A DNA stretch of 64,000 nucleotides from Bacillota bacterium (lineage in GTDB: Bacteria; Bacillota; Sulfobacillia; JAJZYS01; JAJYTV01), in contig JAJYTE010000002.1 of NCBI GenBank assembly GCA_021793215.1, positions 1-64,000 of the forward strand, given 5' to 3'. Position numbers and translations under genes: made by a program. A model generated the notes under the pieces. It was given only the letters and a program-made list of their open reading frames with translations, was not told where the DNA came from and made no database searches. Below, piece after piece: positions 1 to 64,000 of the stretch; the stretch's first letter is position 1, and the number at the start of each line of letters is the position of its first letter.

Positions 1-1
1 G

Positions 2-937
2 ATCTTCACCACGGGCGGCGTCGTGCCGGAGGGGGCCGATGCGGTGCAGTACCAGGAGGTCTGCAGCGTCGATGTAGATGGAGGTTTCGTCGCGGTGGGC
101 GAAGGCGTCGCACCTGGCGACAACATGCGAGCCGCAGGCGAGGACGTCCGAAGGGGACAGGAACTCCTCCCGGCCGGCGAGCGTCTCACTCCGGAGCGCA
201 TCGGCCTCCTGGCGGCGATGGGCGTCGCTCGCGTGCGCACGGTTCGGCCGGTGCGGGTGCGCTTCGTCGCGACGGGCGATGAGATCCACCCCCTTGGGGC
301 CGATCTGCCGCAGGGCGGCACGTACGATTCCAACAGCCGCCAGATCTCGGCCGCCCTCAGGGCGCTCGGGGCGGAGGTGGAGCGGCTTGGGCCGATCGAG
401 GACCGCACCGAAGCGCTGGTTGCAGCCTGCAGCGGGGACTTCGACATGTTGCTCACGTCGGGCGGCGTGTCGGTCGGGCCGGCCGACCGCATCTCCGATG
501 CCGCTGCGCGGCTTGGCGCCGAGGTGCGTTTCCACTGGGCCAAGCTGCGCCCCGGGGCCCCAACGATGGGGCTGCGCCTGGGTGGGCGTCCCTGGCTCGG
601 CCTCTCGGGGAACCCGCTCTCGGCGCAGGTCGGCTTCGACCTCTTTGGTCGCGCGGCGATCGGTGCGCTGGACGGTTCGGGGTCGACCTCGCGCACCGGA
701 AAGGTCCGTTTGATGGAGGATGTCCGTCGCCGCGCGACGGACGCACCGCGCTACCTGCGCGCCAGGATCACTTGGGAGGACGGCGAACTGCGCGCGCGGG
801 TGCATGTCTACCAGGCCTCCGGTGGACTGCGGTCGATGGCGCAGACGAACGGGTACGTGATCCAGCCGGAGGGCGTCTCGAACCTCGCGGCGGGATCCTG
901 GCTCGACGCGCTCCTGGTGCTGCCGCTGTGGGGGTAG
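2..937 (+). CDS. moeA: Molybdopterin molybdenumtransferase MoeA (5' end outside window)
   Basis: MoeA inserts molybdate into adenylylated molybdopterin to make the molybdenum cofactor. The reading frame is already open at base 2, so the N-terminus is missing; a GTG at 23 lies inside the conserved GGVVPEGADAV segment and is not the true start. Visible motifs are GDNMRAAGEDVRRGQ, the ATGDEI motif of the MPT-binding MogA-like domain, TSGGVSVGPAD, and GLSGNPLSA, followed by the C-terminal barrel domain. The usual MKPGKP is KLRPGAP here. It lies 25 bp upstream of tatC. The cofactor is relevant to the molybdenum hydroxylase at 51.5-55.3 kb. Family identification is firm; only the start is unknown. 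Confidence 0.93.
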   Translation: MFTTGGVVPEGADAVQYQEVCSVDVDGGFVAVGEGVAPGDNMRAAGEDVRRGQELLPAGERLTPERIGLLAAMGVARVRTVRPVRVRFVATGDEIHPLGADLPQGGTYDSNSRQISAALRALGAEVERLGPIEDRTEALVAACSGDFDMLLTSGGVSVGPADRISDAAARLGAEVRFHWAKLRPGAPTMGLRLGGRPWLGLSGNPLSAQVGFDLFGRAAIGALDGSGSTSRTGKVRLMEDVRRRATDAPRYLRARITWEDGELRARVHVYQASGGLRSMAQTNGYVIQPEGVSNLAAGSWLDALLVLPLWG

Positions 938-962
938 GCGCCGGACAGGGGGAGGCAGTCCG

Positions 963-1685
963 GTGAAGGACCATCCGATGCCGCTCTCGGAGCACCTGCG
1001 CGAACTGCGGAACCGGCTGATCGTCTACATGGTGTTCCTGCTGCCGGTAAGCGTCTACGCGTTCATCCAGGCGCGTCCGCTCGTGGCCCTGCTGCTTTTG
1101 CCGACGCATGGGCAGATCTCGCACCTGATCGTGACGAGCCCGGGTGAGGCGCTCTACACGTTCATCGAGGTCGGCCTCGCGGCCGGATTCATCGTGACGT
1201 CACCGGTGCTGCTCTACGAGATCGCGGCGTTCATCTCCCCGGCGCTGCAGCCTTCGGAGCGGCGACGGCTCTATCGCTTCGTTCCGGTGGTGTTCCTGCT
1301 CTTCCTCGTGGGCATCTCGTTCGGATACTTCATCTTCCTGCCGCTGGTGCTGCAGTTCCTCCTCGAGTTTGCCACCGCCCCCTTCGAGCCCCTGATCTCG
1401 CTAGGCAAGTACATCGGTTTCGTGGTCGACACAACGCTTCCGTTCGGCTTGATCTTCGAGATGCCGGTAGCGGTCTACCTACTGGCGATCACCGGCGTGC
1501 TGCACCCGAGTTTTCTGCGCAAGCAACGGCGCGTTGCCATCCTGGTGATCTTCATCGTCTCGGGTGCGGTAACTCCGCCGTCTGCCCTGCCGATGCTCCT
1601 GATGGTCGTCCCGATGCTCGTGCTCTACGAGGTGTCGATTCTCGTGGCCGACTTCGCGGTGCGGCGCCGCAGGCCTATGGTATAA
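963..1685 (+). CDS. tatC: Sec-independent protein translocase TatC
   Basis: Multi-spanning membrane subunit of the twin-arginine translocase that recognises Tat signal peptides. The 240-residue product has the N-terminal HLRELRNRLI motif, about six hydrophobic segments, the SPGEAL periplasmic loop and the FGLIFEMPVAVYLL segment, all typical of TatC at normal length. A GTG start at 963 follows a GGGGGAGG ribosome site at about 949-956; an ATG at 978 is an alternative. The TAA stop overlaps the TATAAT box of the downstream tRNA gene. No tatA is present here. The Rieske protein at 5.2 kb carries a twin-arginine motif and is a likely client. Confidence 0.95.
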   Translation: MKDHPMPLSEHLRELRNRLIVYMVFLLPVSVYAFIQARPLVALLLLPTHGQISHLIVTSPGEALYTFIEVGLAAGFIVTSPVLLYEIAAFISPALQPSERRRLYRFVPVVFLLFLVGISFGYFIFLPLVLQFLLEFATAPFEPLISLGKYIGFVVDTTLPFGLIFEMPVAVYLLAITGVLHPSFLRKQRRVAILVIFIVSGAVTPPSALPMLLMVVPMLVLYEVSILVADFAVRRRRPMV

Positions 1686-1686
1686 T
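1681..1686 (+). promoter_or_regulatory. -10 box (TATAAT) of the tRNA-Sec gene
   Basis: A perfect TATAAT overlaps the tatC stop codon and ends six bases before the mature tRNA 5' end. No convincing -35 hexamer lies 16-18 bases upstream. A start 6-7 bases downstream would fall at the first base of the tRNA. Confidence 0.6.
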
Positions 1687-1692
1687 TCGCCC

Positions 1693-1788
1693 GGGAACAG
1701 ATGGCCTGCTGGTGCAGCCCCTGGACTTCAAATCCAGCCGGCGGGCCTCACGGTCCGCGGTGGGTTCGATTCCCACCTGCTCCCGCCA
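1693..1788 (+). tRNA. selC: tRNA-Sec (anticodon TCA)
   Basis: Selenocysteine tRNA that decodes in-frame UGA. The acceptor stem is eight pairs long (GGGAACAG with CTGCTCCC, one A-C mismatch), discriminator G and encoded CCA at 1786-1788. The D stem pairs GGCCTGC-type bases across GGTGCAGCC. The anticodon stem-loop CTGGACTTCAAATCCAG has TCA at 1728-1730, as in E. coli selC. A long variable arm pairs GCGGGCC with GGTCCGC, and the T arm is GTGGG-TTCGATT-CCCAC. The 96-nt length, 8-bp acceptor stem, long variable arm and UCA anticodon together are diagnostic. It implies selA, selB and selD elsewhere in the genome. Confidence 0.96.
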
Positions 1789-1799
1789 ACGCCACTCCC

Positions 1800-1831
1800 C
1801 GGGCAGCCTGCGCTGCCCGCTTGCTTTCCCC
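1800..1831 (+). terminator. Probable terminator after tRNA-Sec
   Basis: Eight-bp stem CGGGCAGC/GCTGCCCG (1800-1807 and 1812-1819) with a CTGC loop, followed by the pyrimidine-rich CTTGCTTTCCCC. The T tract is weak. Confidence 0.5.
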
Positions 1832-1874
1832 TGGGAACCAAGTCGACCGCTGGGCATAGGGAGGCAGGCGATCC

Positions 1875-2477
1875 TTGCAAGGACCAGCCAGATCAGTCTG
1901 GCGCCTACTGCGCCAGTACTTCCTGACGGGGCTCTTCGCGCTTCTCCCGGTCGTGGTGACCATCTACATCGGCTACCGCATCTTCCTGCTCTTCGACCTC
2001 GCAGGGCAGTACTTCAACGTGAAGTGGCCAGGCTTTGGCGTCTTGATCACACTGATCGTGATCACGCTCTTCGGCATGCTCGTCAGCAACATCCTCGGCC
2101 AGCAGATCATTCGGTTCTACGAGTGGGTCTTCCAGCGCGTCCCGCTCCTGCGGAGCGTCTACGACGCGGTGAAGCAGATCGTGAACACGTTCACCGACAC
2201 GAAGCACGGCGCCTTCCAGGCGGTCGTGCTGGTGCCCTACGGCGGCGGCGGCGGCCGCTCACTTGCCTTCGTCGTGCGTGAGCAGGCGGTGGACGGCAAG
2301 GTCGCCGTCTTCCTGCCCTGGTCTCCGCCGACGGCCGGCTTCCTGATCATGTATCCGCCTGAGGCGATCCAGCCGACGAGCATGTCCGTCGAGGAAGCGA
2401 TGAAGGTGCTGCTCTCCGGTGGCACCCTGTTGGCGAACGGAGATCAGATCCCGAGCGAGGGGAGTGCGTTGCAGTGA
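1875..2477 (+). CDS. DUF502 family membrane protein
   Basis: 200-residue protein of the DUF502 family, whose function is unknown. It begins with a hydrophobic segment LLRQYFLTGLFALLPVVVT, has a second segment near residues 50-70, then the family-typical IPLLRSVYDAVKQ-like stretch (here VPLLRSVYDAVKQ) and a soluble C-terminal beta domain with FLPWSPPTAGFL. The TTG start at 1875 is supported by AGGGAGG at 1858-1864. The stop overlaps the next gene's start as GTGA, so translation is probably coupled to the Mrp-like gene. Members usually sit in the cytoplasmic membrane. Confidence 0.85.
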   Translation: MQGPARSVWRLLRQYFLTGLFALLPVVVTIYIGYRIFLLFDLAGQYFNVKWPGFGVLITLIVITLFGMLVSNILGQQIIRFYEWVFQRVPLLRSVYDAVKQIVNTFTDTKHGAFQAVVLVPYGGGGGRSLAFVVREQAVDGKVAVFLPWSPPTAGFLIMYPPEAIQPTSMSVEEAMKVLLSGGTLLANGDQIPSEGSALQ

Positions 2478-3535
2478 TTACGCGCGAGCAGGTGATGGAG
2501 CGCCTCGCGACGGTGATGGATCCAGAGCTGCACATGCCGATCACGGACCTCGGTATGGTGGAGTCGGTCCATGTGGACGGCGGCAACGTGCGGGTGGGCG
2601 TCAAGCTGACGGTCGCCGGCTGCCCCCTGAGTGCGCGCATCGAGCAGGATGTCTCGCAGGCGCTTTCGGTGATCCCGGAGGTGAAGGATGTCGGCGTGGA
2701 CCTCGGCGTCATGACGCCCGAGGAGCGCGAGGCCCTCGCGACGCGCCTGCATCCCCGGCGGGAGTCGGTGATCACGGCGAAGGACTCGAAGGTGCACGTC
2801 GTGATCTGCGGCTCGGGCAAGGGCGGCGTCGGCAAGTCGACGGTCACCGTCAACGTCGCGGCCGCCCTACAGTCGATGGGGCACGCCGTCGGCGTGCTGG
2901 ACGCCGACGTCTACGGCTTCTCCGTCTCGCGCATGCTGGCGGCCCGCCAGCAGCCTGTCGTGCTCGGCGACGGGGTGATCGTGCCGGTCGACGTGCACGA
3001 CCTCCGGGTCATGTCGATGGGCATGCTCGTGAGCGAGGACACGCCGGTGATGTGGCGGGGGCCCATGCTGCACAAGCTGATCGACCAGTTCCTCAACGAT
3101 GTCGCCTGGGGGAACCTCGAGTACCTACTGATCGATGCGCCGCCGGGCACCGGCGACGTCGCGATCAGCCTCTCGCAGGAACTGCCGAAGGCAAGAGTAC
3201 TCCTGGTGACGACGCCGCAGGAGGCGGCCGCCCGCGTCGCCGGGCGCGTCGCGCAGATGGCCGGCAAGGTCGGCCAGGAGGTGCTCGGCATCATCGAGAA
3301 CATGTCCTACTTCCGTTGCCCGGACTGCGGAGAGGCCCACGCGATCTTCGGCAGCGGCGGCGCGAAGCGGCTGGCGAGGGAGCTCGGGGTGCCGCTCCTC
3401 GGCCAGGTGCCGATCGATCCGCAGCTGCCTTCTGGCGGGGATCTCGGTGAACCGGTCGTGTGGACCGAGCCGGAATCGGAGAGCGCGCAGGTGTTCCGGC
3501 AGGTCGCGAAGGCGATCGTCGAGACGAACTGGTAG
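2474..3535 (+). CDS. mrp: Mrp/NBP35 family Fe-S cluster carrier ATPase
   Basis: P-loop ATPase that binds and transfers iron-sulfur clusters. Residues 1-95 are a DUF59 (MIP18-like) domain with the DLGMVESV motif, followed by the deviant Walker A GSGKGGVGKST near residue 115, the DAPPGTGDVAIS switch region, and the cluster-ligand pair CPDC near residue 279. The 353-residue length is normal for the two-domain bacterial form. The GTG start overlaps the upstream stop by four bases. The product may support maturation of the Rieske and succinate dehydrogenase clusters encoded nearby; that link is inferred. Confidence 0.92.
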   Translation: MITREQVMERLATVMDPELHMPITDLGMVESVHVDGGNVRVGVKLTVAGCPLSARIEQDVSQALSVIPEVKDVGVDLGVMTPEEREALATRLHPRRESVITAKDSKVHVVICGSGKGGVGKSTVTVNVAAALQSMGHAVGVLDADVYGFSVSRMLAARQQPVVLGDGVIVPVDVHDLRVMSMGMLVSEDTPVMWRGPMLHKLIDQFLNDVAWGNLEYLLIDAPPGTGDVAISLSQELPKARVLLVTTPQEAAARVAGRVAQMAGKVGQEVLGIIENMSYFRCPDCGEAHAIFGSGGAKRLARELGVPLLGQVPIDPQLPSGGDLGEPVVWTEPESESAQVFRQVAKAIVETNW

Positions 3536-3553
3536 TCGGCACGTGGAACGTTC

Positions 3554-3585
3554 GCGGACGGCGGCGCAGATGCGCCGCCGTCCGC
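3554..3585. terminator. Perfect hairpin after the mrp gene
   Basis: Fourteen-bp perfect stem (3554-3567 with 3572-3585) around an AGAT loop, 18 bases after the mrp stop. No T tract follows, so it may be a terminator of the T-less kind or an mRNA 3' end stabiliser. Confidence 0.55.
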
Positions 3586-3735
3586 GCCCTTGTATGGGCA
3601 GGTTTGGGACACCATACACATCAGGATCGGTGGGAGATCCATCCCATGCGGTCCACTCGGACCCATCGAACGCGTCCGTACGGCCGTTCCGGTCGGGCGC
3701 TCCACGATGGACTCTCTAGAGGAGGCAGCGCCACT

Positions 3736-4296
3736 TTGGTGGTCCACCTCGCCGACCGGCCCGCGTCCATCCTGCGCCGAGGGTATCCGGTGATCCAGGC
3801 ACTCAACGTCGCGGGCACGGTGGTCGGCGTCGCCTGGTACTGGCCCCAACTGTTGCACACGCGGATCCTCCTCCTGCCGTTCGTGCCGGACTGCCCGCTG
3901 GCTGCGGCCTTCCTGGCGGTCGCGCTGCTCGTATGGCGCAAGGGGAGGGGCGAGGCGCTGCAGGGCTTCGCGATCGGCGTCGCGCTTTTCTACGGCGCGT
4001 GGACGATCGCGCTGCTGTGGCGCACAGGAAGCGCGGGGAACCTGGCCGATGAGGCGATGCTCTGGGCGCACGTCGGGATGATGCTCGAGGCGTTGCTGCT
4101 GTGGCACGCGGCGCGGCCACACCGTGGATGGCGACTGGCTGCCCTCTGGATCGCGGCGAACACGTTCGTCGACTACGCGCTCGGGACGCATCCCGCGCTT
4201 CCGCAGGCCGCCCCCGCGCAGACCGTCGCGTGGCTGACCGCCGTCGCCGCGATCGCCGTGGCGCTCGCAGTCCCCGCGATCGAACCTGCGACGTGA
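3736..4296 (+). CDS. DUF1405 family membrane protein
   Basis: Integral membrane protein of the DUF1405 family (YpjA-like), function unknown. It shows the family hallmarks WYWPQL, PFVPDCP, a HVGMMLEALL segment and the late NTFVDYALGTHP motif, with about six hydrophobic helices. The frame is open upstream, but AGAGGAGG at 3718-3725 favours the TTG at 3736 or the GTG at 3739, giving about 186 residues, normal for the family. The stop overlaps the next start as GTGA. In Bacillus relatives a DUF1405 gene lies close to the qcr (Rieske-cytochrome b) operon, and here it also precedes the bc genes. Confidence 0.8.
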   Translation: MVVHLADRPASILRRGYPVIQALNVAGTVVGVAWYWPQLLHTRILLLPFVPDCPLAAAFLAVALLVWRKGRGEALQGFAIGVALFYGAWTIALLWRTGSAGNLADEAMLWAHVGMMLEALLLWHAARPHRGWRLAALWIAANTFVDYALGTHPALPQAAPAQTVAWLTAVAAIAVALAVPAIEPAT

Positions 4297-5141
4297 TCGA
4301 GGTCGTCAGCGTGAGCCTCGGCGCTGCCGAGCGCGACCGGACCGCAACGCTTCACCTCGGCGGGGAGCGGGTGCGCATCCGGCGGATCGGCTGCTCTGGC
4401 GACTACGGCCTCGCGGCGCGGCTGCTCGCCCAGTTCGACGGTACGGTCGGAGCGATCGGCCTTGGCGGCCTCAACTTCACCTACCGGGTGCGAGGACGCA
4501 CCTGGCCGATGCCGGGTGCGGATCCCCTGCGGCGTGCCGTCCGCATAACGCCGCTCGTAGACGGATGCGGCTTCAAGGATCGCGTCGAGCCGCAGGCGGC
4601 GTCGGTGCTGCCGGGCGGAGGGCAGGCACTCGTCGTCTCGGTGCTGGACCGGCCCGCCGCCGCGGCCGCCCTGGTGGCTGCGGGGTACCGCGTACGCGCG
4701 GGCGATGCCCACTTCGCGCTGGGACTGCCGATCTGGCCCACGGAGGCGACGTTCAACGCGTTGGCGGCGGTGGCGATGCCCGTACTGCGGCACCTGCCGC
4801 GCGACGTGGTCTACGGAGCGCGTGAGGCGGCGGACGCCGGGGGCCATGCCCTGTGGGAAGTGATCTGGGGAGATGTCCAGCTCCTGCGCCGTCATCCGGT
4901 GCCGCTCGGCGGAGCGACAGTCGTCGCAGGCAGCTTACGGGAGGAGGATGCGCGGTGGTTACGGAAATGCGGTGTACGCAGCGTGATCGGAGCCTCGCCC
5001 CCCGTCGAAGGGGAGGTGTTCGGGGCGAACGTGTGGGAAGCGGCGCTCACGGCGATCTCGGGTAGGGCGCTCGGGCCCGATGAGATCGAGTCCGTCTGGG
5101 CGGCCGCGTACGAACGGACCGATTGGGTCACCATCGTTTGA
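4293..5141 (+). CDS. Conserved protein often annotated quinate 5-dehydrogenase
   Basis: About 282 residues beginning VIEVVSVSLG. It resembles a family labelled quinate 5-dehydrogenase in thermophiles and Bacillota, with the recurring pieces VSVSLGAAERDR, GTVGAIGLGGLN and TPLVDGCGFKDR, but I know of no experimental proof of that activity. I see no classical Rossmann GxGxxG motif and no membrane segment. The GTG start overlaps the upstream stop (GTGA), so it is co-translated with the DUF1405 gene. The stop overlaps the promoter of the bc operon. Treat the function as unknown. Confidence 0.55.
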   Translation: MIEVVSVSLGAAERDRTATLHLGGERVRIRRIGCSGDYGLAARLLAQFDGTVGAIGLGGLNFTYRVRGRTWPMPGADPLRRAVRITPLVDGCGFKDRVEPQAASVLPGGGQALVVSVLDRPAAAAALVAAGYRVRAGDAHFALGLPIWPTEATFNALAAVAMPVLRHLPRDVVYGAREAADAGGHALWEVIWGDVQLLRRHPVPLGGATVVAGSLREEDARWLRKCGVRSVIGASPPVEGEVFGANVWEAALTAISGRALGPDEIESVWAAAYERTDWVTIV

Positions 5142-5166
5142 CGCTGCTGGTACCAGACGATAGAAT
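5138..5166 (+). promoter_or_regulatory. Sigma-A-type promoter of the Rieske/cytochrome b operon
   Basis: TTGACG (5138-5143), 17-bp spacer, TAGAAT (5161-5166), overlapping the upstream stop codon. The predicted start is near 5173, leaving a leader of about 50 nt. Confidence 0.75.
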
Positions 5167-5222
5167 TGGGTGCGTATTTTGGGCGGGTCCGACCAGTGCA
5201 CTCTTTGGGGGGTAACCGGACA

Positions 5223-5753
5223 ATGCGCTGCCGGATGTGCGGCTTCGAGACGGGTAACGAGACCGAGCTTTGCGAGGAATGCGCCGGGAAGGCATCGCAG
5301 GCGAAGGACATGAGCCGGCGGAAGTTCCTAGGCTGGGGAGCCGTCACCGTCGGTGGACTGATAGGCGTCGGGTATCTGGGTAGCGCGTTGCGCATGCTCT
5401 ACCCTACGAACGTTGGCAACGGCTCCAGCGCCCCGCTGCAGAACATCGGGCCGGTGGCTGCGTTCCCGGTGGGACATTACATCCTCAAGACCTACACCGG
5501 TGAGGGCTTCGAGGACGGCGTCTGGGTGATGAACCAGGGCAGCAACCAGTTCATCGCGCTCGACTTCCACTGCACGCATCTGCAGTGCCCCGTGCAGTGG
5601 TTCCAGTCCCTCGAAAAGTTCCTGTGCCCCTGCCACGGATCCCAGTACAACAAGCTCGGACAGCACATCGCGGGCCCCGCCCCGCGCGGGCTCTTTCACC
5701 ACGCGGTCGCGGTGAAGAACGGTCAGGTCATGCTTGGAGGTCAGACGTCGTGA
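5223..5753 (+). CDS. qcrA: Rieske iron-sulfur protein with N-terminal zinc ribbon and Tat anchor
   Basis: High-potential 2Fe-2S subunit of a menaquinol:cytochrome c type complex. Residues 1-20 carry two CxxC pairs (CRMC and CEEC), a zinc-ribbon-like module unusual in front of a Rieske protein. SRRKFLGWG near residue 30 is a twin-arginine motif leading into a hydrophobic anchor. Box I CTHLQC (C117, H119, C122) and box II CPCHGS (C135, C137, H138) supply the cluster ligands and disulfide. ATG at 5223 is preferred over an in-frame ATG at 5166 that lies in the -10 box. The stop overlaps the cytochrome b start, so the subunits are translated together. Confidence 0.9.
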   Translation: MRCRMCGFETGNETELCEECAGKASQAKDMSRRKFLGWGAVTVGGLIGVGYLGSALRMLYPTNVGNGSSAPLQNIGPVAAFPVGHYILKTYTGEGFEDGVWVMNQGSNQFIALDFHCTHLQCPVQWFQSLEKFLCPCHGSQYNKLGQHIAGPAPRGLFHHAVAVKNGQVMLGGQTS

Positions 5754-7156
5754 GTGCACCGAAGCGTCAACGGCAGTCCTTCATCGATTGGCTTGACGAG
5801 CGTGCGAACATCAAGCCCTTGATGAACGAGATGCTGTACCACCGGGTTCCGAAGATCGTCAACCCGCTGGACTTCCTGGGCCTCGCGACCCTGTTCGTCT
5901 TCATCAACCAGATGCTCACCGGAATGTTCCTCGCGATGTTCTACGAGGCATCGGCGAAGACGGCCTACCAGAGCATCCAGTACATCATGGACAAGGTGCC
6001 GCTCGGCTGGGTGATCCGGGACCTGCACTACTGGGGCGCGAACGCCATGGTAGTGCTCGTCGCGGCGCACGCGCTGCGTGGCTACTACGTTGGAGCATAC
6101 AAGAAGCCCCGCGAGATCACCTGGATCACCGGAGTTGTACTGCTCTTCATCACGATCCTCTTCGCGTTCACCGGGTACCTCCTGCCGTGGGACCAGCAGT
6201 CCTACTGGGCGACGATGGTCGGCACCTGGATGCCATTCTACGCCCCGTTCGTCGGCATCTACGTCGCCTACCTGGCGCGCGGCGGCACCTACATCTCCGG
6301 CTTGACGCTGACGCGCTTCTACTCGATCCACATGCTCGTTCTGCCGGCGCTCCTTCTGGTCTTCTTCGGCATCCACTTCGCGATGGTGCTGAAGAACCAG
6401 ATGCTGGTCGTCGAGGAAGCAGAGAAGAAGCCGAAGGGCACCAAGGGACTCGTCACCTTCTACCCCTACACCGTCTTCCAGATGACGATGCTGATCGTCA
6501 TCGTCGCGATCGTCCTGCTGATCCTGGCCCTCTCGCAGCACGCGCCGCTGCTCGCGCCGGCGGACCCACTCAATAAGGCCCACTACAACCCTGTCCCACT
6601 CTGGTTCTTCTTCTCGATCTACCAACTGCTGAAATACATTCCGCCGGTGCTCGACCCGCTGGGCATCGTCGGCCTGCCGGCGGTCGCAGTGATCGTGCTG
6701 ATCGCGCTGCCGTTCTTCGACAAGAACCCGCGTCACGAACCGCGCCGCCGCCCCTGGGCGATGAGCATCGCCGGGGTCTCCGTCGCGGCGATCCTCTTCC
6801 TCACCTACCTCGGCGCGATCAACCAGGGCATCCCGACCGGTGGTGGATCCGGCGGTGGCGGGACCGTCGCTGTCGTCCAGAAGCCGAGCTTCAAAACGGA
6901 CATCGAACCGATCTTCCAGACGCACTGTGCCGTCTGCCACTCCGGTTCGAACGCGACGGCCGGTCTTGACCTCACGTCCTACGCGAGCATCCAGTCCAAG
7001 GGCATCACGAAGGGGTCGACCTACGAGCAGACGATCCTCTGGCAGAAGCTGACCGGCAAGCTGCAACCGCAGATGCCGCTCGGCGGGACTCCGCTGCCGA
7101 AGACGACGATTCAGACGATCGCGAACTGGATCGCCGAGGGAGCGCCGAACAACTGA
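5750..7156 (+). CDS. qcrB: Cytochrome b (b6/subunit IV type) fused to a C-terminal cytochrome c domain
   Basis: 468-residue quinol-oxidising subunit. Two heme-b His pairs are visible: LHYWGANAMVVLVAAH (13 residues between) and IHMLVLPALLLVFFGIH (14 between, the cytochrome b6 spacing). The Qo-site PEWY motif is replaced by PLWF at residues 283-286. After the last helix a GGGSGGGG linker leads to a periplasmic cytochrome c with CAVCH at 393-397 and a likely axial Met442 in QMP. GTG start follows GGAGG at 5736-5740 and overlaps the Rieske stop. The fusion brings the electron-accepting cytochrome into the complex. Downstream csoR overlaps by one base. Confidence 0.92.
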   Translation: MSAPKRQRQSFIDWLDERANIKPLMNEMLYHRVPKIVNPLDFLGLATLFVFINQMLTGMFLAMFYEASAKTAYQSIQYIMDKVPLGWVIRDLHYWGANAMVVLVAAHALRGYYVGAYKKPREITWITGVVLLFITILFAFTGYLLPWDQQSYWATMVGTWMPFYAPFVGIYVAYLARGGTYISGLTLTRFYSIHMLVLPALLLVFFGIHFAMVLKNQMLVVEEAEKKPKGTKGLVTFYPYTVFQMTMLIVIVAIVLLILALSQHAPLLAPADPLNKAHYNPVPLWFFFSIYQLLKYIPPVLDPLGIVGLPAVAVIVLIALPFFDKNPRHEPRRRPWAMSIAGVSVAAILFLTYLGAINQGIPTGGGSGGGGTVAVVQKPSFKTDIEPIFQTHCAVCHSGSNATAGLDLTSYASIQSKGITKGSTYEQTILWQKLTGKLQPQMPLGGTPLPKTTIQTIANWIAEGAPNN

Positions 7157-7476
7157 TGTCGGACCATACCGACCGACACGTGCACCCGGCCGCAGAGGTT
7201 CACAGCGGCGTCGCGCGGCGCGACAAGCAGGACCTCCTCGGGCGGCTCAGCAAGGTCGAAGGCCAGGTACGCGGCATTCGCCGTATGGTCGAGGAGGACC
7301 GCTACTGTCCGGAGGTACTCACGCAGATCGCGGCCGTCCGCGCCGCCCTCGACCGCGTCGGGCTGATCCTGCTCGAGAACCACACGCGCGGCTGCATCGT
7401 CGACACCGTGCAGGAAGGCAAAGCCGACGAGGCGATGACCGAACTGATGGGCATCCTGCGCAAGTTCCTTCCCTGA
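7156..7476 (+). CDS. csoR: CsoR-family copper-sensing repressor
   Basis: 106-residue all-helical DUF156 repressor. The Cu(I) ligand triad C51-H76-C80 matches the Cys36-His61-Cys65 spacing of Mycobacterium CsoR (YCPEV and ENHTRGC). The N-terminal 18 residues are His-rich (HTDRHVH) and could bind additional metal. The ATG overlaps the cytochrome b stop (TGATG), so it is co-transcribed with the bc genes. No copper exporter gene is adjacent; its targets may be elsewhere, or it may regulate this respiratory/heme region. Confidence 0.88.
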   Translation: MSDHTDRHVHPAAEVHSGVARRDKQDLLGRLSKVEGQVRGIRRMVEEDRYCPEVLTQIAAVRAALDRVGLILLENHTRGCIVDTVQEGKADEAMTELMGILRKFLP

Positions 7477-7489
7477 GCAGGAAGATAGA

Positions 7490-7515
7490 GGCGCCCGCCG
7501 GATGCGGCGGGCGCC
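7490..7515. terminator. Hairpin after csoR
   Basis: Eleven-bp perfect GC-rich stem (7490-7500 with 7505-7515), loop GATG, no T tract. It probably separates the bc-csoR and ccm units. Confidence 0.5.
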
Positions 7516-7576
7516 GTCTAGATACGCTAGGATAGTACCGAAGTGCTTTTGAAGTTGTCCGAAGGGGGAAGAAGCG

Positions 7577-8008
7577 ATGCGTCGCAAGACTCGCCTTGGA
7601 ATCGCGGCGGCGATCGTCGTCGTCGCCCTTGGGTTCCTGCTGGCGAACGGCCTGCATCATTTCACGGAGTACTACCTGACCATCCCGCAGCTGCAGGCGC
7701 AGCGGGCGGCGCTCGGCAGCTCGCCTGTGCGCGTCGCGGGCGTCGTCATCGGCAAGAGCGTCGTGTACAAGCCAAGCCAGGGCTACCTCGCGTTCACGAT
7801 GCGCGACGGCAGTCGCGACCTCAAGGTCGTCTACAAGGGACCGGAGCCGGACACGTTCGGCGCACCGGACGTGCAGGCGATCGCCGACGGACACCTGCAG
7901 GCGGATGGCACATTCCTCGCCCAGTCGCTGCTGATGAAGTGCCCTTCGCACTACCAGCCCGCGACGCCCACGACCGCGCCGCAGGAGACCAATGGCACTC
8001 AGGGCTGA
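7577..8008 (+). CDS. ccmE: Cytochrome c maturation heme chaperone CcmE (CxxxY type)
   Basis: Membrane-anchored heme chaperone of cytochrome c maturation System I. An N-terminal helix (residues 8-25) anchors an OB-fold domain with VRVAGVVIGKSV and a VVYKG-PD-F core. The heme-binding residue, His in HxxxY of E. coli, is Cys here: C122-P-S-H-Y126, the CxxxY variant described in archaea and Desulfovibrio. The 143-residue length is normal. The start at 7577 follows a GGGGGAAG site. The gene heads the ccm cluster and overlaps the next gene by 17 bp. Confidence 0.9.
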   Translation: MRRKTRLGIAAAIVVVALGFLLANGLHHFTEYYLTIPQLQAQRAALGSSPVRVAGVVIGKSVVYKPSQGYLAFTMRDGSRDLKVVYKGPEPDTFGAPDVQAIADGHLQADGTFLAQSLLMKCPSHYQPATPTTAPQETNGTQG

Positions 8009-8612
8009 TCACCTCATCGCGAGCCTCGTAGCGGCGGCGCTGCTACTCTGGGCCGCGCCGACGCGCGCCGCAGGAGGTATGCCCTCCGGGCCGGTCGCCA
8101 TGGCCGTCATCGACAAGGTGGGCGGCGCGCTGCGCGTGACGGAGACCGTGTCGCAGCCTGGCCGCGGGCGGTTCGCGCTCTGGCCCGGTGCGTACGACGT
8201 CTCGGTGCCGGCAGGCGCTGCGGCGCTGGAGGCGGGCTACTTCACCGTACCGCCCGGCGTCGGGTCGGCGCAGGTGAAGTTCTACGTGCCGTTTCCGAAG
8301 ACGGGACTGACGCTGCACTGGCCGTTTCCGACGCGCGTCGGCGCGCTCTGGGTGCTCGTCGGCAACGGCCTCAGGCTGCCCGTGATCCTCAACCAGAAGT
8401 TTTACACGGCGCCCAGCACCGTCTGGGACGGCTCCGACTACCAGGTGTACCAGGCGAAGGCGGTCCAGAAGTCGCTGCTGTTGAACCTCCAGCCCGCACC
8501 GCCGACCCCCACCCTCTCCCAGCGCTTGCTACCGTGGCTTTGGACCTTGCCGGGCCTGCTGCTTGCATGGACCCTGCTGCGGCGCCTGCGGCGGCGGCGG
8601 CGATATGCTTGA
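7992..8612 (+). CDS. Unrecognised exported protein within the ccm cluster
   Basis: I do not recognise this 206-residue protein. It has a cleavable-looking signal peptide (hydrophobic residues 9-21, then a PTRAAG-type site), a soluble beta-rich region of about 150 residues containing VTETVSQPGRGRF, and one C-terminal membrane helix near residues 180-196 followed by the basic tail RRLRRRRR. The layout (outside domain, single C-terminal anchor) resembles accessory assembly proteins. It overlaps ccmE by 17 bp and ccmA by 8 bp, so it is certainly in the operon, and a role in heme or apocytochrome handling outside the membrane is a reasonable inference. Confidence 0.75.
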   Translation: MALRADHLIASLVAAALLLWAAPTRAAGGMPSGPVAMAVIDKVGGALRVTETVSQPGRGRFALWPGAYDVSVPAGAAALEAGYFTVPPGVGSAQVKFYVPFPKTGLTLHWPFPTRVGALWVLVGNGLRLPVILNQKFYTAPSTVWDGSDYQVYQAKAVQKSLLLNLQPAPPTPTLSQRLLPWLWTLPGLLLAWTLLRRLRRRRRYA

Positions 8613-9312
8613 GGGAAGACAGCTTCGCCTCTCGATCGGCAGCCGCGCGATCCTACGCGGCATCGACGTGTCCCTTGCGCCGGGAGACTGCCTCGGCCTG
8701 TACGGCGCGAACGGAGCGGGCAAGTCGACGCTGCTTAGCATCCTGAGCCTGCAGCGCGAGCCATCCTCGGGGCGCCTACGCATGTTCGGGGAGCCCGCGC
8801 GGATCGATGACCTTGCGCTGCGGCGCCGACTCGGCTACCTTGGGCACGAACCCGGGGTCTTCCTTGGACTCACAGGACATGAGAATCTTGTCTTCTACGG
8901 CCGGCTCTACCGCCTGGATCGCGTGCACCAGCGCGCGGAGGAGGCGCTGGTACGGGTCGGCCTGAGCCCCTTCCGTCACGAGGCGGTGCGGAGCTACTCC
9001 GCAGGGATGCGCCAACGCCTCGCGCTCGCGCGGGCGACACTGCACCGACCGGAGATCCTGCTGCTCGATGAGCCCCACCAGAGCCTCGATCCCGCCGGCG
9101 CCGACCTGCTCGACGACGAGATCCGCGAGCACTGCGCACGCGGGGGCGCCGTGATCTTCGCGAGTCACGAGGTAGACCGCGGCTACCGGCTCGCCACCCG
9201 CCTGATGGTGCTGCGCCGCGGCAGAGTGGAATGGCAGGCGGAGCAGGGCGCGGCGGGCGAGGACGAGTTCCGCCACGCGCTCGGCGTGGCGCTCGGAGTG
9301 GGCGCGCGGTGA
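8605..9312 (+). CDS. ccmA: Heme exporter ATPase CcmA
   Basis: ABC ATPase that drives release of holo-CcmE from CcmC. Walker A is GANGAGKST near residue 38, the signature is YSAGMRQR and Walker B is ILLLDEP followed by HQSLD; the switch His is in FASHE. The ATG at 8605, overlapping the upstream stop, is preferred to an upstream in-frame ATG at 8563 because it begins right before the typical LEGRQLRLSIG strand. The 235-residue size fits CcmA. It overlaps ccmB by 4 bp (GTGA). Confidence 0.9.
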   Translation: MLEGRQLRLSIGSRAILRGIDVSLAPGDCLGLYGANGAGKSTLLSILSLQREPSSGRLRMFGEPARIDDLALRRRLGYLGHEPGVFLGLTGHENLVFYGRLYRLDRVHQRAEEALVRVGLSPFRHEAVRSYSAGMRQRLALARATLHRPEILLLDEPHQSLDPAGADLLDDEIREHCARGGAVIFASHEVDRGYRLATRLMVLRRGRVEWQAEQGAAGEDEFRHALGVALGVGAR

Positions 9313-9971
9313 TCCGGTCGGCTGGCTGGATTCTATGGAAGGACATCACGCTCGAGTTGCGGGGCCGCGAACTGCTCCTGCCGGCCGGCGTGTTCGGCCT
9401 CGTGATCGCGATGCTGTACGGGTTCGCCTTCGACCCGTCGAAGAGCGGACTGCACGGGATGTTCCCGGGACTGCTGTGGCTCGGCATCTTCTTCGCGAGT
9501 TTCCTCGCCGTTGGACGGGCCTTCTCCATCGAGGCCGACTCGGCCCAACAGCTCCTCCTGGCACCGATCGACCGCGGCGCGCTGTTTGTGGCCAAACTGG
9601 CACTGAACGTGCTGCTCACCCTGGTGCTCGCAGCCGTGATGACGCCGGCCTTCACGGTCCTCCTCCAGACAGCGCTGCCGGCCGAGGTCGGCACCTTCCT
9701 GGTGATCGAGGCGCTGGGTCTCGTCGGCTTCGCTGCCGCCGGGACGGCGATGGGCGCACTGGCGGCGCAGACGCGGCTGAGGGAGTTGCTCCTGCCGGTG
9801 CTGCTGCTTCCCTTCACCTCCCCGCTGCTGCTCGGAGTCGTGAGCGCCACCTCTGCCCTCTACGGGCCGACCCCCGCCGCGGCGAGCAGCTGGATCGGAC
9901 TCATTGCCATCTTCGACGTCATCTTCATCGTCGTTCCGGCGCTGCTATTCGAGTTCCTGACGGAGGTGTGA
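9309..9971 (+). CDS. ccmB: Heme exporter membrane protein CcmB
   Basis: Six-helix membrane partner of CcmA. The 220-residue product starts with the family-like WILWKDITLELRGRE segment and contains the SFLAVGRAFSIEADSAQQ-LLLAP motif typical of CcmB. The GTG at 9309 overlaps the ccmA stop. Its stop is one base from the ccmC start. Identification rests on the motif, helix pattern and position between ccmA and ccmC. Confidence 0.9.
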   Translation: MIRSAGWILWKDITLELRGRELLLPAGVFGLVIAMLYGFAFDPSKSGLHGMFPGLLWLGIFFASFLAVGRAFSIEADSAQQLLLAPIDRGALFVAKLALNVLLTLVLAAVMTPAFTVLLQTALPAEVGTFLVIEALGLVGFAAAGTAMGALAAQTRLRELLLPVLLLPFTSPLLLGVVSATSALYGPTPAAASSWIGLIAIFDVIFIVVPALLFEFLTEV

Positions 9972-9972
9972 C

Positions 9973-10650
9973 ATGCGCTATCTGCGCTGGGTGATTCTGC
10001 CGCTATGGCTCGCCGCGCTCTACCTGGCGCTGATCTGGGTACCGGACGAGCGCTCTCTCGGGGTTTCGTACCGCATCTTTTACATCCATATGGGCGTGGC
10101 GATGTCGGCGCTCATCGTACTGACGGTGAACTTCGTGATCTCGCTGCTCATCGTGTTCATGCGCGGGAGGCGGGAGCAGCTCGACCACTACGCCCAGGCG
10201 ACGGCGGAGGTCGGCCTCCTGATGACGACCGCCACGCTCGCGTCCGGAATGCTTTGGGCCAAGGTCGCCTGGGGTGCCTACTGGACGTGGGACCCGCGCC
10301 TCACGACGACGGCCATCCTCTGGTTCCTCTACGCGGGGTACCTTCTGCTGCGCGAGGCGATCGACCAGCCGCAGAAGCGGATCGTCTACAGCGCGGTCTA
10401 CGGGCTCATCGTGTTCATCGACGTGCCGATCGTGTACGAGAGCGTCCGCTGGTGGTCGAGCATCCACCCGGTCGTCTTCACGGAGAGCGGCATGAACATC
10501 ACGCCGCAGATGTTCATCGCGGTGCTGTTCTTCTTCTTCGCCATGATCCTCTTCTCGATCGACCTGATCGCGCTCAGGGCGAAGCAGCAGGCGCTGCGGG
10601 AGAAACTCGAACGCTTGCGGGAGAAGCGGCTCGGCGACCTCGGATACTGA
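9973..10650 (+). CDS. ccmC: Heme-handling protein CcmC
   Basis: Membrane protein that loads heme onto CcmE. The tryptophan-rich WWD motif is present as WGAYWTWDPRLT, flanked by conserved periplasmic His residues (YIHMG near residue 39 and SSIHPVVF near residue 170) that ligate heme. Six membrane helices and 225 residues match CcmC rather than the much larger CcmF. A charged C-terminal tail (REKLERLREKR) is cytoplasmic. ccmF and ccmH homologues are not in this window. Confidence 0.93.
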   Translation: MRYLRWVILPLWLAALYLALIWVPDERSLGVSYRIFYIHMGVAMSALIVLTVNFVISLLIVFMRGRREQLDHYAQATAEVGLLMTTATLASGMLWAKVAWGAYWTWDPRLTTTAILWFLYAGYLLLREAIDQPQKRIVYSAVYGLIVFIDVPIVYESVRWWSSIHPVVFTESGMNITPQMFIAVLFFFFAMILFSIDLIALRAKQQALREKLERLREKRLGDLGY

Positions 10651-10682
10651 GAGCATCCCGGCAAGCGAGGAGGGGATCGGTC

Positions 10683-10841
10683 GTGTCGGTGGAAAAGCAG
10701 TTCCTCGAGTACGTGTTCTTCGCGTACTCTGCCGTGTTCTTGCTGATCTTCCTATTCGTGACGAACGTATGGCGGCGTACCCGCCGCCTGGAGCAGCAGC
10801 TGAGCGCCCTGGAGGGCGACGGCGAGAAGGAGACGCGCTAA
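10683..10841 (+). CDS. ccmD: Small CcmD-like membrane protein
   Basis: 52-residue protein, GTG start preceded by GAGGAGG. One membrane helix (FLEYVFFAYSAVFLLIFLFV) follows a short N-terminus, then a basic stretch WRRTRRLEQQL and an acidic end. Size, topology and position right after ccmC fit CcmD, which stabilises the CcmABC complex with holo-CcmE. Sequence conservation in this family is low, so the call rests mainly on position and topology. Confidence 0.75.
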   Translation: MSVEKQFLEYVFFAYSAVFLLIFLFVTNVWRRTRRLEQQLSALEGDGEKETR

Positions 10842-10844
10842 CGG

Positions 10845-11510
10845 ATGAAGGGCCACCAGGCCTGGGCCATGCTGGGGATCGTGGTACTCCTCGGCGTCCT
10901 CCTGGGGGTGCAGTTCCGCATCAACCGAGGGACTCCAGCCGTCGGGCCGGAGAACGTCGGCGAGATGGCCGTCCTGCTCCTGCACTCCGAGAGTCAGGAC
11001 CAGAGGCTCGCGCAGGAAGTGGCCACTCTGAAAGCGCAGTTGCTCGCGCGCGAGCAGGGCGTAACGCGGTACAAGGAACTCGTGCAGCAGCTCAACCAGG
11101 CGCGGGAGCAGGCTGGCCTCACGAAGGTCAGCGGCAAGGGCGTGACGGTCCTCATGACCGAGCCGGCCTCGGGTCCTGGCGGGAGCGGCATCTTCTCCAT
11201 CCACGACACCGACGTGCTGATGATCCTCAACGAGTTGCGCGCCGCAGGTGCCTACGCACTGTCGATCAACGGGCAGCGCGTCGTCGCCACGACGGAGGTG
11301 CGACAGGCGGGGTCGATCTTCTCGATCAACAACGGCCCGGCCGCACCGCCGTTCACGATCATCGCGCTCGGGAACCCGACGACCCTGCGGCAGGCGCTGA
11401 CGCTTCGCGGCGGCGTCGTCGACACGCTGCAAGCAGTGGGCATCGGTGTGAAGATCAAAATCTCTGACCAGTTGGACGTGCCTGCGTACCAGGGTGCCGA
11501 CCTGCCGTAG
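10845..11510 (+). CDS. DUF881 family membrane-anchored protein
   Basis: 221-residue protein of the DUF881 family (YlxW/YlxX-like in Bacillus). An N-terminal helix (residues 8-23) is followed by a coiled-coil stretch around residues 50-85 and the family core with GKGVTVLMTEP, a D-V--ILNELRAAGA segment, and INGQRVVATTEVR. Function is unknown; relatives often lie near division genes, but here it closes the ccm operon, 4 bp after ccmD. It is followed by a terminator-like hairpin. Confidence 0.85.
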   Translation: MKGHQAWAMLGIVVLLGVLLGVQFRINRGTPAVGPENVGEMAVLLLHSESQDQRLAQEVATLKAQLLAREQGVTRYKELVQQLNQAREQAGLTKVSGKGVTVLMTEPASGPGGSGIFSIHDTDVLMILNELRAAGAYALSINGQRVVATTEVRQAGSIFSINNGPAAPPFTIIALGNPTTLRQALTLRGGVVDTLQAVGIGVKIKISDQLDVPAYQGADLP

Positions 11511-11540
11511 GACGCGACGGCTCGTTCGAGCCGATGGGGG

Positions 11541-11590
11541 GGCCGTATGGGCCAAGATCGCGGCCCGTACGGCCCGCGTGGCTTTTCTTC
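11541..11590 (+). terminator. Terminator after the ccm-DUF881 operon
   Basis: Thirteen-bp stem with one G-T pair (11541-11553 with 11562-11574), then GCTTTTCTTCTCC. A smaller hairpin GGCTCG-TT-CGAGCC at 11519-11532 precedes it. Confidence 0.6.
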
Positions 11591-11604
11591 TCCAGTTCCG
11601 GTGG

Positions 11605-11610
11605 TACAAT
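11605..11610 (+). promoter_or_regulatory. -10 box of the citrate synthase gene
   Basis: TACAAT preceded by GG, 57 bases before the ATG. The -35 region (CTTTTC near 11582) is poor and overlaps the upstream terminator tail. Confidence 0.5.
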
Positions 11611-11667
11611 GGTCGGTGGAGCGAGACCTTCCCGGTCTGCTTAACGCTTGGAAAGGGATGGTCAGGC

Positions 11668-12795
11668 ATGGCGGACACCGGAACCAAAGCCGGGCTCGAA
11701 GATGTAGTCGCCGGAACATCGGATATCTGCTTCATCGACGGCAAGGAAGGGCGCCTCGTCTACGCGGGATACGATATCCATGACCTTGCCAACCATGGTA
11801 GCTTCGAGGAGACGCTGTACCTCCTGTGGCATGACAAGTTGCCGACCCGGTCGGAACTGGACACCCTGCAGTCGGCGATGCGGAGCCAGTCCTCCGTACC
11901 GGAGCCGGTCCTGCGCCTGATCGAGAGCATGCCGAAGGACGCCGAGCCGATGGAGGTGCTGCGCACCGCCGTCTCCGCGATGTCCGTCTACGACCCGGAC
12001 GACCACGACAACAGCTACGAAGCGTCCGTGCGCAAGGCGGAGCGGCTTGTCGCCCGCTTCCCGACGCTCGTCGCGGCGATCGGCCGCGTGATGCAGGGGA
12101 AGCAGCCGATCGCACCGGACCCCGGTCTGAACGTCGCGCACAACTTCCTGCACATGCTCTTCGGCGAGAACGTCGACGAACGCCTCGCGCAGATCTTTGA
12201 CGTCTGCCTGATCCTGCACGCGGACCACGAGCTGAACGCCTCGACGTTCTCGGCCCGCGTCACCGCCGGCACGCTCTCTGACGTCTACTCGGCGATCACC
12301 TCTGCGGTCGGCACCCTGAAGGGGCCGCTGCACGGCGGGGCCAACGAGCAGGTCATGCGGATGCTGCTGGAGATCGGCACGATCGACAACTCGGAGCACT
12401 GGATCACCGACGCCCTGCAGCAGAAGAAGAAGATCATGGGCTTCGGCCACCGCGTCTACCGCACCGAGGACCCCCGCGCGACGCACCTGCGCCGGTTCAG
12501 CGAGGAAGTCGGCAAGAAGATGGGCGACGCGAAGTGGTACGAGATGTCCCGCATCGTCGAGCGCGTCGTGCTCGAGCAGAAGGGTCTTTACCCGAACGTC
12601 GACTTCTACTCGGCGTCAACCTACTACATGATGGGCCTGCCGATTCCTCTGTTCACCCCGATCTTCGCCCTCAGCCGCATCTCCGGCTGGACGGCGCACG
12701 TGCTCGAGCAGTACCGCAACAACCGCCTGATTCGCCCGCGGGCCGAGTACACCGGCCCCGAGCGCAGGGAGTACGTGGAGATCGCGCAGCGCTGA
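11668..12795 (+). CDS. gltA: Citrate synthase
   Basis: Condenses acetyl-CoA and oxaloacetate to citrate. The 375-residue enzyme is of the short Gram-positive/archaeal type. Catalytic His residues lie in LILHADHELNAS and GPLHGGANEQ, the CoA/oxaloacetate loop is MGFGHRVYRTEDPRA, and the catalytic Asp is in NVDFYSASTYY. ATG at 11668 follows a GGAAAGGGA site and a TACAAT promoter box. It is the first gene of a same-strand run of TCA genes extending to sucD. Sequence alone does not exclude a related 2-methylcitrate synthase, but the neighbours favour citrate synthase. Confidence 0.94.
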   Translation: MADTGTKAGLEDVVAGTSDICFIDGKEGRLVYAGYDIHDLANHGSFEETLYLLWHDKLPTRSELDTLQSAMRSQSSVPEPVLRLIESMPKDAEPMEVLRTAVSAMSVYDPDDHDNSYEASVRKAERLVARFPTLVAAIGRVMQGKQPIAPDPGLNVAHNFLHMLFGENVDERLAQIFDVCLILHADHELNASTFSARVTAGTLSDVYSAITSAVGTLKGPLHGGANEQVMRMLLEIGTIDNSEHWITDALQQKKKIMGFGHRVYRTEDPRATHLRRFSEEVGKKMGDAKWYEMSRIVERVVLEQKGLYPNVDFYSASTYYMMGLPIPLFTPIFALSRISGWTAHVLEQYRNNRLIRPRAEYTGPERREYVEIAQR

Positions 12796-12868
12796 AGGGA
12801 TTCCCCGCTCCCGGTCGAGGGCGTCGCCTTTGACCGGGGGCGATCTATGAATATGGGAGGAACGCGGA

Positions 12869-14095
12869 GTGGCAGGATTGCAAGTGCCGGAGGGAGACAA
12901 GATCCGTTACGAGGGTGGACACCTCTCTGTGCCCGACCAACCGATCGTCCCGTACATCGAGGGTGACGGGACCGGAGTGGACATCTGGCCACCGTCGCGG
13001 GAGGTCCTGGACGCAGCGGTTCGGCTCGCCTACGGCGGCAAGCGCAAGATCGCGTGGATGCAGGTGTTCGCCGGCGAGGCGGCGCACCAGAAGTTCGGCA
13101 GCTGGATGCCGGACGAGACCCTGGAGGCCTTCCGCGAGTACCGTGTCGGCATCAAGGGACCGCTGACGACTCCGGTCGGCGGGGGCATCCGCTCACTGAA
13201 CGTGATGCTCCGCCAGGAGCTCGACCTCTACGCCTGCGTGCGGCCAGTGCGCTACTTCGAGGGAGTTCCCTGCCCGGTGAAGCACCCCGAGAAGGTCGAT
13301 ATGGTCATCTTCCGTGAGAACACGGAGGACGTGTACTCTGGCATCGAGTGGCCGGCTGGCACCGAGGAGAACCGCCGCCTCGCCGAGCTGCTGAAGGAAC
13401 TTGGGCGGCCTGTGCGCGAGGGGTCCGGCATCGGCATCAAGCCGATCTCACCGTTCGGTTCGAAGCGCCTCGTCCGCAAGGCGATCCAGTACGCGCTTGA
13501 GCAGGGGCGCAAGAGCGTAACCTTGGTGCACAAGGGCAACATCATGAAGTACACCGAAGGCGCCTTCCGCGAGTGGGGCTACGAGGTAGCGAAGGACGAG
13601 TTCCGCGACAAGATCATCACCTGGGACGAGATGCAGGCCCAGGGCGGCAAGCAGCCTGAGGGCAAATTACTCATCCAGGACGTCATCGCCGACAACATGT
13701 TCCAGCAGATCCTCGTGCGTCCCCAGCTGTACGACGTGCTCGCGACCCCCAACCTGAACGGGGACTACATGTCCGACGCCTTGGCCGCACAGGTCGGCGG
13801 CATCGGCATCGCGCCGGGCGCGAACATGTCGGACGGCTACGCGATCTTCGAGGCCACCCACGGCACTGCGCCGAAGTACGCGGGGCAGGACAAGGTCAAC
13901 CCGGGCTCCGTCATCCTCTCGGGCGTGATGATGCTCGAGTACCTCGGGTGGAACGAGGCCGCACGCCTCGTGGTCCAGGGCATGGAGGCCGCGATCAAGG
14001 CCGGCAAGGTGACCTACGACCTCACGCCGGACCGCTCCGAGGGTCTCAAGGCATCCGAGTTTGGCGCGCAAGTGATCCAGCGGATGGAGGCGTAG
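12869..14095 (+). CDS. icd: Isocitrate dehydrogenase (NADP+)
   Basis: Oxidatively decarboxylates isocitrate to 2-oxoglutarate. The 408-residue protein follows E. coli Icd closely: [13 protein letters not shown], the substrate loop [13 protein letters not shown] (including the phosphorylatable Ser equivalent), [25 protein letters not shown] and [17 protein letters not shown]. The Lys-Tyr pair in APKYAG and the later Tyr/Arg (TYDLTPDR) are the NADP-selecting residues. GTG start follows GGGAGG at about 12856. mdh starts two bases after the stop. Confidence 0.96.
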
Positions 14096-14097
14096 TC

Positions 14098-15024
14098 ATG
14101 CGTGACAAGGTTACGGTGATCGGCGCCGGCAACGTCGGCGCGACGACGGCCCACTGGCTCCTGACGAAGAACATCTGCGACGTCGTCCTGGTGGACGTCG
14201 TCGACGGCGTGCCGCAAGGAAAGGCCCTCGACCTCTACGAGTCGTCGCCGGTCGCCGGCGCCTCGGTAGAGATCACCGGCAGCAACGACTACGCCGCCAC
14301 GAAGGGCTCCTCCGTCGTGGTCGTCACCGCGGGACTGCCGCGCAAGCCCGGCATGAGCCGCGACGACCTCCTCAAGGTGAACAACGACGTCGTGAGCCAG
14401 GTCGTGCGCAAGGCGCATGAGCAGTCTCCCGACGCCATCTTCATCACGGTGACGAACCCCGTGGACGTGATGACCTACGTCACGTGGAAGGCGACGGGCC
14501 TGCCGCCTGAGAAGGTGTTCGGAATGGCCGGCGTCCTCGACTCCGCGCGTTTCCGCGCCTTCCTGGCGATGGAGCTCGGGGTCTCCCCGCGCGACGTCGT
14601 CGCGTTCGTGATGGGCGGTCACGGCGACGCGATGGTGCCATTGACCCGCTACAGTTCCGTCGGCGGCATTCCGGTCGAGAAGCTCGTGTCGCGCGAGCGG
14701 CTCGACGCGATCGTCGCGCGTACGCGCACCGGCGGCGGCGAGATCGTCAACCTGTTGAAGACGGGCAGCGCGTACTTCGCGCCCGGCGCGTCGGCGGCGG
14801 AGATGGTCGAGGCGGTCCTCGGAGACCAGAAGCGCGTGCTGCCGGTCGTCGCGCACCTCGACGGCGAGTACGGGCAGAAGGACATCTACGTCGGCGTTCC
14901 CGCCCTGCTCGGCAAGGGCGGCGTCGAGAAGATCTTCGAGATCGACTTCACGCCCGAAGAGACCGCAGCGTTCCAGCACTCGGTCGACGGTGTGCGCGAG
15001 CCCCTTTCCGTCCTGGGTCTCTGA
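14098..15024 (+). CDS. mdh: Malate dehydrogenase (LDH-like type)
   Basis: Interconverts malate and oxaloacetate. The 308-residue product has the NAD-binding GAGNVGATTA at the N-terminus, Asp in LVDVVDG that prefers NAD, the mobile-loop GLPRKPGMSRDDLL whose extra Arg specifies malate rather than lactate, ITVTNPVDVMTY, and the catalytic His in MGGHGDAMVPL. ATG at 14098 is two bases after icd; the malic enzyme follows within three bases, so this is one transcription unit. Confidence 0.95.
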   Translation: MRDKVTVIGAGNVGATTAHWLLTKNICDVVLVDVVDGVPQGKALDLYESSPVAGASVEITGSNDYAATKGSSVVVVTAGLPRKPGMSRDDLLKVNNDVVSQVVRKAHEQSPDAIFITVTNPVDVMTYVTWKATGLPPEKVFGMAGVLDSARFRAFLAMELGVSPRDVVAFVMGGHGDAMVPLTRYSSVGGIPVEKLVSRERLDAIVARTRTGGGEIVNLLKTGSAYFAPGASAAEMVEAVLGDQKRVLPVVAHLDGEYGQKDIYVGVPALLGKGGVEKIFEIDFTPEETAAFQHSVDGVREPLSVLGL

Positions 15025-15026
15025 CC

Positions 15027-16262
15027 ATGCGTCTGCGTGAGGAAGCCCTAGAGTACCACCGGGTCCACCACGGCAAAATCGAAGTGACGAGTCGCGTTCC
15101 TCTGACAACGCAGCAGGACCTGTCGCTCGCGTACACGCCGGGCGTGGCGGAGCCGTGCAAGCAGATCGTCGAGGAACCGGATTCCGTCTACGAGTACACC
15201 AACAAGGGGAACCTCGTCGCGATCCTGACCGACGGTTCCGCGGTGCTCGGCCTCGGGGACATCGGACCGGCGGCGGGCCTCCCCGTGATGGAGGGCAAGG
15301 CCGTCCTCTTCAAGGCGTTCGGCGGCGTCGACGCCTTCCCGCTGCTGATCAACAGCCAGGACGTCAACCAGATCGTCGAGACGATGAAGCTCCTCGAGCC
15401 CGGGTTCGGGGGCGTGAACCTTGAGGACATCGCCGCGCCGCGCTGCTTCGAGATCGAGCGCCGGCTGCGCGAGGAGCTCGACATACCGGTCTTCCATGAC
15501 GACCAGCACGGAACCGCGATCGTCGTGGGCGCCGCGTTCCTGAACGCGCTGCGCGTCGTCCAGAAGCCGATCGGGGAGATGCGCATCGTGTTCAACGGCG
15601 CGGGCGCCTCCGCGACGCAGGTCGCGAAGATGCTGCTGAACCTCGGCGCCAAGAACGTGATCCTCTGCGACCGCCAGGGACTGATCTACGAAGGGCGCGA
15701 AGGCCTCAACGAGGACAAGGAGGCGCTCGCGAAGATCACGAACCCGGAGCGCGTCCGGGGTTCGCTCGCCGACGCACTGCGTGGGGCCGACGCCTTCATC
15801 GGGCTCTCGGTCGCAGGCGCCGTGACGATGGACCAGCTGCGCGGCATGCGGCCGAAGGGCATCGTGTTCGCGCTCGCGAACCCCGTTCCGGAGATCTGGC
15901 CGGTGCAGGCCGTCGAGGTGGGCGCCACCGTCGTCGGCACGGGCCGTTCGGACTTCGCGAACCAGATCAACAACGTGCTCGGCTTCCCGGGCGTCTTCCG
16001 CGGCGCCTTGGACGTTCGGGCACGCTTCGTCACGGAGGGGATGAAGCAGGCGGCGGCACGGGCGATCGCGGGGCTGATCAGCGATGAGGACCTGCGCCCG
16101 GACTACGTCATCCCGGCTCCGCTCGACCTGCGCGTCGGACCGGCCGTAGCGCGCGCCGTGGCCCAGGCGGCGATCGAAGAGGGGTTCGCGCGGCGCCATG
16201 TGGATCCGGCGGAGGTCGAGCAGCACTGCATCGAGCTCACGCGCCCGAAGACATCCGCCTAG
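15027..16262 (+). CDS. NAD(P)-dependent malic enzyme (short type)
   Basis: Decarboxylates malate to pyruvate. At 411 residues it is the short bacterial form lacking the phosphotransacetylase-like tail. The catalytic Tyr lies in LAYTPGVAEPC, the Lys in VMEGKAVLFKAFGG, metal-binding acids in EDIAAPRCFEIE and DDQHGTA, and the nucleotide site is FNGAGASATQ. It follows mdh by three bases and precedes sucC by 18, linking the TCA genes to pyruvate supply. Cofactor preference cannot be decided by eye. Confidence 0.93.
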   Translation: MRLREEALEYHRVHHGKIEVTSRVPLTTQQDLSLAYTPGVAEPCKQIVEEPDSVYEYTNKGNLVAILTDGSAVLGLGDIGPAAGLPVMEGKAVLFKAFGGVDAFPLLINSQDVNQIVETMKLLEPGFGGVNLEDIAAPRCFEIERRLREELDIPVFHDDQHGTAIVVGAAFLNALRVVQKPIGEMRIVFNGAGASATQVAKMLLNLGAKNVILCDRQGLIYEGREGLNEDKEALAKITNPERVRGSLADALRGADAFIGLSVAGAVTMDQLRGMRPKGIVFALANPVPEIWPVQAVEVGATVVGTGRSDFANQINNVLGFPGVFRGALDVRARFVTEGMKQAAARAIAGLISDEDLRPDYVIPAPLDLRVGPAVARAVAQAAIEEGFARRHVDPAEVEQHCIELTRPKTSA

Positions 16263-16280
16263 CGGGGAGAGGATAGTGGC

Positions 16281-17393
16281 ATGAAGCTCTACGAGTATCT
16301 CGCGAAGGGACGGCTGAAGGAGCACGGGATCCCCGTGCCGCCTGGGCGCCTTTGCCATACGGCAGACGAGGTCGCCGAAGCGGTCAAGGAGATCAGTCCT
16401 GCGGCGGTCAAGGCCCAGGTGCTGGTCGGGGGGCGGGGCAAGGCGGGCGGCATCAAGTTCGCCGAGACCGCGGAAGAGGGCCGCAAGGTCGCGTCGGAGA
16501 TCCTCGGGATGAACCTGAAGGGCTACATCGTCGAGCAGGTCTACGTCGAGGGGAAGATCGACGTGGAACGCGAGTTCTACGTGTCCGCGACGGTCGACCG
16601 CAACGAGCGCAGGCCCCTCATCATGGCGTCCGCCCACGGCGGCGTCGAGATCGAGGACGTCGAGGACAAGTACATCGTGCGCCGGCACGTGGACGAGGCC
16701 TTCGGCATGTCGTCCTACCTCGCGCGCGATATCGCTGCCGAGATGGGCCTCAGCGGCGACATCAAGGAGCAGGTCGCCCAGATCATCCAGAAGCTCTACG
16801 AGGTCTTCCGCGCGGAGGACGCGGAACTCGTCGAGATCAACCCGCTCGTCGTCTCACAGGGCAAGGTGATCGCCGCGGACGCTCGCCTGAACATCGACGA
16901 CGCCGCGCTCTTCCGCCACAAGGGGCTTCCCGAGGTTGCGGAGGGGACAGAGCTCGAGCAGCGTGTGAAGGAGATCGGCCTTGCGTTCGTCCAGCTCGAC
17001 GGCGACATCGCCGTGATGGCCAACGGGGCCGGTATGGCGATGGCGACGCTGGACGCGCTGCAGCACTTCGGCGGGCGTCCGGCGAACTTCCTCGACGCGG
17101 GCGGCGGCGCATCGGTCGAGCCGACCGCGCAGGCGATGGGCGTGCTCGTGGGCATGAAGCCGAAGGCGATCTTCGTCAACATCTTCGGCGGGATCACGCG
17201 CTGCGACGACGTGGCGAACGCGATCGTCCAGGTCAAACGTTCAACAGGCATCCCCGTCCCGCTGGTGGTCCGGCTCGTCGGCACGAACGAGCAGGAGGGC
17301 GTCGACATTCTGCGCCGTGAAGGCATCGACGCGTTCCGCGAGATGAGCGAGGCGGCGCAGAGGGCCGTCGCTGTCGCCGGGGAGGGACGCTGA
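16281..17393 (+). CDS. sucC: Succinyl-CoA ligase beta subunit
   Basis: ATP-grasp subunit that binds nucleotide and succinate. The 370-residue protein has the N-terminal YLAKGRLKEHGIPVP typical of the family, the VGGRGKAGGIKFAET glycine-rich loop, the metal-binding EINPLV, and the C-terminal GGITRCDDVANAI power-helix region. The start at 16281 follows a GGGGAGAGG site. sucD starts one base after the stop. Confidence 0.95.
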   Translation: MKLYEYLAKGRLKEHGIPVPPGRLCHTADEVAEAVKEISPAAVKAQVLVGGRGKAGGIKFAETAEEGRKVASEILGMNLKGYIVEQVYVEGKIDVEREFYVSATVDRNERRPLIMASAHGGVEIEDVEDKYIVRRHVDEAFGMSSYLARDIAAEMGLSGDIKEQVAQIIQKLYEVFRAEDAELVEINPLVVSQGKVIAADARLNIDDAALFRHKGLPEVAEGTELEQRVKEIGLAFVQLDGDIAVMANGAGMAMATLDALQHFGGRPANFLDAGGGASVEPTAQAMGVLVGMKPKAIFVNIFGGITRCDDVANAIVQVKRSTGIPVPLVVRLVGTNEQEGVDILRREGIDAFREMSEAAQRAVAVAGEGR

Positions 17394-17394
17394 C

Positions 17395-18261
17395 ATGGCG
17401 ATCATCATCGGGGACGAGACGCGTGTCGTCGTCCAGGGAATGACGGGCAACCAGGGCAGCTTCCACACCGGTCAGATGCTCGCGTACGGCACGAAGGTCG
17501 TCGCCGGCACGTCGCCGAGCAAGGCGGGGCAGGAGCACCAGGGCCTGCCGGTCTTCGCCTCGGTGCGCGAGGCGGTGCAGGAGCGCGGTGCGAACGCATC
17601 GATCATCTTCGTGCCTGCGGCTGGCGCGAAGGACGCGGCGTTCGAGGCGCTCGACGCCGGCTGCAAGGTCGTCGTGATGATCCCCGAGCACGTGCCGGTG
17701 CAGGACTCGATCCTGATCGTCGAGTACGCCCGATTCAAGGGAGCCGTATTGATCGGCCCGAACACGTTCGGGCTCATCTCTCCAGGAAAGTCGAAGATGG
17801 GCATCATGCCGAACCACATCTACAAGCCGGGCCCGGTCGGGCTGGTGGCGCGCTCCGGAACGCTCTCCTACGAGATCGCGGCCGCGCTCTCGGACGCGGG
17901 ACTCGGCCAGACGACGGCCGTCGGGATGGGCGGGGACCCGGTGGTGGGGCAGGTCTTCAACGACGTGCTGCACCTTTTTGAGCGCGATGCCGAGACGAAG
18001 GCCTGCGTCCTCGTGGGCGAGATCGGCGGCAGCGCCGAGGAGGAGGCGGCCGAGTTCATCAAGACCATGACCAAGCCGGTCGTCGCCTACCTTGCTGGAC
18101 GCGCGGCTCCCGCAGGCAAGCGGATGGGCCACGCGGGCGCGATCATCGAACGCGGCCGCGGCACGCTCGAGAGCAAGCGACTGGCGCTCGAGGCCGCCGG
18201 AGCGACCGTCGTCGAGATGCCTTGGGAGGTCGCCCCCGCAGTCAAGAAGCTGCTGGGCTGA
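17395..18261 (+). CDS. sucD: Succinyl-CoA ligase alpha subunit
   Basis: CoA-binding subunit carrying the phosphohistidine. Residues 1-40 include VQGMTGNQGSFHTGQM, the CoA site is GTSPSKAGQEH, PNTFGLISPG is conserved, and the active-site His is in RMGHAGAII near residue 245. The length of 288 residues is normal. It completes the TCA run; a strong hairpin follows at once. Confidence 0.95.
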   Translation: MAIIIGDETRVVVQGMTGNQGSFHTGQMLAYGTKVVAGTSPSKAGQEHQGLPVFASVREAVQERGANASIIFVPAAGAKDAAFEALDAGCKVVVMIPEHVPVQDSILIVEYARFKGAVLIGPNTFGLISPGKSKMGIMPNHIYKPGPVGLVARSGTLSYEIAAALSDAGLGQTTAVGMGGDPVVGQVFNDVLHLFERDAETKACVLVGEIGGSAEEEAAEFIKTMTKPVVAYLAGRAAPAGKRMGHAGAIIERGRGTLESKRLALEAAGATVVEMPWEVAPAVKKLLG

Positions 18262-18268
18262 CGCAGTG

Positions 18269-18303
18269 GGGAGGGAGGACCGCCATGCGCGGTCCTCCCT
18301 CCC
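18269..18303. terminator. Bidirectional hairpin between sucD and a minus-strand gene
   Basis: Fifteen-bp perfect stem (18269-18283 with 18289-18303), loop CATGC. It lies between two convergent genes and can serve both directions; T tracts are short. Confidence 0.65.
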
Positions 18304-18309
18304 TTCGCG

Positions 18310-18648
18310 TCACTTCTTCGACGACTTGGGCGCGTGGGGTACCGAGCGCGGGATGGACTCGAGCCAGCGGTTTAGGAAGCGGCCGCCCTGGCCGATGATC
18401 AGGCCCGTGATCACGCTGCCCACGAGCGGCGGGTTCAGTACGAGGCCGAGGTCGGCGAGCAGGTCTGCGCCGCTTGAGACCGCCAGGGCGAGGCCGGCGC
18501 CGGTCGAGAGCCACTCGCGCAGCGACAACCGGAGATCGTTGCTGAGGTGTGCCCCCCGCGGCACCAGACGCTCCCCGATCTCCGCGACCGTCTGGGCGAC
18601 ATATGCTGAGAGGCCGTAGCGTACGAGGCTTGCCAGCACTTCTTCCAT
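18310..18648 (-). CDS. Small hypothetical membrane protein
   Basis: 112-residue protein of unknown function. It starts MEEVLASLVRYG with GGAGAGG about seven bases before the ATG. There are two hydrophobic, glycine-rich segments (TGAGLALAVSSGADLLADLGLVL and PPLVGSVITGLIIGQGG) separated by a short turn, and a basic Lys/Arg-rich end KSSKK. The two-helix layout is holin-like, but no phage genes are nearby, so this is only a structural comparison. It is convergent with sucD and divergent from sdhC. Confidence 0.6.
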   Translation of the reverse strand: MEEVLASLVRYGLSAYVAQTVAEIGERLVPRGAHLSNDLRLSLREWLSTGAGLALAVSSGADLLADLGLVLNPPLVGSVITGLIIGQGGRFLNRWLESIPRSVPHAPKSSKK

Positions 18649-18742
18649 GCGCGCACCTCTCCAATGAACCTCCGTCGTAGACTCGTTATGTAGTACGTTG
18701 CGGCACTGCGTAGGGTTCCTGGCCGGGACATGCCGAATGGTC

Positions 18743-18757
18743 CTGGACGATGTCCAG
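18743..18757. promoter_or_regulatory. Inverted repeat CTGGAC-N3-GTCCAG
   Basis: Six-bp perfect arms with a three-base spacer, 30 bases upstream of the sdh -10 box, in the 268-bp divergent region. A candidate operator; no regulator can be assigned. Confidence 0.35.
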
Positions 18758-18786
18758 ATGGCCATGCCAATGGACGGAACCTGCGC

Positions 18787-18792
18787 TATACT
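18787..18792 (+). promoter_or_regulatory. -10 box of the sdhCAB operon
   Basis: TATACT flanked by two direct copies of GGAACCTG (18776-18783 and 18793-18800). No good -35 hexamer. The leader to sdhC is about 118 nt. Confidence 0.5.
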
Positions 18793-18916
18793 GGAACCTG
18801 TGGGTTAGACGCACGCGTCGACTCAGCGCGCCCCTCGGGCAATGCTGGGTCGAGCGTCGCGCTGTACGACACCCGGCGCCGGACGCGTCGGAGCTTTCCT
18901 GGCGAGGAGGACGGTC

Positions 18917-19654
18917 GTGGCACAACCTGCACAAGCGGTACATGGCGGCAAGACGGGATCGGCCTGGTGGGTGGAACCGTATCTGACGGTACTTGCGCTA
19001 GGACTCTTCGGCCTCTACTCGATCTGGCTGGTCTTCTTCCAGCACACGGGCCAGTTCCACAACTACCTGTCGCCCTTCTTCTCTCCGACACAGTCGTGGG
19101 GGATCAAGGTGCTTCCGGCGTTGTGGGTCCTGTGGGTGCCGTTGCTGTTCCGGGCTACCTGCTACTACTACCGCAAGGAGATCTACCGCGGCTTCTTCCA
19201 TGATCCGATGGCCTGCGGCATCCCCGAGTCGCGCCGCAAGTTCTACTTCGGTGAGACGCGCTTCCCGTTCATCTGGACCAACCTGCACCGCTGGTTCTGG
19301 TACCTAGCGCTCGTGGTGCTCGTCTTCCTGTGGATCGACGCGATCCGGGCCTTCATCTTCCCGAACGGCTTCGGCGTGGGCCTCGGCTCGATCATCATGC
19401 TCGTGAACGTCGTGCTGCTGACGCTCTACTCGCTGTCGTGCCACGCCTTCCGCCACCTGGTCGGCGGCGGATCGACGAGGTTCTCCTGCGCGGATGGATC
19501 TCCCACGACGCGATACAAGCTGTGGCGCACCGTGTCGGACCTGAACCAGCGCCACGGGCTGTTCGCCTGGATCTCCATGTTCTCCGTCTGGTTCACGGAC
19601 GTCTACATCCGCATGCTGATCTACGGCGTAATCCACCCTGTGAGGTTTTTCTGA
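18917..19654 (+). CDS. sdhC: Succinate dehydrogenase membrane anchor subunit
   Basis: Single large membrane subunit with about five helices, 245 residues, resembling actinobacterial SDH anchors with FHNYLSPFFSPTQ, CYYYRKEIYRGFF and GETRFPFIWTNLHRWFWY. Conserved His residues in NLHRWF and LSCHAFRHL are candidate heme-b ligands, and its electron acceptor would be menaquinone. GTG start at 18917 follows GAGGAGG at 18904-18910; the frame is open upstream to 18842. It overlaps sdhA by one base (TGATG). Confidence 0.88.
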   Translation: MAQPAQAVHGGKTGSAWWVEPYLTVLALGLFGLYSIWLVFFQHTGQFHNYLSPFFSPTQSWGIKVLPALWVLWVPLLFRATCYYYRKEIYRGFFHDPMACGIPESRRKFYFGETRFPFIWTNLHRWFWYLALVVLVFLWIDAIRAFIFPNGFGVGLGSIIMLVNVVLLTLYSLSCHAFRHLVGGGSTRFSCADGSPTTRYKLWRTVSDLNQRHGLFAWISMFSVWFTDVYIRMLIYGVIHPVRFF

Positions 19655-21408
19655 TGAGCGAGAACATCGAGAGTCACTCGTACGACATTCTGATCATTGG
19701 ATCGGGGGGCGCCGGGCTCCGCGCCGCGATCGCAGCGGCGGAAGGCGGCGCGAAGGTCGCGGTGTTGGGCAAGTCCCTCTTGGGCAAGGCGCACACCGTG
19801 ATGGCGGAGGGCGGCGTTGCGGCGTCTTTGGGCAACGTCGATCCCGACGACGGCTGGGAGACGCACTTCTACGACACGATGCGCTCGGGCCACTTCATCA
19901 ACAACTACAAGACGGCCGAGGTCTTCTCCAAGGAGGCCCCGCAGCGCGTCCTGGAGCTCGAGCAATGGGGCGCCGTGTTCGACCGCACGCCGGAGGGCAA
20001 GATCATGCAGCGCCCGTTCGGCGCGCACACCTTCCGCCGCCTGGCCCACGTCGGTGACCGCACCGGCATGGAGCTGATCCGCACGCTTGAGCAGAAGATC
20101 CTGACGACGAACGTCGACGTGTTCCAGGAGATCACGGCGACCAAGCTGTTCCTCGACAACGGTCGCATCGCGGGCGCCGTGGCCTACTACCGCGAGGACG
20201 GACGATTCGCCCTCTTCGCCGCCAAGGCCGTCGTGATCGCGACGGGTGGTTGGGGCAAGCTCTTCAAGGTCACCTCGAACTCGTGGGAGAGCACGGGCGA
20301 CGGGGCGGCGCTGGCCTTCCGGGCGGGCGCAGAGCTCATCGACATGGAGATGGTCCAGTTCCACCCGACCGGCATGGTCTGGCCGCCCGGTGTGCGCGGC
20401 ATCCTCGTCACCGAGGGCGTGCGCGGCGAGGGCGGACTCCTGCGCAACTCCGAGGGCGAGCGCTTCATGGAGAAGTACGACCCCCAACGCATGGAACTCT
20501 CCTCGCGCGACGTCGTGGCGCGCGGCATCTACAAGGAGGCGCAGGCGGGCCGCGGCACGCCGCACGGCGGTGCCTGGCTCGACATCACCCACCGGGGCCC
20601 CGAGTACATCAAGCGCAAGCTGCCCGGCATGTACCAGCAGTTCATGGCGCTTGCGGACGTAGACATCACGAAGACCCCGTTCGAAGTCGGTCCGACCATC
20701 CACTACACGATGGGCGGGCTGAAGGTCGACGCCTACTCCTGCGCGACGAACGTCCCCGGCCTCTTCGCCGCCGGGGAATGCGCGGCCGGACTGCACGGAG
20801 CGAACCGTCTGGGTGGCAACTCCCTCAGTGACATCCTGGTCTTCGGCAAACGCGCCGGCGACGGCGCCTTGGAGTTCATCCAGGGCAACGAGGGCATGCC
20901 GCGCATCGACGAGGGCGAGGTGCAGGCAGAGATCCAGCGGGTGCTCGCTCCGGTCGGCAAGGAGGACGGGGAGAACCCGTACGCGATCCACGAGCGGCTG
21001 CAGGAGATCATGGCGGACCACGCCGGCATCTCGCGCACCGGTTCCGATCTCGAGAAGGGTCTCGAACTGATCCTCGAGTTGAAGGAGCGCTCGCGCAACA
21101 TGGTTGCGCCGGGTTCGCGTGCCTTCAACCCGGGCTGGCACACCGTGCAGGACGTGAGCAACATGATCACGCTGTCCGAGGCAATCGTGCGCGGAGCGAT
21201 CGAGCGCAAGGAGAGCCGCGGTGCCCAGTGGCGCCTCGACTTCCCCGATGAGCTCGAGGAGTTCGGCAAGGTCAACTTCGTCCACAAGCTCGAGGACGGA
21301 GAGGTCAAAACCTACACGAGCCCCGTGCCCGAGATGCCGAAGGAGCTCCAGGAGCTCTTCGAGCTCGGCGCAGCCCCGGGCGTCGCGAAGTCCGGTAAGA
21401 AGGAGTAG
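19654..21408 (+). CDS. sdhA: Succinate dehydrogenase flavoprotein subunit
   Basis: FAD subunit oxidising succinate to fumarate. The 584-residue protein has the dinucleotide motif IIGSGGAGLRAAI, the covalent FAD His in GKAHTVMAEGG, FHPTGM, the catalytic Arg region SSRDVVARGIY, and HYTMGGLKVD followed by ANRLGGNSL. ATG at 19654 overlaps the sdhC stop. sdhB follows. A complex with sdhC and sdhB feeds electrons to menaquinone and then to the bc complex encoded at 5.2-7.2 kb. Confidence 0.96.
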   Translation: MSENIESHSYDILIIGSGGAGLRAAIAAAEGGAKVAVLGKSLLGKAHTVMAEGGVAASLGNVDPDDGWETHFYDTMRSGHFINNYKTAEVFSKEAPQRVLELEQWGAVFDRTPEGKIMQRPFGAHTFRRLAHVGDRTGMELIRTLEQKILTTNVDVFQEITATKLFLDNGRIAGAVAYYREDGRFALFAAKAVVIATGGWGKLFKVTSNSWESTGDGAALAFRAGAELIDMEMVQFHPTGMVWPPGVRGILVTEGVRGEGGLLRNSEGERFMEKYDPQRMELSSRDVVARGIYKEAQAGRGTPHGGAWLDITHRGPEYIKRKLPGMYQQFMALADVDITKTPFEVGPTIHYTMGGLKVDAYSCATNVPGLFAAGECAAGLHGANRLGGNSLSDILVFGKRAGDGALEFIQGNEGMPRIDEGEVQAEIQRVLAPVGKEDGENPYAIHERLQEIMADHAGISRTGSDLEKGLELILELKERSRNMVAPGSRAFNPGWHTVQDVSNMITLSEAIVRGAIERKESRGAQWRLDFPDELEEFGKVNFVHKLEDGEVKTYTSPVPEMPKELQELFELGAAPGVAKSGKKE

Positions 21409-21413
21409 TGCCA

Positions 21414-22142
21414 ATGGCTGAAGAGATCACCCTCAGCGTCTTCCGCGGCGACCGCAGCGGCGGTCGCGAGCAGGAGTACAAGATTCCTGCGATGACGGGA
21501 ATGGTCGTGCTCGACGCGTTGCACTACATCCAGGCGCACCAGGCGCCGGATCTCGCCGTGCGCTGGAACTGCAAGGCTGCGCACTGCGGATCGTGCAGCG
21601 CGGAGATCAACGGATCGGCGAAGCTGCTATGCAAGACGCGCGTGGACGACTACGAGAACGAGGTCATCCACGTCCGTCCGATGCACACGTTCCCGGTGAT
21701 CAAGGACCTCGTGACGGACGTTTCGTGGAACTACGAGAAGCTGCGCCAGATCCCCGCGTTCCAGCCGGCGATCAACGCGCCGTTCACGCTGCAGCAGCGC
21801 GACGTCGATCGCCTCCAGGAGTTCCGCAGGTGCATCGAATGCTTCCTTTGCCAGAACATCTGCCACGTGCTGCGCGACCACGACGCGAAGGACGCCTACT
21901 GGGGTCCGCGCATGATGATCCGCATCTCCGAACTCCAGATGCACCCCTTGGACACCGCGGACCGCCTTGACCTCCTGAAGGGTGCGGCCGGCATCGGCTA
22001 CTGCAACATCACGAAGTGCTGCACGGTCGTGTGCCCGCAGGGGATCAACATCACCGAGAACGGCATCATCCCGATGAAGGAGAGCGTCGCGGACAAGTAC
22101 TTCGACCCGCTCGGCGGGCTCGTACGCAAGATGCACAAGTAG
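21414..22142 (+). CDS. sdhB: Succinate dehydrogenase iron-sulfur subunit
   Basis: Carries three Fe-S clusters between FAD and quinone. The 2Fe-2S ligands are in CKAAHCGSCSAE plus a later Cys (LLCKTR), the 4Fe-4S ligands in CIECFLCQNICH and the 3Fe-4S ligands in CNITKCCTVVCPQG. ATG at 21414 is preferred over GTG at 21408 because AAGGAG at about 21400 is eight bases away. The length of 242 residues is normal. A perfect hairpin after the gene closes the sdh operon. Confidence 0.95.
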   Translation: MAEEITLSVFRGDRSGGREQEYKIPAMTGMVVLDALHYIQAHQAPDLAVRWNCKAAHCGSCSAEINGSAKLLCKTRVDDYENEVIHVRPMHTFPVIKDLVTDVSWNYEKLRQIPAFQPAINAPFTLQQRDVDRLQEFRRCIECFLCQNICHVLRDHDAKDAYWGPRMMIRISELQMHPLDTADRLDLLKGAAGIGYCNITKCCTVVCPQGINITENGIIPMKESVADKYFDPLGGLVRKMHK

Positions 22143-22154
22143 AGTTCGCTCCTC

Positions 22155-22188
22155 GTGCGGCCCCGGGGCAAAAGCCCCGGGGCCGCAC
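22155..22188. terminator. Terminator hairpin of the sdh operon
   Basis: Fifteen-bp perfect stem (22155-22169 with 22174-22188), loop AAAA, only weak T content after it. Confidence 0.65.
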
Positions 22189-22239
22189 TGCGCATCTTGC
22201 GGCACCGCCATGTGGCATCGCGCCCTTCGCGCATTCAGG

Positions 22240-22245
22240 TATAAT
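22240..22245 (+). promoter_or_regulatory. -10 box (TATAAT) of the ferredoxin reductase gene
   Basis: TATAAT preceded by AGG; no clear -35. A start near 22252 gives a leader of about 24 nt ahead of the GGAGAGGGG ribosome site. Confidence 0.55.
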
Positions 22246-22275
22246 GGGGCCGTCATTATGGAGAGGGGTCATCGA

Positions 22276-23253
22276 TTGCCTAGCGTGGACGACGTCACGA
22301 TCATCGGGGGCGGCCCTGTCGGCCTCTTCGGCCTGTACCACGCGCACCTGCGCCAACTCAACGCGCGCCTGATCGACAGCCTTCCGGAGCTGGGCGGCCA
22401 GGTGATGGCGCTCTACCCCGAGAAGGCCATCTTCGATGTCGGGGGCTTTCCCAAGGTGACCGGGCGCGAACTCGTCGAGCTTCTGGCCGAGCAGTCGATC
22501 AAGGAGAACGCCACGGTCTGCCTCGGTGAGAAGGTCACGGATCTCGTGCGCGAGGGAGAGCATTGGCGCCTCAGCACAAGCCAGGGTACTTACCTCACCC
22601 GCGCCGTCGTAATCGCGGCGGGCCTTGGGGCCTTCAACCCGCGCAAGCTTGGGATACCCGGCGAAGCCGAACTGAGCGGTCGCGGGGTGCAGTACTTCGT
22701 CCGCACACTGCAGGCGCTCTACGGCAAGCGGGTGCTGGTCGTCGGCGGAGGAGACTCTGCCATCGACTGGGCGAACACGCTGATCCCGCACGCCGAGGTG
22801 CGGGTCGTGCACAACCTGCCGAAGTGGCAGGCTCATGAGGAGGCGGTGCGCCGGCTCTACCAGAGCGGCATCCCGATCGGACAGCCCTGGGAACTGCGCG
22901 AGATCCAGGGAGGCGACCGGGTGGAGGCCGCAGTGATCGGACCCGTCGGGTCCGACCGGAGCGAGACGGTGGCGGTCGACGAGATCCTGATCTGCATCGG
23001 CTTCTCCACCGACCTCGGCCCGATCAAGGGCTGGGGGCTGCCGATCCGCGCCGGCCAGATCCAGGTGGACTGGGGCATGAAGACGCCGCTCGACGGGGTG
23101 TTCGCGGCGGGCGACGTGGCGACGTATCCGGGGAAGACGAAGCTGATCGCCCTCGGTTTCGGCGAGGTGGGCATGGCGATCGACAGCGCGGTGCACTACC
23201 TCTTTCCGGAGCAGCGCATCACAACGAAGCACAGTTCGGATAGGGGGTTCTGA
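22276..23253 (+). CDS. Ferredoxin/flavodoxin--NADP+ reductase (thioredoxin-reductase-like type)
   Basis: FAD- and NADPH-binding reductase of the YumC type, which lacks the redox-active CxxC of thioredoxin reductase. FAD motif IIGGGPVGLFGLYHA, GGQVMALYPEKAIFDV, NADPH motif VVGGGDSAIDWA, and the ending FAAGDVATYPGKTKLIALGFGE are all present. TTG at 22276 is favoured: GGAGAGGGG at 22261-22269 lies six bases upstream and the motif starts right after; an upstream ATG at 22258 is the alternative. The product would exchange electrons between NADPH and ferredoxin or flavodoxin. Confidence 0.88.
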   Translation: MPSVDDVTIIGGGPVGLFGLYHAHLRQLNARLIDSLPELGGQVMALYPEKAIFDVGGFPKVTGRELVELLAEQSIKENATVCLGEKVTDLVREGEHWRLSTSQGTYLTRAVVIAAGLGAFNPRKLGIPGEAELSGRGVQYFVRTLQALYGKRVLVVGGGDSAIDWANTLIPHAEVRVVHNLPKWQAHEEAVRRLYQSGIPIGQPWELREIQGGDRVEAAVIGPVGSDRSETVAVDEILICIGFSTDLGPIKGWGLPIRAGQIQVDWGMKTPLDGVFAAGDVATYPGKTKLIALGFGEVGMAIDSAVHYLFPEQRITTKHSSDRGF

Positions 23254-23255
23254 GG

Positions 23256-23579
23256 ATGGCGGTAGCCGTTTCCACCACGTTCGAAGTTCCCGGCGGCGAG
23301 ATTGCGGAATCGCTCGGAACAGTCTTCGGCGTCGTGGTTCGCAGCCAAGGCCTCGGCGGTAACATCCTCGCGTCGCTCCGCAGCCTGGGCGGCGGCGAGA
23401 TCCACGAGTACACGCGTCTTCTCGAGGACACGCGTCGTCAGGCGATCGACCGCATGCTGCAGAACGCAGTGCAGATCGGAGCCGACGCCGTCGTCGGGAT
23501 GCGCTTCGACTCCTCGGAGATTGGGCAGACGATGACCGAGGTCGTCGCCTACGGTACTGCGGTCAAGCTGAAGCGCTGA
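23256..23579 (+). CDS. YbjQ/UPF0145 family protein
   Basis: 107-residue protein of the YbjQ (UPF0145) family, also called a putative heavy-metal-binding domain; the function is not established. It has the characteristic EVPGGEIAESLGTVFGVVVRS start, the middle LGGGEIHEYTRLLEDTR segment, and GADAVVGMRFDSSEIG. It starts two bases after the reductase stop, so the two are co-transcribed. Confidence 0.9.
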   Translation: MAVAVSTTFEVPGGEIAESLGTVFGVVVRSQGLGGNILASLRSLGGGEIHEYTRLLEDTRRQAIDRMLQNAVQIGADAVVGMRFDSSEIGQTMTEVVAYGTAVKLKR

Positions 23580-23604
23580 GATCGGGTCGGGAAGGGGTCG
23601 CGAC

Positions 23605-23889
23605 GTGCGCAATCGGTGGCTTCTCGGAATCGGCGCGGCGCTGATTGTCCTCGGGATCGTCCTGATGCTCTCGGCCGGTGGACTGCCGGCGATGTACCTC
23701 GCGTTCATCGGCGTGATACTGGTCGTCGCGGGACTACTCGTCGGCCCGCGCTACGCGAAGGAACTCACGGCGCCGCCGCAGGGCTACGAGGCGACCGGGG
23801 AAACGTTCATCGACCCGTCGTCGCAGCGGAAGGTCGAGGTGTTCCAGGATCCCAAAACCGGACATCGGGTCTACGTATCCAGAACCTGA
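23605..23889 (+). CDS. Small two-helix membrane protein of unknown function
   Basis: 94 residues starting with GTG at 23605, after a GGAAGGGG site. Two hydrophobic segments (LLGIGAALIVLGIVLMLSAG and MYLAFIGVILVVAGLLVG) form a hairpin, followed by about 40 soluble residues with VEVFQDPKTGHRVYVS. I do not recognise the family. It follows the YbjQ gene by 25 bp and ends just before a strong terminator. Confidence 0.65.
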   Translation: MRNRWLLGIGAALIVLGIVLMLSAGGLPAMYLAFIGVILVVAGLLVGPRYAKELTAPPQGYEATGETFIDPSSQRKVEVFQDPKTGHRVYVSRT

Positions 23890-23900
23890 CGCACGATTGG

Positions 23901-23939
23901 CGCGCCGCAGGAGCGGTTCCCCGCTCCTGCGGCGCGTTT
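23901..23939 (+). terminator. Strong terminator of the reductase-YbjQ operon
   Basis: Sixteen-bp perfect stem (23901-23916 with 23921-23936), loop TTCC, then TTTCCTGCTGTTT. Confidence 0.75.
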
Positions 23940-24432
23940 CCTGCTGTTTACGCCCTCCGGGTCCAATGGCCCTTGTGCCGTGGAGCGTGCAGCGGACCGG
24001 CGACTGCGAGGGAGGCGGCGTCCCATCGGGCTCGGAGCGGTCCGGAACGACGAATGCGATGCCCCTTTTAGACCATGTTCGATGCACGAGTGAAGAGAGT
24101 CACAAAGTAGGAGATTTCTGGCTAACGGTGAATTGTCTAGTCGCCTGGGGCATAGGGATCTGCCCTTCCTGCGACAGCGTTTGGCGCAGACCACCCTCGT
24201 GGAGGGCCGTCGCCGGCACCAGTCGGTTGCACACGCAGAAGGGAGGTACGAAGTTCGCCGGCCGCCCTCATGCGGGCGATCGCGCCATCGATAGCAGGCC
24301 GTGCGATCAAAGGACGCACGCTGCGTCCGGCACCAGGCATTGCGCGTTCTTGGTCGTCCCAGTGAACTCTTCGTACTCGGTATCTCATTGGACACAATGC
24401 AGACTCTCTCACGACAGAAGGAGGCTTCTTCC
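23940..24432. other. 493-bp gene-free region upstream of an acetate transporter gene
   Basis: No convincing coding sequence. The stretch holds several small hairpins, including GGACGCA-CGC-TGCGTCC near 24313-24329 and CGCCC-N6-GGGCG near 24262-24277, and is less GC-rich in its middle (24060-24140). No known riboswitch consensus is recognisable. It may be a long structured leader or a two-promoter regulatory region. Confidence 0.4.
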
Positions 24433-24990
24433 ATGGCGAGGGCCAACCCGGCTCCTCTCGGACTCGCGGGGTTCGCGTTTACCACCTGGATGCTCAGCAT
24501 GATCAACGCCGGCTGGTACACCGGCGTCGACATGGGATTGGTTCTTTCCCTGGCGCTTGCGTACGGTGGCCTCGCCCAGTTGGTCGCAGGCATCCTCGAG
24601 TACCCACGCGGCAACACGTTCGGAACGGTCGCGTTCTTCTCTTACGGTGCGTTCTGGCTGTCGTTCGCGTTCTTCGTGCAGTTCTTCTCCAAGGGCGTCG
24701 AGGGAACGTTTGTGGCTTGGTACCTGCTGATGTGGGGCATCTTCACATTCTACATGTGGATCGCCACGCTGAAGGGCGCCAAGGACGTCATGCTCGTGTT
24801 CCTCGCCCTGTGGGTGACCTTCGTCCTCCTGGCGATCGGCGACTTCGGCGTGAGCAGCTTCACGATGATCGGCGGGTACGTCGGTCTGGTCACGGCCATC
24901 CTCGCCTTCTACGCGTCGGCGGCCGGCGTGATCAACGAGGCCACGGGGCGCATCGTGCTCCCCACAGGCGCGCCGTCCACGGGGGCCTAG
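24433..24990 (+). CDS. satP: GPR1/FUN34/SatP family acetate/succinate transporter
   Basis: Six-helix membrane protein of the acetate uptake transporter family. The N-terminal signature NPAPLGLAGFA is intact, and helices 1-6 follow, with the YGGLAQLVAGILEY and SYGAFWLS segments typical of the family. The 185-residue length is normal. ATG at 24433 follows AGAAGGAGG at 24417-24425. A paralogue lies at 48.1-48.7 kb. Members carry acetate and sometimes succinate with protons; the substrate is not provable here. Confidence 0.9.
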   Translation: MARANPAPLGLAGFAFTTWMLSMINAGWYTGVDMGLVLSLALAYGGLAQLVAGILEYPRGNTFGTVAFFSYGAFWLSFAFFVQFFSKGVEGTFVAWYLLMWGIFTFYMWIATLKGAKDVMLVFLALWVTFVLLAIGDFGVSSFTMIGGYVGLVTAILAFYASAAGVINEATGRIVLPTGAPSTGA

Positions 24991-25004
24991 TAGCAACGCC
25001 TGCA

Positions 25005-25033
25005 GGCCGGATCGGGCGGTGCCCGATCCGGCC
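25005..25033. terminator. Terminator hairpin after the acetate transporter gene
   Basis: Thirteen-bp perfect stem (25005-25017 with 25021-25033), loop GGT, then TCTCC. Confidence 0.6.
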
Positions 25034-25102
25034 TCTCCGTCGGTGTTGCATCCTTGCATCCCACCGCTTCGCCCCGCACGCCAGATCTAGGGAGGGCGCG
25101 CC

Positions 25103-26020
25103 ATGTTGACCGCCAAGCTGCTCGGGGCGCTGCAGCTGGCGCGTCCCATCCCCCTGACCGTCTGGACGTTGGGATGCGTACTCCTCGGGGCCGCAGCCGC
25201 CCCCCGCCTGCAGGCCGGCTGGGAGATTCCGCTCGCGGCGGTGTGCATCGGCGGCGTTCTGCTGCAGGGCTACATCACGCATGGGTTGAACGACTTCTAC
25301 GACTGGTTGTCCGGCACGGACCGGGAGAACCCGGCGTGGCTCTCCGGCGGCTCGCACGCCGTGCAGAGCGGTCGACTGGAGCCGCAGGACGTCCTACGCA
25401 TCGCCATCGTGGCCAGCGCGATCTACCTGGCACTGCTCGCCGGACTCTCCCTCTCGCGCGGCGTCGACTTCGCGTTGCTCGGGGTGCCGGCGCTCCTCGC
25501 GGCGATCGCGTACAGCCTGCCCCCGATCCGCCTGGGCTACCGGCCGCTGCTCGGCGAGTGGCTCGGCATGTTCCCGACCATCGCGGCCGGCGTCCTCGCG
25601 GCGGGCTACGCCGCGTCCGGCGGGTTCGCACCGGAGATCTGGGCCGTCGCGGCCATCCAGGGCGTGCTCTGCGGTGCGTCGGTAATGCAGCACCACATGT
25701 CCGACATCGATTTGGACTGGGAGGCCAAGCCGCGCAAGCGCACATCCCCCGCCTTCTGGCAGAGATCGGTCGGCCGCCCCGGCAGCGAGGTCGCGATGGC
25801 CTACTCCTGCCTTGCGCTGGTACTATCCCTGGCGTTCGCTGCCACCATCTCACCGAGATTCCTGCTGACGGCAGCGCTCTCACTGGCAGCCGCGCTGATC
25901 GCAAGGCGAACGCGGGTCGGAAGCCGGCCAGACGAGACGCGCCGGGACGCGGCGCTGAAGGGAATCGCCCTGGCGAATGCGCTGGGATTCGCCATGTTCG
26001 CGCTCATCGGCCTGCGCTGA
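25103..26020 (+). CDS. UbiA-family prenyltransferase (MenA-like)
   Basis: Membrane prenyltransferase with about eight or nine helices. The first Asp-rich site is LNDFYDWLSGTDREN near residues 62-76 and the second is HHMSDIDLDWEAKPRKRT near residues 197-214, which bind the Mg-diphosphate of the prenyl donor. The 305-residue size fits MenA, which makes demethylmenaquinone; the menG gene at 30.1 kb would supply the next step. Other UbiA substrates cannot be excluded. It ends 16 bp before the nitrilase-family gene, with GGAGG between them. Confidence 0.82.
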   Translation: MLTAKLLGALQLARPIPLTVWTLGCVLLGAAAAPRLQAGWEIPLAAVCIGGVLLQGYITHGLNDFYDWLSGTDRENPAWLSGGSHAVQSGRLEPQDVLRIAIVASAIYLALLAGLSLSRGVDFALLGVPALLAAIAYSLPPIRLGYRPLLGEWLGMFPTIAAGVLAAGYAASGGFAPEIWAVAAIQGVLCGASVMQHHMSDIDLDWEAKPRKRTSPAFWQRSVGRPGSEVAMAYSCLALVLSLAFAATISPRFLLTAALSLAAALIARRTRVGSRPDETRRDAALKGIALANALGFAMFALIGLR

Positions 26021-26036
26021 ACGGAGGACCGCCCCA

Positions 26037-26960
26037 ATGCAAGAGATGATCCTGTCGGTTGCGCTGCTGCAGCTCTCGGCCGTCGCGAACGATACAGACG
26101 CAGCGCTGATCAAGGGAGAGACATTCTGCCGCGCCGCGGCCGCGCAGGGAGCTGACATCGCGCTCTTCCCCGAGATGTGGAGCATTGGCTACGCGTTCCC
26201 CGAGGACTCGGACGCCGCGCTGTCAGCCTGGCGCGCGCGGGCCATCACCACCGAGGACGGTCCGTTCCTGCGGTACCGGGAGCTTGCGCGGGAACTCGAG
26301 ATGGCCATCGCTGTCACCTACCTCGAGGCGACCGAGGGCGCTCCGAGGAATGCCGTCTCGCTGATCGACCGCCACGGAAAGGTCGCGCTCAGCTACGCCA
26401 AGGTGCACACCTGCGACTTCGGCGATGAGGCGCTGCTCGCACCCGGCGACGCATTCCGGGTTGCAACCCTCGACACGGCCAAGGGCCCGGTGAAGGTCGG
26501 CGCGATGATCTGCTACGATCGCGAGTTCCCCGAAAGCGCACGCGTGCTGATGCTCGGCGGCGCGGAGATCGTGCTCGTCCCGAACGCCTGCCCGTGGGAT
26601 CACAACCGGAGCCGGCAGCTCTACACGCGCGCCTACGAGAACATGATCGGCATCGCGATGGCGAACTACGCCGCGCCCGACCAGGACGGCCACTCCATGG
26701 CACTGGACGGCATGGCGTACGAGGTGGCGAGGGCAGGTGACGACGGCGGGCCGCGCGAGATGACCCTTGTCGAGGCCGGCGAAGCCGAAGGGGTCTACCT
26801 CGCGCATTTCGACCTCGCCGCGCTCCGGGCGTACCGGGGGCGGGAGACGTGGGGCGACGCGTTCCGCAAGCCGTGGGCCTACGGAGCGATCACCGAGACC
26901 CGGGTGGCCCCTCCGTTCCGCAGGTCGGAGAGCCGTAGAGAGGGCGGGGCCACGTCCTAG
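26037..26960 (+). CDS. Carbon-nitrogen hydrolase (nitrilase superfamily)
   Basis: Amidase/nitrilase-fold enzyme with the complete Glu46-Lys122-Cys159 triad: LFPEMWS, YAKVHTC and MICYDREFPE. The 307-residue chain begins VALLQLSAV and has a normal length. ATG at 26037 follows GGAGG at 26023-26027. The adjacent UbiA-type gene suggests co-transcription, not a shared pathway. The substrate is unknown; carbamoyl- or omega-amidase-type reactions are common in this branch. A second, distinct homologue is at 57.4 kb. Confidence 0.88.
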   Translation: MQEMILSVALLQLSAVANDTDAALIKGETFCRAAAAQGADIALFPEMWSIGYAFPEDSDAALSAWRARAITTEDGPFLRYRELARELEMAIAVTYLEATEGAPRNAVSLIDRHGKVALSYAKVHTCDFGDEALLAPGDAFRVATLDTAKGPVKVGAMICYDREFPESARVLMLGGAEIVLVPNACPWDHNRSRQLYTRAYENMIGIAMANYAAPDQDGHSMALDGMAYEVARAGDDGGPREMTLVEAGEAEGVYLAHFDLAALRAYRGRETWGDAFRKPWAYGAITETRVAPPFRRSESRREGGATS

Positions 26961-27038
26961 GTCCGTCGATCGAACGCCTGCGAGAGCGACCGTTGGCGGT
27001 CACGAGGCTTCCTCTGCGGCGTCCCCCGCAGGAGCTTC

Positions 27039-27989
27039 CTAATCGTCCTGTGCCATGCGAGCGCGCAGCCCTTCGATCATCAGAAGCTGCGCCTCGTAGT
27101 CCAGTTCGAGCGAGTCCGGGTTCAACCGGCGCATGATGTCCCAGAGCGTCCGGTTCGGCTCCTCCTGGACCTGTTCCGCGTAGTGTGCGAAGCGCTCCAT
27201 GAACTCCGGGGTCGGCGGCGTGTCGGCCGCGTTCGCGAACACAGAGATCCAGTCGTCGACGAGCGCCTGCACCTCCGGGTCGGAGGGGGAGCGGCCGCCG
27301 CTGCGCAGGCTGCGGGCGCGCTGCAACAGTCCGGCCATCGCGCTGGACCAGTCGCTCGGCTGCACCGGGGTGCGCGCGATCATCTGCCAGAACGGCCGGA
27401 GCGACTCCTGCATCCGGTCCTGGAACCTGGGGTCCACGAGCAGTTCCTTGAGCTCGGCCCATGCGGCATCCTGCTCCGCGCCCAGGTCCTCGGGCAGGAT
27501 GCCGCGCACTTGCTCCAGGTAGCGCTCGCGCCAAGCGGCGGGGGCTTCCTCGGGGACCGCCTGCGGCCAGTTCTCCCCAAGCCAGCGCTGCCGCTCCTCA
27601 CTTCCCATCTGCATCGCCTCCAGGATCGCTGTAAGGTGGCGCGCGGACGTGTCGGTCCAAACGCCCTCCGGCACGCGCGCGAGCAGTGACCGCACGCTCG
27701 AGAGCCGCCGGATCTGCAGGTCGATCGCATCGCGTTGCACGCGCACGACCGTTTGGATGTCGCGGGACCCGGCGAGGATCCCCCGGATCTCCGGCAGTCC
27801 GAACTCGAGTTGACGCAGAATGCGCACGAGGCCGAGCCGCCACAGGTCATCCAGAGAGTACAGGCGGTAGCCTGCGGCCGATACGGCGGTCGGCGCGACG
27901 ACCCGCTCGTCTGCGTAGTGACGGATCGCCTTGACGGAGAGTCCGGTTCGCTTCGCCGCCTCGCCGATCGTGTAGCGTCCCCCGATCAC
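27039..27989 (-). CDS. MerR-family transcriptional regulator
   Basis: DNA-binding regulator with an N-terminal winged helix: YTIGEAAKRTGLSVKAIRHYADERVV at residues 6-31, and GYRLYSLDDLWRLGLVRILR as the wing. The helix near residues 75-100 is the dimerisation coil. The C-terminal domain of about 200 residues is large and resembles TipA-like or other ligand-binding regions, without an obvious metal Cys pattern, so a small organic ligand is more likely than a metal. The neighbouring minus-strand membrane-fused spermidine-synthase-like gene is upstream on the same strand. Confidence 0.88.
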   Translation of the reverse strand: MIGGRYTIGEAAKRTGLSVKAIRHYADERVVAPTAVSAAGYRLYSLDDLWRLGLVRILRQLEFGLPEIRGILAGSRDIQTVVRVQRDAIDLQIRRLSSVRSLLARVPEGVWTDTSARHLTAILEAMQMGSEERQRWLGENWPQAVPEEAPAAWRERYLEQVRGILPEDLGAEQDAAWAELKELLVDPRFQDRMQESLRPFWQMIARTPVQPSDWSSAMAGLLQRARSLRSGGRSPSDPEVQALVDDWISVFANAADTPPTPEFMERFAHYAEQVQEEPNRTLWDIMRRLNPDSLELDYEAQLLMIEGLRARMAQDD

Positions 27990-28068
27990 TTCGCACCACC
28001 TTTGCCTGCGACGATACGGTCTCCGGCTGCGGGAGAGTCAAGCGTCGCGCGCCGCACTCCCAGAACGC

Positions 28069-29634
28069 TCAGAGCTCTCCTCCGAGCCTCGAGAGGATCA
28101 TCCGGTTCGTGAGCATCTCCACAGGAGCACGGTTGTCAGTGAGCACGAGTCCGGGTCCGGGCTTTGGCGTGCGCCAGGAGGCGGCGAGCCCCGCCGCGAC
28201 GGGCCTGAGAAAGGCCGGCAACGCCGCCTGCGTGGGCAGCGAGACGGGGCGCACGCTTGCGACCAGCAGTTCGTTGTAGGCGCCTGGCGCCTTGGCGATG
28301 TAGACGTACGGGAACACGCGCATCGCCGTCCGCTCGATCGCCCGCAGGAGAGCGGCCTTGCGCGAGACGGCGTTGACGTTCAAGGCGACGATGCCACCCG
28401 TAGAGAGGTGCGCCCTGCAAAGGGCGAAGAACTCCTGCGTCGTCAGGTAGAACGGGATGTAGATCTCCTGGCTGTAGGCGTCGACGATGATCAAGTTGTA
28501 GCGGGCCTGCGTCGCCTGCAGGTAGACGCGCCCATCGGCCGACACGACGCGTGCGGCCGAGGGGCTCAGGTGGAAGTACTCGCGCCCCAGGCGCACGAGC
28601 TCCGGGTCGATCTCGACAGCCGTCAGGCGCACCGGTGCGCGGTAGGGGTCGACATCGCGCTGCATCAGCGTGGGGATCGTCCCCGCCGCCATTCCGATCA
28701 GGAGCCCTCGCACGCGTTGCGTTCGCGGGAACATGTACGGCAGCGTCATGTACGCGTCGTAGTAGAGGCCGGTAAGTTGCCGCGTCGTGTAGAGCGACTG
28801 GATCCCGGCCGAATCGTTGACGGAGAGGGCGATGTCGCCCGACGGCGAGAGCCTGTACACCTCCGCGAACTGGTAGGGCGTCTCGACCTCCGTGACCAGT
28901 CCCGGGACCGTTTTCAGCAGCGGAGGCGCGATGGAGGGAAGCAGGAGCGGGAGCACCGCGGCGGCCACTAGCGCGCGCCCGCCCATCGCGAGCGCGCCCA
29001 GGGCGAGCAGCACGGCCGCGCAAATCCAGAACGTCTCGCGCACGCCGACGTCCGGGATTGTCAGGAAACTTGGGACGAACGTGCCGACAAGGCTGCCGAA
29101 CGTCGACCAGGCGTAGAGCGAACCTGCCTTCGAGCCAGCCGTCTCCCTCCCTTCCACCGCGAGCCGGATGGCGTAGGGGCTGGCGGCGCCGAGCGCGGCG
29201 ACGGGAGGGAGAACGAGAACTGCGGTGCCGAGGAGCGACGAGACGACGACGCCGGCAGGCGTATTGAGCAGGCCGTGCACGACAGCGGATAGGAAGGGCG
29301 ACGCCAGAAACGGCAGCGCGGCGACGTAGGCGCCGGCAAGAAACGTCACGAGCCCCAGGACCCTCGGTGTCGGATGGAGGTCTGCCAGCCGGCCGCCGAT
29401 CGAGTAGCCGACCGAGAGCGCCAGTAGGATCAGGCCGATCAGGGAGGCCCAAACCAGCTGTGAGTTGCCGAAGAAGGGTTCCATCAGCCGCTCCGCGCTG
29501 AACTCCACCGCCATAACGGCCGCACCGGTGCCGAAGACGAAGACCCGCAGGAAGAGTGGGCTCCTGCGCCAGTCCGGACGGCCCGTGGTGATATCCATCT
29601 GCGTGTTCCACCTGCATTCCTCGGCGATCTGCAT
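28069..29634 (-). CDS. Membrane-fused spermidine-synthase-like protein
   Basis: 521 residues in two halves. Residues 1-225 contain about seven membrane helices; the remaining half is a SAM-binding fold of the spermidine synthase family with LIGMAAGTIP, TAVEIDPELVRLGREYF, VSADGRVYLQ and IIVDAYSQEIYIPFYLTTQEFF. The usual catalytic Asp is represented by the D in VDAYSQ. Such fusions are common, but their substrate is not known and they are not classical SpeE. No ribosome site precedes the ATG at 29634; a second ATG at 29598 with GAGGAA and GGTGG upstream is a plausible alternative. Confidence 0.82.
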   Translation of the reverse strand: MQIAEECRWNTQMDITTGRPDWRRSPLFLRVFVFGTGAAVMAVEFSAERLMEPFFGNSQLVWASLIGLILLALSVGYSIGGRLADLHPTPRVLGLVTFLAGAYVAALPFLASPFLSAVVHGLLNTPAGVVVSSLLGTAVLVLPPVAALGAASPYAIRLAVEGRETAGSKAGSLYAWSTFGSLVGTFVPSFLTIPDVGVRETFWICAAVLLALGALAMGGRALVAAAVLPLLLPSIAPPLLKTVPGLVTEVETPYQFAEVYRLSPSGDIALSVNDSAGIQSLYTTRQLTGLYYDAYMTLPYMFPRTQRVRGLLIGMAAGTIPTLMQRDVDPYRAPVRLTAVEIDPELVRLGREYFHLSPSAARVVSADGRVYLQATQARYNLIIVDAYSQEIYIPFYLTTQEFFALCRAHLSTGGIVALNVNAVSRKAALLRAIERTAMRVFPYVYIAKAPGAYNELLVASVRPVSLPTQAALPAFLRPVAAGLAASWRTPKPGPGLVLTDNRAPVEMLTNRMILSRLGGEL

Positions 29635-30131
29635 GACAAATTTCGTGCGGGTTGAGACATACCCTCCACGCGAGTCTCCGGAGGCTTCGATCGGGACGCT
29701 TCGTTCGGACTACACGCCTGTACGCCGCTGGACTTTGCGGGAAGCGGATGCCCAGGCACTTGCGATGTACCTTGTCCACATCCGTGGAGAAGGTCGACTT
29801 CACGGAACCATAAAGTTACGTGCGGACGCATCGGGATGCGAGCTGTCAACTCGGTGCACGGGTGACGCCGAACGGGCGTCAACGTGCGAGGACTCGCGCC
29901 TGCGGCCGACTTTTGGAAGTGCGCGGGTGGAGCGATGGCCGAAGCGGCAGACTGGAACCAGCGTCCGATCGCCGTCCGTACGCCAAGACACGAGACTCCG
30001 CCCGCGTTCTCGCTGCAATGTTGAATGGCAACGCTGGTGACAGCGGCCACACCAAGGGCCGGACACTATGCTAAACTCATGATCGGTGGATGGTCGGGTC
30101 CGTCGAAGGATGTCGAAAGGGGATGCGCTTC
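29635..30131. other. About 500-bp gene-free divergent region
   Basis: No coding sequence I can support. Composition is lower in GC than the flanks. Near 30066-30077 the sequence TATGCTAAACT could serve as the -10 of menG, without a clear -35. No repeats or known RNA motif were recognised. Confidence 0.45.
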
Positions 30132-30848
30132 GTGGCAGCTCGGTACGACGCGCATCACGAGAAGATCCGTAACATCTTCGGCGCGATCGCGCGCGTCTAC
30201 GACCCGATGAATCGCATCATCACGCTTGGACTTTGGGACAGTTGGCAACGCCGTTTCTTGGACGTCGTCGCTCCGCGCGACGGCGAAATGTGTCTCGACA
30301 TCGCGACCGGCACCGGCGATCTAGCCATCCTGATCGCGGAGCGAGCTCCGGGGATCCGGGTGACCGGACTCGACCTCAGCCGGGACATGCTGGATGTCGC
30401 GGAAGCCAAGATCCTCCGCAAGGGCCTCAAGGAACGCGTGCAGATCGTTGAAGGCAACGCCCTCTCGCTTCCGTTCCCGGACCAGTCCTTCGACGTCGTG
30501 ACATGCGGCTTCGGGCTACGCAACTTTCCGGACCTGCCGCGCGCGCTCTCGGAGATGCGCCGTGTGCTGAAGCCGGGTGGACGAGCGCTCTCACTCGAGG
30601 TGTCTCGGCCCCACCGCAGACTTGTCTGGTGGGGATTCCGCACATACTTCTACGGCCTTGTACCGCTGCTCGGGAGGCTCGCTGGACCGGGTGGCCGCGC
30701 CTACGCGTGGCTGCCTGAATCGCACCGTCGCTTTCCGGGCCGCGAGGTGCTCAGTGGACTCTACCGGGAAGCCGGGTTCGATGCGGTCGACGCTTGGCCG
30801 CTGACGCTCGGCTCCGTCGCGATTCATCGTGGGGAGGTGCGCGCATGA
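30132..30848 (+). CDS. menG: Demethylmenaquinone methyltransferase
   Basis: SAM-dependent C-methyltransferase for the last step of menaquinone synthesis. The core is the UbiE/MenG type: KIRNIFGAIARVYDPMNRIITLG, the SAM motif LDIATGTGDLAI, TGLDLSRDML, FPDQSFDVVTCGFGLRNF and LKPGGRALSLEVSRP. GTG at 30132 has AAAGGGG nine bases upstream; ATG at 30123 is the alternative. It overlaps hemA by four bases, so quinone and heme synthesis are co-expressed. The protein ends with the typical IHRGEVRA. Confidence 0.9.
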   Translation: MAARYDAHHEKIRNIFGAIARVYDPMNRIITLGLWDSWQRRFLDVVAPRDGEMCLDIATGTGDLAILIAERAPGIRVTGLDLSRDMLDVAEAKILRKGLKERVQIVEGNALSLPFPDQSFDVVTCGFGLRNFPDLPRALSEMRRVLKPGGRALSLEVSRPHRRLVWWGFRTYFYGLVPLLGRLAGPGGRAYAWLPESHRRFPGREVLSGLYREAGFDAVDAWPLTLGSVAIHRGEVRA

Positions 30849-32125
30849 AGCCGTCTTGGACGATGCTCGGCCTGTCGCACCGCGACGCCGGCGTCGACGT
30901 GCGCGGACGCCTCGCGCTCGAGCAATGCGCCGACGCCGTCTACCGCGATCTCCTGGAGGTCACCGACGAGGCGCTGGTCCTATCGACCTGCAACCGCAGC
31001 GAGGTGTACGCCTTCGGCGAGCCAGTGGCGCTGCAGGCGGCGATCCGGCTCTCCTGGATGCGTCACGTCGACGGCGCGGAGGAACTCCTGGACCGGTACG
31101 CGCAGCGCCTGCAAGGCAGCGCGGCCGTGGAGCACCTGTTCCTCGTCGCGGCGGGGCTCGACGCCCAGATCGTTGGAGAGACGCAGATTCTTGGACAACT
31201 CAAGGACGCCTTCGCCACCGCCGCCGGTGCGGGAGCGGTGGGCAAGGAGCTCAGCATGGTGGTGCAGGCGGCGCTGGCTGCGGCACGTCGGGCCCACCGG
31301 GACACCGGCCTCGATGCCTACCCGGTGTCGGTCGGTGCGGCTGCCGTCGCCCTCGGCCGCCAGGCCTTCGGCGACCTGACCGGCAAGACGGTGCTGATGA
31401 TCGGAGCCGGCGAGGTCGCGGAGCTGTGCCTGACGCATCTCCGGGAGGCGGGAGCCAGCGAGATCGTCATCTCCAACCGCACCCGTGCGCGGGCGGAGGA
31501 GCTCACCCAGCGCTTCGGCGGGCAGGCGGCTGGCTGGGAGGAGAGCGACGAGTGGCTGCGTCGCGCCGATCTCGTGCTCTCGTCGACGAGCGCGCCGCAC
31601 ACGATCCTCTACGCCCGCGATCTGCGCCGCATCCTGCGCGCCCGCCGCGAGCGGCCGCTGATCCTCATCGACCTCGCCGTGCCGCACGACGTCGAGCCTT
31701 CGGCGGCGCAGCTGCCCGGCGTCTTCCTCTACGACCTCGACAGCCTCAGCGAGATCACGGCCGCAAGCCGGGTCGAGCGGCAGCGCGAGGCCGATGTGGC
31801 GCGGGAGATCGTGGTGCGCGCCGCCGCCGACTTCCACCGCCGCAGCTGCGAGCGCACGGCCGTGCCGCTCATCCAGTCGCTGCGCGGTAAGGCCGATCGC
31901 GTGCGCGACGACGAGCTGCAGCGCGCCTTCCGGCGCCTCGGCGACGTCGCCCCCGACGAGCGGCGCGTGATCGAGCAGCTCGCCTCAAGGATCGTGAACA
32001 AGCTCTTGAACGACCCGACCGTCGCACTCAAGGAGTGCGCGCTGCGGGAGGACGGTGACGCCTGCCTGCGCCTCGCCGCGCGCATCTTCCACCTCGACGG
32101 GCAGGAGCGGCCGCAGGAGGCGTGA
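30845..32125 (+). CDS. hemA: Glutamyl-tRNA reductase
   Basis: First enzyme of the C5 pathway to tetrapyrroles, reducing Glu-tRNA to glutamate-1-semialdehyde. The catalytic Cys is in VLSTCNRSEVY near residue 45, GETQILGQLKDA follows, the NADPH motif is MIGAGEVAELC, and the C-terminal dimerisation helix is present. At 426 residues the length is normal. ATG at 30845 overlaps the menG stop. It heads the hemA-hemX-hemC-hemD-hemB series, the order known from Bacillota. hemL is not in the window. Confidence 0.95.
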   Translation: MKPSWTMLGLSHRDAGVDVRGRLALEQCADAVYRDLLEVTDEALVLSTCNRSEVYAFGEPVALQAAIRLSWMRHVDGAEELLDRYAQRLQGSAAVEHLFLVAAGLDAQIVGETQILGQLKDAFATAAGAGAVGKELSMVVQAALAAARRAHRDTGLDAYPVSVGAAAVALGRQAFGDLTGKTVLMIGAGEVAELCLTHLREAGASEIVISNRTRARAEELTQRFGGQAAGWEESDEWLRRADLVLSSTSAPHTILYARDLRRILRARRERPLILIDLAVPHDVEPSAAQLPGVFLYDLDSLSEITAASRVERQREADVAREIVVRAAADFHRRSCERTAVPLIQSLRGKADRVRDDELQRAFRRLGDVAPDERRVIEQLASRIVNKLLNDPTVALKECALREDGDACLRLAARIFHLDGQERPQEA

Positions 32126-32901
32126 GCCTTCTCGCGCTCGCTGCCGCCATCGTCGCCTACGGCGGGGCGGCGATTTTGCATCTGCGGGCCCAGCGCCGGC
32201 GCTGGCTCCTGCGCTGGGCGAGATGGGCGACCTTCCTGGCGCTCGCGCTGCAGGCTGCGCTCCTCATGGTGCAGGCGCACCGAGGCATGCCGCCCGACGT
32301 CTTCGACTGGCTGCAGGGCGCCGTCTTCGCCTTCGTGCTCGCGTGGGCGGTCTGGGAACGCACCGGCCGTGCCCAAGGCACTGGCGCGCTCGTGGTCCCG
32401 CTCGCCTTCGCGATCACCGCCGCGACGGCCCTCCTGCATCGCAGCGGAGCCTCCGTGGAGCTGCAGGGGACGTTGCTGCTGTGGCTGCACATTGTGCTCC
32501 TCGCGGCGGGCTTCGCCTGCCTCGCGCTCGCAGGTTTGGCGGCGCTGCTGCGCCGCTTCGCGGAGCTGAGGCTGCGGCGCGGGAACTTCACACCGGTCGC
32601 GGCGCTGCCGCAGCTGCATGACGGGGTGCGCCGGTTCCTAGCGGTCGGCCTCCTGCTGGACGCACTGGGCATCGGCCTTGGCGCCATCTACGCGCACAGC
32701 GTTTGGGGCGCCTACTGGTCGTGGTCGCCGAAGGAGACGGTGACGCTGTTCGTCTGGGCGATCGACCTCGCGGCCTACGCCACCGTGCGCACAGGGCGGC
32801 GCCTGGCCCTTGGCGACTGGCTCGCCGCGGCCGCACTCGTCGGTATGCTCGTCAACGTCTGGGCCGTCGGACTGCTCGGGGGACCGCACCGATTCAACTG
32901 A
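32122..32901 (+). CDS. hemX: HemX-like cytochrome c assembly (CcsA/CcmC family) membrane protein
   Basis: 259-residue membrane protein with about eight helices. The tryptophan-rich motif is WGAYWSWSPKETVTLFVW, the form found in CcsA/ResC and HemX proteins. In Bacillus, HemX in this position lowers the amount of HemA; cytochrome c assembly is a second possibility. Since a separate CcmABCDE set is encoded at 7.5-10.8 kb, the HemX role seems more likely, as its gene lies between hemA and hemC. The GTG start overlaps the hemA stop. Confidence 0.85.
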   Translation: MSLLALAAAIVAYGGAAILHLRAQRRRWLLRWARWATFLALALQAALLMVQAHRGMPPDVFDWLQGAVFAFVLAWAVWERTGRAQGTGALVVPLAFAITAATALLHRSGASVELQGTLLLWLHIVLLAAGFACLALAGLAALLRRFAELRLRRGNFTPVAALPQLHDGVRRFLAVGLLLDALGIGLGAIYAHSVWGAYWSWSPKETVTLFVWAIDLAAYATVRTGRRLALGDWLAAAALVGMLVNVWAVGLLGGPHRFN

Positions 32902-32918
32902 TGCGAGGAGGCAAGGAC

Positions 32919-33827
32919 GTGCAGCTACGCATCGCCTCGCGCCGCAGCCCCTTGGCGCTGGCCCAGTCGGAACTCGTGGCCAAGACGCTGCGCGAGCGCT
33001 TCCCCGAGCTGGAGACCGCCTTCGTCGAGGTGGAGACGGAGGGCGACCGGATGCTCTCGGCGCCGCTCGCGGAGATCGGCGGCAAGGGCGTTTTCACACT
33101 CGAGATCGAGCAGATGCTGCGCCGCGGCGAGGCCGATGTCGCCGTGCACAGCCTGAAGGATCTTCCGACCGTCGCGCCGCCCGGACTGCGCATCGGGGCG
33201 GTGCTGCCGCGCGAGGATCCTCGCGACGTGCTGGTGACACGCGACGGAACGCAGCTTCGGGACCTGCCCCACGGAGCGCGCATCGGCACCTCGAGCCCCA
33301 GGCGCCAGGCGCAGCTTCGCATGTGGCGCCCGGATCTCCAGGTCGACTCGGTGCGCGGCAACGTCGGGACGCGCCTGCGCAAGCTGACCGACGGAGTCGT
33401 CGATGGACTCGTGATGGCTGCCGCGGGCCTGCTGCGCGCAGGCTACGGTGCGCGCATCGCGGAGTACCTCGAGCCGCAGGACATGCTGCCTGCACCCGCG
33501 CAGGGCGTGATCGCAGTGCAGGCGCGCAGCGCGCGCAAGGATGTCCTTGACGTCCTACGCGCGATCTCGGACCGCCACGCGCTGCGCGCAGCCCGCGCAG
33601 AGCGGGCGCTGCTCTCCGCCCTCGGCAGCGGGTGCGCCGTACCCATCGGCGCGCTCGCCGAGGTGCGGGGAAGAGAGGTCCGCCTGGTGGCCGGCGTCTT
33701 CGCGCCGGACGGCTCGCTCGCGCTGCGCACCGAAGCGGCTGGCACCAGGTCCGAGGAGGTCGGTCGAGAGGCGGCCCGCACTCTCCGGCGCATGGGCGCG
33801 CAGCACCTGCTCGGGGAGCTTCCATGA
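32919..33827 (+). CDS. hemC: Hydroxymethylbilane synthase
   Basis: Porphobilinogen deaminase, which joins four porphobilinogens. Landmarks are the N-terminal RIASRRSPLALAQSE, the AVHSLKDLPT loop, GTSSPRRQAQL, VDSVRGNVGTRLRKL and the Cys carrying the dipyrromethane cofactor in LGSGCAVPIGA. GTG at 32919 is seven bases after GAGGAGG; an in-frame ATG at 32901 overlaps the ribosome site. 302 residues is normal. hemD overlaps by four bases. Confidence 0.94.
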   Translation: MQLRIASRRSPLALAQSELVAKTLRERFPELETAFVEVETEGDRMLSAPLAEIGGKGVFTLEIEQMLRRGEADVAVHSLKDLPTVAPPGLRIGAVLPREDPRDVLVTRDGTQLRDLPHGARIGTSSPRRQAQLRMWRPDLQVDSVRGNVGTRLRKLTDGVVDGLVMAAAGLLRAGYGARIAEYLEPQDMLPAPAQGVIAVQARSARKDVLDVLRAISDRHALRAARAERALLSALGSGCAVPIGALAEVRGREVRLVAGVFAPDGSLALRTEAAGTRSEEVGREAARTLRRMGAQHLLGELP

Positions 33828-34849
33828 CGCGTCGGGCCGTCTACTACGCGAAGGCCGGAGGGGCTGAGGTCCCCGATCTGCGCCTCGTGGCGCGCACGGT
33901 GCTGACGGATGGGGAGCAGCTCTTGGCGGCGCGCGCGCCCTCCGACCTGCCGCCCGGCATCTGCGCGCGGCTCTACGACGCGTGGTCGCCCGCGCTACGC
34001 GCCGAGGCGGAGCGCGTGGAGGCGCTCTGTATACCGGTCCGTGTCGTCGCGGAGGCTGGCGGTGGCACGGGTCGGCTGCGGGGTATGCGGGTGCTCGTGA
34101 CCCGCGCGCAAGAGCAGTCGGAGGCGACGCAGGCGCTCCTGCGCCTCGAAGGAGCGGAGCCCGTCCCGCTGCCCGCGATCCGCTTCGAGGCTCCCTGCGA
34201 CGGGGCGCCTTTGGCCGCCGCCGCCGCCAAGGTCTCGCGCTACGACTACGTCGCCTTCACGAGCCCGCGGGGCGTCGAGCGTTTCATCGACGCGCTGGCT
34301 CTCGCGGGTCAGGGGACCTTCGCGCTCAAGTCGGCGCGCATCTTCGCAGTGGGGGACGCGACCGCGCGCTCTCTCTCACGCTTGGGTCTCGAGGCGCAGG
34401 GAGTGGCGGCGCGGCAAGGCGCAGCAGGACTTTCCAGGCTCCTGAAGGAGCGGGCCGCGACGCAGGAGACGGGTCTGCTCGTCGGTCCGGAGCCGCCCGA
34501 TGGCGACCTACGGCGTGCGCTGCATGGCGCGGGTCTGACCGTGGACTCCGTCGCGGCCTACCGCACGGTTCCCGGCGTAGACCCCAAGGCAGCAGTGGCC
34601 CTGCGGCAGGGCCCTTGGCCGCAGGCGGCGCTCTTCTACAGCCCGTCCGCCGTACGCGGCACGCTGGCGACCCTGCCGCCGGCTCTTTGGCGGGGTAGCC
34701 GGATCGTGGCCGTCGGTCCGACGACGGCCGAAGCGCTCCGGGTCGCGGGACTTGCGCCCGACGCGGTGGCCGAGGAGCCGTCCGACGCCGCTGTGGTCGA
34801 CACGCTGGTCGATTTGTGGCAGAAGCATTCCCTGAAGGAGGAAGGTTGA
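33824..34849 (+). CDS. hemD: Uroporphyrinogen-III synthase with N-terminal extension
   Basis: Cyclises hydroxymethylbilane to uroporphyrinogen III. The HemD domain starts near residue 86 (GMRVLVTRAQEQSE), with YDYVAFTSPRGVERF and FYSPSAVRGTL, and has two Rossmann-like lobes of low conservation as usual. The first 85 residues are an extension. Its AVYYAKAGGAEVPDL and ARLYDAWSPALRAEAERV recall the start of uroporphyrinogen methyltransferase (CobA; GDPGLLT and LYDRLVSPALL), which is fused to HemD in many Bacillota. The rest of CobA is missing, so this may be a remnant; that is inference. ATG overlaps the hemC stop. Confidence 0.85.
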   Translation: MTRRAVYYAKAGGAEVPDLRLVARTVLTDGEQLLAARAPSDLPPGICARLYDAWSPALRAEAERVEALCIPVRVVAEAGGGTGRLRGMRVLVTRAQEQSEATQALLRLEGAEPVPLPAIRFEAPCDGAPLAAAAAKVSRYDYVAFTSPRGVERFIDALALAGQGTFALKSARIFAVGDATARSLSRLGLEAQGVAARQGAAGLSRLLKERAATQETGLLVGPEPPDGDLRRALHGAGLTVDSVAAYRTVPGVDPKAAVALRQGPWPQAALFYSPSAVRGTLATLPPALWRGSRIVAVGPTTAEALRVAGLAPDAVAEEPSDAAVVDTLVDLWQKHSLKEEG

Positions 34850-35829
34850 TGGCGGAGATCATCTACCGCCCGCGGCGCAACCGGCGCACTCGGGCGATGC
34901 GCGACTTGGTGGCGGAGACGGGGCTTTCGCCGCAGCATCTGGTGCAGCCCCTGTTCGTCGTTCCGGGCAGCGGCGTCGAGCGACCGATCGAGGCGCTCGC
35001 GGGGCAACGCCACCTCTCGCCCGACCGGGCTGCGCACCTCGCGAAGGCGATACACGCCGCCGGCGTGCCGGCCGTGCTGCTCTTCGGCATCCCGCCGGAG
35101 AAGGATGCGATGGGCACGTACGCAGCGCGCGAGGACGCGCCGGTGCAGGAGGCGGTGCGCCGCATTAAAGATGCCGTTCCGGAACTCGTCGTGATCTGCG
35201 ATCTGTGTCTTTGCGAGTACACCGACCACGGGCACTGCGGCGTCTTGCGCGGCGATGGCAGCGTCGACAACGACGCGACGCTGCCGCTCTTGGCGCAGGC
35301 CGCCGTCTCGCAGGTCGAAGCCGGGGCTGACGTGGTGGCGCCGTCCGACATGATGGACGGGCGCGTGGGCGCGCTGCGCGCTGCCCTTGACCAGACCGGC
35401 TACCAGGAGACCGCGATCCTTTCGTACGCGGTGAAGTACCGCTCGGCGTTCTACGGTCCGTTCCGCGAGGCGGCAGGATCGGCGCCGCGCGAAGGCGACC
35501 GCTCGACCTACCAGATGGACTTCCGCAACCGCAGGGAGGCGGTGCGCGAGGCGCAGCTGGACGTCGCCGAGGGAGCGGACATGCTGCTCGTCAAACCGGG
35601 GCTGCCGTACCTCGACGTCCTGCAGCAGGTCCGCGAAGCGACGCATCTTCCGGTCGGGGCCTACCACGTGTCCGGCGAGTATGCGATGCTGGAGGCGGCG
35701 GCGAGCCGCGGACTCATCGACCGAGACATGGCCGTCACAGAGTCCCTCTACGCGATGCGGCGTGCCGGCGCCGACTTCATCGCGACGTACTACGCCCTGG
35801 AGTGGGCGCAGCGGGGCCTCTGCCGCTGA
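34849..35829 (+). CDS. hemB: Delta-aminolevulinic acid dehydratase (porphobilinogen synthase)
   Basis: Condenses two 5-aminolevulinates. The 326-residue enzyme has RPRRNRRTRAMRDLV at the start, the zinc-site cysteines in CDLCLCEYTDHGHCG, the Schiff-base lysines in SYAVKYRSAFYGPF and MLLVKPGLPYLD, and GAYHVSGEYAML. Three Cys in the metal loop indicate a zinc-dependent form. ATG at 34849 overlaps the hemD stop by one base and follows AAGGAGGAAGG. ispH starts 16 bp downstream. Confidence 0.96.
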   Translation: MAEIIYRPRRNRRTRAMRDLVAETGLSPQHLVQPLFVVPGSGVERPIEALAGQRHLSPDRAAHLAKAIHAAGVPAVLLFGIPPEKDAMGTYAAREDAPVQEAVRRIKDAVPELVVICDLCLCEYTDHGHCGVLRGDGSVDNDATLPLLAQAAVSQVEAGADVVAPSDMMDGRVGALRAALDQTGYQETAILSYAVKYRSAFYGPFREAAGSAPREGDRSTYQMDFRNRREAVREAQLDVAEGADMLLVKPGLPYLDVLQQVREATHLPVGAYHVSGEYAMLEAAASRGLIDRDMAVTESLYAMRRAGADFIATYYALEWAQRGLCR

Positions 35830-35844
35830 AGGGGGAGGATCCTT

Positions 35845-36738
35845 GTGGAAGTTGTGAAGATTACCCCTCGGGGGTACTGCTACGGCGTCGTCGACGCGAT
35901 GAAGATGGTGCGTCAGATCGCCGAGAACCCGACGGCCAAGAAGCCGATCTTCGTACTTGGGCTGATCGTTCACAACCGTCACGCGGTGGATGAACTCAAT
36001 CGTTACGGCGTCATCTCGCTCGACGGGGAGAACCGGCTCGAGCTGATCGAGAAGGTTTCGCAGGGGACTGTGGTGTTCACCGCCCATGGCGTCTCGCAGG
36101 CGGTGCGCCGGCGCGCGGAGGAGAAGGGGCTCGACATCGTCGACGCGACCTGCCCCGACGTGACGAAGACGCACGACCTGATCCGGCGCCTGGCCGACGC
36201 CGACTACACGATCCTCTACATCGGCCGGCGCGGCCATCCCGAGCCCGAGGGCGCGATGGGGGAGGCGCCCGACCACGTCCGACTGATCGAGACGGCCGCG
36301 GATACCGATGGTCTCGACCTGCAGGGCAGGCGGCTGGCAGTCGTGACGCAGACGACTCTCTCGCGCTGGGACACGGAGCAAACGATCCAGGAACTCCAGG
36401 CGCGCTACCCGCAGATCGAGGTGTTCAACGAGATCTGTCTCGCGACGCAGCTGCGGCAGGAAGCCGCCGTCCGCGAGGCAGAGCGCTGCGACGTCGTGAT
36501 CGTCGTGGGCGACGCGCGCTCCAACAACTCGAACCGGCTGGTGCAGGTCGTGCGCGAGCAGGCGGGGCGACCGGCGTACCTCGTGGACACCGTCGGCGAC
36601 ATCGACCCTTCATGGCTCGAGGGGAAGACGACGGTGGGCGTCACCGCCGGCTCCTCGACCCCGTCGCCGATCACCCGGGAAGTGGTCCAGTTCCTCGAAG
36701 GCTACGAGACCGCGGGCGCAACCGCCTCGCGCAGCTGA
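35845..36738 (+). CDS. ispH: 4-hydroxy-3-methylbut-2-enyl diphosphate reductase
   Basis: Last step of the MEP isoprenoid pathway, a 4Fe-4S enzyme. Cluster cysteines are in PRGYCYGVVDAMKMV (C12), DATCPDVTKTHDLI and NEICLATQLRQE, and the conserved GLIVHNRHAVDELNR and TAHGVSQAVRR segments are present. The PRGYCYGVVDAM start is the Bacillus-type form, a hint to lineage. GTG at 35845 follows GGGGGAGG. The product would supply prenyl chains for the prenyltransferase at 25.1 kb. Confidence 0.95.
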   Translation: MEVVKITPRGYCYGVVDAMKMVRQIAENPTAKKPIFVLGLIVHNRHAVDELNRYGVISLDGENRLELIEKVSQGTVVFTAHGVSQAVRRRAEEKGLDIVDATCPDVTKTHDLIRRLADADYTILYIGRRGHPEPEGAMGEAPDHVRLIETAADTDGLDLQGRRLAVVTQTTLSRWDTEQTIQELQARYPQIEVFNEICLATQLRQEAAVREAERCDVVIVVGDARSNNSNRLVQVVREQAGRPAYLVDTVGDIDPSWLEGKTTVGVTAGSSTPSPITREVVQFLEGYETAGATASRS

Positions 36739-36739
36739 G

Positions 36740-37567
36740 TTGTACACCGCGAGCGCACTGCGCCGCGACGCGCAGGACCGCCCGGGGCTGTGGTGGCTCT
36801 TTCCGCGCGAGTTCGGCGCGTGGACGATCCTGGCGACCGGGTACCTGACAACGCTGTTGGTCGCCGACGCCCTGACGCCGGCGGCGGTTTGGCTGATCCC
36901 CGCGGTGATCCTCCTGCTGATGCTGAAGGAGCCGCTGGAGCGCATGCTGCGCTCCCCTGGGCGCGCGCGGCTCGCGTTCGCCGCCGTGGCCGGGGCGGAG
37001 CTTTTGCTCTCCGGCCTCTTCGGCGTACTCGCAGAGCGGAGCGCTGGCGCCCCGCTGCTCTACGCCCTGCCGTTGATCGCGGCGCCGCTCTACGCGGTCG
37101 CCATCGCGCTCGGCTTCTGGTCGGAACGCTGGCGCACGCTGCGCGAGTTGGTCGCCACGGTTGGCCTGGGCCTCGTCGTGCCGGGCACCTGGGCGGCGCT
37201 CGGCCAACCAGCGAACCTTGCCATGGCGATCGTCTACGCCGGCGTCGTGCTGCACTTCCTCTACGGCGTGGGGTTCCTGCGGTTGCAGATCATCGCCAAA
37301 CGTACGCACATGGACGCGGCAGACGTCCGGCAGGGGACGCTGCTGCTCGCGGGATCCGCCTCTGCGATCACGCTGGGGGTCGTCGTCGCCAGCATGTTCG
37401 GCTACCTGCCGATCTGGGCGGCGGTGTCGCTCCTGCCGCAGATGGCACGGGCGTACCTCTGGCTCGGCGGAGAGCAGGCGTGGCTCAACCTGCGGCGGAT
37501 GGGCCGACAGGAGGTCGTGCTCGCCGTTTCCCTCATGGTGATCTTCGCGCTCGTCGCCCACGCCTGA
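36740..37567 (+). CDS. YwiC-like family membrane protein
   Basis: 275-residue membrane protein with about eight helices, matching the YwiC-like family: LWWLFPREFGAWTILA near the N-terminus is its signature, and the rest is hydrophobic with small polar loops (AKRTHMDAADVRQG). The function is unknown. TTG at 36740 lies one base after the ispH stop without a clear ribosome site, so the start may be later or translation may be coupled. It is convergent with the MFS gene, 12 bp apart. Confidence 0.78.
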   Translation: MYTASALRRDAQDRPGLWWLFPREFGAWTILATGYLTTLLVADALTPAAVWLIPAVILLLMLKEPLERMLRSPGRARLAFAAVAGAELLLSGLFGVLAERSAGAPLLYALPLIAAPLYAVAIALGFWSERWRTLRELVATVGLGLVVPGTWAALGQPANLAMAIVYAGVVLHFLYGVGFLRLQIIAKRTHMDAADVRQGTLLLAGSASAITLGVVVASMFGYLPIWAAVSLLPQMARAYLWLGGEQAWLNLRRMGRQEVVLAVSLMVIFALVAHA

Positions 37568-37579
37568 GCGGCGACGTCT

Positions 37580-38986
37580 CTAGTGAATGGAGAGCGGTGC
37601 GCCGCCGTGCGGGCCGCTTCTGGTCTCGCGCGGCAGCACGGCCTGCAGCGCGAGGGTCGCGAGCGCGACGACGAGCAGCGCCAGCGTGCCGTTGCGGAAG
37701 CCCTGGAACGGATCGAGGGGAGTGAGCGAGAAGAGGGCTGCCGCCAACGCATTGCCAAACGTCATGCCGATTGACCGGCCCATGTTCAGGAGGCCGCCCG
37801 TAACGCCCAGGTGCTCGCTGGGGGAGTGGCCCATCACGGAGCTGTTGTTCGGCGGGGTGAAGACGCCTGCGCCGGCGCCGACCAGGATCAGGGCGGGCAC
37901 CGTCCAGGCGAAGGCGATGTTCGTCGTCCAAAGGTACATCAGCAGCGAGCCAGCCGCCGTCACCACGAGGCCGGCCACCGCCACCGTTCGGTTGCCGAAG
38001 CGGTCGGCGATCGTGCCGGCGAGCGGCGCCACAGCCGTCATCGCAAGCGCGATCGTGCTGACGATGATGCCCATGTGGACGGCCGGCAGTCCGCGCACCC
38101 GCTCGAAGTAGTAGGGGAGCAGGAAGAACGTGCCGTAGAGCACGCTGAAGGACAGCATACCGAGGAGTACGCCGCCGCTCACGTGCACGACGCGCACGAC
38201 GCTCGGGTGGATCAGCGGCTGGGAAACGCGGATCTGGCGCGTCGCGAAGAGGTATCCGATCGCGAGTCCCGCCGCGAGCTCGAGGTACCAGACACCCTGG
38301 CCCCGCATCGCGAGCAGGAGGAGCGTGAGGGAGGCCGCAAGCAGCAAGGAGCTCGTCACGTCGACCTTCGGAGCGTGACCTCCCTCTCGACGGGCGTCCT
38401 TCGGCAGCGTGTAGGGCGCCACCACGAGGGCGAGCGCGGCGATCGGCAGGTTCACGAGGAAGATCGCCTGCCAGGAGAAGGCACCGATCAGGAGGCCGCC
38501 GACGGCCGGTCCGATCGAGAGCCCGACCGCCTGGGCGGCGCCTTGCACCCCGATCGCGCGCCCGCGCATGCTCGCCGGAACGCTGGAGGTGACGATCGCG
38601 ACGGAGTTCGCCTGCAGCATCGCGGCACCGACGCCCTGCGCGACGCGCGAGACGAGCAGTACCCACAGCGCCGGCGCGAAGCCGCAGCCGGCCGAGGCGA
38701 TGCCGAAGACGACGAACCCGTAGCGGTACATCCGCGAGCGGCCCATGCTGTCGGCAAGCCGCCCGGCCAGCACGACGACGGTCGTGAGGGCCAGAAGGTA
38801 GGCGAGAGAGACCCACGCGATGTCGTTCGGCGTCGTGTGGAAGGCGGCTTGCATCGTCGGCAGCCCGACGCTGACGATGCTTGCGTCGATCGCAGCCATC
38901 GCCGCGCCGAGGCAGACCGTCGCCACGGCAAGCCAGGGACGCGCTGCAAGCCCGTGATCCTCCGCCGGGGCCGGTGAGCCTCTCAT
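37580..38986 (-). CDS. MFS drug-resistance-type transporter (DHA2, 14 helices)
   Basis: 468-residue proton-driven exporter. Motif C of antiporters appears as GLSIGPAVGGLLIG; motif A-like GRLADSMGRSRMYRYG follows helix 2; the AAIDASIVSVGLPTM start is typical of the DHA2/EmrB group. The last soluble tail is short. Divergent from the lysR gene, with the 18-bp palindrome between them as probable operator. Substrate is unknown; small toxic compounds are usual for this group. Confidence 0.9.
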   Translation of the reverse strand: MRGSPAPAEDHGLAARPWLAVATVCLGAAMAAIDASIVSVGLPTMQAAFHTTPNDIAWVSLAYLLALTTVVVLAGRLADSMGRSRMYRYGFVVFGIASAGCGFAPALWVLLVSRVAQGVGAAMLQANSVAIVTSSVPASMRGRAIGVQGAAQAVGLSIGPAVGGLLIGAFSWQAIFLVNLPIAALALVVAPYTLPKDARREGGHAPKVDVTSSLLLAASLTLLLLAMRGQGVWYLELAAGLAIGYLFATRQIRVSQPLIHPSVVRVVHVSGGVLLGMLSFSVLYGTFFLLPYYFERVRGLPAVHMGIIVSTIALAMTAVAPLAGTIADRFGNRTVAVAGLVVTAAGSLLMYLWTTNIAFAWTVPALILVGAGAGVFTPPNNSSVMGHSPSEHLGVTGGLLNMGRSIGMTFGNALAAALFSLTPLDPFQGFRNGTLALLVVALATLALQAVLPRETRSGPHGGAPLSIH

Positions 38987-39048
38987 AGTGGTCTCAGGAT
39001 AGGCTATCTGAAGGCAAAGGGAAATGGATGTGTTCTTTGTATTACCAT

Positions 39049-39066
39049 AAGATATATTTATCTTAA
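39049..39066. promoter_or_regulatory. Palindromic LysR-type operator TAAGATA-N4-TATCTTA
   Basis: Perfect seven-bp arms with a TATT centre in an AT-rich island (39020-39070) of an otherwise GC-rich region, between the divergent MFS and lysR genes. It fits the LysR T-N11-A box. Confidence 0.65.
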
Positions 39067-39087
39067 TGCGAGCGGGGGTGCGATCTC

Positions 39088-39969
39088 TTGCGCCTGCAGC
39101 AACTGAGGTTCTTCGTGGCGGTGGCGAGCGCCGGGACGTTCACCGAGGCGGCTGAGCGTCTCGGCCGCAGTCAGCCGGCCGTCAGCATGCAGATCCGTGC
39201 GCTTGAGGAGGAGCTCGGCCTAGCACTCGTCGAGACGGCGCACCGGCGTTTGCAGCTGACGCCTGCGGGGCGCGAACTGCTGCAGCACGCGCAGGCGGTC
39301 CTCGCCGACGTCGAACGCGCGGACCTCGCCATGGAGCGTATCCGCACGGGAGGTGGTCCGCTTCGGATCGGCGCGAGCGCGACGCCGGCGATCTACCTCC
39401 TGCCGGAGCGGCTCGGACCCTTCGTGCGCGAGCACCCGGACGTGTCGCTGCGCCTGCGCGTCGGGAACCCGGCGGAGCTCGAGGAGGATCTCGCGTCGGG
39501 GGAGATCGATATCGCCGTTGCGATGGGAGGGATCGACGATCCGCCCTGGGGGGAGTCGATCGAGACGATCGGCCTCGGGCTCGACCAACTCCTGGTCGCA
39601 CTGCCGCCCGGGGATCCCCGTGCGGGGTATGACCTGAGCCTTGCGCAGCTCGCGGCGGAGCGGCTGATCCTCCGAGAGCCCGACTCCCACCTGCGATCCG
39701 TTGTCGATCGCGCGATGGGGCCTGCTTGGCGCCCGACGCTCGAGTTCGGCTCCAGCGAGGCGGTGAAGCGGGCGGTGGCTTCAGGGCTGGGCGTCGCTGT
39801 GATCTCGGGGATCGCACTGTCCTGGGAGGTCGAGGCGGGAAGGCTCAGCGCGGCGACCTGCAGCGCGCTCGGCGGCCCCCGGCGCATCTACGGCGGTCGG
39901 CAGCGCGACCGCAGGCCGCTGATGGCGGAGAGGGGCCTTTGGGATGCGCTGAGAGCGCACCGGCAGTAG
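39088..39969 (+). CDS. LysR-family transcriptional regulator
   Basis: 293 residues with an N-terminal helix-turn-helix (LRLQQLRFFVAVASAGTFTEAAERLGRSQPAVSMQIRALEEELG) and a C-terminal substrate-binding-protein-like effector domain beginning GPLRIGASATPAIYLLP. The TTG start at 39088 gives the classical LQQLRFFVAVA beginning. It is divergently placed from the MFS exporter and likely controls it through the palindrome at 39049-39066; the inducer is unknown. A hairpin follows. Confidence 0.9.
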   Translation: MRLQQLRFFVAVASAGTFTEAAERLGRSQPAVSMQIRALEEELGLALVETAHRRLQLTPAGRELLQHAQAVLADVERADLAMERIRTGGGPLRIGASATPAIYLLPERLGPFVREHPDVSLRLRVGNPAELEEDLASGEIDIAVAMGGIDDPPWGESIETIGLGLDQLLVALPPGDPRAGYDLSLAQLAAERLILREPDSHLRSVVDRAMGPAWRPTLEFGSSEAVKRAVASGLGVAVISGIALSWEVEAGRLSAATCSALGGPRRIYGGRQRDRRPLMAERGLWDALRAHRQ

Positions 39970-39970
39970 T

Positions 39971-40027
39971 GAAGGCGCAAGGGCCTGCGGCCGCAGACAT
40001 GCGGCGACCGCTGGCCCTTGCGCCTTC
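39971..40027. terminator. Bidirectional terminator between lysR and the small membrane gene
   Basis: Fifteen-bp perfect stem (39971-39985 with 40013-40027) enclosing a 27-base loop that itself contains TGCGGCCGCA. It serves two convergent genes. Confidence 0.65.
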
Positions 40028-40048
40028 GGGTGGATCTTTGGCAGGCGG

Positions 40049-40237
40049 TCAGTGCAGGCCGCGCGTGAAGCCGATGGCGATCAGCGCCGCCATCAGAAGA
40101 ACGTAGACGCGTAGCCCCCACCACAAGGCGGCGATCGGACCGCGCACTGCGACGCGGCCGTAGACGGGCGGTTCCTGGAGCAGTTCCTCTTCTGCGACGA
40201 TCCGAAGGATCTCGTCGGGAGCGATGGCGCGTGCCAT
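40049..40237 (-). CDS. Small membrane protein downstream of the Nramp-related gene
   Basis: 62-residue protein starting MARAIAPDEILRIVAEEELL, with AAAGGAGG seven bases upstream. One helix (GLRVYVLLMAALIAIGF) lies near the C-terminus. It begins 19 bp after the transporter stop in the same direction and so is under the same M-box control. I do not recognise it; a small accessory subunit of the transporter is possible but unproven. Confidence 0.65.
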   Translation of the reverse strand: MARAIAPDEILRIVAEEELLQEPPVYGRVAVRGPIAALWWGLRVYVLLMAALIAIGFTRGLH

Positions 40238-40256
40238 CAGATCGCCTCCTTTCCGG

Positions 40257-41609
40257 TTAGCCGAGCAGATGCGGGAGCAGAATCGATGCGCCGAACGCAC
40301 CGTCCATCACGATCAACATGCCGACGATGCCGATGGCCGCGACGTTCTGCAGCCGGGTGTTTCGGTACTCGCCCATGACCTCGCGGTCGTTCACCAGCAG
40401 CAGCAGGAAGAGCAGCGCCGCCGGCATGAACACGGTCGCGAGCACTTGCACGACGACATTCAGGAAACCGAGCGGAGCGTTCGGGATGAGAACGACGAGG
40501 GCGGCGACGCTCGCCGCGATCACGCCGGGGAGGTAGAAGGCGATCGCATCACGCGGCTTCGCGTTCAGGCTGCGCACCTTCAAACCGAGCGCTTCGCCGG
40601 CGGCCCAGGAGGTGGAGGCGGTGATCGCCATCGCGGCGATCAGGCCGGCTTCTATGAGGCCGAGTGCGAAGAGCGACTGGGCGATCGGCCCGATCCTTCG
40701 GCCCACCGCCTGCAGGATCTGCGAGATGTTGAGGCCGTTCTGGCCGGGCAGGCCGTGCATGACGGTCGCGGCGAGGATGACGATCGCAACGGCCACGGCG
40801 CCCATCACGATCCCGCCAAGCAGTGTGTCGAGCCTGCCTAGGCGCATCTCGCGCGGCGAGAGACCCTTGTCGACCACGGCGGACTGCTGGAAGAACAGCA
40901 TCCACGGCGCGATGGTCGTGCCGAGGTTCGCGAGCAGTAGCATCAGGAAGCCGCTCGTCAGCCCGCCTTCGACTTGCCAGGTGCCGAAGCTGCGCGCCAC
41001 GGCGGACCAGTCAGGATGCGCCAGGAGGGCGAGCGGCACGAACACGATGTTCAGGAGCGCGATCCAAAGGGAGATCCGCTCCCACAGCCGGTAGCGGCCG
41101 ACCAGGGTGACGAGCAGGACGGCGGCGAGGCCGACGAGGACCCCGACGGGCAGCGGCACGCCGAACGCGTGCAGGCCGGCGCCGATCCCGATGAACTCCG
41201 TCACGAGCGTCAGCGCGTTGGCGATCACGAGGTCGACGGCGGAAAACGTCCCCCAGAAGCGGCCGTAGCGCATGAAGATCATCTCGGCGTGACCTCTGCG
41301 CGTCACGGCGCCGAGGCGTACCGTCATCTCCTGCACGACGAACGCGACCGGGATCATCAGCACCAGGAACGGGACGAAGAAACCGAGTCCGTAACTGGCG
41401 CCGGTCTGCGCGTAGGTGATCACGCCGCCGGCGTCGTTGTCCGCGATCATCACCAGGATCCCCGGTCCGAGCACGAGCAGGAGGATGCGCAGGCGCGCCC
41501 AAAGCCCGCCGGCCTCCCGGGCGCGGCGGATCTCGGCGCGGTCCTGGGCGCGTTGACGCACGTCCCGCGGCAGTGCTTCCTCAAGGGCACGAAGGTTCGA
41601 CGAGTCCAT
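40257..41609 (-). CDS. Nramp-related divalent metal transporter, probably Mg2+ (NRMT/NMgt-like)
   Basis: 450-residue membrane protein with about 11 helices of the Nramp fold. The helix-1 metal motif DPGN is replaced by D57-NDAG, and the helix-6 MPH motif is replaced by TIAPWMLFFQQS, so the Met that selects Mn/Fe is absent. Such Nramp-related proteins (for example NMgt in Clostridium acetobutylicum and EleNRMT) transport Mg2+. The upstream M-box riboswitch supports this. ATG at 41609 follows GAAGGGGG and is preferred over a long upstream open frame that crosses the riboswitch. Confidence 0.88.
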   Translation of the reverse strand: MDSSNLRALEEALPRDVRQRAQDRAEIRRAREAGGLWARLRILLLVLGPGILVMIADNDAGGVITYAQTGASYGLGFFVPFLVLMIPVAFVVQEMTVRLGAVTRRGHAEMIFMRYGRFWGTFSAVDLVIANALTLVTEFIGIGAGLHAFGVPLPVGVLVGLAAVLLVTLVGRYRLWERISLWIALLNIVFVPLALLAHPDWSAVARSFGTWQVEGGLTSGFLMLLLANLGTTIAPWMLFFQQSAVVDKGLSPREMRLGRLDTLLGGIVMGAVAVAIVILAATVMHGLPGQNGLNISQILQAVGRRIGPIAQSLFALGLIEAGLIAAMAITASTSWAAGEALGLKVRSLNAKPRDAIAFYLPGVIAASVAALVVLIPNAPLGFLNVVVQVLATVFMPAALLFLLLLVNDREVMGEYRNTRLQNVAAIGIVGMLIVMDGAFGASILLPHLLG

Positions 41610-41785
41610 GCGTTCGCCCCCTTCCCAGTCCGGCCTTGGGCCCTGGGGAAGCGGCGCGCGCAGCCCTGCCTCCCGGTTAGCGGAGGCGGCAGGGGAGGGA
41701 GGCCGGCCGTGCTGGCCCGCCCCGCGACACGCGGCGCTTCCTATACGGACTATCATCCGGCACGGCCGATCCCCCCTTTCAGACA

Positions 41786-41814
41786 TGAAAATCTGGGCGT
41801 GAGAACACGCCCAG
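41786..41814 (-). terminator. Intrinsic terminator of the M-box riboswitch
   Basis: On the minus strand, a nine-bp perfect stem CTGGGCGTG-TTCT-CACGCCCAG is followed by ATTTTC. It lies directly after the aptamer, where Mg2+ binding would favour termination. Confidence 0.8.
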
Positions 41815-41825
41815 CAGATGTTGGC

Positions 41826-41985
41826 GTCTTCTCGTAGAGCTTCAGCTCCGCGCGGCATAGGCGCCGTTCGGCGCCAGCCCTCTGGATCCGGCCTTGTTTC
41901 CGACCGGACCTGTTTCACCCGTGGGCATCTCTCGATGTTTCCGGGCAAGAGCGTGTCTCTCGCGGGTAGCCTCACCTAACAGACG
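41826..41985 (-). promoter_or_regulatory. M-box (ykoK leader) magnesium riboswitch
   Basis: Read on the minus strand, it contains the conserved M-box elements in order: CTGTTAGGTGAGGCT, GAGACACGCT, TGCCCGGAAA, GATGCCCACGGGT followed by AACAG, a variable helix, CTATGCC, and GCTGAAGCTCTACGA-GAAG. This matches the Bacillus mgtE leader block by block. Mg2+-bound RNA folds compactly and lets the downstream terminator form, so the transporter gene is made when Mg2+ is low. Confidence 0.93.
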
Positions 41986-41995
41986 ATCCAAGACA

Positions 41996-42023
41996 AATAT
42001 AGCACGCTAAGGCGCCAATGCAA
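41996..42023 (-). promoter_or_regulatory. Promoter of the M-box/transporter transcript
   Basis: Minus-strand TTGCAT (42023-42018), 16-bp spacer, TATATT (42001-41996). The predicted start near 41989 is just ahead of the aptamer. Confidence 0.7.
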
Positions 42024-42122
42024 CACCTATCCGGCGATTTGGCGTCATTTGAGGGCGAGGGCTCAGTGGATCACGCTCAGGATCGGGGTGGCTTCGCCGC
42101 ACACACTCTCAGATGGCTGATG

Positions 42123-43499
42123 TCACCAGTCCAAGTGCCCGACTCCGTCGAGTCCCCGCAGGGCGGCGCGCAGTTCATCCTTCGCCGCGAGCAGATCCTC
42201 CTCGGTCTCCCCCTCGGCGCGCACGACGAGCGCGGGCTCGGTGTTCGAGGCCCGTAGCAGGGCCCAGGCGCGAGGGAACTGCACCCGGACGCCGTCGACC
42301 GTCACGACGGGGTAGCGACCCTCGAAGCGGCTGCGCACGGCGGCCGTGACCTTCCACTTCTCGGCTTCGGCGCAGGGCACCCTGGTCTCCGGCGTCGCGA
42401 AGGCGGGCGGAAGGTCTGCTAGCAGGCTACTCAGGGATCTGCCGGAGCGTGACACGATCTCGCCCAGGCGAAGTGCCGCGTAGAGCGCGTCGTCGTCGCC
42501 GGTGTAGCGGTCGGCGAAGAAGATGTGGCCGGAGAGTTCGCCGGCGAACACGGCGCCGATCTCGCGCATGCGCGCCTTGATCAGGGAGTGGCCAGTCGGG
42601 GTGAACTCCGGCGTCGCACCCTGGCGCCTGAGGTCGTCGACGAGTCGGTTGGAGCACTTCACCTCGACGAGCGTCCGGGTGTCCGGGTGGCGAGGCAGGA
42701 TGTCGCGCCAGTAGACGATCAGCAGTTCGTCGACCGCGCGCACCTGGCCATCCCCGTCCACGACGCCGAGGCGGTCCATGTCGCCGTCGAAGGCAAAGCC
42801 CAGGTCCGCTCCGCTCCGGCGCACCGCCGCCTGCAGATCCACCATGTTCTTGGGCTGAAGGGGATCGGGGTGGTGATTCGGGAAACGCCCGTCGGGCTCG
42901 CAGTAGAGTTCCTCCACGTCGAGGCCGAGGTCTCGGAGCACTGCGCCGCAGTAGGGGCCGCCGGCGCCGTTGCCGGCGTCGGCGACGACCCGCAGCCCCT
43001 GCATGCCCGCAGGGAAGAGTTCAAGCATCTTGGCGCGGTAGGCCGGGAAGACGTCGTCGTGCCGCACATGCCCGCCCGAAGGCTGTGGGCGCGCGCTGCG
43101 CGCCAGCGCGAAGACGTCCTGGATCTCCTGTCCGTAGAGCGTTCCCGGACCGAGCGCCAGCTTGAAGCCATTCATGTCCGGGGGGTTGTGGCTGCCGGTG
43201 ATCATCACGGCCGGGCCGATGCCCAGGTGGTGTCGTGCGAAGTATACGAACGGGGTGGGAACCATGCCGACGTCGACGATCTCCTGCATGCCGCCGTCGA
43301 GAAGTCCTTCGGTGAACGCATGCGCGAGCTCCGGCGAGGAGAGTCGGCAGTCGCGGCCGAGGATGCACTTCGCCCCGCCGCTCCGGAGCCAGTAGGCGGC
43401 TGCACCCAGCGCGATCTGATGCGCTGCGGCGGGTGTGAGGTCCTCGTCGACGTGTCCGCGGATGTCGTACTGCCGAAAGAGCTCCGCTGAGAGTTCCAC
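42123..43499 (-). CDS. Phosphomannomutase/phosphoglucomutase
   Basis: 458-residue alpha-D-phosphohexomutase. The N-terminal FRQYDIRGHVDEDLT, the active-site phosphoserine loop MITGSHNPPDMNG, the Mg site FAFDGDMDRLGVVDG, the sugar loop GELSGHIFF and the C-terminal phosphate loop are present. It makes mannose-1- or glucose-1-phosphate for cell-envelope sugars. Monocistronic by appearance; the 138 bp downstream holds no gene and leads to the M-box promoter. Confidence 0.92.
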   Translation of the reverse strand: MELSAELFRQYDIRGHVDEDLTPAAAHQIALGAAAYWLRSGGAKCILGRDCRLSSPELAHAFTEGLLDGGMQEIVDVGMVPTPFVYFARHHLGIGPAVMITGSHNPPDMNGFKLALGPGTLYGQEIQDVFALARSARPQPSGGHVRHDDVFPAYRAKMLELFPAGMQGLRVVADAGNGAGGPYCGAVLRDLGLDVEELYCEPDGRFPNHHPDPLQPKNMVDLQAAVRRSGADLGFAFDGDMDRLGVVDGDGQVRAVDELLIVYWRDILPRHPDTRTLVEVKCSNRLVDDLRRQGATPEFTPTGHSLIKARMREIGAVFAGELSGHIFFADRYTGDDDALYAALRLGEIVSRSGRSLSSLLADLPPAFATPETRVPCAEAEKWKVTAAVRSRFEGRYPVVTVDGVRVQFPRAWALLRASNTEPALVVRAEGETEEDLLAAKDELRAALRGLDGVGHLDW

Positions 43500-43568
43500 C
43501 GTCGATCAACTCCAAGCCGGTAGGTTTCGTTCCACCTTCTACGCGCCGGGCTCTGGCGCCTCCTGTCC

Positions 43569-43598
43569 TTGTCGCTTGGACCACGCTGCGCGTAGAAT
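43569..43598 (+). promoter_or_regulatory. Promoter of the B12-subunit/MeaB operon
   Basis: TTGTCG, 18-bp spacer, TAGAAT. The 14-mer TGCGCGTAGAATGA and the -35 are identical to those at 62074-62103, upstream of the mutase large subunit. Confidence 0.72.
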
Positions 43599-43620
43599 GA
43601 CTATGGTTTAGGGAGGGCAG

Positions 43621-43815
43621 TTGGGCCGTCCCGAATTTCCTGCGACTTCGCCCGACGGTCGCGTCGCGCGTTCGACGCCAACGCGACGAAGGTGTGCGGA
43701 TGAGGCGAAGACCAGGGAAGTGCCCCACTCCAAGGTCTCCATCGGCGTCGGCGACACCCGCCCGGACGTGCCGACCAGCGGCAAGGAGGCCCGCGCCAAG
43801 TCCCCTGTCAACTAG
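43621..43815 (+). CDS. Possible 64-residue ORF (uncertain)
   Basis: Starts with TTG three bases after GGGAGGG and about 16 bases after the predicted start of the mutase operon transcript. The product is Arg/Ser/Pro-rich with the central piece KVSIGVGDTRPDVPTSGK; no family is recognised. The unusual short spacing and odd composition argue for caution: it could be a leader peptide or only a chance frame. Confidence 0.25.
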   Translation: MGRPEFPATSPDGRVARSTPTRRRCADEAKTREVPHSKVSIGVGDTRPDVPTSGKEARAKSPVN

Positions 43816-43935
43816 AGTATCCCTCGCAAGCCCGCGGTCGGTGCGCTTCCTTCGGACGTCGGCGTTGCGCCGTGACGCAACCGGCGGGAGACGGTCTCCA
43901 TGGAGATTGTGTAGATACAGGGAGGCGGCAGTGTT

Positions 43936-44352
43936 TTGACAGAGAGTGCGAACGCGACGCGCCCGATCCGTGTGCTCGTCGGCAAACCGGGCCTGGATGG
44001 CCATGACCGCGGGGCGAAGGTGGTTGCGCGGGCGCTGCGCGACGCCGGCATGGAGGTCATCTACACCGGGCTGCACCAGACGCCGGAGGAGATCGTCGAG
44101 GCTGCCCTGCAGGAGGACGTCGACGTCGTCGGCCTCTCGATCCTCTCGGGTGCCCACAACACCCTCGTGCCCAGGGTCATCGAACTTCTGCACGCGCAGG
44201 GACTCGACGACGTACACGTGATGGTCGGAGGCATCATCCCGGAGGAGGATGCCGAGGAGCTGCGCAAGCTGGGCGTCGTCGCAGTGTTCGGACCCGGTAC
44301 GGAGACGGAGGAGATCGTGCGCTTCACGCGGTCCTGCGCGCGAGAGGCATGA
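43936..44352 (+). CDS. Acyl-CoA mutase small subunit (B12-binding)
   Basis: 138-residue cobalamin-binding domain of a split acyl-CoA mutase. The DxHxxG motif is [16 protein letters not shown], where His is the lower cobalt ligand, followed by [10 protein letters not shown] and [18 protein letters not shown] at 43936 follows GGGAGG. The catalytic large subunit is probably the gene at 62.2 kb, which shares this operon's promoter sequence. meaB overlaps by four bases, so the chaperone is translated together. Confidence 0.93.
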
Positions 44353-45278
44353 GCCTCGGGAAGGCGGTCCTCGAAGGCGACCGACGGGCGCTGGCGCGCG
44401 CCCTGACCCTGGTGGAGAACCAGCATCCTGACGCGGAGGAGATCGTGCGCGACATCCACGGCCACACGGGCCATGCAATCGTCGTAGGCATCACCGGTGC
44501 GCCCGGGGTCGGCAAATCGACACTCGTCGATCGCCTCGCGGGCCACTTTCTGGCCGCAGGACGCACGGTGGGCATCCTCGCGGTGGACCCCTCGTCGCCC
44601 TTCACCGGCGGTGCGCTGCTCGGTGACCGGATCCGCATGGAGGGCAGGGGCAGCGGTGTCTTCATGCGCTCGATCGCGGCCCGGGGACAGCTCGGCGGGC
44701 TCGCACGGTCGACGCCGCGGGCGATCCAGCTGCTGGAGGCTGCGGGCAGGGACTTCATCCTGCTGGAGACGGTCGGTGCGGGTCAGAGCGAGGTCGACGT
44801 GATGGGGTACGCCGACACGACGCTCGTCGTGGTCGCCCCCGGGCTGGGCGATGACGTGCAGGCGTTCAAGGCAGGCATCCTGGAGATCGGGGACATCTTC
44901 GTCGTGAACAAGGCGGACCGCCCGGGCGCGGACCAGACGGCGCGCGAACTGCGCCAGATGCTCTCCCTGGGTCCACGCCGCGCGTGGCGGCCGCCGGTGC
45001 TCTCCACGACAGCGCAGACCGGCGAGGGCATCGGCGAGATCGCGGAAGCGATCCTCGAGCACAAGGCCTCCATGGAACGCGACCCAGAGGTCGGAGTGCG
45101 TCATCTGCACGAGGCGGAGCGTTTCCTGCGCCAGGCGGTCGCTGAGCAGCTCGCCGACGCCGCCGTCGCGCGGGCGAAGGCCTCCGGGCGCTGGGCGCCG
45201 CTCGTCGAGGAGGTCGCGCACCGCCGGAAGGACCCCATCTGGGCGGCGCGGGAGATCGTCAGCGGAGAGGAGCGCTAG
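44349..45278 (+). CDS. meaB: MeaB/ArgK GTPase, B12-mutase chaperone
   Basis: G3E-family GTPase that loads adenosylcobalamin and protects the mutase. The 309-residue protein has Walker [16 protein letters not shown], the [19 protein letters not shown] switch region, [11 protein letters not shown], and [11 protein letters not shown] for guanine. ATG overlaps the small-subunit stop. The acyl-CoA dehydrogenase starts three bases downstream, so all are in one operon. Confidence 0.94.
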
Positions 45279-45281
45279 AAA

Positions 45282-46529
45282 GTGGACTTCAGGCTTTCCG
45301 AGGACCAGCGCGCCATCCAGGCCGCGGCGCGCGAACTGGCGCGCACCGAGTTCGCGCCGCACGCGGCCGAGTACGACCGCTCACACACCTTCCCGCGGCG
45401 CAACTTCGAGCTTCTGGCGCAGGGCGGCTACCTTGGAATGACCCTTCCGAGCCGCTACGGTGGCCGGGATGCGGACTACCTCTCGTACACGCTGTGCGTG
45501 GAGGCGTTCTCCCAAGCCTGCGCGACGACCGGCGTGATCTTCGAGGTGCACAACTCCCTGCACAGCGAGGCGATCTACAACCACGGCAGCGAGGCGCAGC
45601 GCGAGCGTTTCCTTCCGCCGCTCTGCCGCGGAGAGCGGCTTGGCGCGTACGCGCTCACCGAGCCGAACGCGGGTTCCGACGCGGCCGCCATCCAGACGAC
45701 GGCGGTGCGCGCCCCGGGCGGCTGGCGCCTGACGGGACGCAAGGTGTTCATCACGAATGGCGGCCAAGCCGACGAGTACCTCGTCTACGCGTCCACGAGC
45801 CCCGACTGCGGCAGCCACGGGATCACCTGCTTCATCGTCGCCCAGGATACGCCCGGCATCTCGTTCGGCCCTCCGCTCGAGAAGCTCGGCATCCGAGCGT
45901 CCGCCACGACAGACGTCATCCTGGAGGATGTCTTCGTCCCGGACGACCGGGTGCTCGGCGAGGTGGATGAGGGGTACAAGATCGCGCTCAGGACGCTGCA
46001 CGGCGGTCGGATCGGCATCGCCGCCCAGGCCGTCGGCATCCTGCAGGAGTCGCTCGACAACGCCGCGCGGTACGTGCTGAACCACAAGGAAGGCGAGGCG
46101 CGACTCGCGGATCGCCAGACGGTCCAGTGGCACCTCGCCGAGATGGTGACGAACCTCGAAGCGGCACGCCTTCTGCTCTACCGCGCGTCGTGGCTGCACG
46201 CCCAGGGCATCCGCGCGACGAAGGAGATCTCGATGGCGAAGCTCTTCGCCTCGCGCGTCGCGATGGAGGGCACCCTGCGCGGCGTCGAGCTGCTCGGCGG
46301 CGATGGCTACCGCTCAGACGGCCCCCAGGAGCGCCTGATGCGCGACGCGAAGATCACGGAGATCTACGAGGGTACCAGTGAGGTGCAGCGGCTCGTGGTG
46401 GCGCGCGCGCTCCTGGGGGAATACCAAGACGGCGGAGGAATCCCCGGAGCGCGAGCAGAACATCGAGCCCGGAGCGATTCCACAAGAAGGGAGGACTCAC
46501 CGCACTACGGCGCGGTGGGGCCGTCATGA
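45282..46529 (+). CDS. Acyl-CoA dehydrogenase
   Basis: FAD flavoenzyme introducing a double bond into an acyl-CoA. Landmarks: LSEDQRAIQAAARELA start, YALTEPNAGSDAAA, FITNGGQADEYLV, and the catalytic Glu363 in EIYEGTSEVQRLVVARALLG, the position used by short/branched-chain enzymes. The usual end is near residue 385; about 30 further residues (IPGARAEHRARSDSTRRE...) extend to overlap the SCP2 gene. In this operon butyryl- or isobutyryl-CoA is a plausible substrate. Confidence 0.92.
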   Translation: MDFRLSEDQRAIQAAARELARTEFAPHAAEYDRSHTFPRRNFELLAQGGYLGMTLPSRYGGRDADYLSYTLCVEAFSQACATTGVIFEVHNSLHSEAIYNHGSEAQRERFLPPLCRGERLGAYALTEPNAGSDAAAIQTTAVRAPGGWRLTGRKVFITNGGQADEYLVYASTSPDCGSHGITCFIVAQDTPGISFGPPLEKLGIRASATTDVILEDVFVPDDRVLGEVDEGYKIALRTLHGGRIGIAAQAVGILQESLDNAARYVLNHKEGEARLADRQTVQWHLAEMVTNLEAARLLLYRASWLHAQGIRATKEISMAKLFASRVAMEGTLRGVELLGGDGYRSDGPQERLMRDAKITEIYEGTSEVQRLVVARALLGEYQDGGGIPGARAEHRARSDSTRREDSPHYGAVGPS

Positions 46530-46849
46530 GCGGACGCGAACTGGTCGAGAACGTGATGGCGCGTGCGAACGAGCATCCCGACAAGCTCGATGGCTTCGAC
46601 TCCGACTACGTGATCGACCTGACGGGCGACGGCGGCGGGCGGTTCCGCCTGCGCATCGCCGACAAGAAGGTCGCGATCGTCGATGACGAATCGGTGCCGC
46701 CCAAGGCGTCCGTCACGCTCGGCGTAGCGGACTTCGACAGCCTACTCCAGGAGAAGGTCTCGGCGATGGCGCTGTTCATGCAGGGGAAGATCCGCCTGCA
46801 CGGCGACATGGGTGAGGCGTTCCGCCTGGAGAGCCTTTTCCGCAGCTGA
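46526..46849 (+). CDS. SCP2 sterol-binding domain protein
   Basis: 107-residue single-domain lipid/acyl-CoA binding protein of the SCP2 family: VIDLTGDGGGRFRLRIADKKV, KASVTLGVADFDSLL, and ALFMQGKIRLHGDMGEAFRLESLF, the family-typical ending. It overlaps the dehydrogenase by four bases (ATGA) and precedes the dapB-like gene by one base. A role in binding acyl-CoA substrates is inferred from the neighbours. Confidence 0.88.
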   Translation: MSGRELVENVMARANEHPDKLDGFDSDYVIDLTGDGGGRFRLRIADKKVAIVDDESVPPKASVTLGVADFDSLLQEKVSAMALFMQGKIRLHGDMGEAFRLESLFRS

Positions 46850-46850
46850 G

Positions 46851-47591
46851 ATGGCGCATACCCGCATCGTTTTCGCAGGGCCTGCCGGTCGAACGGGCCG
46901 CGCCACCGGCGCGGCTCTCGACCTTCTGCCCGATGTGGAGGTCGTCGGGGGCATTGGGCGCTCCTCGGAGGGCCAGGATCTTGGCGACGTTTGGCACGGG
47001 CGCGAGGACGGGCGCCGGATCTACGGGGACGTAGAGGCCGCGCTCGAGGAGCTCGCTCCCGATGTGCTCGTCGACTTCACGGTGGCTGCGGCCGCGGAGG
47101 CGGCGATGATGGCTGCCCTCGCCGCGGGGGTGCGGCCTGTGATCGGCACCACGGGACTCTCGGACACGGCGGTGCAGAACGCCCAGGCGCTCGCACTGCA
47201 GAAGGGGATCGGCGGCGCCGTCATCGCGAACTTCTCGATCGTCTCCGCGCTGCTGACGCAGTTCGCCGTGCAGGCGGCGCCCCACTTCACGGGCGTGGAA
47301 CTGATCGAACTGCACGGACCGCACAAGCGGGACAAGCCATCAGGGACTGCCGTCCGCCTGCGCAATGACCTGCGCGCGGCCGGGCAGGACGAGGTGGCGG
47401 TGCACAGCGTGCGGCTCGACGGCTACGTCGCGCATCAGGAAGTGCTGTTCGGACGGCCCGGCGAGACGCTGACGATGCGCCACGACGCCGCCGACCGCAG
47501 TTGCTACGCCGCCGGCGTGCGGCTCGTCGCGCTGGCTGTGATGCGCGAGGCGCGGTTCTACCGCGAGATCGCTCCGCTGCTCGGGTCGTGA
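46851..47591 (+). CDS. dapB: Dihydrodipicolinate-reductase-like protein (DapB family)
   Basis: 246 residues with an N-terminal Rossmann motif GPAGRTGRATG, LVDFTVAAAAEAA, IGTTGLS, ANFSIVSALL and the signature LHGPHKRDKPSGTAV near residue 160, then VAHQEVLFGRPGETLTMRHD. In E. coli DapB the signature is HHRHKVDAPSGT; the first His and the Lys are kept but the second His is Gly here. It ends an acyl-CoA operon rather than a lysine operon. DapB of lysine synthesis is the likely role; a divergent activity is possible. Confidence 0.82.
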   Translation: MAHTRIVFAGPAGRTGRATGAALDLLPDVEVVGGIGRSSEGQDLGDVWHGREDGRRIYGDVEAALEELAPDVLVDFTVAAAAEAAMMAALAAGVRPVIGTTGLSDTAVQNAQALALQKGIGGAVIANFSIVSALLTQFAVQAAPHFTGVELIELHGPHKRDKPSGTAVRLRNDLRAAGQDEVAVHSVRLDGYVAHQEVLFGRPGETLTMRHDAADRSCYAAGVRLVALAVMREARFYREIAPLLGS

Positions 47592-47605
47592 TCCGACCGC
47601 TCCCA

Positions 47606-47634
47606 TTGAGCCGGGCGCTCGCGGTCGCTATAAT
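47606..47634 (+). promoter_or_regulatory. Promoter of the A-type Fe-S carrier gene
   Basis: TTGAGC (47606-47611), 17-bp spacer, TATAAT (47629-47634). Predicted start near 47641. Confidence 0.78.
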
Positions 47635-47700
47635 ACGTAGTGTCCGAGGCGCCTGCCGGGATTCCGACGGGAGTCAGGCCAAGGAAGGGGAGCGCAACGA

Positions 47701-48051
47701 ATGGTGCAGATCACAGAAGCTGCTGCACAGAAGGTGCAGGAGTTGATGGCCCAGGAAGGCGGCGCGCAGAGCCTTCGCCTCTTCGTCTCCGGCGGCGGCT
47801 GCGCAGGCTACAGCTACGGCATGGCGTTCGACAACGAGGAGCGCGAGGGCGACGAGGTCGCCGAAGTCTCGGGCGTTCGCCTGATCGTCGACGAGAACTC
47901 CGCGCCGCTTCTGCGCGGTGCGCAGATCGACTTCCTGGACTCGATCCAGGGAAGCGGATTCACGATCAACAACCCGAACGCGGTGAAGTCGTGCTCCTGC
48001 GGCCACTCATTCACGACAAACGAGGAGCAGGGCGTCCACTCGCACTGCTAA
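47701..48051 (+). CDS. A-type iron-sulfur cluster carrier (HesB/IscA/ErpA family)
   Basis: 116-residue carrier that receives and transfers Fe-S clusters. The three conserved Cys are in SGGGCAGYSYGMAFD and SCSCGHSF. The N-terminal ITEAAAQKVQELM and the core VDENSAPLLRGAQIDFLDS are typical. A short C-terminal extension, GVHSHC, adds another Cys. It is monocistronic with its own promoter and a classic terminator. Confidence 0.93.
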   Translation: MVQITEAAAQKVQELMAQEGGAQSLRLFVSGGGCAGYSYGMAFDNEEREGDEVAEVSGVRLIVDENSAPLLRGAQIDFLDSIQGSGFTINNPNAVKSCSCGHSFTTNEEQGVHSHC

Positions 48052-48068
48052 CCCGCCCTGCGAAGTTC

Positions 48069-48103
48069 GGAGCGCCGTGCCTTGGGGCACGGCGCTCCTT
48101 TTT
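48069..48103 (+). terminator. Rho-independent terminator of the Fe-S carrier gene
   Basis: Thirteen-bp perfect stem (48069-48081 with 48086-48098), loop TTGG, then TTTTT. Confidence 0.9.
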
Positions 48104-48142
48104 ATCCGGGGTAGGGTGCTCTCGGTTGGGAGGCCATGGCGA

Positions 48143-48739
48143 CTATGCCGCGGCGCTGAACGCTCCGACCGGCAGGACTGGTCGCCCGTACATGTGGGCG
48201 AGAATGTCGGACGCGGCGAGGTACCAGATGTCGAGTGCGAGCAGAAGTCCGGACCAACCGGAAAGGTGGAACATGGCAACGTTGTTGCCGGAGAAGCCGA
48301 GCACTGCCGGCACGAGCACGAGTTCCACCAGGATGAAGGCGATCACGAGGACCACATTGGTACGGAACGAGCCGATGAGCATGTAGAACGTGAAGACGAT
48401 CCACGGGGCGAGGAACAGGGCGTTGGCCGTCCCCGCGCTCGCCGCAGGGATGTGGCTGACGTAAAGGGTGTTGAACAGAGCGAATGAGATCCAGAATGCG
48501 CCGAACGACGAGAAGGTCACTCCGGGGAAAAGCTTGCCGTCCTTCAACTCCCAGAAGCCGACGAGCACCTGGATGATGCCTCCATAGAACCAAGCCGTCG
48601 CCACCACGGTTCCGATCAGCGCGGGACTCGCGAAGCCCGCGTTGATCCAACTCAGTAGGAACGTGGTGAGGGCGAATGCACCCAATGCAAGCGGGGCCGG
48701 ATCGATCGACGTGGGCTTTATGGGATGCACGGTAGACAA
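48143..48739 (-). CDS. GPR1/FUN34/SatP family transporter (second copy)
   Basis: Paralogue of the gene at 24.4 kb. The family start DPAPLALGAFALTTFLLSWINAG is intact and six helices follow, with YGGIIQVLVGFWELK. TTG at 48739 lies nine bases after GGAAGGAG and gives 198 residues; the open frame extends upstream without a better site. Placed at the start of the catabolic region, it may import acetate, succinate or another small acid used or released by the pathway. Confidence 0.88.
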   Translation of the reverse strand: MSTVHPIKPTSIDPAPLALGAFALTTFLLSWINAGFASPALIGTVVATAWFYGGIIQVLVGFWELKDGKLFPGVTFSSFGAFWISFALFNTLYVSHIPAASAGTANALFLAPWIVFTFYMLIGSFRTNVVLVIAFILVELVLVPAVLGFSGNNVAMFHLSGWSGLLLALDIWYLAASDILAHMYGRPVLPVGAFSAAA

Positions 48740-48834
48740 ATACTCATCTCCTTCCGCAACTACGCGATGCGGGCCTTGCGTCCTGAGGGACATCGTGCCG
48801 GCTTGTGGCTCCCACCCCCTTTGCCGAACCTCGT

Positions 48835-49638
48835 TCAAGAAGCTGGCAAGAAACCGTTCGCTGCTATGCGCTCGAGCAGAGCACCTGGTGCGTCCTGCAA
48901 CAGATAGTGGCTGCCAGCCATCTCGATTAGACGAGTCTCACAGCGGAACTTCTGGACGAACGAGTGCGCCTGGGCCGCCGTCCAGTGGTGCGAGGCGTCA
49001 GCGCGGATGACGAGGGTGGGTGATCGGACCTCTGCGGCCAGCGACTCGCTCGCCGCGTTCCATGACCTGACGATGCCGACCCTGGCGTGGGTGGGACTCC
49101 GCCAATGGCCGTTGCTGAGATTGGAGCGGACGATCGCCCTCGCCGAAGACGCACCTATCAGCGGGTATGCAGCGGTTAGTGCGCTCAGGGCATCGGGTGC
49201 GGACGTGAAGGTGGTGGGGAAGGCCTGCATCCTCGCCATCAGTTCGCGCTGCACTCCAGCCTCGAGGTCGACGCCGCCCTCGACGAGCACCAGCCGCGAC
49301 ACCGCCCACGGAAAGGTGGCGGCGACGCCAAGCGCCACGCGCGCACCGAGAGACTGTCCGATAAGGGTCACGGGGCCCCGAGAAAGCGCCTTCAGTACAA
49401 ATCCGACGTCCGCCGCGAGCGCGCCTAGCCAGTAGCCGTCACTCGGCGCGCCGCTGTGTCCGTGCCCGCGTAGGTCCACCGCGGTTCCGCCGACCGTGCG
49501 CAGAAACGGTGCGAACGTCCACGCATCGAAGTTCAGCGCGTGCAGGTAGACGATTGGTGCGGTGTCAGCGCGCAGCGCGGAGAGGTGGAGCCCAGGGCCG
49601 CGGATGCGAAGCCGTGCGAGCTTCCGAAGCCTTGCCAT
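48835..49638 (-). CDS. Alpha/beta-fold hydrolase
   Basis: 267 residues, alpha/beta hydrolase with the nucleophile elbow LIGQSLGARVALG (Ser near residue 95), an oxyanion region YLHALNFDAWTF, VDLRGHGHSG, and the catalytic His in MAGSHYLLQDAP near the C-terminus; an Asp after LVIRADASHHW is a candidate acid. Substrate unknown; esterase or C-C hydrolase types share this pattern. It ends the minus-strand run hydrolase-thioesterase-ligase. Confidence 0.85.
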   Translation of the reverse strand: MARLRKLARLRIRGPGLHLSALRADTAPIVYLHALNFDAWTFAPFLRTVGGTAVDLRGHGHSGAPSDGYWLGALAADVGFVLKALSRGPVTLIGQSLGARVALGVAATFPWAVSRLVLVEGGVDLEAGVQRELMARMQAFPTTFTSAPDALSALTAAYPLIGASSARAIVRSNLSNGHWRSPTHARVGIVRSWNAASESLAAEVRSPTLVIRADASHHWTAAQAHSFVQKFRCETRLIEMAGSHYLLQDAPGALLERIAANGFLPAS

Positions 49639-49648
49639 GCCGCGCGCC

Positions 49649-50065
49649 CTAGCGGTGGATCAGGGTGTAGGTCATGAGGCCCTTGGCGCAGAGCTTCCCG
49701 TCCGAACGGAACACCTCTGTATCGCCAAGAGCGACGGAGCGCCCGTGGTGAACCACCCGACCGACAGCCACGAGTTCGCCTTGCGTCACCTTGGCAAGGT
49801 AGTTCAGTTTGCCTTCGATGGTCACGGCCTCTTCGCCGTGATCCGCCAAGGTAAGCAGCGCAACCGCGACCGCCGCGTCGGCGATCGAGAATATCGCTCC
49901 GCCGTGGACTGCGCCTTGGAATTGAAGCAGGTCCTCCCGGTACGGCATGCGCACGCGTGCAACGCCCTCCCCGACCTCGACGACCTCGAACCCGAGAAGC
50001 CGATAGAATGGGCTCGCGTTGACTCGGACCTGCAGCGCTTCAGGCGTCTCCCGGCTTCCTGACAT
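49649..50065 (-). CDS. PaaI-like hotdog-fold acyl-CoA thioesterase
   Basis: 138-residue hotdog protein. The GAVHGGAIFSIADAAVAVA segment, with the HGG motif and nearby Asp, is the thioesterase 4HBT/PaaI signature, and the beta-sheet GKLNYLAKVTQGELVAVGRVVHHGRS follows. The start is one base beyond the ligase stop, so the two are co-expressed. It may release CoA from a ligase product or rescue trapped CoA. Confidence 0.87.
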   Translation of the reverse strand: MSGSRETPEALQVRVNASPFYRLLGFEVVEVGEGVARVRMPYREDLLQFQGAVHGGAIFSIADAAVAVALLTLADHGEEAVTIEGKLNYLAKVTQGELVAVGRVVHHGRSVALGDTEVFRSDGKLCAKGLMTYTLIHR

Positions 50066-50066
50066 C

Positions 50067-51416
50067 CTAGAAGGGCACCTCGCTTCGCTCGTCCTTCACG
50101 CGCTTTGCTTTGTGGTCCCAGCGTGGCAGGCTTCCCGGTTCCGCCACCTGCACATCCACGCGGATGCCTATCCTCTTGCGCAGGTCGTCAGCCATCGTGC
50201 GAGAGACCTGCTGTAGGCTCTCCGCGGCAACCTGTGCTCCGGTGTCGATCAAGACTGTGATCTCGTCGAGGTTGTCCTTGCGCCAGATGCGCACTTGGAA
50301 CTCGTCGACCTCCGCGTAGCGGCGCACGGCCTCCTCGATCTGGGTCGGGTAGACGATGACCCCACGGATCTTCTTCATGTCGTCGAGACGTCCCACGACG
50401 CCGCCCTCGATGGAGAACAAGGTGCGTCCGCAAGAACAGTTGCGGTCGGCCACGCGGACGATGTCCCGCGTACGATAGCGGATCAGCGGAAGTGCCTGTC
50501 GGTAGAGGGAGGTGAACACGAGTTCGCCCTCCTCGCCGGGACCGACGGGTTCGCCCGTCTGCGTGTTCAAGACCTCGGGGTAGACGTAGTCTTCATGTAC
50601 GTGATCGAGACCGGACTCATGGGAGCACGAGAAGCCCCATGCTGCGATCTCGGTGAGACCCGGCAGATCGCAGACCCGCGCCCCGTAAGCTTGCTCGAGC
50701 TTCTGGCGCGTAGAGGGGATGGCCGCGCCAGGCTCTCCGGTGTGCCAGGTGATGCGGATCTTCGACTTCGAGAGGTCCTTGCCGAGCTTCTTCGCCGTCT
50801 CTGCCATGTGCAGCGCGTACGACGGCGTCGAACCGAGGACCGTGACCCCGTAGGTCTCGATGATGTCAATGCGCTGTTCGGTTGACATTCCGCCAACCGG
50901 GATCATCAAACAGCCGACATCCTGGGCAGCGAAGAATCCCGACCAAAACCCGATCCACGGTCCGTAGCCGAACGCGCACATCACGACGTCGTCCGACCTG
51001 ATCCCCATGCCGTACAGGCCGCGGGCGTACGAGCGGTAGAACCCAAGGAAGTCGTTGGTCGTATCGAGCACATGCACCGGCCGACCGGTAGTGCCGGAGG
51101 TGAAGTGCAGGCGCATGGCCTCTTGCGGCTGAAGCGCCGTCACCGAGCCGTACAGCGGGTGATCGTGCTGGTCCTGCTTCAGCTCGTCCTTGGTGGTGAA
51201 TGGCAGGTTGCGCAGATCATCGAGCGTCTTCACGGACTGGGGACCGACGCCGGCCTCGTCAAACTTGCGACGGTAGAAAGGGCTGTTCTGGTAAGCGTGT
51301 GCCAATTGGGCTTGGATGCGCTCAAGCTGCCAGTTGCGCATCCTGTCGCGAGCCCAGGTCTCTCTCTCGTCGTAGAAGTTGCCATCAGGTGAACGGGGAT
51401 ACAGTAGCTCAGTCAT
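50067..51416 (-). CDS. Phenylacetate-CoA ligase (PaaK) family enzyme
   Basis: 449-residue adenylate-forming ligase. The AMP-binding loop is LHFTSGTTGRPVHV, with FGYGPWIGFWSG, ITWHTGEPGA, and GLTEIAAWGFSC near the acceptor site; a zinc-like Cys pair is in NCSCGRTLFSIEGG. The end has LPRWDHKAKRVKDER with the C-terminal catalytic Lys. ATG at 51416 is eight bases from GGAGG. The aromatic or heterocyclic acid substrate is unknown; the nearby molybdenum hydroxylase suggests an aryl acid. Confidence 0.88.
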   Translation of the reverse strand: MTELLYPRSPDGNFYDERETWARDRMRNWQLERIQAQLAHAYQNSPFYRRKFDEAGVGPQSVKTLDDLRNLPFTTKDELKQDQHDHPLYGSVTALQPQEAMRLHFTSGTTGRPVHVLDTTNDFLGFYRSYARGLYGMGIRSDDVVMCAFGYGPWIGFWSGFFAAQDVGCLMIPVGGMSTEQRIDIIETYGVTVLGSTPSYALHMAETAKKLGKDLSKSKIRITWHTGEPGAAIPSTRQKLEQAYGARVCDLPGLTEIAAWGFSCSHESGLDHVHEDYVYPEVLNTQTGEPVGPGEEGELVFTSLYRQALPLIRYRTRDIVRVADRNCSCGRTLFSIEGGVVGRLDDMKKIRGVIVYPTQIEEAVRRYAEVDEFQVRIWRKDNLDEITVLIDTGAQVAAESLQQVSRTMADDLRKRIGIRVDVQVAEPGSLPRWDHKAKRVKDERSEVPF

Positions 51417-51472
51417 TAGCCACACCTCCTGTACGACCTGCGTCAGCGGGACACGCGGGGGTCCACGCCTGC

Positions 51473-51997
51473 CTACTCACCCCCCTTCTGACCGCCGCTC
51501 GCCGCCGCGAGGACGGCGGACACGATCTGCTCGTAGCCTGTGCAGCGGCATAACTGTCCGGAGAGGTAGTGCTTCACCTCGTCGGCCGTCGGGGAGGGGT
51601 TATCCTGCAGCAGCGCCGTGGCGGTGACCAGCATGCCGGGCGTGCAGAAGCCACACTGCAGCGCGTGCTCCTCCGAGAAACTCTCCTGCAGGCGCGTAAG
51701 CCTCGCGGGCGATTGCGCGAGTCCCTCCACCGTGGTGATCTCGGCACCGTCCGCCTGGACGGCGAAGGTCAGGCATGACCGCGCCGGGCGGCCGTTGAGG
51801 AGGATCGTGCACGCCCCGCACACACCGTGCTCGCACCCCACGTGGGTCCCCTTCAGGTTGAGGTCCTCGCGCAGGAAGTCGCTGAGCAAGCGGCGCGGCT
51901 CTGCCTTCGCGCGGTAGATCTGCCCATTGACCGTGCAGGAGACATCGCGCGCCTCGAAGAGGGCATCTTCGGCGCTGTCCTTTCGCATGTCAGCCAC
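51473..51997 (-). CDS. coxS: Molybdenum hydroxylase 2Fe-2S subunit (CoxS/XdhC-like)
   Basis: Small subunit with two 2Fe-2S clusters, 174 residues. The N-terminal plant-type cluster is in CEHGVCGACTILLNGRPARSC and the second in CGFCTPGM and LCRCTGYEQ. It transfers electrons from the molybdopterin centre to FAD in the medium subunit. GTG at 51997, eight bases after AGGAAGG, overlaps the coxM stop by eight bases. The gene order is coxL-coxM-coxS on the minus strand. Confidence 0.93.
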   Translation of the reverse strand: MADMRKDSAEDALFEARDVSCTVNGQIYRAKAEPRRLLSDFLREDLNLKGTHVGCEHGVCGACTILLNGRPARSCLTFAVQADGAEITTVEGLAQSPARLTRLQESFSEEHALQCGFCTPGMLVTATALLQDNPSPTADEVKHYLSGQLCRCTGYEQIVSAVLAAASGGQKGGE

Positions 51998-52841
51998 GCG
52001 TGGATCCTTCCTTTCGTTCCACGGCGCGACGTAGGGCGCGCTGCGTCAGGGTAGATACCATGGCACGGCGGTACTCGGCGGTAGCGTGCAGATCGGCCTC
52101 AGGTTCGCTCTGCCCCGCGGCGAGGTGACCTGCCAACGTGAGATCGCCGTCCGCGGCTGCGTGTTCGGCGTCGCGCGGCCGGAATGGAACGGAACTCGCA
52201 CCGCAGATTCCAAGCCGGAAGCTGCCATCCGGAAGTGCGGCGCAAGCGACGCCAACGATCGCGAAGTCACCATGGCGCCTCGCGAGTTCCTCGAACGCGA
52301 CGCCCGTTCCGGCCGGCAGCTTCGGGAACCTCGTCTCGACCAGCAGTTCATCGGGCTGCTGCGACGTCATGAGGTAGCCCAGGAAGAAGTCCTCGGCGTC
52401 GACGGTGCGGGCGCCGGATGGCCCTTCGAGTACGACCGATCCCCCAAGAGCCGTTAGAACAGCAGGCAATTCCGCGGAAGGGTCGGCGTGCGCGATGCTT
52501 CCGCCGCAAGTGCCTCGTTCGCGGATGACGGGGTGTCCAACGAACTGCATGGCTTCCGGCAGGATGGCGCAGTCTCGCGCTGCGTCCGCGGAGAGCTCCA
52601 CTGCGTGGTGTCGCGTCAGTGCGCCGATCGCTAGGCAATCTCCGTCGCTACGGATGTACGCGAGGTCTCCGATTCGGTTGATGTCGACGAGGTAGCGGAA
52701 GCTCGTGAGGCGGAAGTTCAGCAAGGGCACTAGGCTCTGGCCGCCGGCGAGCACTTTCGCATCCCCTGCGTAGCGCGAGAGGGCTGCGATCGCCTCGGCC
52801 CGCGTGTCAGGCGACAAGTACCCGAAGATCGAAGGCTTCAT
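51990..52841 (-). CDS. coxM: Molybdenum hydroxylase FAD-binding subunit (CoxM-like)
   Basis: 283-residue FAD subunit. The characteristic VLAGGQSLVPLLNFRL and GGSIAHADPSAELPAVLTALG loops bind FAD, and the C-terminal part matches CO dehydrogenase medium subunits. Starts from ATG at 52841 (PSIFGYLSPDTRAEAIAAL). Electrons pass to a quinone or cytochrome that cannot be read from the sequence. Between it and coxL there are 90 bp without a gene. Confidence 0.92.
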   Translation of the reverse strand: MKPSIFGYLSPDTRAEAIAALSRYAGDAKVLAGGQSLVPLLNFRLTSFRYLVDINRIGDLAYIRSDGDCLAIGALTRHHAVELSADAARDCAILPEAMQFVGHPVIRERGTCGGSIAHADPSAELPAVLTALGGSVVLEGPSGARTVDAEDFFLGYLMTSQQPDELLVETRFPKLPAGTGVAFEELARRHGDFAIVGVACAALPDGSFRLGICGASSVPFRPRDAEHAAADGDLTLAGHLAAGQSEPEADLHATAEYRRAMVSTLTQRALRRAVERKEGSTRG

Positions 52842-52931
52842 GCGACGATCCTCCTATGGCTTCCTACGTCGGTGCGGCGCGACATCTTCAGTCCACCTCT
52901 CTTGGGTGCTGCCCTTCGACCAACGCAGCGC

Positions 52932-55334
52932 TCACGATTGATCGTGGACGGCCGCCTCCTGTAGCCAGCCCCACACCTTCGAGGGCGTCACCGGCAACTC
53001 GTTGACTTCGATGCCCAGCGGTCGCAGGGCATCGGTCACGGCGTTCGCGATGCAGGCTGGGACCGTCTCGGTCGCGCTTTCGCCGATGCCCTTCGACCCC
53101 AGCACGGTGAAGGGGGACGGTGTCTCGACGTAGTGGGTCTCCAAGGGAGGGACTTCGAGAAACGTGGGGCAGAGGTAGTCCATGAAGCTGCCGGTCAGGA
53201 ATGCGCCGTCGGCGTCGTAGCTCATCTCCTCGTACATCGCGCCTCCCAGGCCGTGCACGAACGACCCGCGGATCTGCCCCTCGGCGATCTTGTGATCCAG
53301 GATCACGCCGGAGTCGTGTACGCCGTAGTACTTCTGCACCTGGATCTCGCCCGTCTCGCGATCTATCTCGACCACGCACATGTCGACCATGAAACCGTAG
53401 GTGTTCGACGAGTTGACGCGGTCCTGGTCGTCTGGCGGCAGTGCGGTCGGCATGGTGTGGTAGTGCGTGACGTAGATGCCGGGATCCGTTCCGGGAGGTA
53501 GTGATGCGGGATCCCAGTGGGCGATCCCGGCCGCGTGGCGGAACGAGACGGAGCGCTCCGGCGCGCCTTTCACCCTAAAGCTGCCGTCGACGTACTCGAG
53601 GTCCTCCGCGTTCGCCTCAATCTGGTGCGCGGCGATCCTTTGGAGCTTCTCTAGCACCTTGCGGGCAGTCACGACCGCGGAGCTGATACCGATCGAAGCG
53701 AAGCGCGACGAGTAACTGCCGGAGGGAATGGTCCAGCCGCGCGTCGCGGTGTCCATTCCGGAGATCACCATAACCTCGTGCTCGGGGATCTGGAACTCCT
53801 TCGCCACGTGGCGGCGAACCATGGTCTCATGGCTCTGTCCCTGGGGTGTGGTCGAGATCTCGACGGTCACCTTGCCGAGGTCGTCCACCTGGATCGTGGT
53901 GCCCTGGGTAGCGCCGGACTTGGGATGGCGATGCTTGCGCTCCTCCGCCGAGGCGGCAATGTCGACGTAGCCCATGTTGGAGACGGACGGGTCGACGCCC
54001 ATCGCGAAGCCGATGCCGAGCAGCCGCCCCTGTGCGCGCGCCTCCGCCTGCAGGCGCCGAAGTCCCGCGTAATCCGCGGCGTCCAGGAGCTTGTCGAGGC
54101 ACGCCTCGTAGTCACCGGCGTCGTAAAGACCTCCGGTCGGAGTCCTATAGGGGAAGGCGCTCTTCGGGATGAGGTTGCGCCGGCGCACCTCCGCCGGATC
54201 GAGGCCCAACTGCTGGGCCATCTCGTCCACCACCCGCTCGATGCCGAAGTACAGGTGGGGGCAGCCGTACCCGCGGTTGGGGCCGGTGAGGCTCTTGTTG
54301 GTGAAGACGATGTAGGCATCCACGTCTAGATTCCGGAAGCTGTAGCCTCCGACGTAGTTGCCGAGGGGCCGAAACGTACAGCCCGGTTCCGGCGGACGGA
54401 AGTAGCCGCCGACGTTGTCGTAGATCTTCATGCGGATGCCGAGGATGGTGCCGTCCTTCGCTGCGGCGAGCTCGACCTCGGAGACGCGGTCCGTTCCGCT
54501 CGAGGAGGCGCTGAGGTTCTCTTGACGGTCCTCGATCCACTTCACGGGCACGCCGGCCAGCCGGGATGCGAGACCGATCAAGGCCATGTACGGGTAGATG
54601 CTGGTCTTGATCCCGAATCCCCCACCGATGTCGCCAGGAACGATGAACCGAAGCTTGTTGCTCGCGATGCCGAGCGCCTGCGCGACGACCGGATGCATCG
54701 AGAACGGTCCGTGGAAGTTGGACCAGATCGTGAGCACTTCCTCCGCGGCGTCCCAGGAGGCGAGCACTCCGAACGTCTCGAGCGGCGTAGAACCGTACTT
54801 AGGGAAACGCAGCCGGCGCTTGACGACGAGGTCCGCCGTGCGAAAGGCCTCCTCTGGGTCGCCGTAGCGCAGCGTACGGTGCAGGGCGATGTTGGTTCCC
54901 ACATCTTCGTGAAGGATCGGCGCATCGGGGTTGATGACCGCCTGCTCTGGATCTACCACCGCGGGGAGGGGTTCGTAGTCGACTACGATGCGCGAGAGCG
55001 CATCCTCCGCGAGGTAGCGGTTCCTTGCGACGACGACGGCGACCGGCTCGCCGACGAAGCGGGCCTTGTCGATCGCGAGCGAGTAGTACGCCGCCTGCCT
55101 GGGTAGCGCAGACGGGAAAGGACGGCTCATCGATGCGACATCCGCCCCCGTGAGGACGGAGACGACACCCTCCATGGCTAGGGCCCTCGATGCGTCGATG
55201 CCACGGATGCGCGCGTGTGGGTACGGACTGCGTAGGATGGCGGCGTGATGTATGTTCGGCACGGGCTGCAGGTCGTCGAGGAATGCTCCGTGACCCGTCA
55301 GAAGCCGTCGGTCTTCGACGCGGTACAGGTCCAT
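52932..55334 (-). CDS. Molybdenum hydroxylase large subunit (xanthine dehydrogenase family)
   Basis: 800-residue molybdopterin-cytosine-dinucleotide-binding subunit. RLLTGHGAFLDDL, LRSPYPHARI and the DIGGGFGIKTSIYPYMALI loop are family marks; the catalytic Glu752 is in GSKGIGESATETVP. The active-site loop is GPNRGYGCPHLYF around Cys358, not the AYxCSFR of CO dehydrogenase form I nor the AYRGAGR of form II, so CO is an unlikely substrate. ATG at 55334 follows GGAGGG. Its cofactor supply connects with moeA at the other end of the window. Confidence 0.92.
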   Translation of the reverse strand: MDLYRVEDRRLLTGHGAFLDDLQPVPNIHHAAILRSPYPHARIRGIDASRALAMEGVVSVLTGADVASMSRPFPSALPRQAAYYSLAIDKARFVGEPVAVVVARNRYLAEDALSRIVVDYEPLPAVVDPEQAVINPDAPILHEDVGTNIALHRTLRYGDPEEAFRTADLVVKRRLRFPKYGSTPLETFGVLASWDAAEEVLTIWSNFHGPFSMHPVVAQALGIASNKLRFIVPGDIGGGFGIKTSIYPYMALIGLASRLAGVPVKWIEDRQENLSASSSGTDRVSEVELAAAKDGTILGIRMKIYDNVGGYFRPPEPGCTFRPLGNYVGGYSFRNLDVDAYIVFTNKSLTGPNRGYGCPHLYFGIERVVDEMAQQLGLDPAEVRRRNLIPKSAFPYRTPTGGLYDAGDYEACLDKLLDAADYAGLRRLQAEARAQGRLLGIGFAMGVDPSVSNMGYVDIAASAEERKHRHPKSGATQGTTIQVDDLGKVTVEISTTPQGQSHETMVRRHVAKEFQIPEHEVMVISGMDTATRGWTIPSGSYSSRFASIGISSAVVTARKVLEKLQRIAAHQIEANAEDLEYVDGSFRVKGAPERSVSFRHAAGIAHWDPASLPPGTDPGIYVTHYHTMPTALPPDDQDRVNSSNTYGFMVDMCVVEIDRETGEIQVQKYYGVHDSGVILDHKIAEGQIRGSFVHGLGGAMYEEMSYDADGAFLTGSFMDYLCPTFLEVPPLETHYVETPSPFTVLGSKGIGESATETVPACIANAVTDALRPLGIEVNELPVTPSKVWGWLQEAAVHDQS

Positions 55335-55409
55335 TGGCTGCCCTCCGCTCCGGCGTTGAGGGGCGACTCGTCAAGCGGGAACAATGGCCACTTGCGGTGT
55401 CCCGGCGCA

Positions 55410-55438
55410 TTGACAGGGAATACGAACGAAGATACACT
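55410..55438 (+). promoter_or_regulatory. Promoter of the DUF2848-cupin-GntR transcript
   Basis: TTGACA (55410-55415), 17-bp spacer, TACACT (55433-55438). Start near 55445, about 79 nt before the first gene. Confidence 0.8.
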
Positions 55439-55467
55439 CGGTCCGTATCCATGGCTCAGACAATCCA

Positions 55468-55475
55468 TGTATACA
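55468..55475. promoter_or_regulatory. Possible GntR-type operator (TGTATACA)
   Basis: Perfect palindrome at about +24 of the predicted start, extended to CATGTATACAC. Size and core fit GntR/FadR-subfamily boxes; the GntR gene is the third gene of the transcript. Confidence 0.45.
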
Positions 55476-55523
55476 CAGACACCTGGGCACTTGTCAAGAA
55501 GCGCTGTGGCAGTAAGGATGCTG

Positions 55524-56189
55524 ATGCGGTTGGACCTGAACGTGGAAGACCTCAAGGGCACCGGTGCAAGGATTCGGCTTCGGCGGCCCCTGTTGTTCAT
55601 GGTGGGGTTTGCGGGACGGGATCGGGCGGCGGTCCAGCATCATATCGAGGAGTTGGGCCGGGAAGGAGTTCCCGCGCCGGACAAAGTCCCCGCGTACTAC
55701 CGCGTGCCGGGCTACATGCTCGTCGGCTCGGGTGAGTACGACGTCCTCGGGCCTCGTACGTCCGGTGAGATCGAGCCGGTCCTGCTCGTCACGTCGGATG
55801 GCATGTTCGTCGGCGTCGGCAGCGACCACACCGACCGAGAGGCGGAGCGCCGCTCGGTACCCCTGTCCAAGCAGTTGGGGCCGAAGGTGTTGGCCGGCAC
55901 GGTGTGGCCGCTCGGCGAGGTGGAGGGTCACTGGGACGACCTTGTCCTCATGGGATGGAGCGGAGGGCGATCGTATCAGCAAGGCCGGCTGGCCGAGCTC
56001 CTGCCCTACGGCGCGCATCCGCTCGAAACGATGCACGCGTCCGATCGTGACTTGGTGCTGTTTCTTGGCACCCTACCCGTTGTCGGCGGTAACATGGACT
56101 TCTCCGAGGAGTTCTCGGGGGAGTTGCGGGACCTCACCCACAACCGGTCGATTACCTTTGCCTACAAGGCGACGCCCCTGCCTTCTTGA
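55524..56189 (+). CDS. DUF2848 family protein
   Basis: 221 residues that appear to belong to DUF2848, a family of unknown function with a fold I infer to be fumarylacetoacetate-hydrolase-like. Visible features are LLFMVGFAGRD near the start, RVPGYMLVGSGEYDVLGP, SDGMFVGVGSDHTDREAE and LMGWSGGRSYQQGRLAELL. ATG at 55524 is eight bases from AAGG; ATG at 55518 is the alternative. It leads the divergent catabolic transcript, with a cupin and a GntR regulator next to it. Confidence 0.7.
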   Translation: MRLDLNVEDLKGTGARIRLRRPLLFMVGFAGRDRAAVQHHIEELGREGVPAPDKVPAYYRVPGYMLVGSGEYDVLGPRTSGEIEPVLLVTSDGMFVGVGSDHTDREAERRSVPLSKQLGPKVLAGTVWPLGEVEGHWDDLVLMGWSGGRSYQQGRLAELLPYGAHPLETMHASDRDLVLFLGTLPVVGGNMDFSEEFSGELRDLTHNRSITFAYKATPLPS

Positions 56190-56254
56190 CCCGTTCGCAG
56201 GGTCCGGTACCTGGAAGACCCAACACTTTGATCTGCTGAGGAGGCCCAGTGGAA

Positions 56255-56608
56255 ATGCCGAAGCCCGAGATCGAGTTCCGTGCCGTCGACGACATCCAGT
56301 GGCGCCGGATTCCGGACAACGATCTGCAGTGGGAGAAAATCCTGGCGAAGGACGAGTTCGGGAACGGCACGCGGCTCTTGCGGTTCGAACCCGGTTGTCG
56401 TACGCACGACGTCTTGCGCCACGACTTCTGGGAGGAGATCTGGATCCTCGAGGGAAGCCTTACGGATCTGCGCCTTGGACAGACGTTCACAGCGGGCATG
56501 TACGCGTGCCGTCCGCCCGGGATGCCGCACGGTCCATGGGAAGCGCCGCAGGGGTGCGTGACCTTCGAAGTGCGGTACGCCGACGCACACCAGAACGCGA
56601 ACTCTTAG
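56255..56608 (+). CDS. ChrR-like cupin domain protein
   Basis: 117-residue single-domain cupin. Residues around RFEPGCRTHDVLRHDFWEEIWILEGSLTDL give the metal-binding His/Glu pattern (H-x5-H and E), and the second motif PPGMPHGPWEAPQGC supplies another His. A GAGGAGG site at about 56238-56244 fits ATG at 56255 better than GTG at 56249. Small cupins in catabolic operons act as isomerases, dioxygenases or decarboxylases; the reaction cannot be named here. Confidence 0.8.
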   Translation: MPKPEIEFRAVDDIQWRRIPDNDLQWEKILAKDEFGNGTRLLRFEPGCRTHDVLRHDFWEEIWILEGSLTDLRLGQTFTAGMYACRPPGMPHGPWEAPQGCVTFEVRYADAHQNANS

Positions 56609-56662
56609 GGAGATGCGGCCAGCAACGTGTCTACTAGTGTCGTCTGAGGAAGGAAGAAGCGA

Positions 56663-57418
56663 GTGCCCACGCTATACCCGTCGGAAGCCGATGGCTCGCG
56701 CCTCACCCGCATCGGTCTGACCGACCAAGTGCATCGCATTGTGCGCCGCCACCTGCTCGACGGGAAGTATCCCGGCGGCAGCACCCTGAACACAGTCGAC
56801 CTGGCGACGGACCTCGGCGTGTCTCGCACGCCAGTGCGCCAGGCGCTGCAGATGTTGGAGCAGCAGGGACTGCTGGAGGTCGACACCCGCGGGCAGTACG
56901 TGGTGCACCAGCCGACGACCGCAGAGATCGTCGAGGTGTTCCTCGTGCGCGTCACCCTGGAGTGGTTGGCGCTGCGAATGCTGGTGCAACAGGCGGACGA
57001 CACGGCAATCCGGACTCTCAAGCGACTGCTCTCTGAGCAGGAGTCCGCGATGGTCGAGGGCGACGCGGAGAAGTTCCTCGAGCTAGACGGCCAACTTCAC
57101 GTGCAGATTGCTCGCAGCGCGGGGCTTTTGCACACGGCGCAGTTCCTTACCGAACTGCGGGACCTGATCGTGCTGCTGGGCGGAAAGGCCGTCACCCACC
57201 CGGGTCGTCGCGAAGCGGTGCTCGCCGAGCACCACGCGATTCTGAACGCGGTGCTTGCGCGCGATGCGGACCGGGCGGTCAACGCGCTGTCGGACCATCT
57301 CTTGAACACGGCGCAATCCATCTCGCGCGAGATCCTGGAGCCCCTGGAGGTGCTCGTGAGCCTCTCTCGGCATGGAAAGGGTGAGCCGGGTGCCGACGCT
57401 GCTGTTGGCCCAGATTGA
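56663..57418 (+). CDS. GntR/FadR-family transcriptional regulator
   Basis: 251 residues with an N-terminal winged helix-turn-helix (DQVHRIVRRHLLDGKYPGGSTLNTVDLATDLGVSRTPVRQALQMLEQQGLLEV) and a C-terminal FCD helical effector domain with the metal/ligand His in LDGQLHVQIARSA and LAEHHAILNAVLARD. Acidic ligands are usual for this group. Encoded within the operon it probably controls, with the TGTATACA palindrome at 55468 as candidate site. It overlaps the next gene by 29 bp. Confidence 0.92.
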   Translation: MPTLYPSEADGSRLTRIGLTDQVHRIVRRHLLDGKYPGGSTLNTVDLATDLGVSRTPVRQALQMLEQQGLLEVDTRGQYVVHQPTTAEIVEVFLVRVTLEWLALRMLVQQADDTAIRTLKRLLSEQESAMVEGDAEKFLELDGQLHVQIARSAGLLHTAQFLTELRDLIVLLGGKAVTHPGRREAVLAEHHAILNAVLARDADRAVNALSDHLLNTAQSISREILEPLEVLVSLSRHGKGEPGADAAVGPD

Positions 57419-58202
57419 GGTCAGTTACGACAAGAACGTGAACGTCGGCAAGATCGAAGCGGCATTCGACGCCGCGCGAAGCAGTGGTGCCGACCTTCTC
57501 GTGCTGCCGGAGGTCGCACTTGCCTATCTACCGTCCTCAGCGTCCAACGCGCAGCGCTGGGAGGCTGCAGAGAGCCTCGATGGTCCGACGCTCCGTACGA
57601 TCCGCTCGCTCGCTCGGAAGTTCTGCACGTGGCTCGTGCTGGGGCTGTACGAGCGCCCCGCGGACGAGGATCCGCAACGGCGCATTCACAGTACCGTCGC
57701 GGTGATCGACTCGACGGGCGAGGTGGCCGGCGTCTACCGCAAGACCCATTTGTACGACGCGTTCGGCCATCTCGAGTCGCGCGAGTACATCGCCGGAAGC
57801 GAGATCTTTCGCCCGATCGACACCCCCTTCGGCAAGCTCGGTGTTCTGGTGTGCTACGAACTGCGCTTCCCTGAAGTCGCACGGCTGCAGGCGCTGCGCG
57901 GCGCCGAACTGATCGTCGTCCCCTCGGCTTGGTACACTGGTCCGCTCAAGGAGATGCATTTCGAACTACTCGTTCGGTCGCGCGCACTGGAGAACGGCGT
58001 CTACGTGGCGGCCTGCGACCAGGCCGGGAACGGCTTCGTCGGCCGCAGCCTCGTGGTGGACCCCCTGGGCGTGCCGATCGCCATGGCTTCGGAGCAGGCC
58101 GATCAGTACATACTCGCAACTCCAGAGAGATCCCGCGTCGAGGATACTCGCAGGGTCTTCCCGTATCGAGAGCAGCGCCGTGCCGACCTCTATCGTTCGT
58201 AG
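57390..58202 (+). CDS. Carbon-nitrogen hydrolase (nitrilase superfamily)
   Basis: 270-residue nitrilase-fold amidase with a complete Glu41-Lys118-Cys155 triad (VLPEVALA, YRKTHLYDAF and LVCYELRFPE). GTG at 57390 is eight bases from GGAAAGGG; the ATG at 57372 in the same frame is an alternative. It differs from the homologue at 26.0 kb. In a pathway for nitrogen-containing compounds it could hydrolyse an amide or ureide after ring opening; that is inference. Confidence 0.87.
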   Translation: MPTLLLAQIEVSYDKNVNVGKIEAAFDAARSSGADLLVLPEVALAYLPSSASNAQRWEAAESLDGPTLRTIRSLARKFCTWLVLGLYERPADEDPQRRIHSTVAVIDSTGEVAGVYRKTHLYDAFGHLESREYIAGSEIFRPIDTPFGKLGVLVCYELRFPEVARLQALRGAELIVVPSAWYTGPLKEMHFELLVRSRALENGVYVAACDQAGNGFVGRSLVVDPLGVPIAMASEQADQYILATPERSRVEDTRRVFPYREQRRADLYRS

Positions 58203-58268
58203 GCCGTTCGCCTGCGGGAGAAGCGGGTTCGAGCAGTTGACCAGTGCGGAAGGGGCCTGAGGACCGTG

Positions 58269-58709
58269 ATGCTAAATGGCAAAGTCGAACTGCAGGCAGC
58301 GCAGGACGTTGTGTGGAAGGTTCTCCTGGACCCGAACTCACTGAAGCAGGCGATCCCGGGCTGCGAGGAGTTGGTGGAGCTCGAGCCGGACCACTACCAG
58401 GCGAACCTCAAGCTTGGCATCGCAGCCGTCCGCGGCGCGTACCAGGCTCGCGTTCAGGTGTCCGATCAGTACCCGAATGAGCAGTACCGCCTGCGGATTG
58501 AAGGTTCTGGAGCACCGGGCTTCGTTAACATCGATGGCACGATCCGTCTTGCAGCGCAGGGCGATGCCAGCACGATGGTGGAGTACGACTACGACGTGAA
58601 GGTCGGCGGAACCATCGCCGCGGTCGGGCAGCGTGTTCTTGGAGGCGTCGCCAAGTACATGATGGGCGAGTTCTTCAAGGCGATGCGCAACCAGTTGCCG
58701 CAGGCGTAG
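58269..58709 (+). CDS. coxG: CoxG family SRPBCC protein
   Basis: 146-residue START/SRPBCC-fold protein of the CoxG family (carbon monoxide dehydrogenase subunit G): VELQAAQDVVWKVLLDPNSLKQAIPGCEEL and the ending TIAAVGQRVLGGVAKYMMGEFFKAM are characteristic. CoxG tethers molybdenum hydroxylase to the membrane in Oligotropha-type systems. Its presence supports pairing with the coxSML genes across the divergent promoter region. ATG at 58269 or GTG at 58266. Confidence 0.88.
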   Translation: MLNGKVELQAAQDVVWKVLLDPNSLKQAIPGCEELVELEPDHYQANLKLGIAAVRGAYQARVQVSDQYPNEQYRLRIEGSGAPGFVNIDGTIRLAAQGDASTMVEYDYDVKVGGTIAAVGQRVLGGVAKYMMGEFFKAMRNQLPQA

Positions 58710-58747
58710 GTCAGCGAGACCACTGAATCTGAGAGGGGACCTCGTCC

Positions 58748-59563
58748 TTGATCGTAGACTTCCATGTGCATCCGCTCCACTGGCATGAGGTCACGCCCGG
58801 GTTCGAGCACTACCTGCACGAGTCGTGGAGTCCCGACGAGCTGGACGCGCTGCGCAAGCAGTGCGCAACGGGCGCGGGCCTCGCCGACTACCTGCGCAGC
58901 CAGGGTGTTGACCGCGGCGTCGTGCTCGCCGAGCAGACGCCGACCACCGGCATGGTGGGAAATCAGGCGGTGATCGACATGTGCGCCGGAGAGGACATGC
59001 TGATCCCCTTCGGCACAGTGTACCCGGGCATGCACCATCGCCTTGCCACGTACCTCGAAGAACTCGTGGCGCAAGGGGTCCGCGGCATCAAGCTCTACCC
59101 CACCTACAACCTCTTCTACCCGAACGATCAGGGCCTGTACCCCTTCTACGCCAGGGCCGAGCAACTCGGTGTTCCGATCATGGTCCACACTGGTACTTCC
59201 GTGTTTCCCGGGTCCCGCGTCAAGTACGGCGACCCGCTCCTCTTGGACGACGTGGCCGTAGACTTCCCTGAGTTGCGAATCCTGCTCTCCCATGCGGGAC
59301 GGCCGTTCTGGCACCCACAGGCGGAGTTCCTCGCGCGGCTGCACAAGAACGTCTACCTGGATATCGCCGGTCTACCGCCGAAGAAGCTACTCACCTACCT
59401 GCCAAACACCTACCGGATGACGTCGAAGATGGTCTTCGGCTCCGACTGGCCCGGAATCCGAAGCATCGCACAGAACTTGCGGGACATACGCGCGTTGCCT
59501 CTGCCGGCCGAAGGCGTTGAGCGGATTCTCGGAGGAAACGCCGCGACGATCCTTGGACTCTAG
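58748..59563 (+). CDS. Amidohydrolase 2 family metal-dependent hydrolase
   Basis: 271-residue TIM-barrel enzyme of the amidohydrolase_2 family (ACMSD/isoorotate decarboxylase type). The metal site starts with VDFHVHPLHWHEV and includes IKLYPTYNLFYP, MVHTGTSV and LLSHAGRPFWHP; the Asp after MVFGSDWPGIRS completes it. Enzymes of this family hydrolyse or decarboxylate aromatic and heterocyclic intermediates. TTG start at 58748 follows GAGAGGGG. Confidence 0.87.
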   Translation: MIVDFHVHPLHWHEVTPGFEHYLHESWSPDELDALRKQCATGAGLADYLRSQGVDRGVVLAEQTPTTGMVGNQAVIDMCAGEDMLIPFGTVYPGMHHRLATYLEELVAQGVRGIKLYPTYNLFYPNDQGLYPFYARAEQLGVPIMVHTGTSVFPGSRVKYGDPLLLDDVAVDFPELRILLSHAGRPFWHPQAEFLARLHKNVYLDIAGLPPKKLLTYLPNTYRMTSKMVFGSDWPGIRSIAQNLRDIRALPLPAEGVERILGGNAATILGL

Positions 59564-59672
59564 GCAAAAGTTGGGGGACGGTCGGGCCGAGAGGAGGTAA
59601 ACGGGGGACAGACGGCGCCGACTGCCTTACGCGGGCCCATCAGTCGCCTTAAGGTAGGGGAGGTAGAGGCCC

Positions 59673-61211
59673 TTGAACTTGGCGCATCGCTTGCAAGTGT
59701 CCGCACAGCGCTTCCCGAGTTTGGACGCACTGATCGATGGCGACGTGAGGATCACCTACGGCCAGCTCCTCTCGGAAGTCGAACGGGTCGCCGCCAACCT
59801 GCAACGGCTGGAAGTCCACCCCGCCGACCACGTGCTCGTGGTGCTGAAGAACCGGTGGCAGAACGTTGTCACCTACTGGGCATGTCAGTTCCTTGGGCTT
59901 ATCTACACCCCCCTGAACTTCCGCATGGCAACGGACGAGGTCGCGTACTGCATCGGCGATTCAGAGCCGGTCGTCGTCATCTACGAGGAGGAGCTGCGCG
60001 GCGTCGTCGAGGCGGCGATGCAGCGCGCGCACAACGCCGCCAGGGCCTTCTCCGTTGGTGCCGTCGGGCTGGACAGCTTCGAGCAGCTACGCCGCGGCAC
60101 GGACCGGTTGGAGGTGCCGTTCGACGCGCCGGACGACGCCACCGCCATCATGCTCTACACCTCTGGGACGACTGGAAGGCAGAAGGGAGTGCCGCGGTCC
60201 CACGCGAACGAGACGACGGCGGCGATCGCGCACATCGTCCAGAACAACTATGCAGCGTTCGAGAGCACGCTTGGCGTGATGCCCATCTACCACACGATGG
60301 GGATGCGATCGCTCTTGTCCACCACCTTCCTGAACGGAAAGCTGGCCTTGCTGCCAGACTTCGATCGCCAGACGGCACTCACGTTGCTGCAGCAGGAGCG
60401 GCTGAGTTGTCTGTACTTGGTCCCGACGCTGTTCTACGATCTCCTCCACGATCCATTGGTCGATCGCTACGACCTCTCGGCGCTGCGCAAGATCGGCTAC
60501 GCGGGGGCGGCGATGACGTCGAGCCTGACGGAGGCCTGCTTCGAGCGCTTCCATCCAGACGTGTTCGTCAACCACTTCGGAAGTTCGGAGGTCTACACGT
60601 TCAGCATCTGCTCGTGGCTGGACCGTAAGCCGACATGCGCTGGCCGGGCCGGCCTGAACGAGCGCATACGGGTGGTCACGGCTGATCCCACGGCGCAGAC
60701 CGGACCGGACGAACCGGTGCCGCAGGGCGAGACGGGGGAAGTCATCGTAAGCCTCGAATCCCCGGAGGCATTCCGCGGGTACTGGCGCCGGGACGACGCG
60801 AACCGCAAGGCGCTGCGCGGGGGCTGGTACTTCACCGGGGACGTCGGGATGCAGGACGACGAGGGCGACCTCTGGGTCCTCGGACGCGTCGACGACATGC
60901 TGATCTCCGGCGGCGAGAACATCCATCCGCTCGAGGTGGAAGACGTGCTCTCGAAGCATCCGCGGGTACTGGAGGTCGCGGTCGCAGGCCTGCCCGATGA
61001 CCGATGGGGACAGGCGGTCACCGCATTCGTCGTACCGGCCGACGACGCGCTGACGGACAAGGATCTTGACGCCTACTGCGTGGCGAGTCCTGCGCTCGCG
61101 AACTTCAAGCGACCTCGCCGCTACGTGTTCGTGCGGCAGATCCCCAAGTCGCCGGTCGGAAAGATCCTGCGGCGCAAACTGGTGTCAGGAGAGTACGAAC
61201 CACTCCAGTAG
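59673..61211 (+). CDS. Acyl-CoA synthetase (AMP-forming, class I)
   Basis: 512-residue adenylate-forming ligase. The AMP loop is IMLYTSGTTGRQKGVPRSH; later motifs are PIYHTMGMRSLL, GGWYFTGDVGMQDDEGDL, GRVDDMLISGGENIHPLEVED and the C-terminal catalytic Lys in KSPVGKILRRKL. TTG start at 59673 follows GGGGAGG. It would activate an organic acid for beta-oxidation; the enoyl-CoA hydratase follows 18 bp downstream. Confidence 0.92.
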   Translation: MNLAHRLQVSAQRFPSLDALIDGDVRITYGQLLSEVERVAANLQRLEVHPADHVLVVLKNRWQNVVTYWACQFLGLIYTPLNFRMATDEVAYCIGDSEPVVVIYEEELRGVVEAAMQRAHNAARAFSVGAVGLDSFEQLRRGTDRLEVPFDAPDDATAIMLYTSGTTGRQKGVPRSHANETTAAIAHIVQNNYAAFESTLGVMPIYHTMGMRSLLSTTFLNGKLALLPDFDRQTALTLLQQERLSCLYLVPTLFYDLLHDPLVDRYDLSALRKIGYAGAAMTSSLTEACFERFHPDVFVNHFGSSEVYTFSICSWLDRKPTCAGRAGLNERIRVVTADPTAQTGPDEPVPQGETGEVIVSLESPEAFRGYWRRDDANRKALRGGWYFTGDVGMQDDEGDLWVLGRVDDMLISGGENIHPLEVEDVLSKHPRVLEVAVAGLPDDRWGQAVTAFVVPADDALTDKDLDAYCVASPALANFKRPRRYVFVRQIPKSPVGKILRRKLVSGEYEPLQ

Positions 61212-61229
61212 CAAGGAGGATGCTGCACC

Positions 61230-62012
61230 TTGGCAGAGTTCCCCGGCTCCATCCTGCGGGTAGACTACCCGCCCGATCGTCCAATCGCGGTGCTCACGCT
61301 CGATGCCCCGCCGCTCAACATCGTGACGGTGCCGACCCGCGAGCACTTCAGCGCTGCCTTCCGCGAGATCGAGGAGCGCGACGGAGTGCGGGCCGTCGTC
61401 ATCCGCGCGTCAGGCGAGCAGGCGTTCTCCTCCGGAGGTGACATCTCCGCCTTCCTAGACGCGCCCCCCGACTACCTCAGCCGTCTTGCCGAGAACGTCG
61501 CGGCGCCCGAGCGCTGCTCCAAGCCCGTGATCGCACGACTTCAAGGCTACGTGTTCGGCGTGGGGCTCGAGATCGCGCTCTCATGCGACTTCCGGATCGC
61601 GGCCGACACAACGGTTCTCGCGCTACCCGAGATGCGCCTCGGCATGATCCCCGGGAGCGGTGGCACGCAACGCGTCGCTCGCTTGGCCGGTCTGGGGCGT
61701 GCGAAGGACATGATCTTGCGGGCGCGGCGAATCCCGGCCGACGAGGCGCACGCATGGGGCCTGCTCACGGAAGTCGTCCCACCGCAGGACCTGGACCGCA
61801 AGGTCGACGACCTCCTCGCCGAACTTCTGACGTTCTCGCCGCTGGCCCTCCGCTACGCGAAGCTCGCGCTCAACGAATCACTGGAGGGACCACTCGGGAG
61901 CGGCCTGCGGCTGGAGGGTATGATGTACGGGCTTCTGCGGACGAGCGCGGACTTTCGTGAGGGCGTCGACGCATTCGCGCACAAGCGAACTCCGCGGTTC
62001 GAGGGAAGGTAG
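61230..62012 (+). CDS. Enoyl-CoA hydratase/isomerase
   Basis: 260-residue crotonase-fold enzyme with LTLDAPPLNIV, the oxyanion site QAFSSGGDISAF, VFGVGLEIALSCDFRIA and LPEMRLGMIPGSGGTQRVARLAG, which keeps the hydratase Glu. The C-terminal part with AHKRTPRFEGR is typical. TTG start at 61230 follows AAGGAGG. It closes the operon; a hairpin lies after it. Confidence 0.92.
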   Translation: MAEFPGSILRVDYPPDRPIAVLTLDAPPLNIVTVPTREHFSAAFREIEERDGVRAVVIRASGEQAFSSGGDISAFLDAPPDYLSRLAENVAAPERCSKPVIARLQGYVFGVGLEIALSCDFRIAADTTVLALPEMRLGMIPGSGGTQRVARLAGLGRAKDMILRARRIPADEAHAWGLLTEVVPPQDLDRKVDDLLAELLTFSPLALRYAKLALNESLEGPLGSGLRLEGMMYGLLRTSADFREGVDAFAHKRTPRFEGR

Positions 62013-62022
62013 GCTCGAGCTG

Positions 62023-62065
62023 CGCTCCCCGCACGGCCACTTCGAGGGTGGCTATGCGGGGAGCG
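62023..62065. terminator. Terminator after the enoyl-CoA hydratase gene
   Basis: Eleven-bp stem CGCTCCCCGCA/TGCGGGGAGCG (62023-62033 with 62055-62065) with an inner five-bp stem GCCAC/GTGGC. Only a modest T run after. Confidence 0.65.
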
Positions 62066-62073
62066 TCCATTTC

Positions 62074-62103
62074 TTGTCGGCATGACGGCGGTGCGCGTAG
62101 AAT
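62074..62103 (+). promoter_or_regulatory. Promoter of the acyl-CoA mutase large subunit
   Basis: TTGTCG, 18-bp spacer, TAGAAT, ahead of an ATG at 62200. It shares its -35 and the 14-base core TGCGCGTAGAATGA with the operon of the B12 subunit. Confidence 0.72.
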
Positions 62104-62199
62104 GAACCCCGAGAGTTGCCTGCGACCTGTGAATGGGATCCCTCGGCGAGTTCAGTCGCAACCTTGATGTACGCGGCCGCAAGAGACGGAGGAAGAGAC

Positions 62200-63783
62200 A
62201 TGGCCGACATTCGGCGGAACCTTTCCGGGCTGGAGATACGGCAGGTGTACCGACCTGAGGACGTATCCATCGACTACGCGACGGATCTCGGGGACCCAGG
62301 GGTGTTCCCGTACACGCGCGGCATCCATGCCGGGATGTACCGTGACCGCCTGTGGACTATGCGGCAGTTCGCCGGCTTCGGCACGGCGAAGGATACCAAC
62401 GAGCGCTTCCGCTACCTGCTCCGCCACGGTCAGACAGGACTCTCGGTGGCGTTCGACATGCCGACGTTGATGGGCCTCGATTCGGACGACCCGCGCGCGC
62501 TCGGCGAGGTCGGGCGCGAGGGCGTTGCCATCGACTCACTGGCCGACATGGAGCGGCTGTTTGAGGGCATCCCGCTGGGAGACGTCTCCACCTCGATGAC
62601 GATCAGCGGCCCGTCGATCGTCCAACTGGCCATGCTGCTCGCCGTCGCCGAGCGTCAGGGCGTTCCTTGGGAGCGCGTCCGCGGGACGCTCCAGGCAGAC
62701 ATCCTCAAGGAGTACATCGCGCAGAAGGAGTGGATCTTCCCTCCGAAGCCTTCGATGCGGGTTATCGTCGACATGATGGAGTTTGCGGCGCAGAAAGTAC
62801 CGAACTGGAACACCATCTCGATCTCCGGCTACCATATACGCGAGGCTGGCTCGACGGCGGTGCAGGAGCTCGCATTCACCCTCGCCGATGGGTTCGCCTT
62901 CGTCGAGGCCGGGATGGCGCGCGGCATCGACGTGGATGTCTTCGCGCCGCGCCTCTCGTTCTTCTTCAACTCGCACTCCAACTTCTTCGAGGAGATCGCG
63001 AAGTTCCGTGCCGCCCGGCGCATCTGGGCGAAGCGGATGCGAGACAAGTACCATGCCAAGGATCCAAGGTCCTGGGTTCTGCGCTTCCACACGCAAACGG
63101 CCGGGTGCTCTCTCACGGCGCAGCAGCCGGAGGTGAATATCGTACGCACGGCGTTTGAGGCGCTCGCGGGAGTGCTTGGTGGCACGCAGTCGTTACACAC
63201 GAACTCGATGGACGAGGTGCTTTCCCTGCCTACCGAGAAGGCGGCGAAGATTGCGCTGCGCACACAGCAGGTGATCGCCTACGAGACCGGCGTCGTCGAC
63301 ACCGTCGACCCACTCGCCGGATCGTACTTCGTGGAGGATCTCACGAACCGCATGGAGGTGGCCGCGGAGGAGTACTTCCGGCGGATCGAAGAGATGGGCG
63401 GTGTCCTCGCTGGCATTGAGAACGGGTTCTTCCAGCGAGAGATCGCGGATGCCGCGTACCGGTTCCAGCAGGAAGTGGACAGCAAGGAGCGCTTGATCAT
63501 CGGCGTCAACGCCTTCCTCGAAGAGGAGCACGAATCCATCCCCGTTCTGCGGATCGACCCAACCGTGGAGCGCGTGCAGCGTGACAGTCTTGAGGCCGTG
63601 CGCGCGAACCGCGACGAGGCCGCTGTCGCTGCGTCACTCGCAGCCGTCAGCGACGCGGCCAAAACGGATCGCAACCTGATGGAGCCGATTCTGGATGCCG
63701 TCCGTGCCTACGCGACCGAGGGGGAGATCATCGACGCGATGCGTGCGGTGTTCGGCTCCTACCGTGAAGTGTCTGTCTTCTAA
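62200..63783 (+). CDS. Acyl-CoA mutase large subunit, isobutyryl-CoA mutase-like
   Basis: 527-residue TIM-barrel subunit of an adenosylcobalamin acyl-CoA mutase. The substrate residues are F57 in [10 protein letters not shown] and Q175 in [12 protein letters not shown], 118 residues apart, as Phe80/Gln198 of isobutyryl-CoA mutase; methylmalonyl-CoA mutase has Tyr89/Arg207. Ala84 argues against 2-hydroxyisobutyryl-CoA mutase, which has Asp. No B12 domain is attached; it needs the small subunit of the 43.9-kb operon. ATG at 62200 lies eight bases from GGAGG; the open frame extends to 62116. Confidence 0.9.
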
Positions 63784-63807
63784 GCGCTAGCCCCGACGCG
63801 AAGAGAA

Positions 63808-63832
63808 GCGCCCGGCCGGCTCGGCCGGGCGC
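63808..63832. terminator. Terminator after the mutase large subunit
   Basis: Ten-bp perfect stem GCGCCCGGCC/GGCCGGGCGC (63808-63817 with 63823-63832), loop GGCTC, then CTGTTCGTCTTCC. Confidence 0.6.
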
Positions 63833-63878
63833 CTGTTCGTCTTCCGTGGACTGCCGTCATTCGAATCGTTCCTCACCG

Positions 63879-63898
63879 CGTCAACCATTTGGTTGACG
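63879..63898. promoter_or_regulatory. 20-bp perfect palindrome (candidate TetR-type operator)
   Basis: CGTCAACCA-TT-TGGTTGACG. Its right arm contains TTGACG, which could be the -35 of the next gene, so a bound repressor would block initiation. Confidence 0.55.
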
Positions 63899-63953
63899 GT
63901 GGTTGCCCAAAGTGCGATGAATGAAATGTCACGCCAGCAAAAGGAGGTGGGAC

Positions 63954-64000
63954 GTGGTGCACATGGCGGGCAAGGTCCGTCTTCACGTTGCGTGCATTTG
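63954..64000 (+). CDS. 5' end of an unidentified gene (runs off the window)
   Basis: GTG at 63954 follows AAAGGAGGTGGG by about seven bases and opens VVHMAGKVRLHVACI up to the window end. Too short to identify. Alternative starts are GTG at 63957 and ATG at 63963. The palindrome at 63879-63898 lies upstream. Confidence 0.4.
   Translation, partial: MVHMAGKVRLHVACI

What the first reader, a model, noticed from the sequence alone, without database searches (positions are those of the whole stretch)
41786..42023. M-box Mg2+ riboswitch controlling an Nramp-related transporter
All conserved M-box blocks, a promoter and an intrinsic terminator are visible. The protein lacks the DPGN and MPH motifs of Mn/Fe transporters. 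It fits the Nramp-related Mg2+ importers (NMgt, NRMT), and riboswitch and protein evidence agree. The replacement DNDAG/TIAPWM defines a site worth structural study.
Basis: partly seen in the sequence, partly recalled or inferred. Interest (0 to 1): 0.72.

Follow-up and report, generated by a model that had tools for sequence, protein, structure and literature searches.

The report
Magnesium riboswitch plus hidden leader peptide
A real magnesium-sensing riboswitch sits in front of a magnesium-import gene, a pairing already known, but behind it lies an undescribed short leader gene whose start is conserved across acid-loving bacteria of several lineages and looks like a second magnesium-linked switch acting on translation.

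Summary
An M-box aptamer (RF00380, 106.7 bits) lies at 41990-41820 on the minus strand. A terminator (41814-41793) and a competing antiterminator follow it. The gene it precedes (41609-40257) encodes an Nramp-related Mg2+ transporter (NRMT), closest to EleNRMT (7QIA). The M-box/NRMT pairing was described in 2014, and the 'DNDAG/TIAPWM' site is the solved EleNRMT site, so that part is ordinary.

Its N-terminus is conserved above NRMT genes in Bacillota (consensus MxSDPGGH), in Acidithiobacillus (MDSDP/MDSHP) and in acid-mine MAGs (MRSEPDSS), also where the M-box is absent. Synonymous changes in codons 2-9 are about twice expectation, in that frame only. A genome-wide motif search in 151 genomes gave 19 hits, all directly upstream of NRMT. 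The NRMT ribosome-binding site is predicted to be occluded. In two lineages the uORF's 3' part can pair with the occluding arm, as in Salmonella mgtQ.

Best reading: the M-box controls transcription and an mgtQ/MgtL-like aborting leader peptide controls translation. Mg2+ dependence of the peptide is inferred; in the window's own clade the motif is degenerate (MPDDSP) and the rescuing stem was not found.

The parts
41996..42023 (-). candidate promoter: TTGCAT - 16 nt - TATATT with TG before the -10
   Evidence: by inspection and coordinates; the consensus scan did not report it, so weak
41820..41990 (-). M-box (RF00380) Mg2+ riboswitch aptamer
   Evidence: 106.7 bits, gathering score 44, full-length; sole copy in the genome
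41801..41833 (-). antiterminator: GAGAAGACGCC (41833-41823) pairs with GGCGTGTTCTC (41811-41801), the 5' arm and loop of the terminator
   Evidence: fold of 41840-41796, -16.1 kcal/mol; coordinates; arms largely kept in 5 relatives
41784..41814 (-). intrinsic terminator (stem 41814-41793, then ATTTTCATG)
   Evidence: a terminator-like hairpin follows the M-box in nearly all of 36 M-box/NRMT leaders inspected
41771..41778 (-). Shine-Dalgarno of the uORF (AAGGGGGG)
   Evidence: near-invariant G-rich columns at -13 to -9 in 47 leaders; coordinates
41677..41763 (-). uORF (leader peptide), GTG start, MPDDSPYRKRRVSRGGPARPASLPCRLR, TAA stop
   Evidence: same position in M-box/NRMT leaders; synonymous excess in codons 2-9
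41694..41775 (-). stem 1:2: uORF SD/start region (41775-41763) pairs with 3' part of the uORF (41705-41694)
   Evidence: RNAalifold on six relatives, coordinates
41614..41654 (-). stem 3:4: hairpin whose 3' arm (41621-41614) overlaps the NRMT Shine-Dalgarno; 5' arm 41654-41647
   Evidence: RNAalifold (U-G/C-G and U-G/U-A exchanges); SD pairing probability 0.91 against 0.77 in shuffles for this clade
40257..41609 (-). NRMT (Nramp-related Mg2+ transporter), 450 aa
   Evidence: PF01566; EleNRMT best hit; tree; AlphaFold model nearest 7QIA

Best explanation
The locus is a Mg2+ importer gene (NRMT) under two stacked leader-RNA controls. Layer 1 (sequence and structure shown, response inferred from known M-boxes): with Mg2+ bound, the aptamer keeps the strand at 41833-41823 and the terminator forms; with little Mg2+ that strand pairs with the terminator's 5' arm and loop, and transcription continues. 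Layer 2 (ORF and its conservation shown, mechanism inferred): the read-through RNA carries a short uORF whose first 8-9 codons encode an acidic, usually Asp/Glu-Pro motif. Ribosomes are proposed to drop off or stall there when Mg2+ is low. The uORF's 3' part is then free and the NRMT ribosome-binding site opens. When Mg2+ is ample the whole uORF is read, the ribosome covers that part, and the NRMT site stays masked. Both layers would turn the importer on at low Mg2+. The translational layer is best supported in the Sulfobacillus-like and MRSEPDSS lineages. In the window's own clade the uORF, stem 1:2 and stem 3:4 are present but the rescuing 2:3 stem was not found.
For: M-box, terminator and antiterminator. 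NRMT identity. uORF coding: single-change codon pairs in codons 2-9 are synonymous 1172 times against 562.6 expected (47 leaders), and 2.17x in 15 representatives, the highest of 120 offsets. The window clade gives 20 against 5.0 and the MRSEPDSS group 73 against 16.5. Codons 12-20 show no excess. All 60 peptides have Asp/Glu in residues 2-7 and 53 also have Pro there. Specificity: 19 motif hits in 151 genomes, 19 of 19 just upstream of NRMT, including loci without an M-box. Outside the M-box set, 18 of 45 leaders have a motif uORF against 0.45 expected. 2:3 complementarity: z -4.5 to -7.1 in 10 of 10 MRSEPDSS leaders, and the same stem in most Sulfobacillus-like leaders. NRMT SD occluded more than in shuffles. 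Precedents: mgtQ, MgtL EPDP.
Against: No expression or Mg2+-response data. In the window's own clade the motif is degenerate (MPDDSP, MAADDHS, no Asp-Pro) and 2:3 complementarity equals shuffles (window z 0.14). Alicyclobacillus-like and Acidithiobacillus leaders also lack a 2:3 signal. Most peptides have a single acidic-Pro pair, weaker than EPDP. RNAalifold on the Sulfobacillus-like alignment gave little consensus energy, so that switch rests on per-sequence complementarity. Start codons were chosen partly by motif, and sequence pairs are not independent.
Confidence: 0.6

Rival explanations
1. Only the M-box regulates. The uORF is translated but its peptide has no Mg2+-specific role; conservation reflects efficient initiation or coupling that unmasks the NRMT start.
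For: In the window clade the motif is degenerate and no 2:3 stem was found. M-box/NRMT control alone works in C. acetobutylicum (PMC4072509).
Against: Selection acts on amino acids of codons 2-9, not merely on a start site. The uORF persists where the M-box is absent.
Confidence: 0.15
2. The uORF is an ErmC-like or amino-acid-type attenuator that senses something other than Mg2+ (charged tRNA, EF-P or EttA-type activity, pH stress), integrated with Mg2+ sensing by the M-box.
For: Conserved N-terminal motif followed by free sequence is the layout of ErmC-type and trp-type leaders. mgtM and mgtP in Salmonella respond to ATP and charged tRNA-Pro (PMC8092293). The close relatives found are largely from acidic habitats.
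Against: Acidic-Pro N-termini are the known Mg2+-linked destabilising type (MgtL, mgtQ). Association is with an Mg2+ importer even without the M-box.
Confidence: 0.15
3. The uORF product is a functional microprotein, for instance a partner of NRMT, co-expressed from the same mRNA.
For: N-terminal residues are conserved across lineages. The function of the Mtb M-box uORF Rv1805A is also open (PMC12810186).
Against: No selection beyond about codon 10, length varies from about 22 to 71 aa or runs into NRMT, and no hydrophobic segment was evident.
Confidence: 0.06
4. The conserved block is an RNA element rather than a peptide.
For: Codons 1-4 lie in stem 1:2, and an NTAGT/NTAGA nucleotide pattern recurs around codons 7-9.
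Against: Third positions vary freely while first and second positions are kept, in one frame only. No Rfam family reaches its threshold there.
Confidence: 0.04

Closest known systems
M-box/ykoK Mg2+ riboswitch (RF00380) with intrinsic terminator
   Same: Full aptamer, terminator and antiterminator in the ykoK order
   Different: No known difference in the aptamer; a further uORF layer follows
NrmT/NRMT Nramp-related Mg2+ transporters (C. acetobutylicum Ca_c0685; EleNRMT, PDB 7QIA)
   Same: M-box upstream (PMC4072509); DxxG and TxxA signature; NDAGG...GTTIAPWM shared with EleNRMT
   Different: A distinct subclade of genes from mostly acidic habitats, about 32% identical to EleNRMT in the structural alignment
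Salmonella mgtQ uORF upstream of mgtB
   Same: SD-led uORF with N-terminal acidic residues and Pro; 1:2 and 3:4 stems with the transporter RBS in 3:4; 2:3 alternative in two lineages
   Different: Longer peptides, first-gene leader rather than intergenic, different transporter and phyla, stacked behind an M-box in Bacillota; no homology claimed
MgtL leader peptide of mgtA (EPDP, intrinsic ribosome destabilization)
   Same: Acidic-Pro residues just after the start codon; MRSEPDSS holds EPD
   Different: MgtL acts through Rho-dependent termination (PMC11282234); here SD masking is predicted
Mycobacterium tuberculosis M-box uORF Rv1805A
   Same: Conserved uORF behind an M-box, N-terminally conserved with an invariant Pro (PMC12810186)
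   Different: Mycobacteria-specific, Rho-dependent and translational platform, peptide role unknown; sequences were not compared here

Membership tests
M-box riboswitch (RF00380) | sequence and structure match above curated threshold | tested here: met
   106.7 against 44 bits, positions 1-169
M-box riboswitch (RF00380) | expression platform linked to the 3' strand of the aptamer | tested here: met
   antiterminator against terminator
M-box riboswitch (RF00380) | Mg2+-dependent compaction and repression | not testable with these tools
   needs biochemistry
NRMT/NrmT | binding-site signature DxxG (TM1) and TxxA/T (TM6) | tested here: met
   D59-A-G-G62 and T231-T-I-A234, invariant in 20 homologues except I233; definition PMC8806188
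NRMT/NrmT | closer to NRMT than to canonical Nramp | tested here: met
   EleNRMT E 2e-53 against DraNramp 1.5e-16; best structural hits 7qia, 7qji
NRMT/NrmT | clades with EleNRMT in a tree, canonical Nramp outside | tested here: inconclusive
   grouped on the NRMT side, but with long branches
NRMT/NrmT | Mg2+ transport | not testable with these tools
   genome has no MgtE and no CorA hit, consistent only
mgtQ-like attenuating uORF | SD-led, translated uORF before the transporter gene | tested here: met
   SD and start conserved; coding signature; translation itself not observed
mgtQ-like attenuating uORF | acidic residues in the first codons | tested here: met
   60 of 60 peptides; window D3, D4
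mgtQ-like attenuating uORF | transporter RBS in stem 3:4 | tested here: met
   prediction only
mgtQ-like attenuating uORF | alternative stem 2:3 | tested here: not met
   window clade z about 0; met in MRSEPDSS and mostly in Sulfobacillus-like leaders
mgtQ-like attenuating uORF | translation abortion that raises transporter translation | not testable with these tools
   needs reporter or toeprint assays

The most novel reading that the evidence does not exclude
An undescribed leader-peptide element, MxS(D/E)P-type, senses low Mg2+ through the ribosome and controls translation of NRMT importers in acidophilic bacteria of several lineages. In Bacillota it is stacked behind an M-box, so one mRNA reads Mg2+ twice, once through RNA and once through the ribosome. 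It arose independently of, or was carried far from, the Salmonella mgtL/mgtQ systems.
Probability: 0.5. Interest if true: 0.75.

Novelty: new variant of a known kind. Interest (0 to 1): 0.6.

Why it matters
The M-box plus NRMT part adds one more member to a known pairing. The leader peptide, if confirmed, would take ribosome-based Mg2+ sensing beyond enterobacterial mgtL/mgtQ to a different transporter and to other lineages, suggest convergent use of acidic-Pro nascent chains, and show RNA-aptamer and ribosome sensing of the same ion on one transcript. It also predicts an annotation gap: short ORFs of about 22-71 codons upstream of NRMT genes, and gives a sequence handle for finding them.

Tried and rejected
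(1) N-terminal extension of NRMT: the frame is open through the leader in the window (572 aa ORF) but stops occur in relatives; rejected. (2) A second overlapping frame ending in TAG within the uORF: the substitution pattern fits only frame 0; not coding. (3) A 2:3 stem in the window clade, Alicyclobacillus-like and Acidithiobacillus leaders: no signal above shuffles. (4) RNAalifold on 19 Sulfobacillus-like leaders: only 12 pairs and -3 kcal/mol, probably because the alignment mixes subtypes. (5) The same uORF in distant NRMT or Nramp-like loci (33-47% identity): none found. (6) An Rfam family for the 3' leader: none near threshold. (7) Literature: no held paper contains both NRMT and 'leader peptide', nor the combination upstream ORF, Sulfobacillus and magnesium transporter; absence from this library is not proof of novelty.

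Full report
WHAT WAS CLAIMED AND WHAT IS THERE. The M-box is real. Infernal places RF00380 full-length on the minus strand at 41990-41820 with 106.7 bits (gathering 44), and it is the only one in this genome. A terminator hairpin CTGGGCGTG-TTCT-CACGCCCAG at 41814-41793 follows. The strand GAGAAGACGCC (41833-41823) at the aptamer's 3' edge can instead pair with GGCGTGTTCTC (41811-41801), which takes in the terminator's 5' arm and loop. The core of the terminator hairpin is invariant in five relatives. The promoter is weak: the consensus scan finds none, and TTGCAT-N16-TATATT with a TG is only by eye.

THE TRANSPORTER. The 450-aa product (41609-40257) is an Nramp-fold protein (PF01566). Among solved structures EleNRMT is far closer (E 2e-53) than Deinococcus MntH (1.5e-16). 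The residues DNDAGG and GTTIAPWM match the DxxG/TxxA signature that defines NRMTs (PMC8806188) and are essentially invariant in 20 relatives. An AlphaFold2 model (pLDDT 83) has 7QIA and 7QJI as its best fold matches. In the tree it lies with relatives from mostly acidic habitats, including Acidithiobacillus, Sulfobacillus, Alicyclobacillus and archaeal MAGs; the deep placement of EleNRMT suffers from long branches. The genome has no MgtE and no CorA hit, and P-type ATPase hits stay below the Mg2+-ATPase cut-off, so this gene may be a main Mg2+ importer. M-box control of such genes was reported by Shin et al. (PMC4072509). So far the finding is correct but known.

WHAT WAS MISSED. Between terminator and NRMT start lie about 180 nt. 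Comparing 36 M-box/NRMT leaders showed an ORF with a strong Shine-Dalgarno at a constant distance from its start. In the window it is GTG 41763 to TAA 41677, MPDDSPYRKRRVSRGGPARPASLPCRLR, 67 nt before the NRMT start. Relatives read MPDDSP (L003), MAADDHSRP (L004-L006), MSTDPGGHSRR (L034), MNTDPGGHRSQ (L044), MDSDPGSRR (L018), MEADPGGP (L048). Only the first 9 or so residues are alike; the rest and the length vary.

IS IT CODING? Among codon pairs differing by one base in codons 2-9, 1172 are synonymous against 562.6 expected in the uORF frame; the other two frames are near 1 and codons 12-20 show none. With 15 representatives under 80% NRMT identity the ratio is 2.17, the highest of 120 offsets tested. 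The window's six-member clade gives 20 of 27 against 5.0 and the MRSEPDSS group 73 of 83 against 16.5. Pairs are not independent and starts were picked partly by motif, so these are effect sizes, not probabilities.

IS IT SPECIFIC TO NRMT? A pattern for MxxDPGGH searched in 151 genomes of the class gave 19 hits against 1 for the reversed control. All 19 are followed within about 250 nt by NRMT. The pattern was learnt from some of these loci, but several hits are new, and three lie upstream of NRMT genes with no M-box. In the 45 related loci without an M-box, 18 have a motif uORF against 0.45 expected from shuffles: Acidithiobacillus MDSDPSC, MDSHPRW and MDSYPGR; acid-mine MAGs MRSEPDSS; Bacillota MSSDPGGHK. 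L066 (MQSEPDSS) is a further one with a weak SD. Distant NRMT-like loci showed none.

HOW IT MAY WORK. Folding shows the NRMT Shine-Dalgarno in a hairpin (3:4) and the uORF start in another (1:2). SD pairing exceeds shuffles in most leaders of every lineage: window clade 0.91 against 0.77, MRSEPDSS 0.90 against 0.67, Sulfobacillus-like 0.87 against 0.71. In all 10 MRSEPDSS leaders tested, the uORF's 3' half is strongly complementary to the masking arm (z -4.5 to -7.1). In most Sulfobacillus-like leaders the same happens with changed bases on both sides, for example CUUCCGAGGG/CCCUCGGAAG and CUUUCCCGA/UCGGGAAAG. This segment starts about 50-65 nt after the uORF start, beyond a ribosome halted at codons 4-8 but under one that reads on. 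This is the architecture of Salmonella mgtQ, where Asp/Glu codons abort translation and free the mgtB RBS (PMC8092293), and the motif resembles MgtL EPDP (PMC11282234). Hence the proposed mechanism: low Mg2+ causes abortion or stalling, 2:3 forms, and NRMT is translated. Shown: sequence, conservation, complementarity. Inferred: translation, Mg2+ sensitivity, direction. In the window's own clade 1:2 and 3:4 exist but 2:3 does not show, so by the strict mgtQ criteria membership is not met there, although it may still work alike. Acidithiobacillus leaders have a terminator-like hairpin after the uORF, perhaps a transcriptional version.

VERDICT. Observation confirmed, interpretation supported, core pairing known. 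The added value is an apparently undescribed leader peptide upstream of NRMT genes, in part stacked behind an M-box: a new variant of a known kind. A conserved uORF behind an M-box has a mycobacterial precedent of unknown role (PMC12810186).

Noticed in passing
G000:C36:50581-51777 (L085, L182): A second Nramp-related gene in the same genome (39% identity) with DTDAGS and VIMPWM in place of DNDAGG and TIAPWM; no SD-led uORF found and no M-box; an intermediate 'Nramp outgroup' type.
   Followed up: partly
L011, L019, L020, L065 (Acidithiobacillus leaders): The uORF (MDSDP/MDSHP/MDSYP) is followed by a GC-rich hairpin and T-rich stretch like an intrinsic terminator, suggesting transcriptional rather than translational attenuation.
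   Followed up: partly
L032 and L057 (Thermoplasmata MAGs), about 190-210 nt upstream of NRMT: Two archaeal relatives share an upstream ORF MSDEPPN(W/R)LFP... with acidic and Pro residues at the start.
   Followed up: no
uORF codons about 5-9 in most leaders: A nucleotide pattern NNT-AGT/AGA recurs (Ser there is mostly AGT, giving an out-of-frame TAG); unexplained, perhaps RNA structure or a stop for shifted ribosomes.
   Followed up: partly
window 1693-1784 (+): Selenocysteine tRNA (RF01852, 69.3 bits); implies selenoprotein synthesis in this Bacillota genome.
   Followed up: no
L087; L088 and L097: In the same class other M-boxes precede an ABC-type permease ORF (L087) and P-type ATPase-like ORFs (L088, L097), judged by eye from the translations.
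   Followed up: no
whole genome G000: No MgtE or CorA homologue detected in a 97.7% complete genome, which raises the weight of NRMT for Mg2+ uptake.
   Followed up: partly
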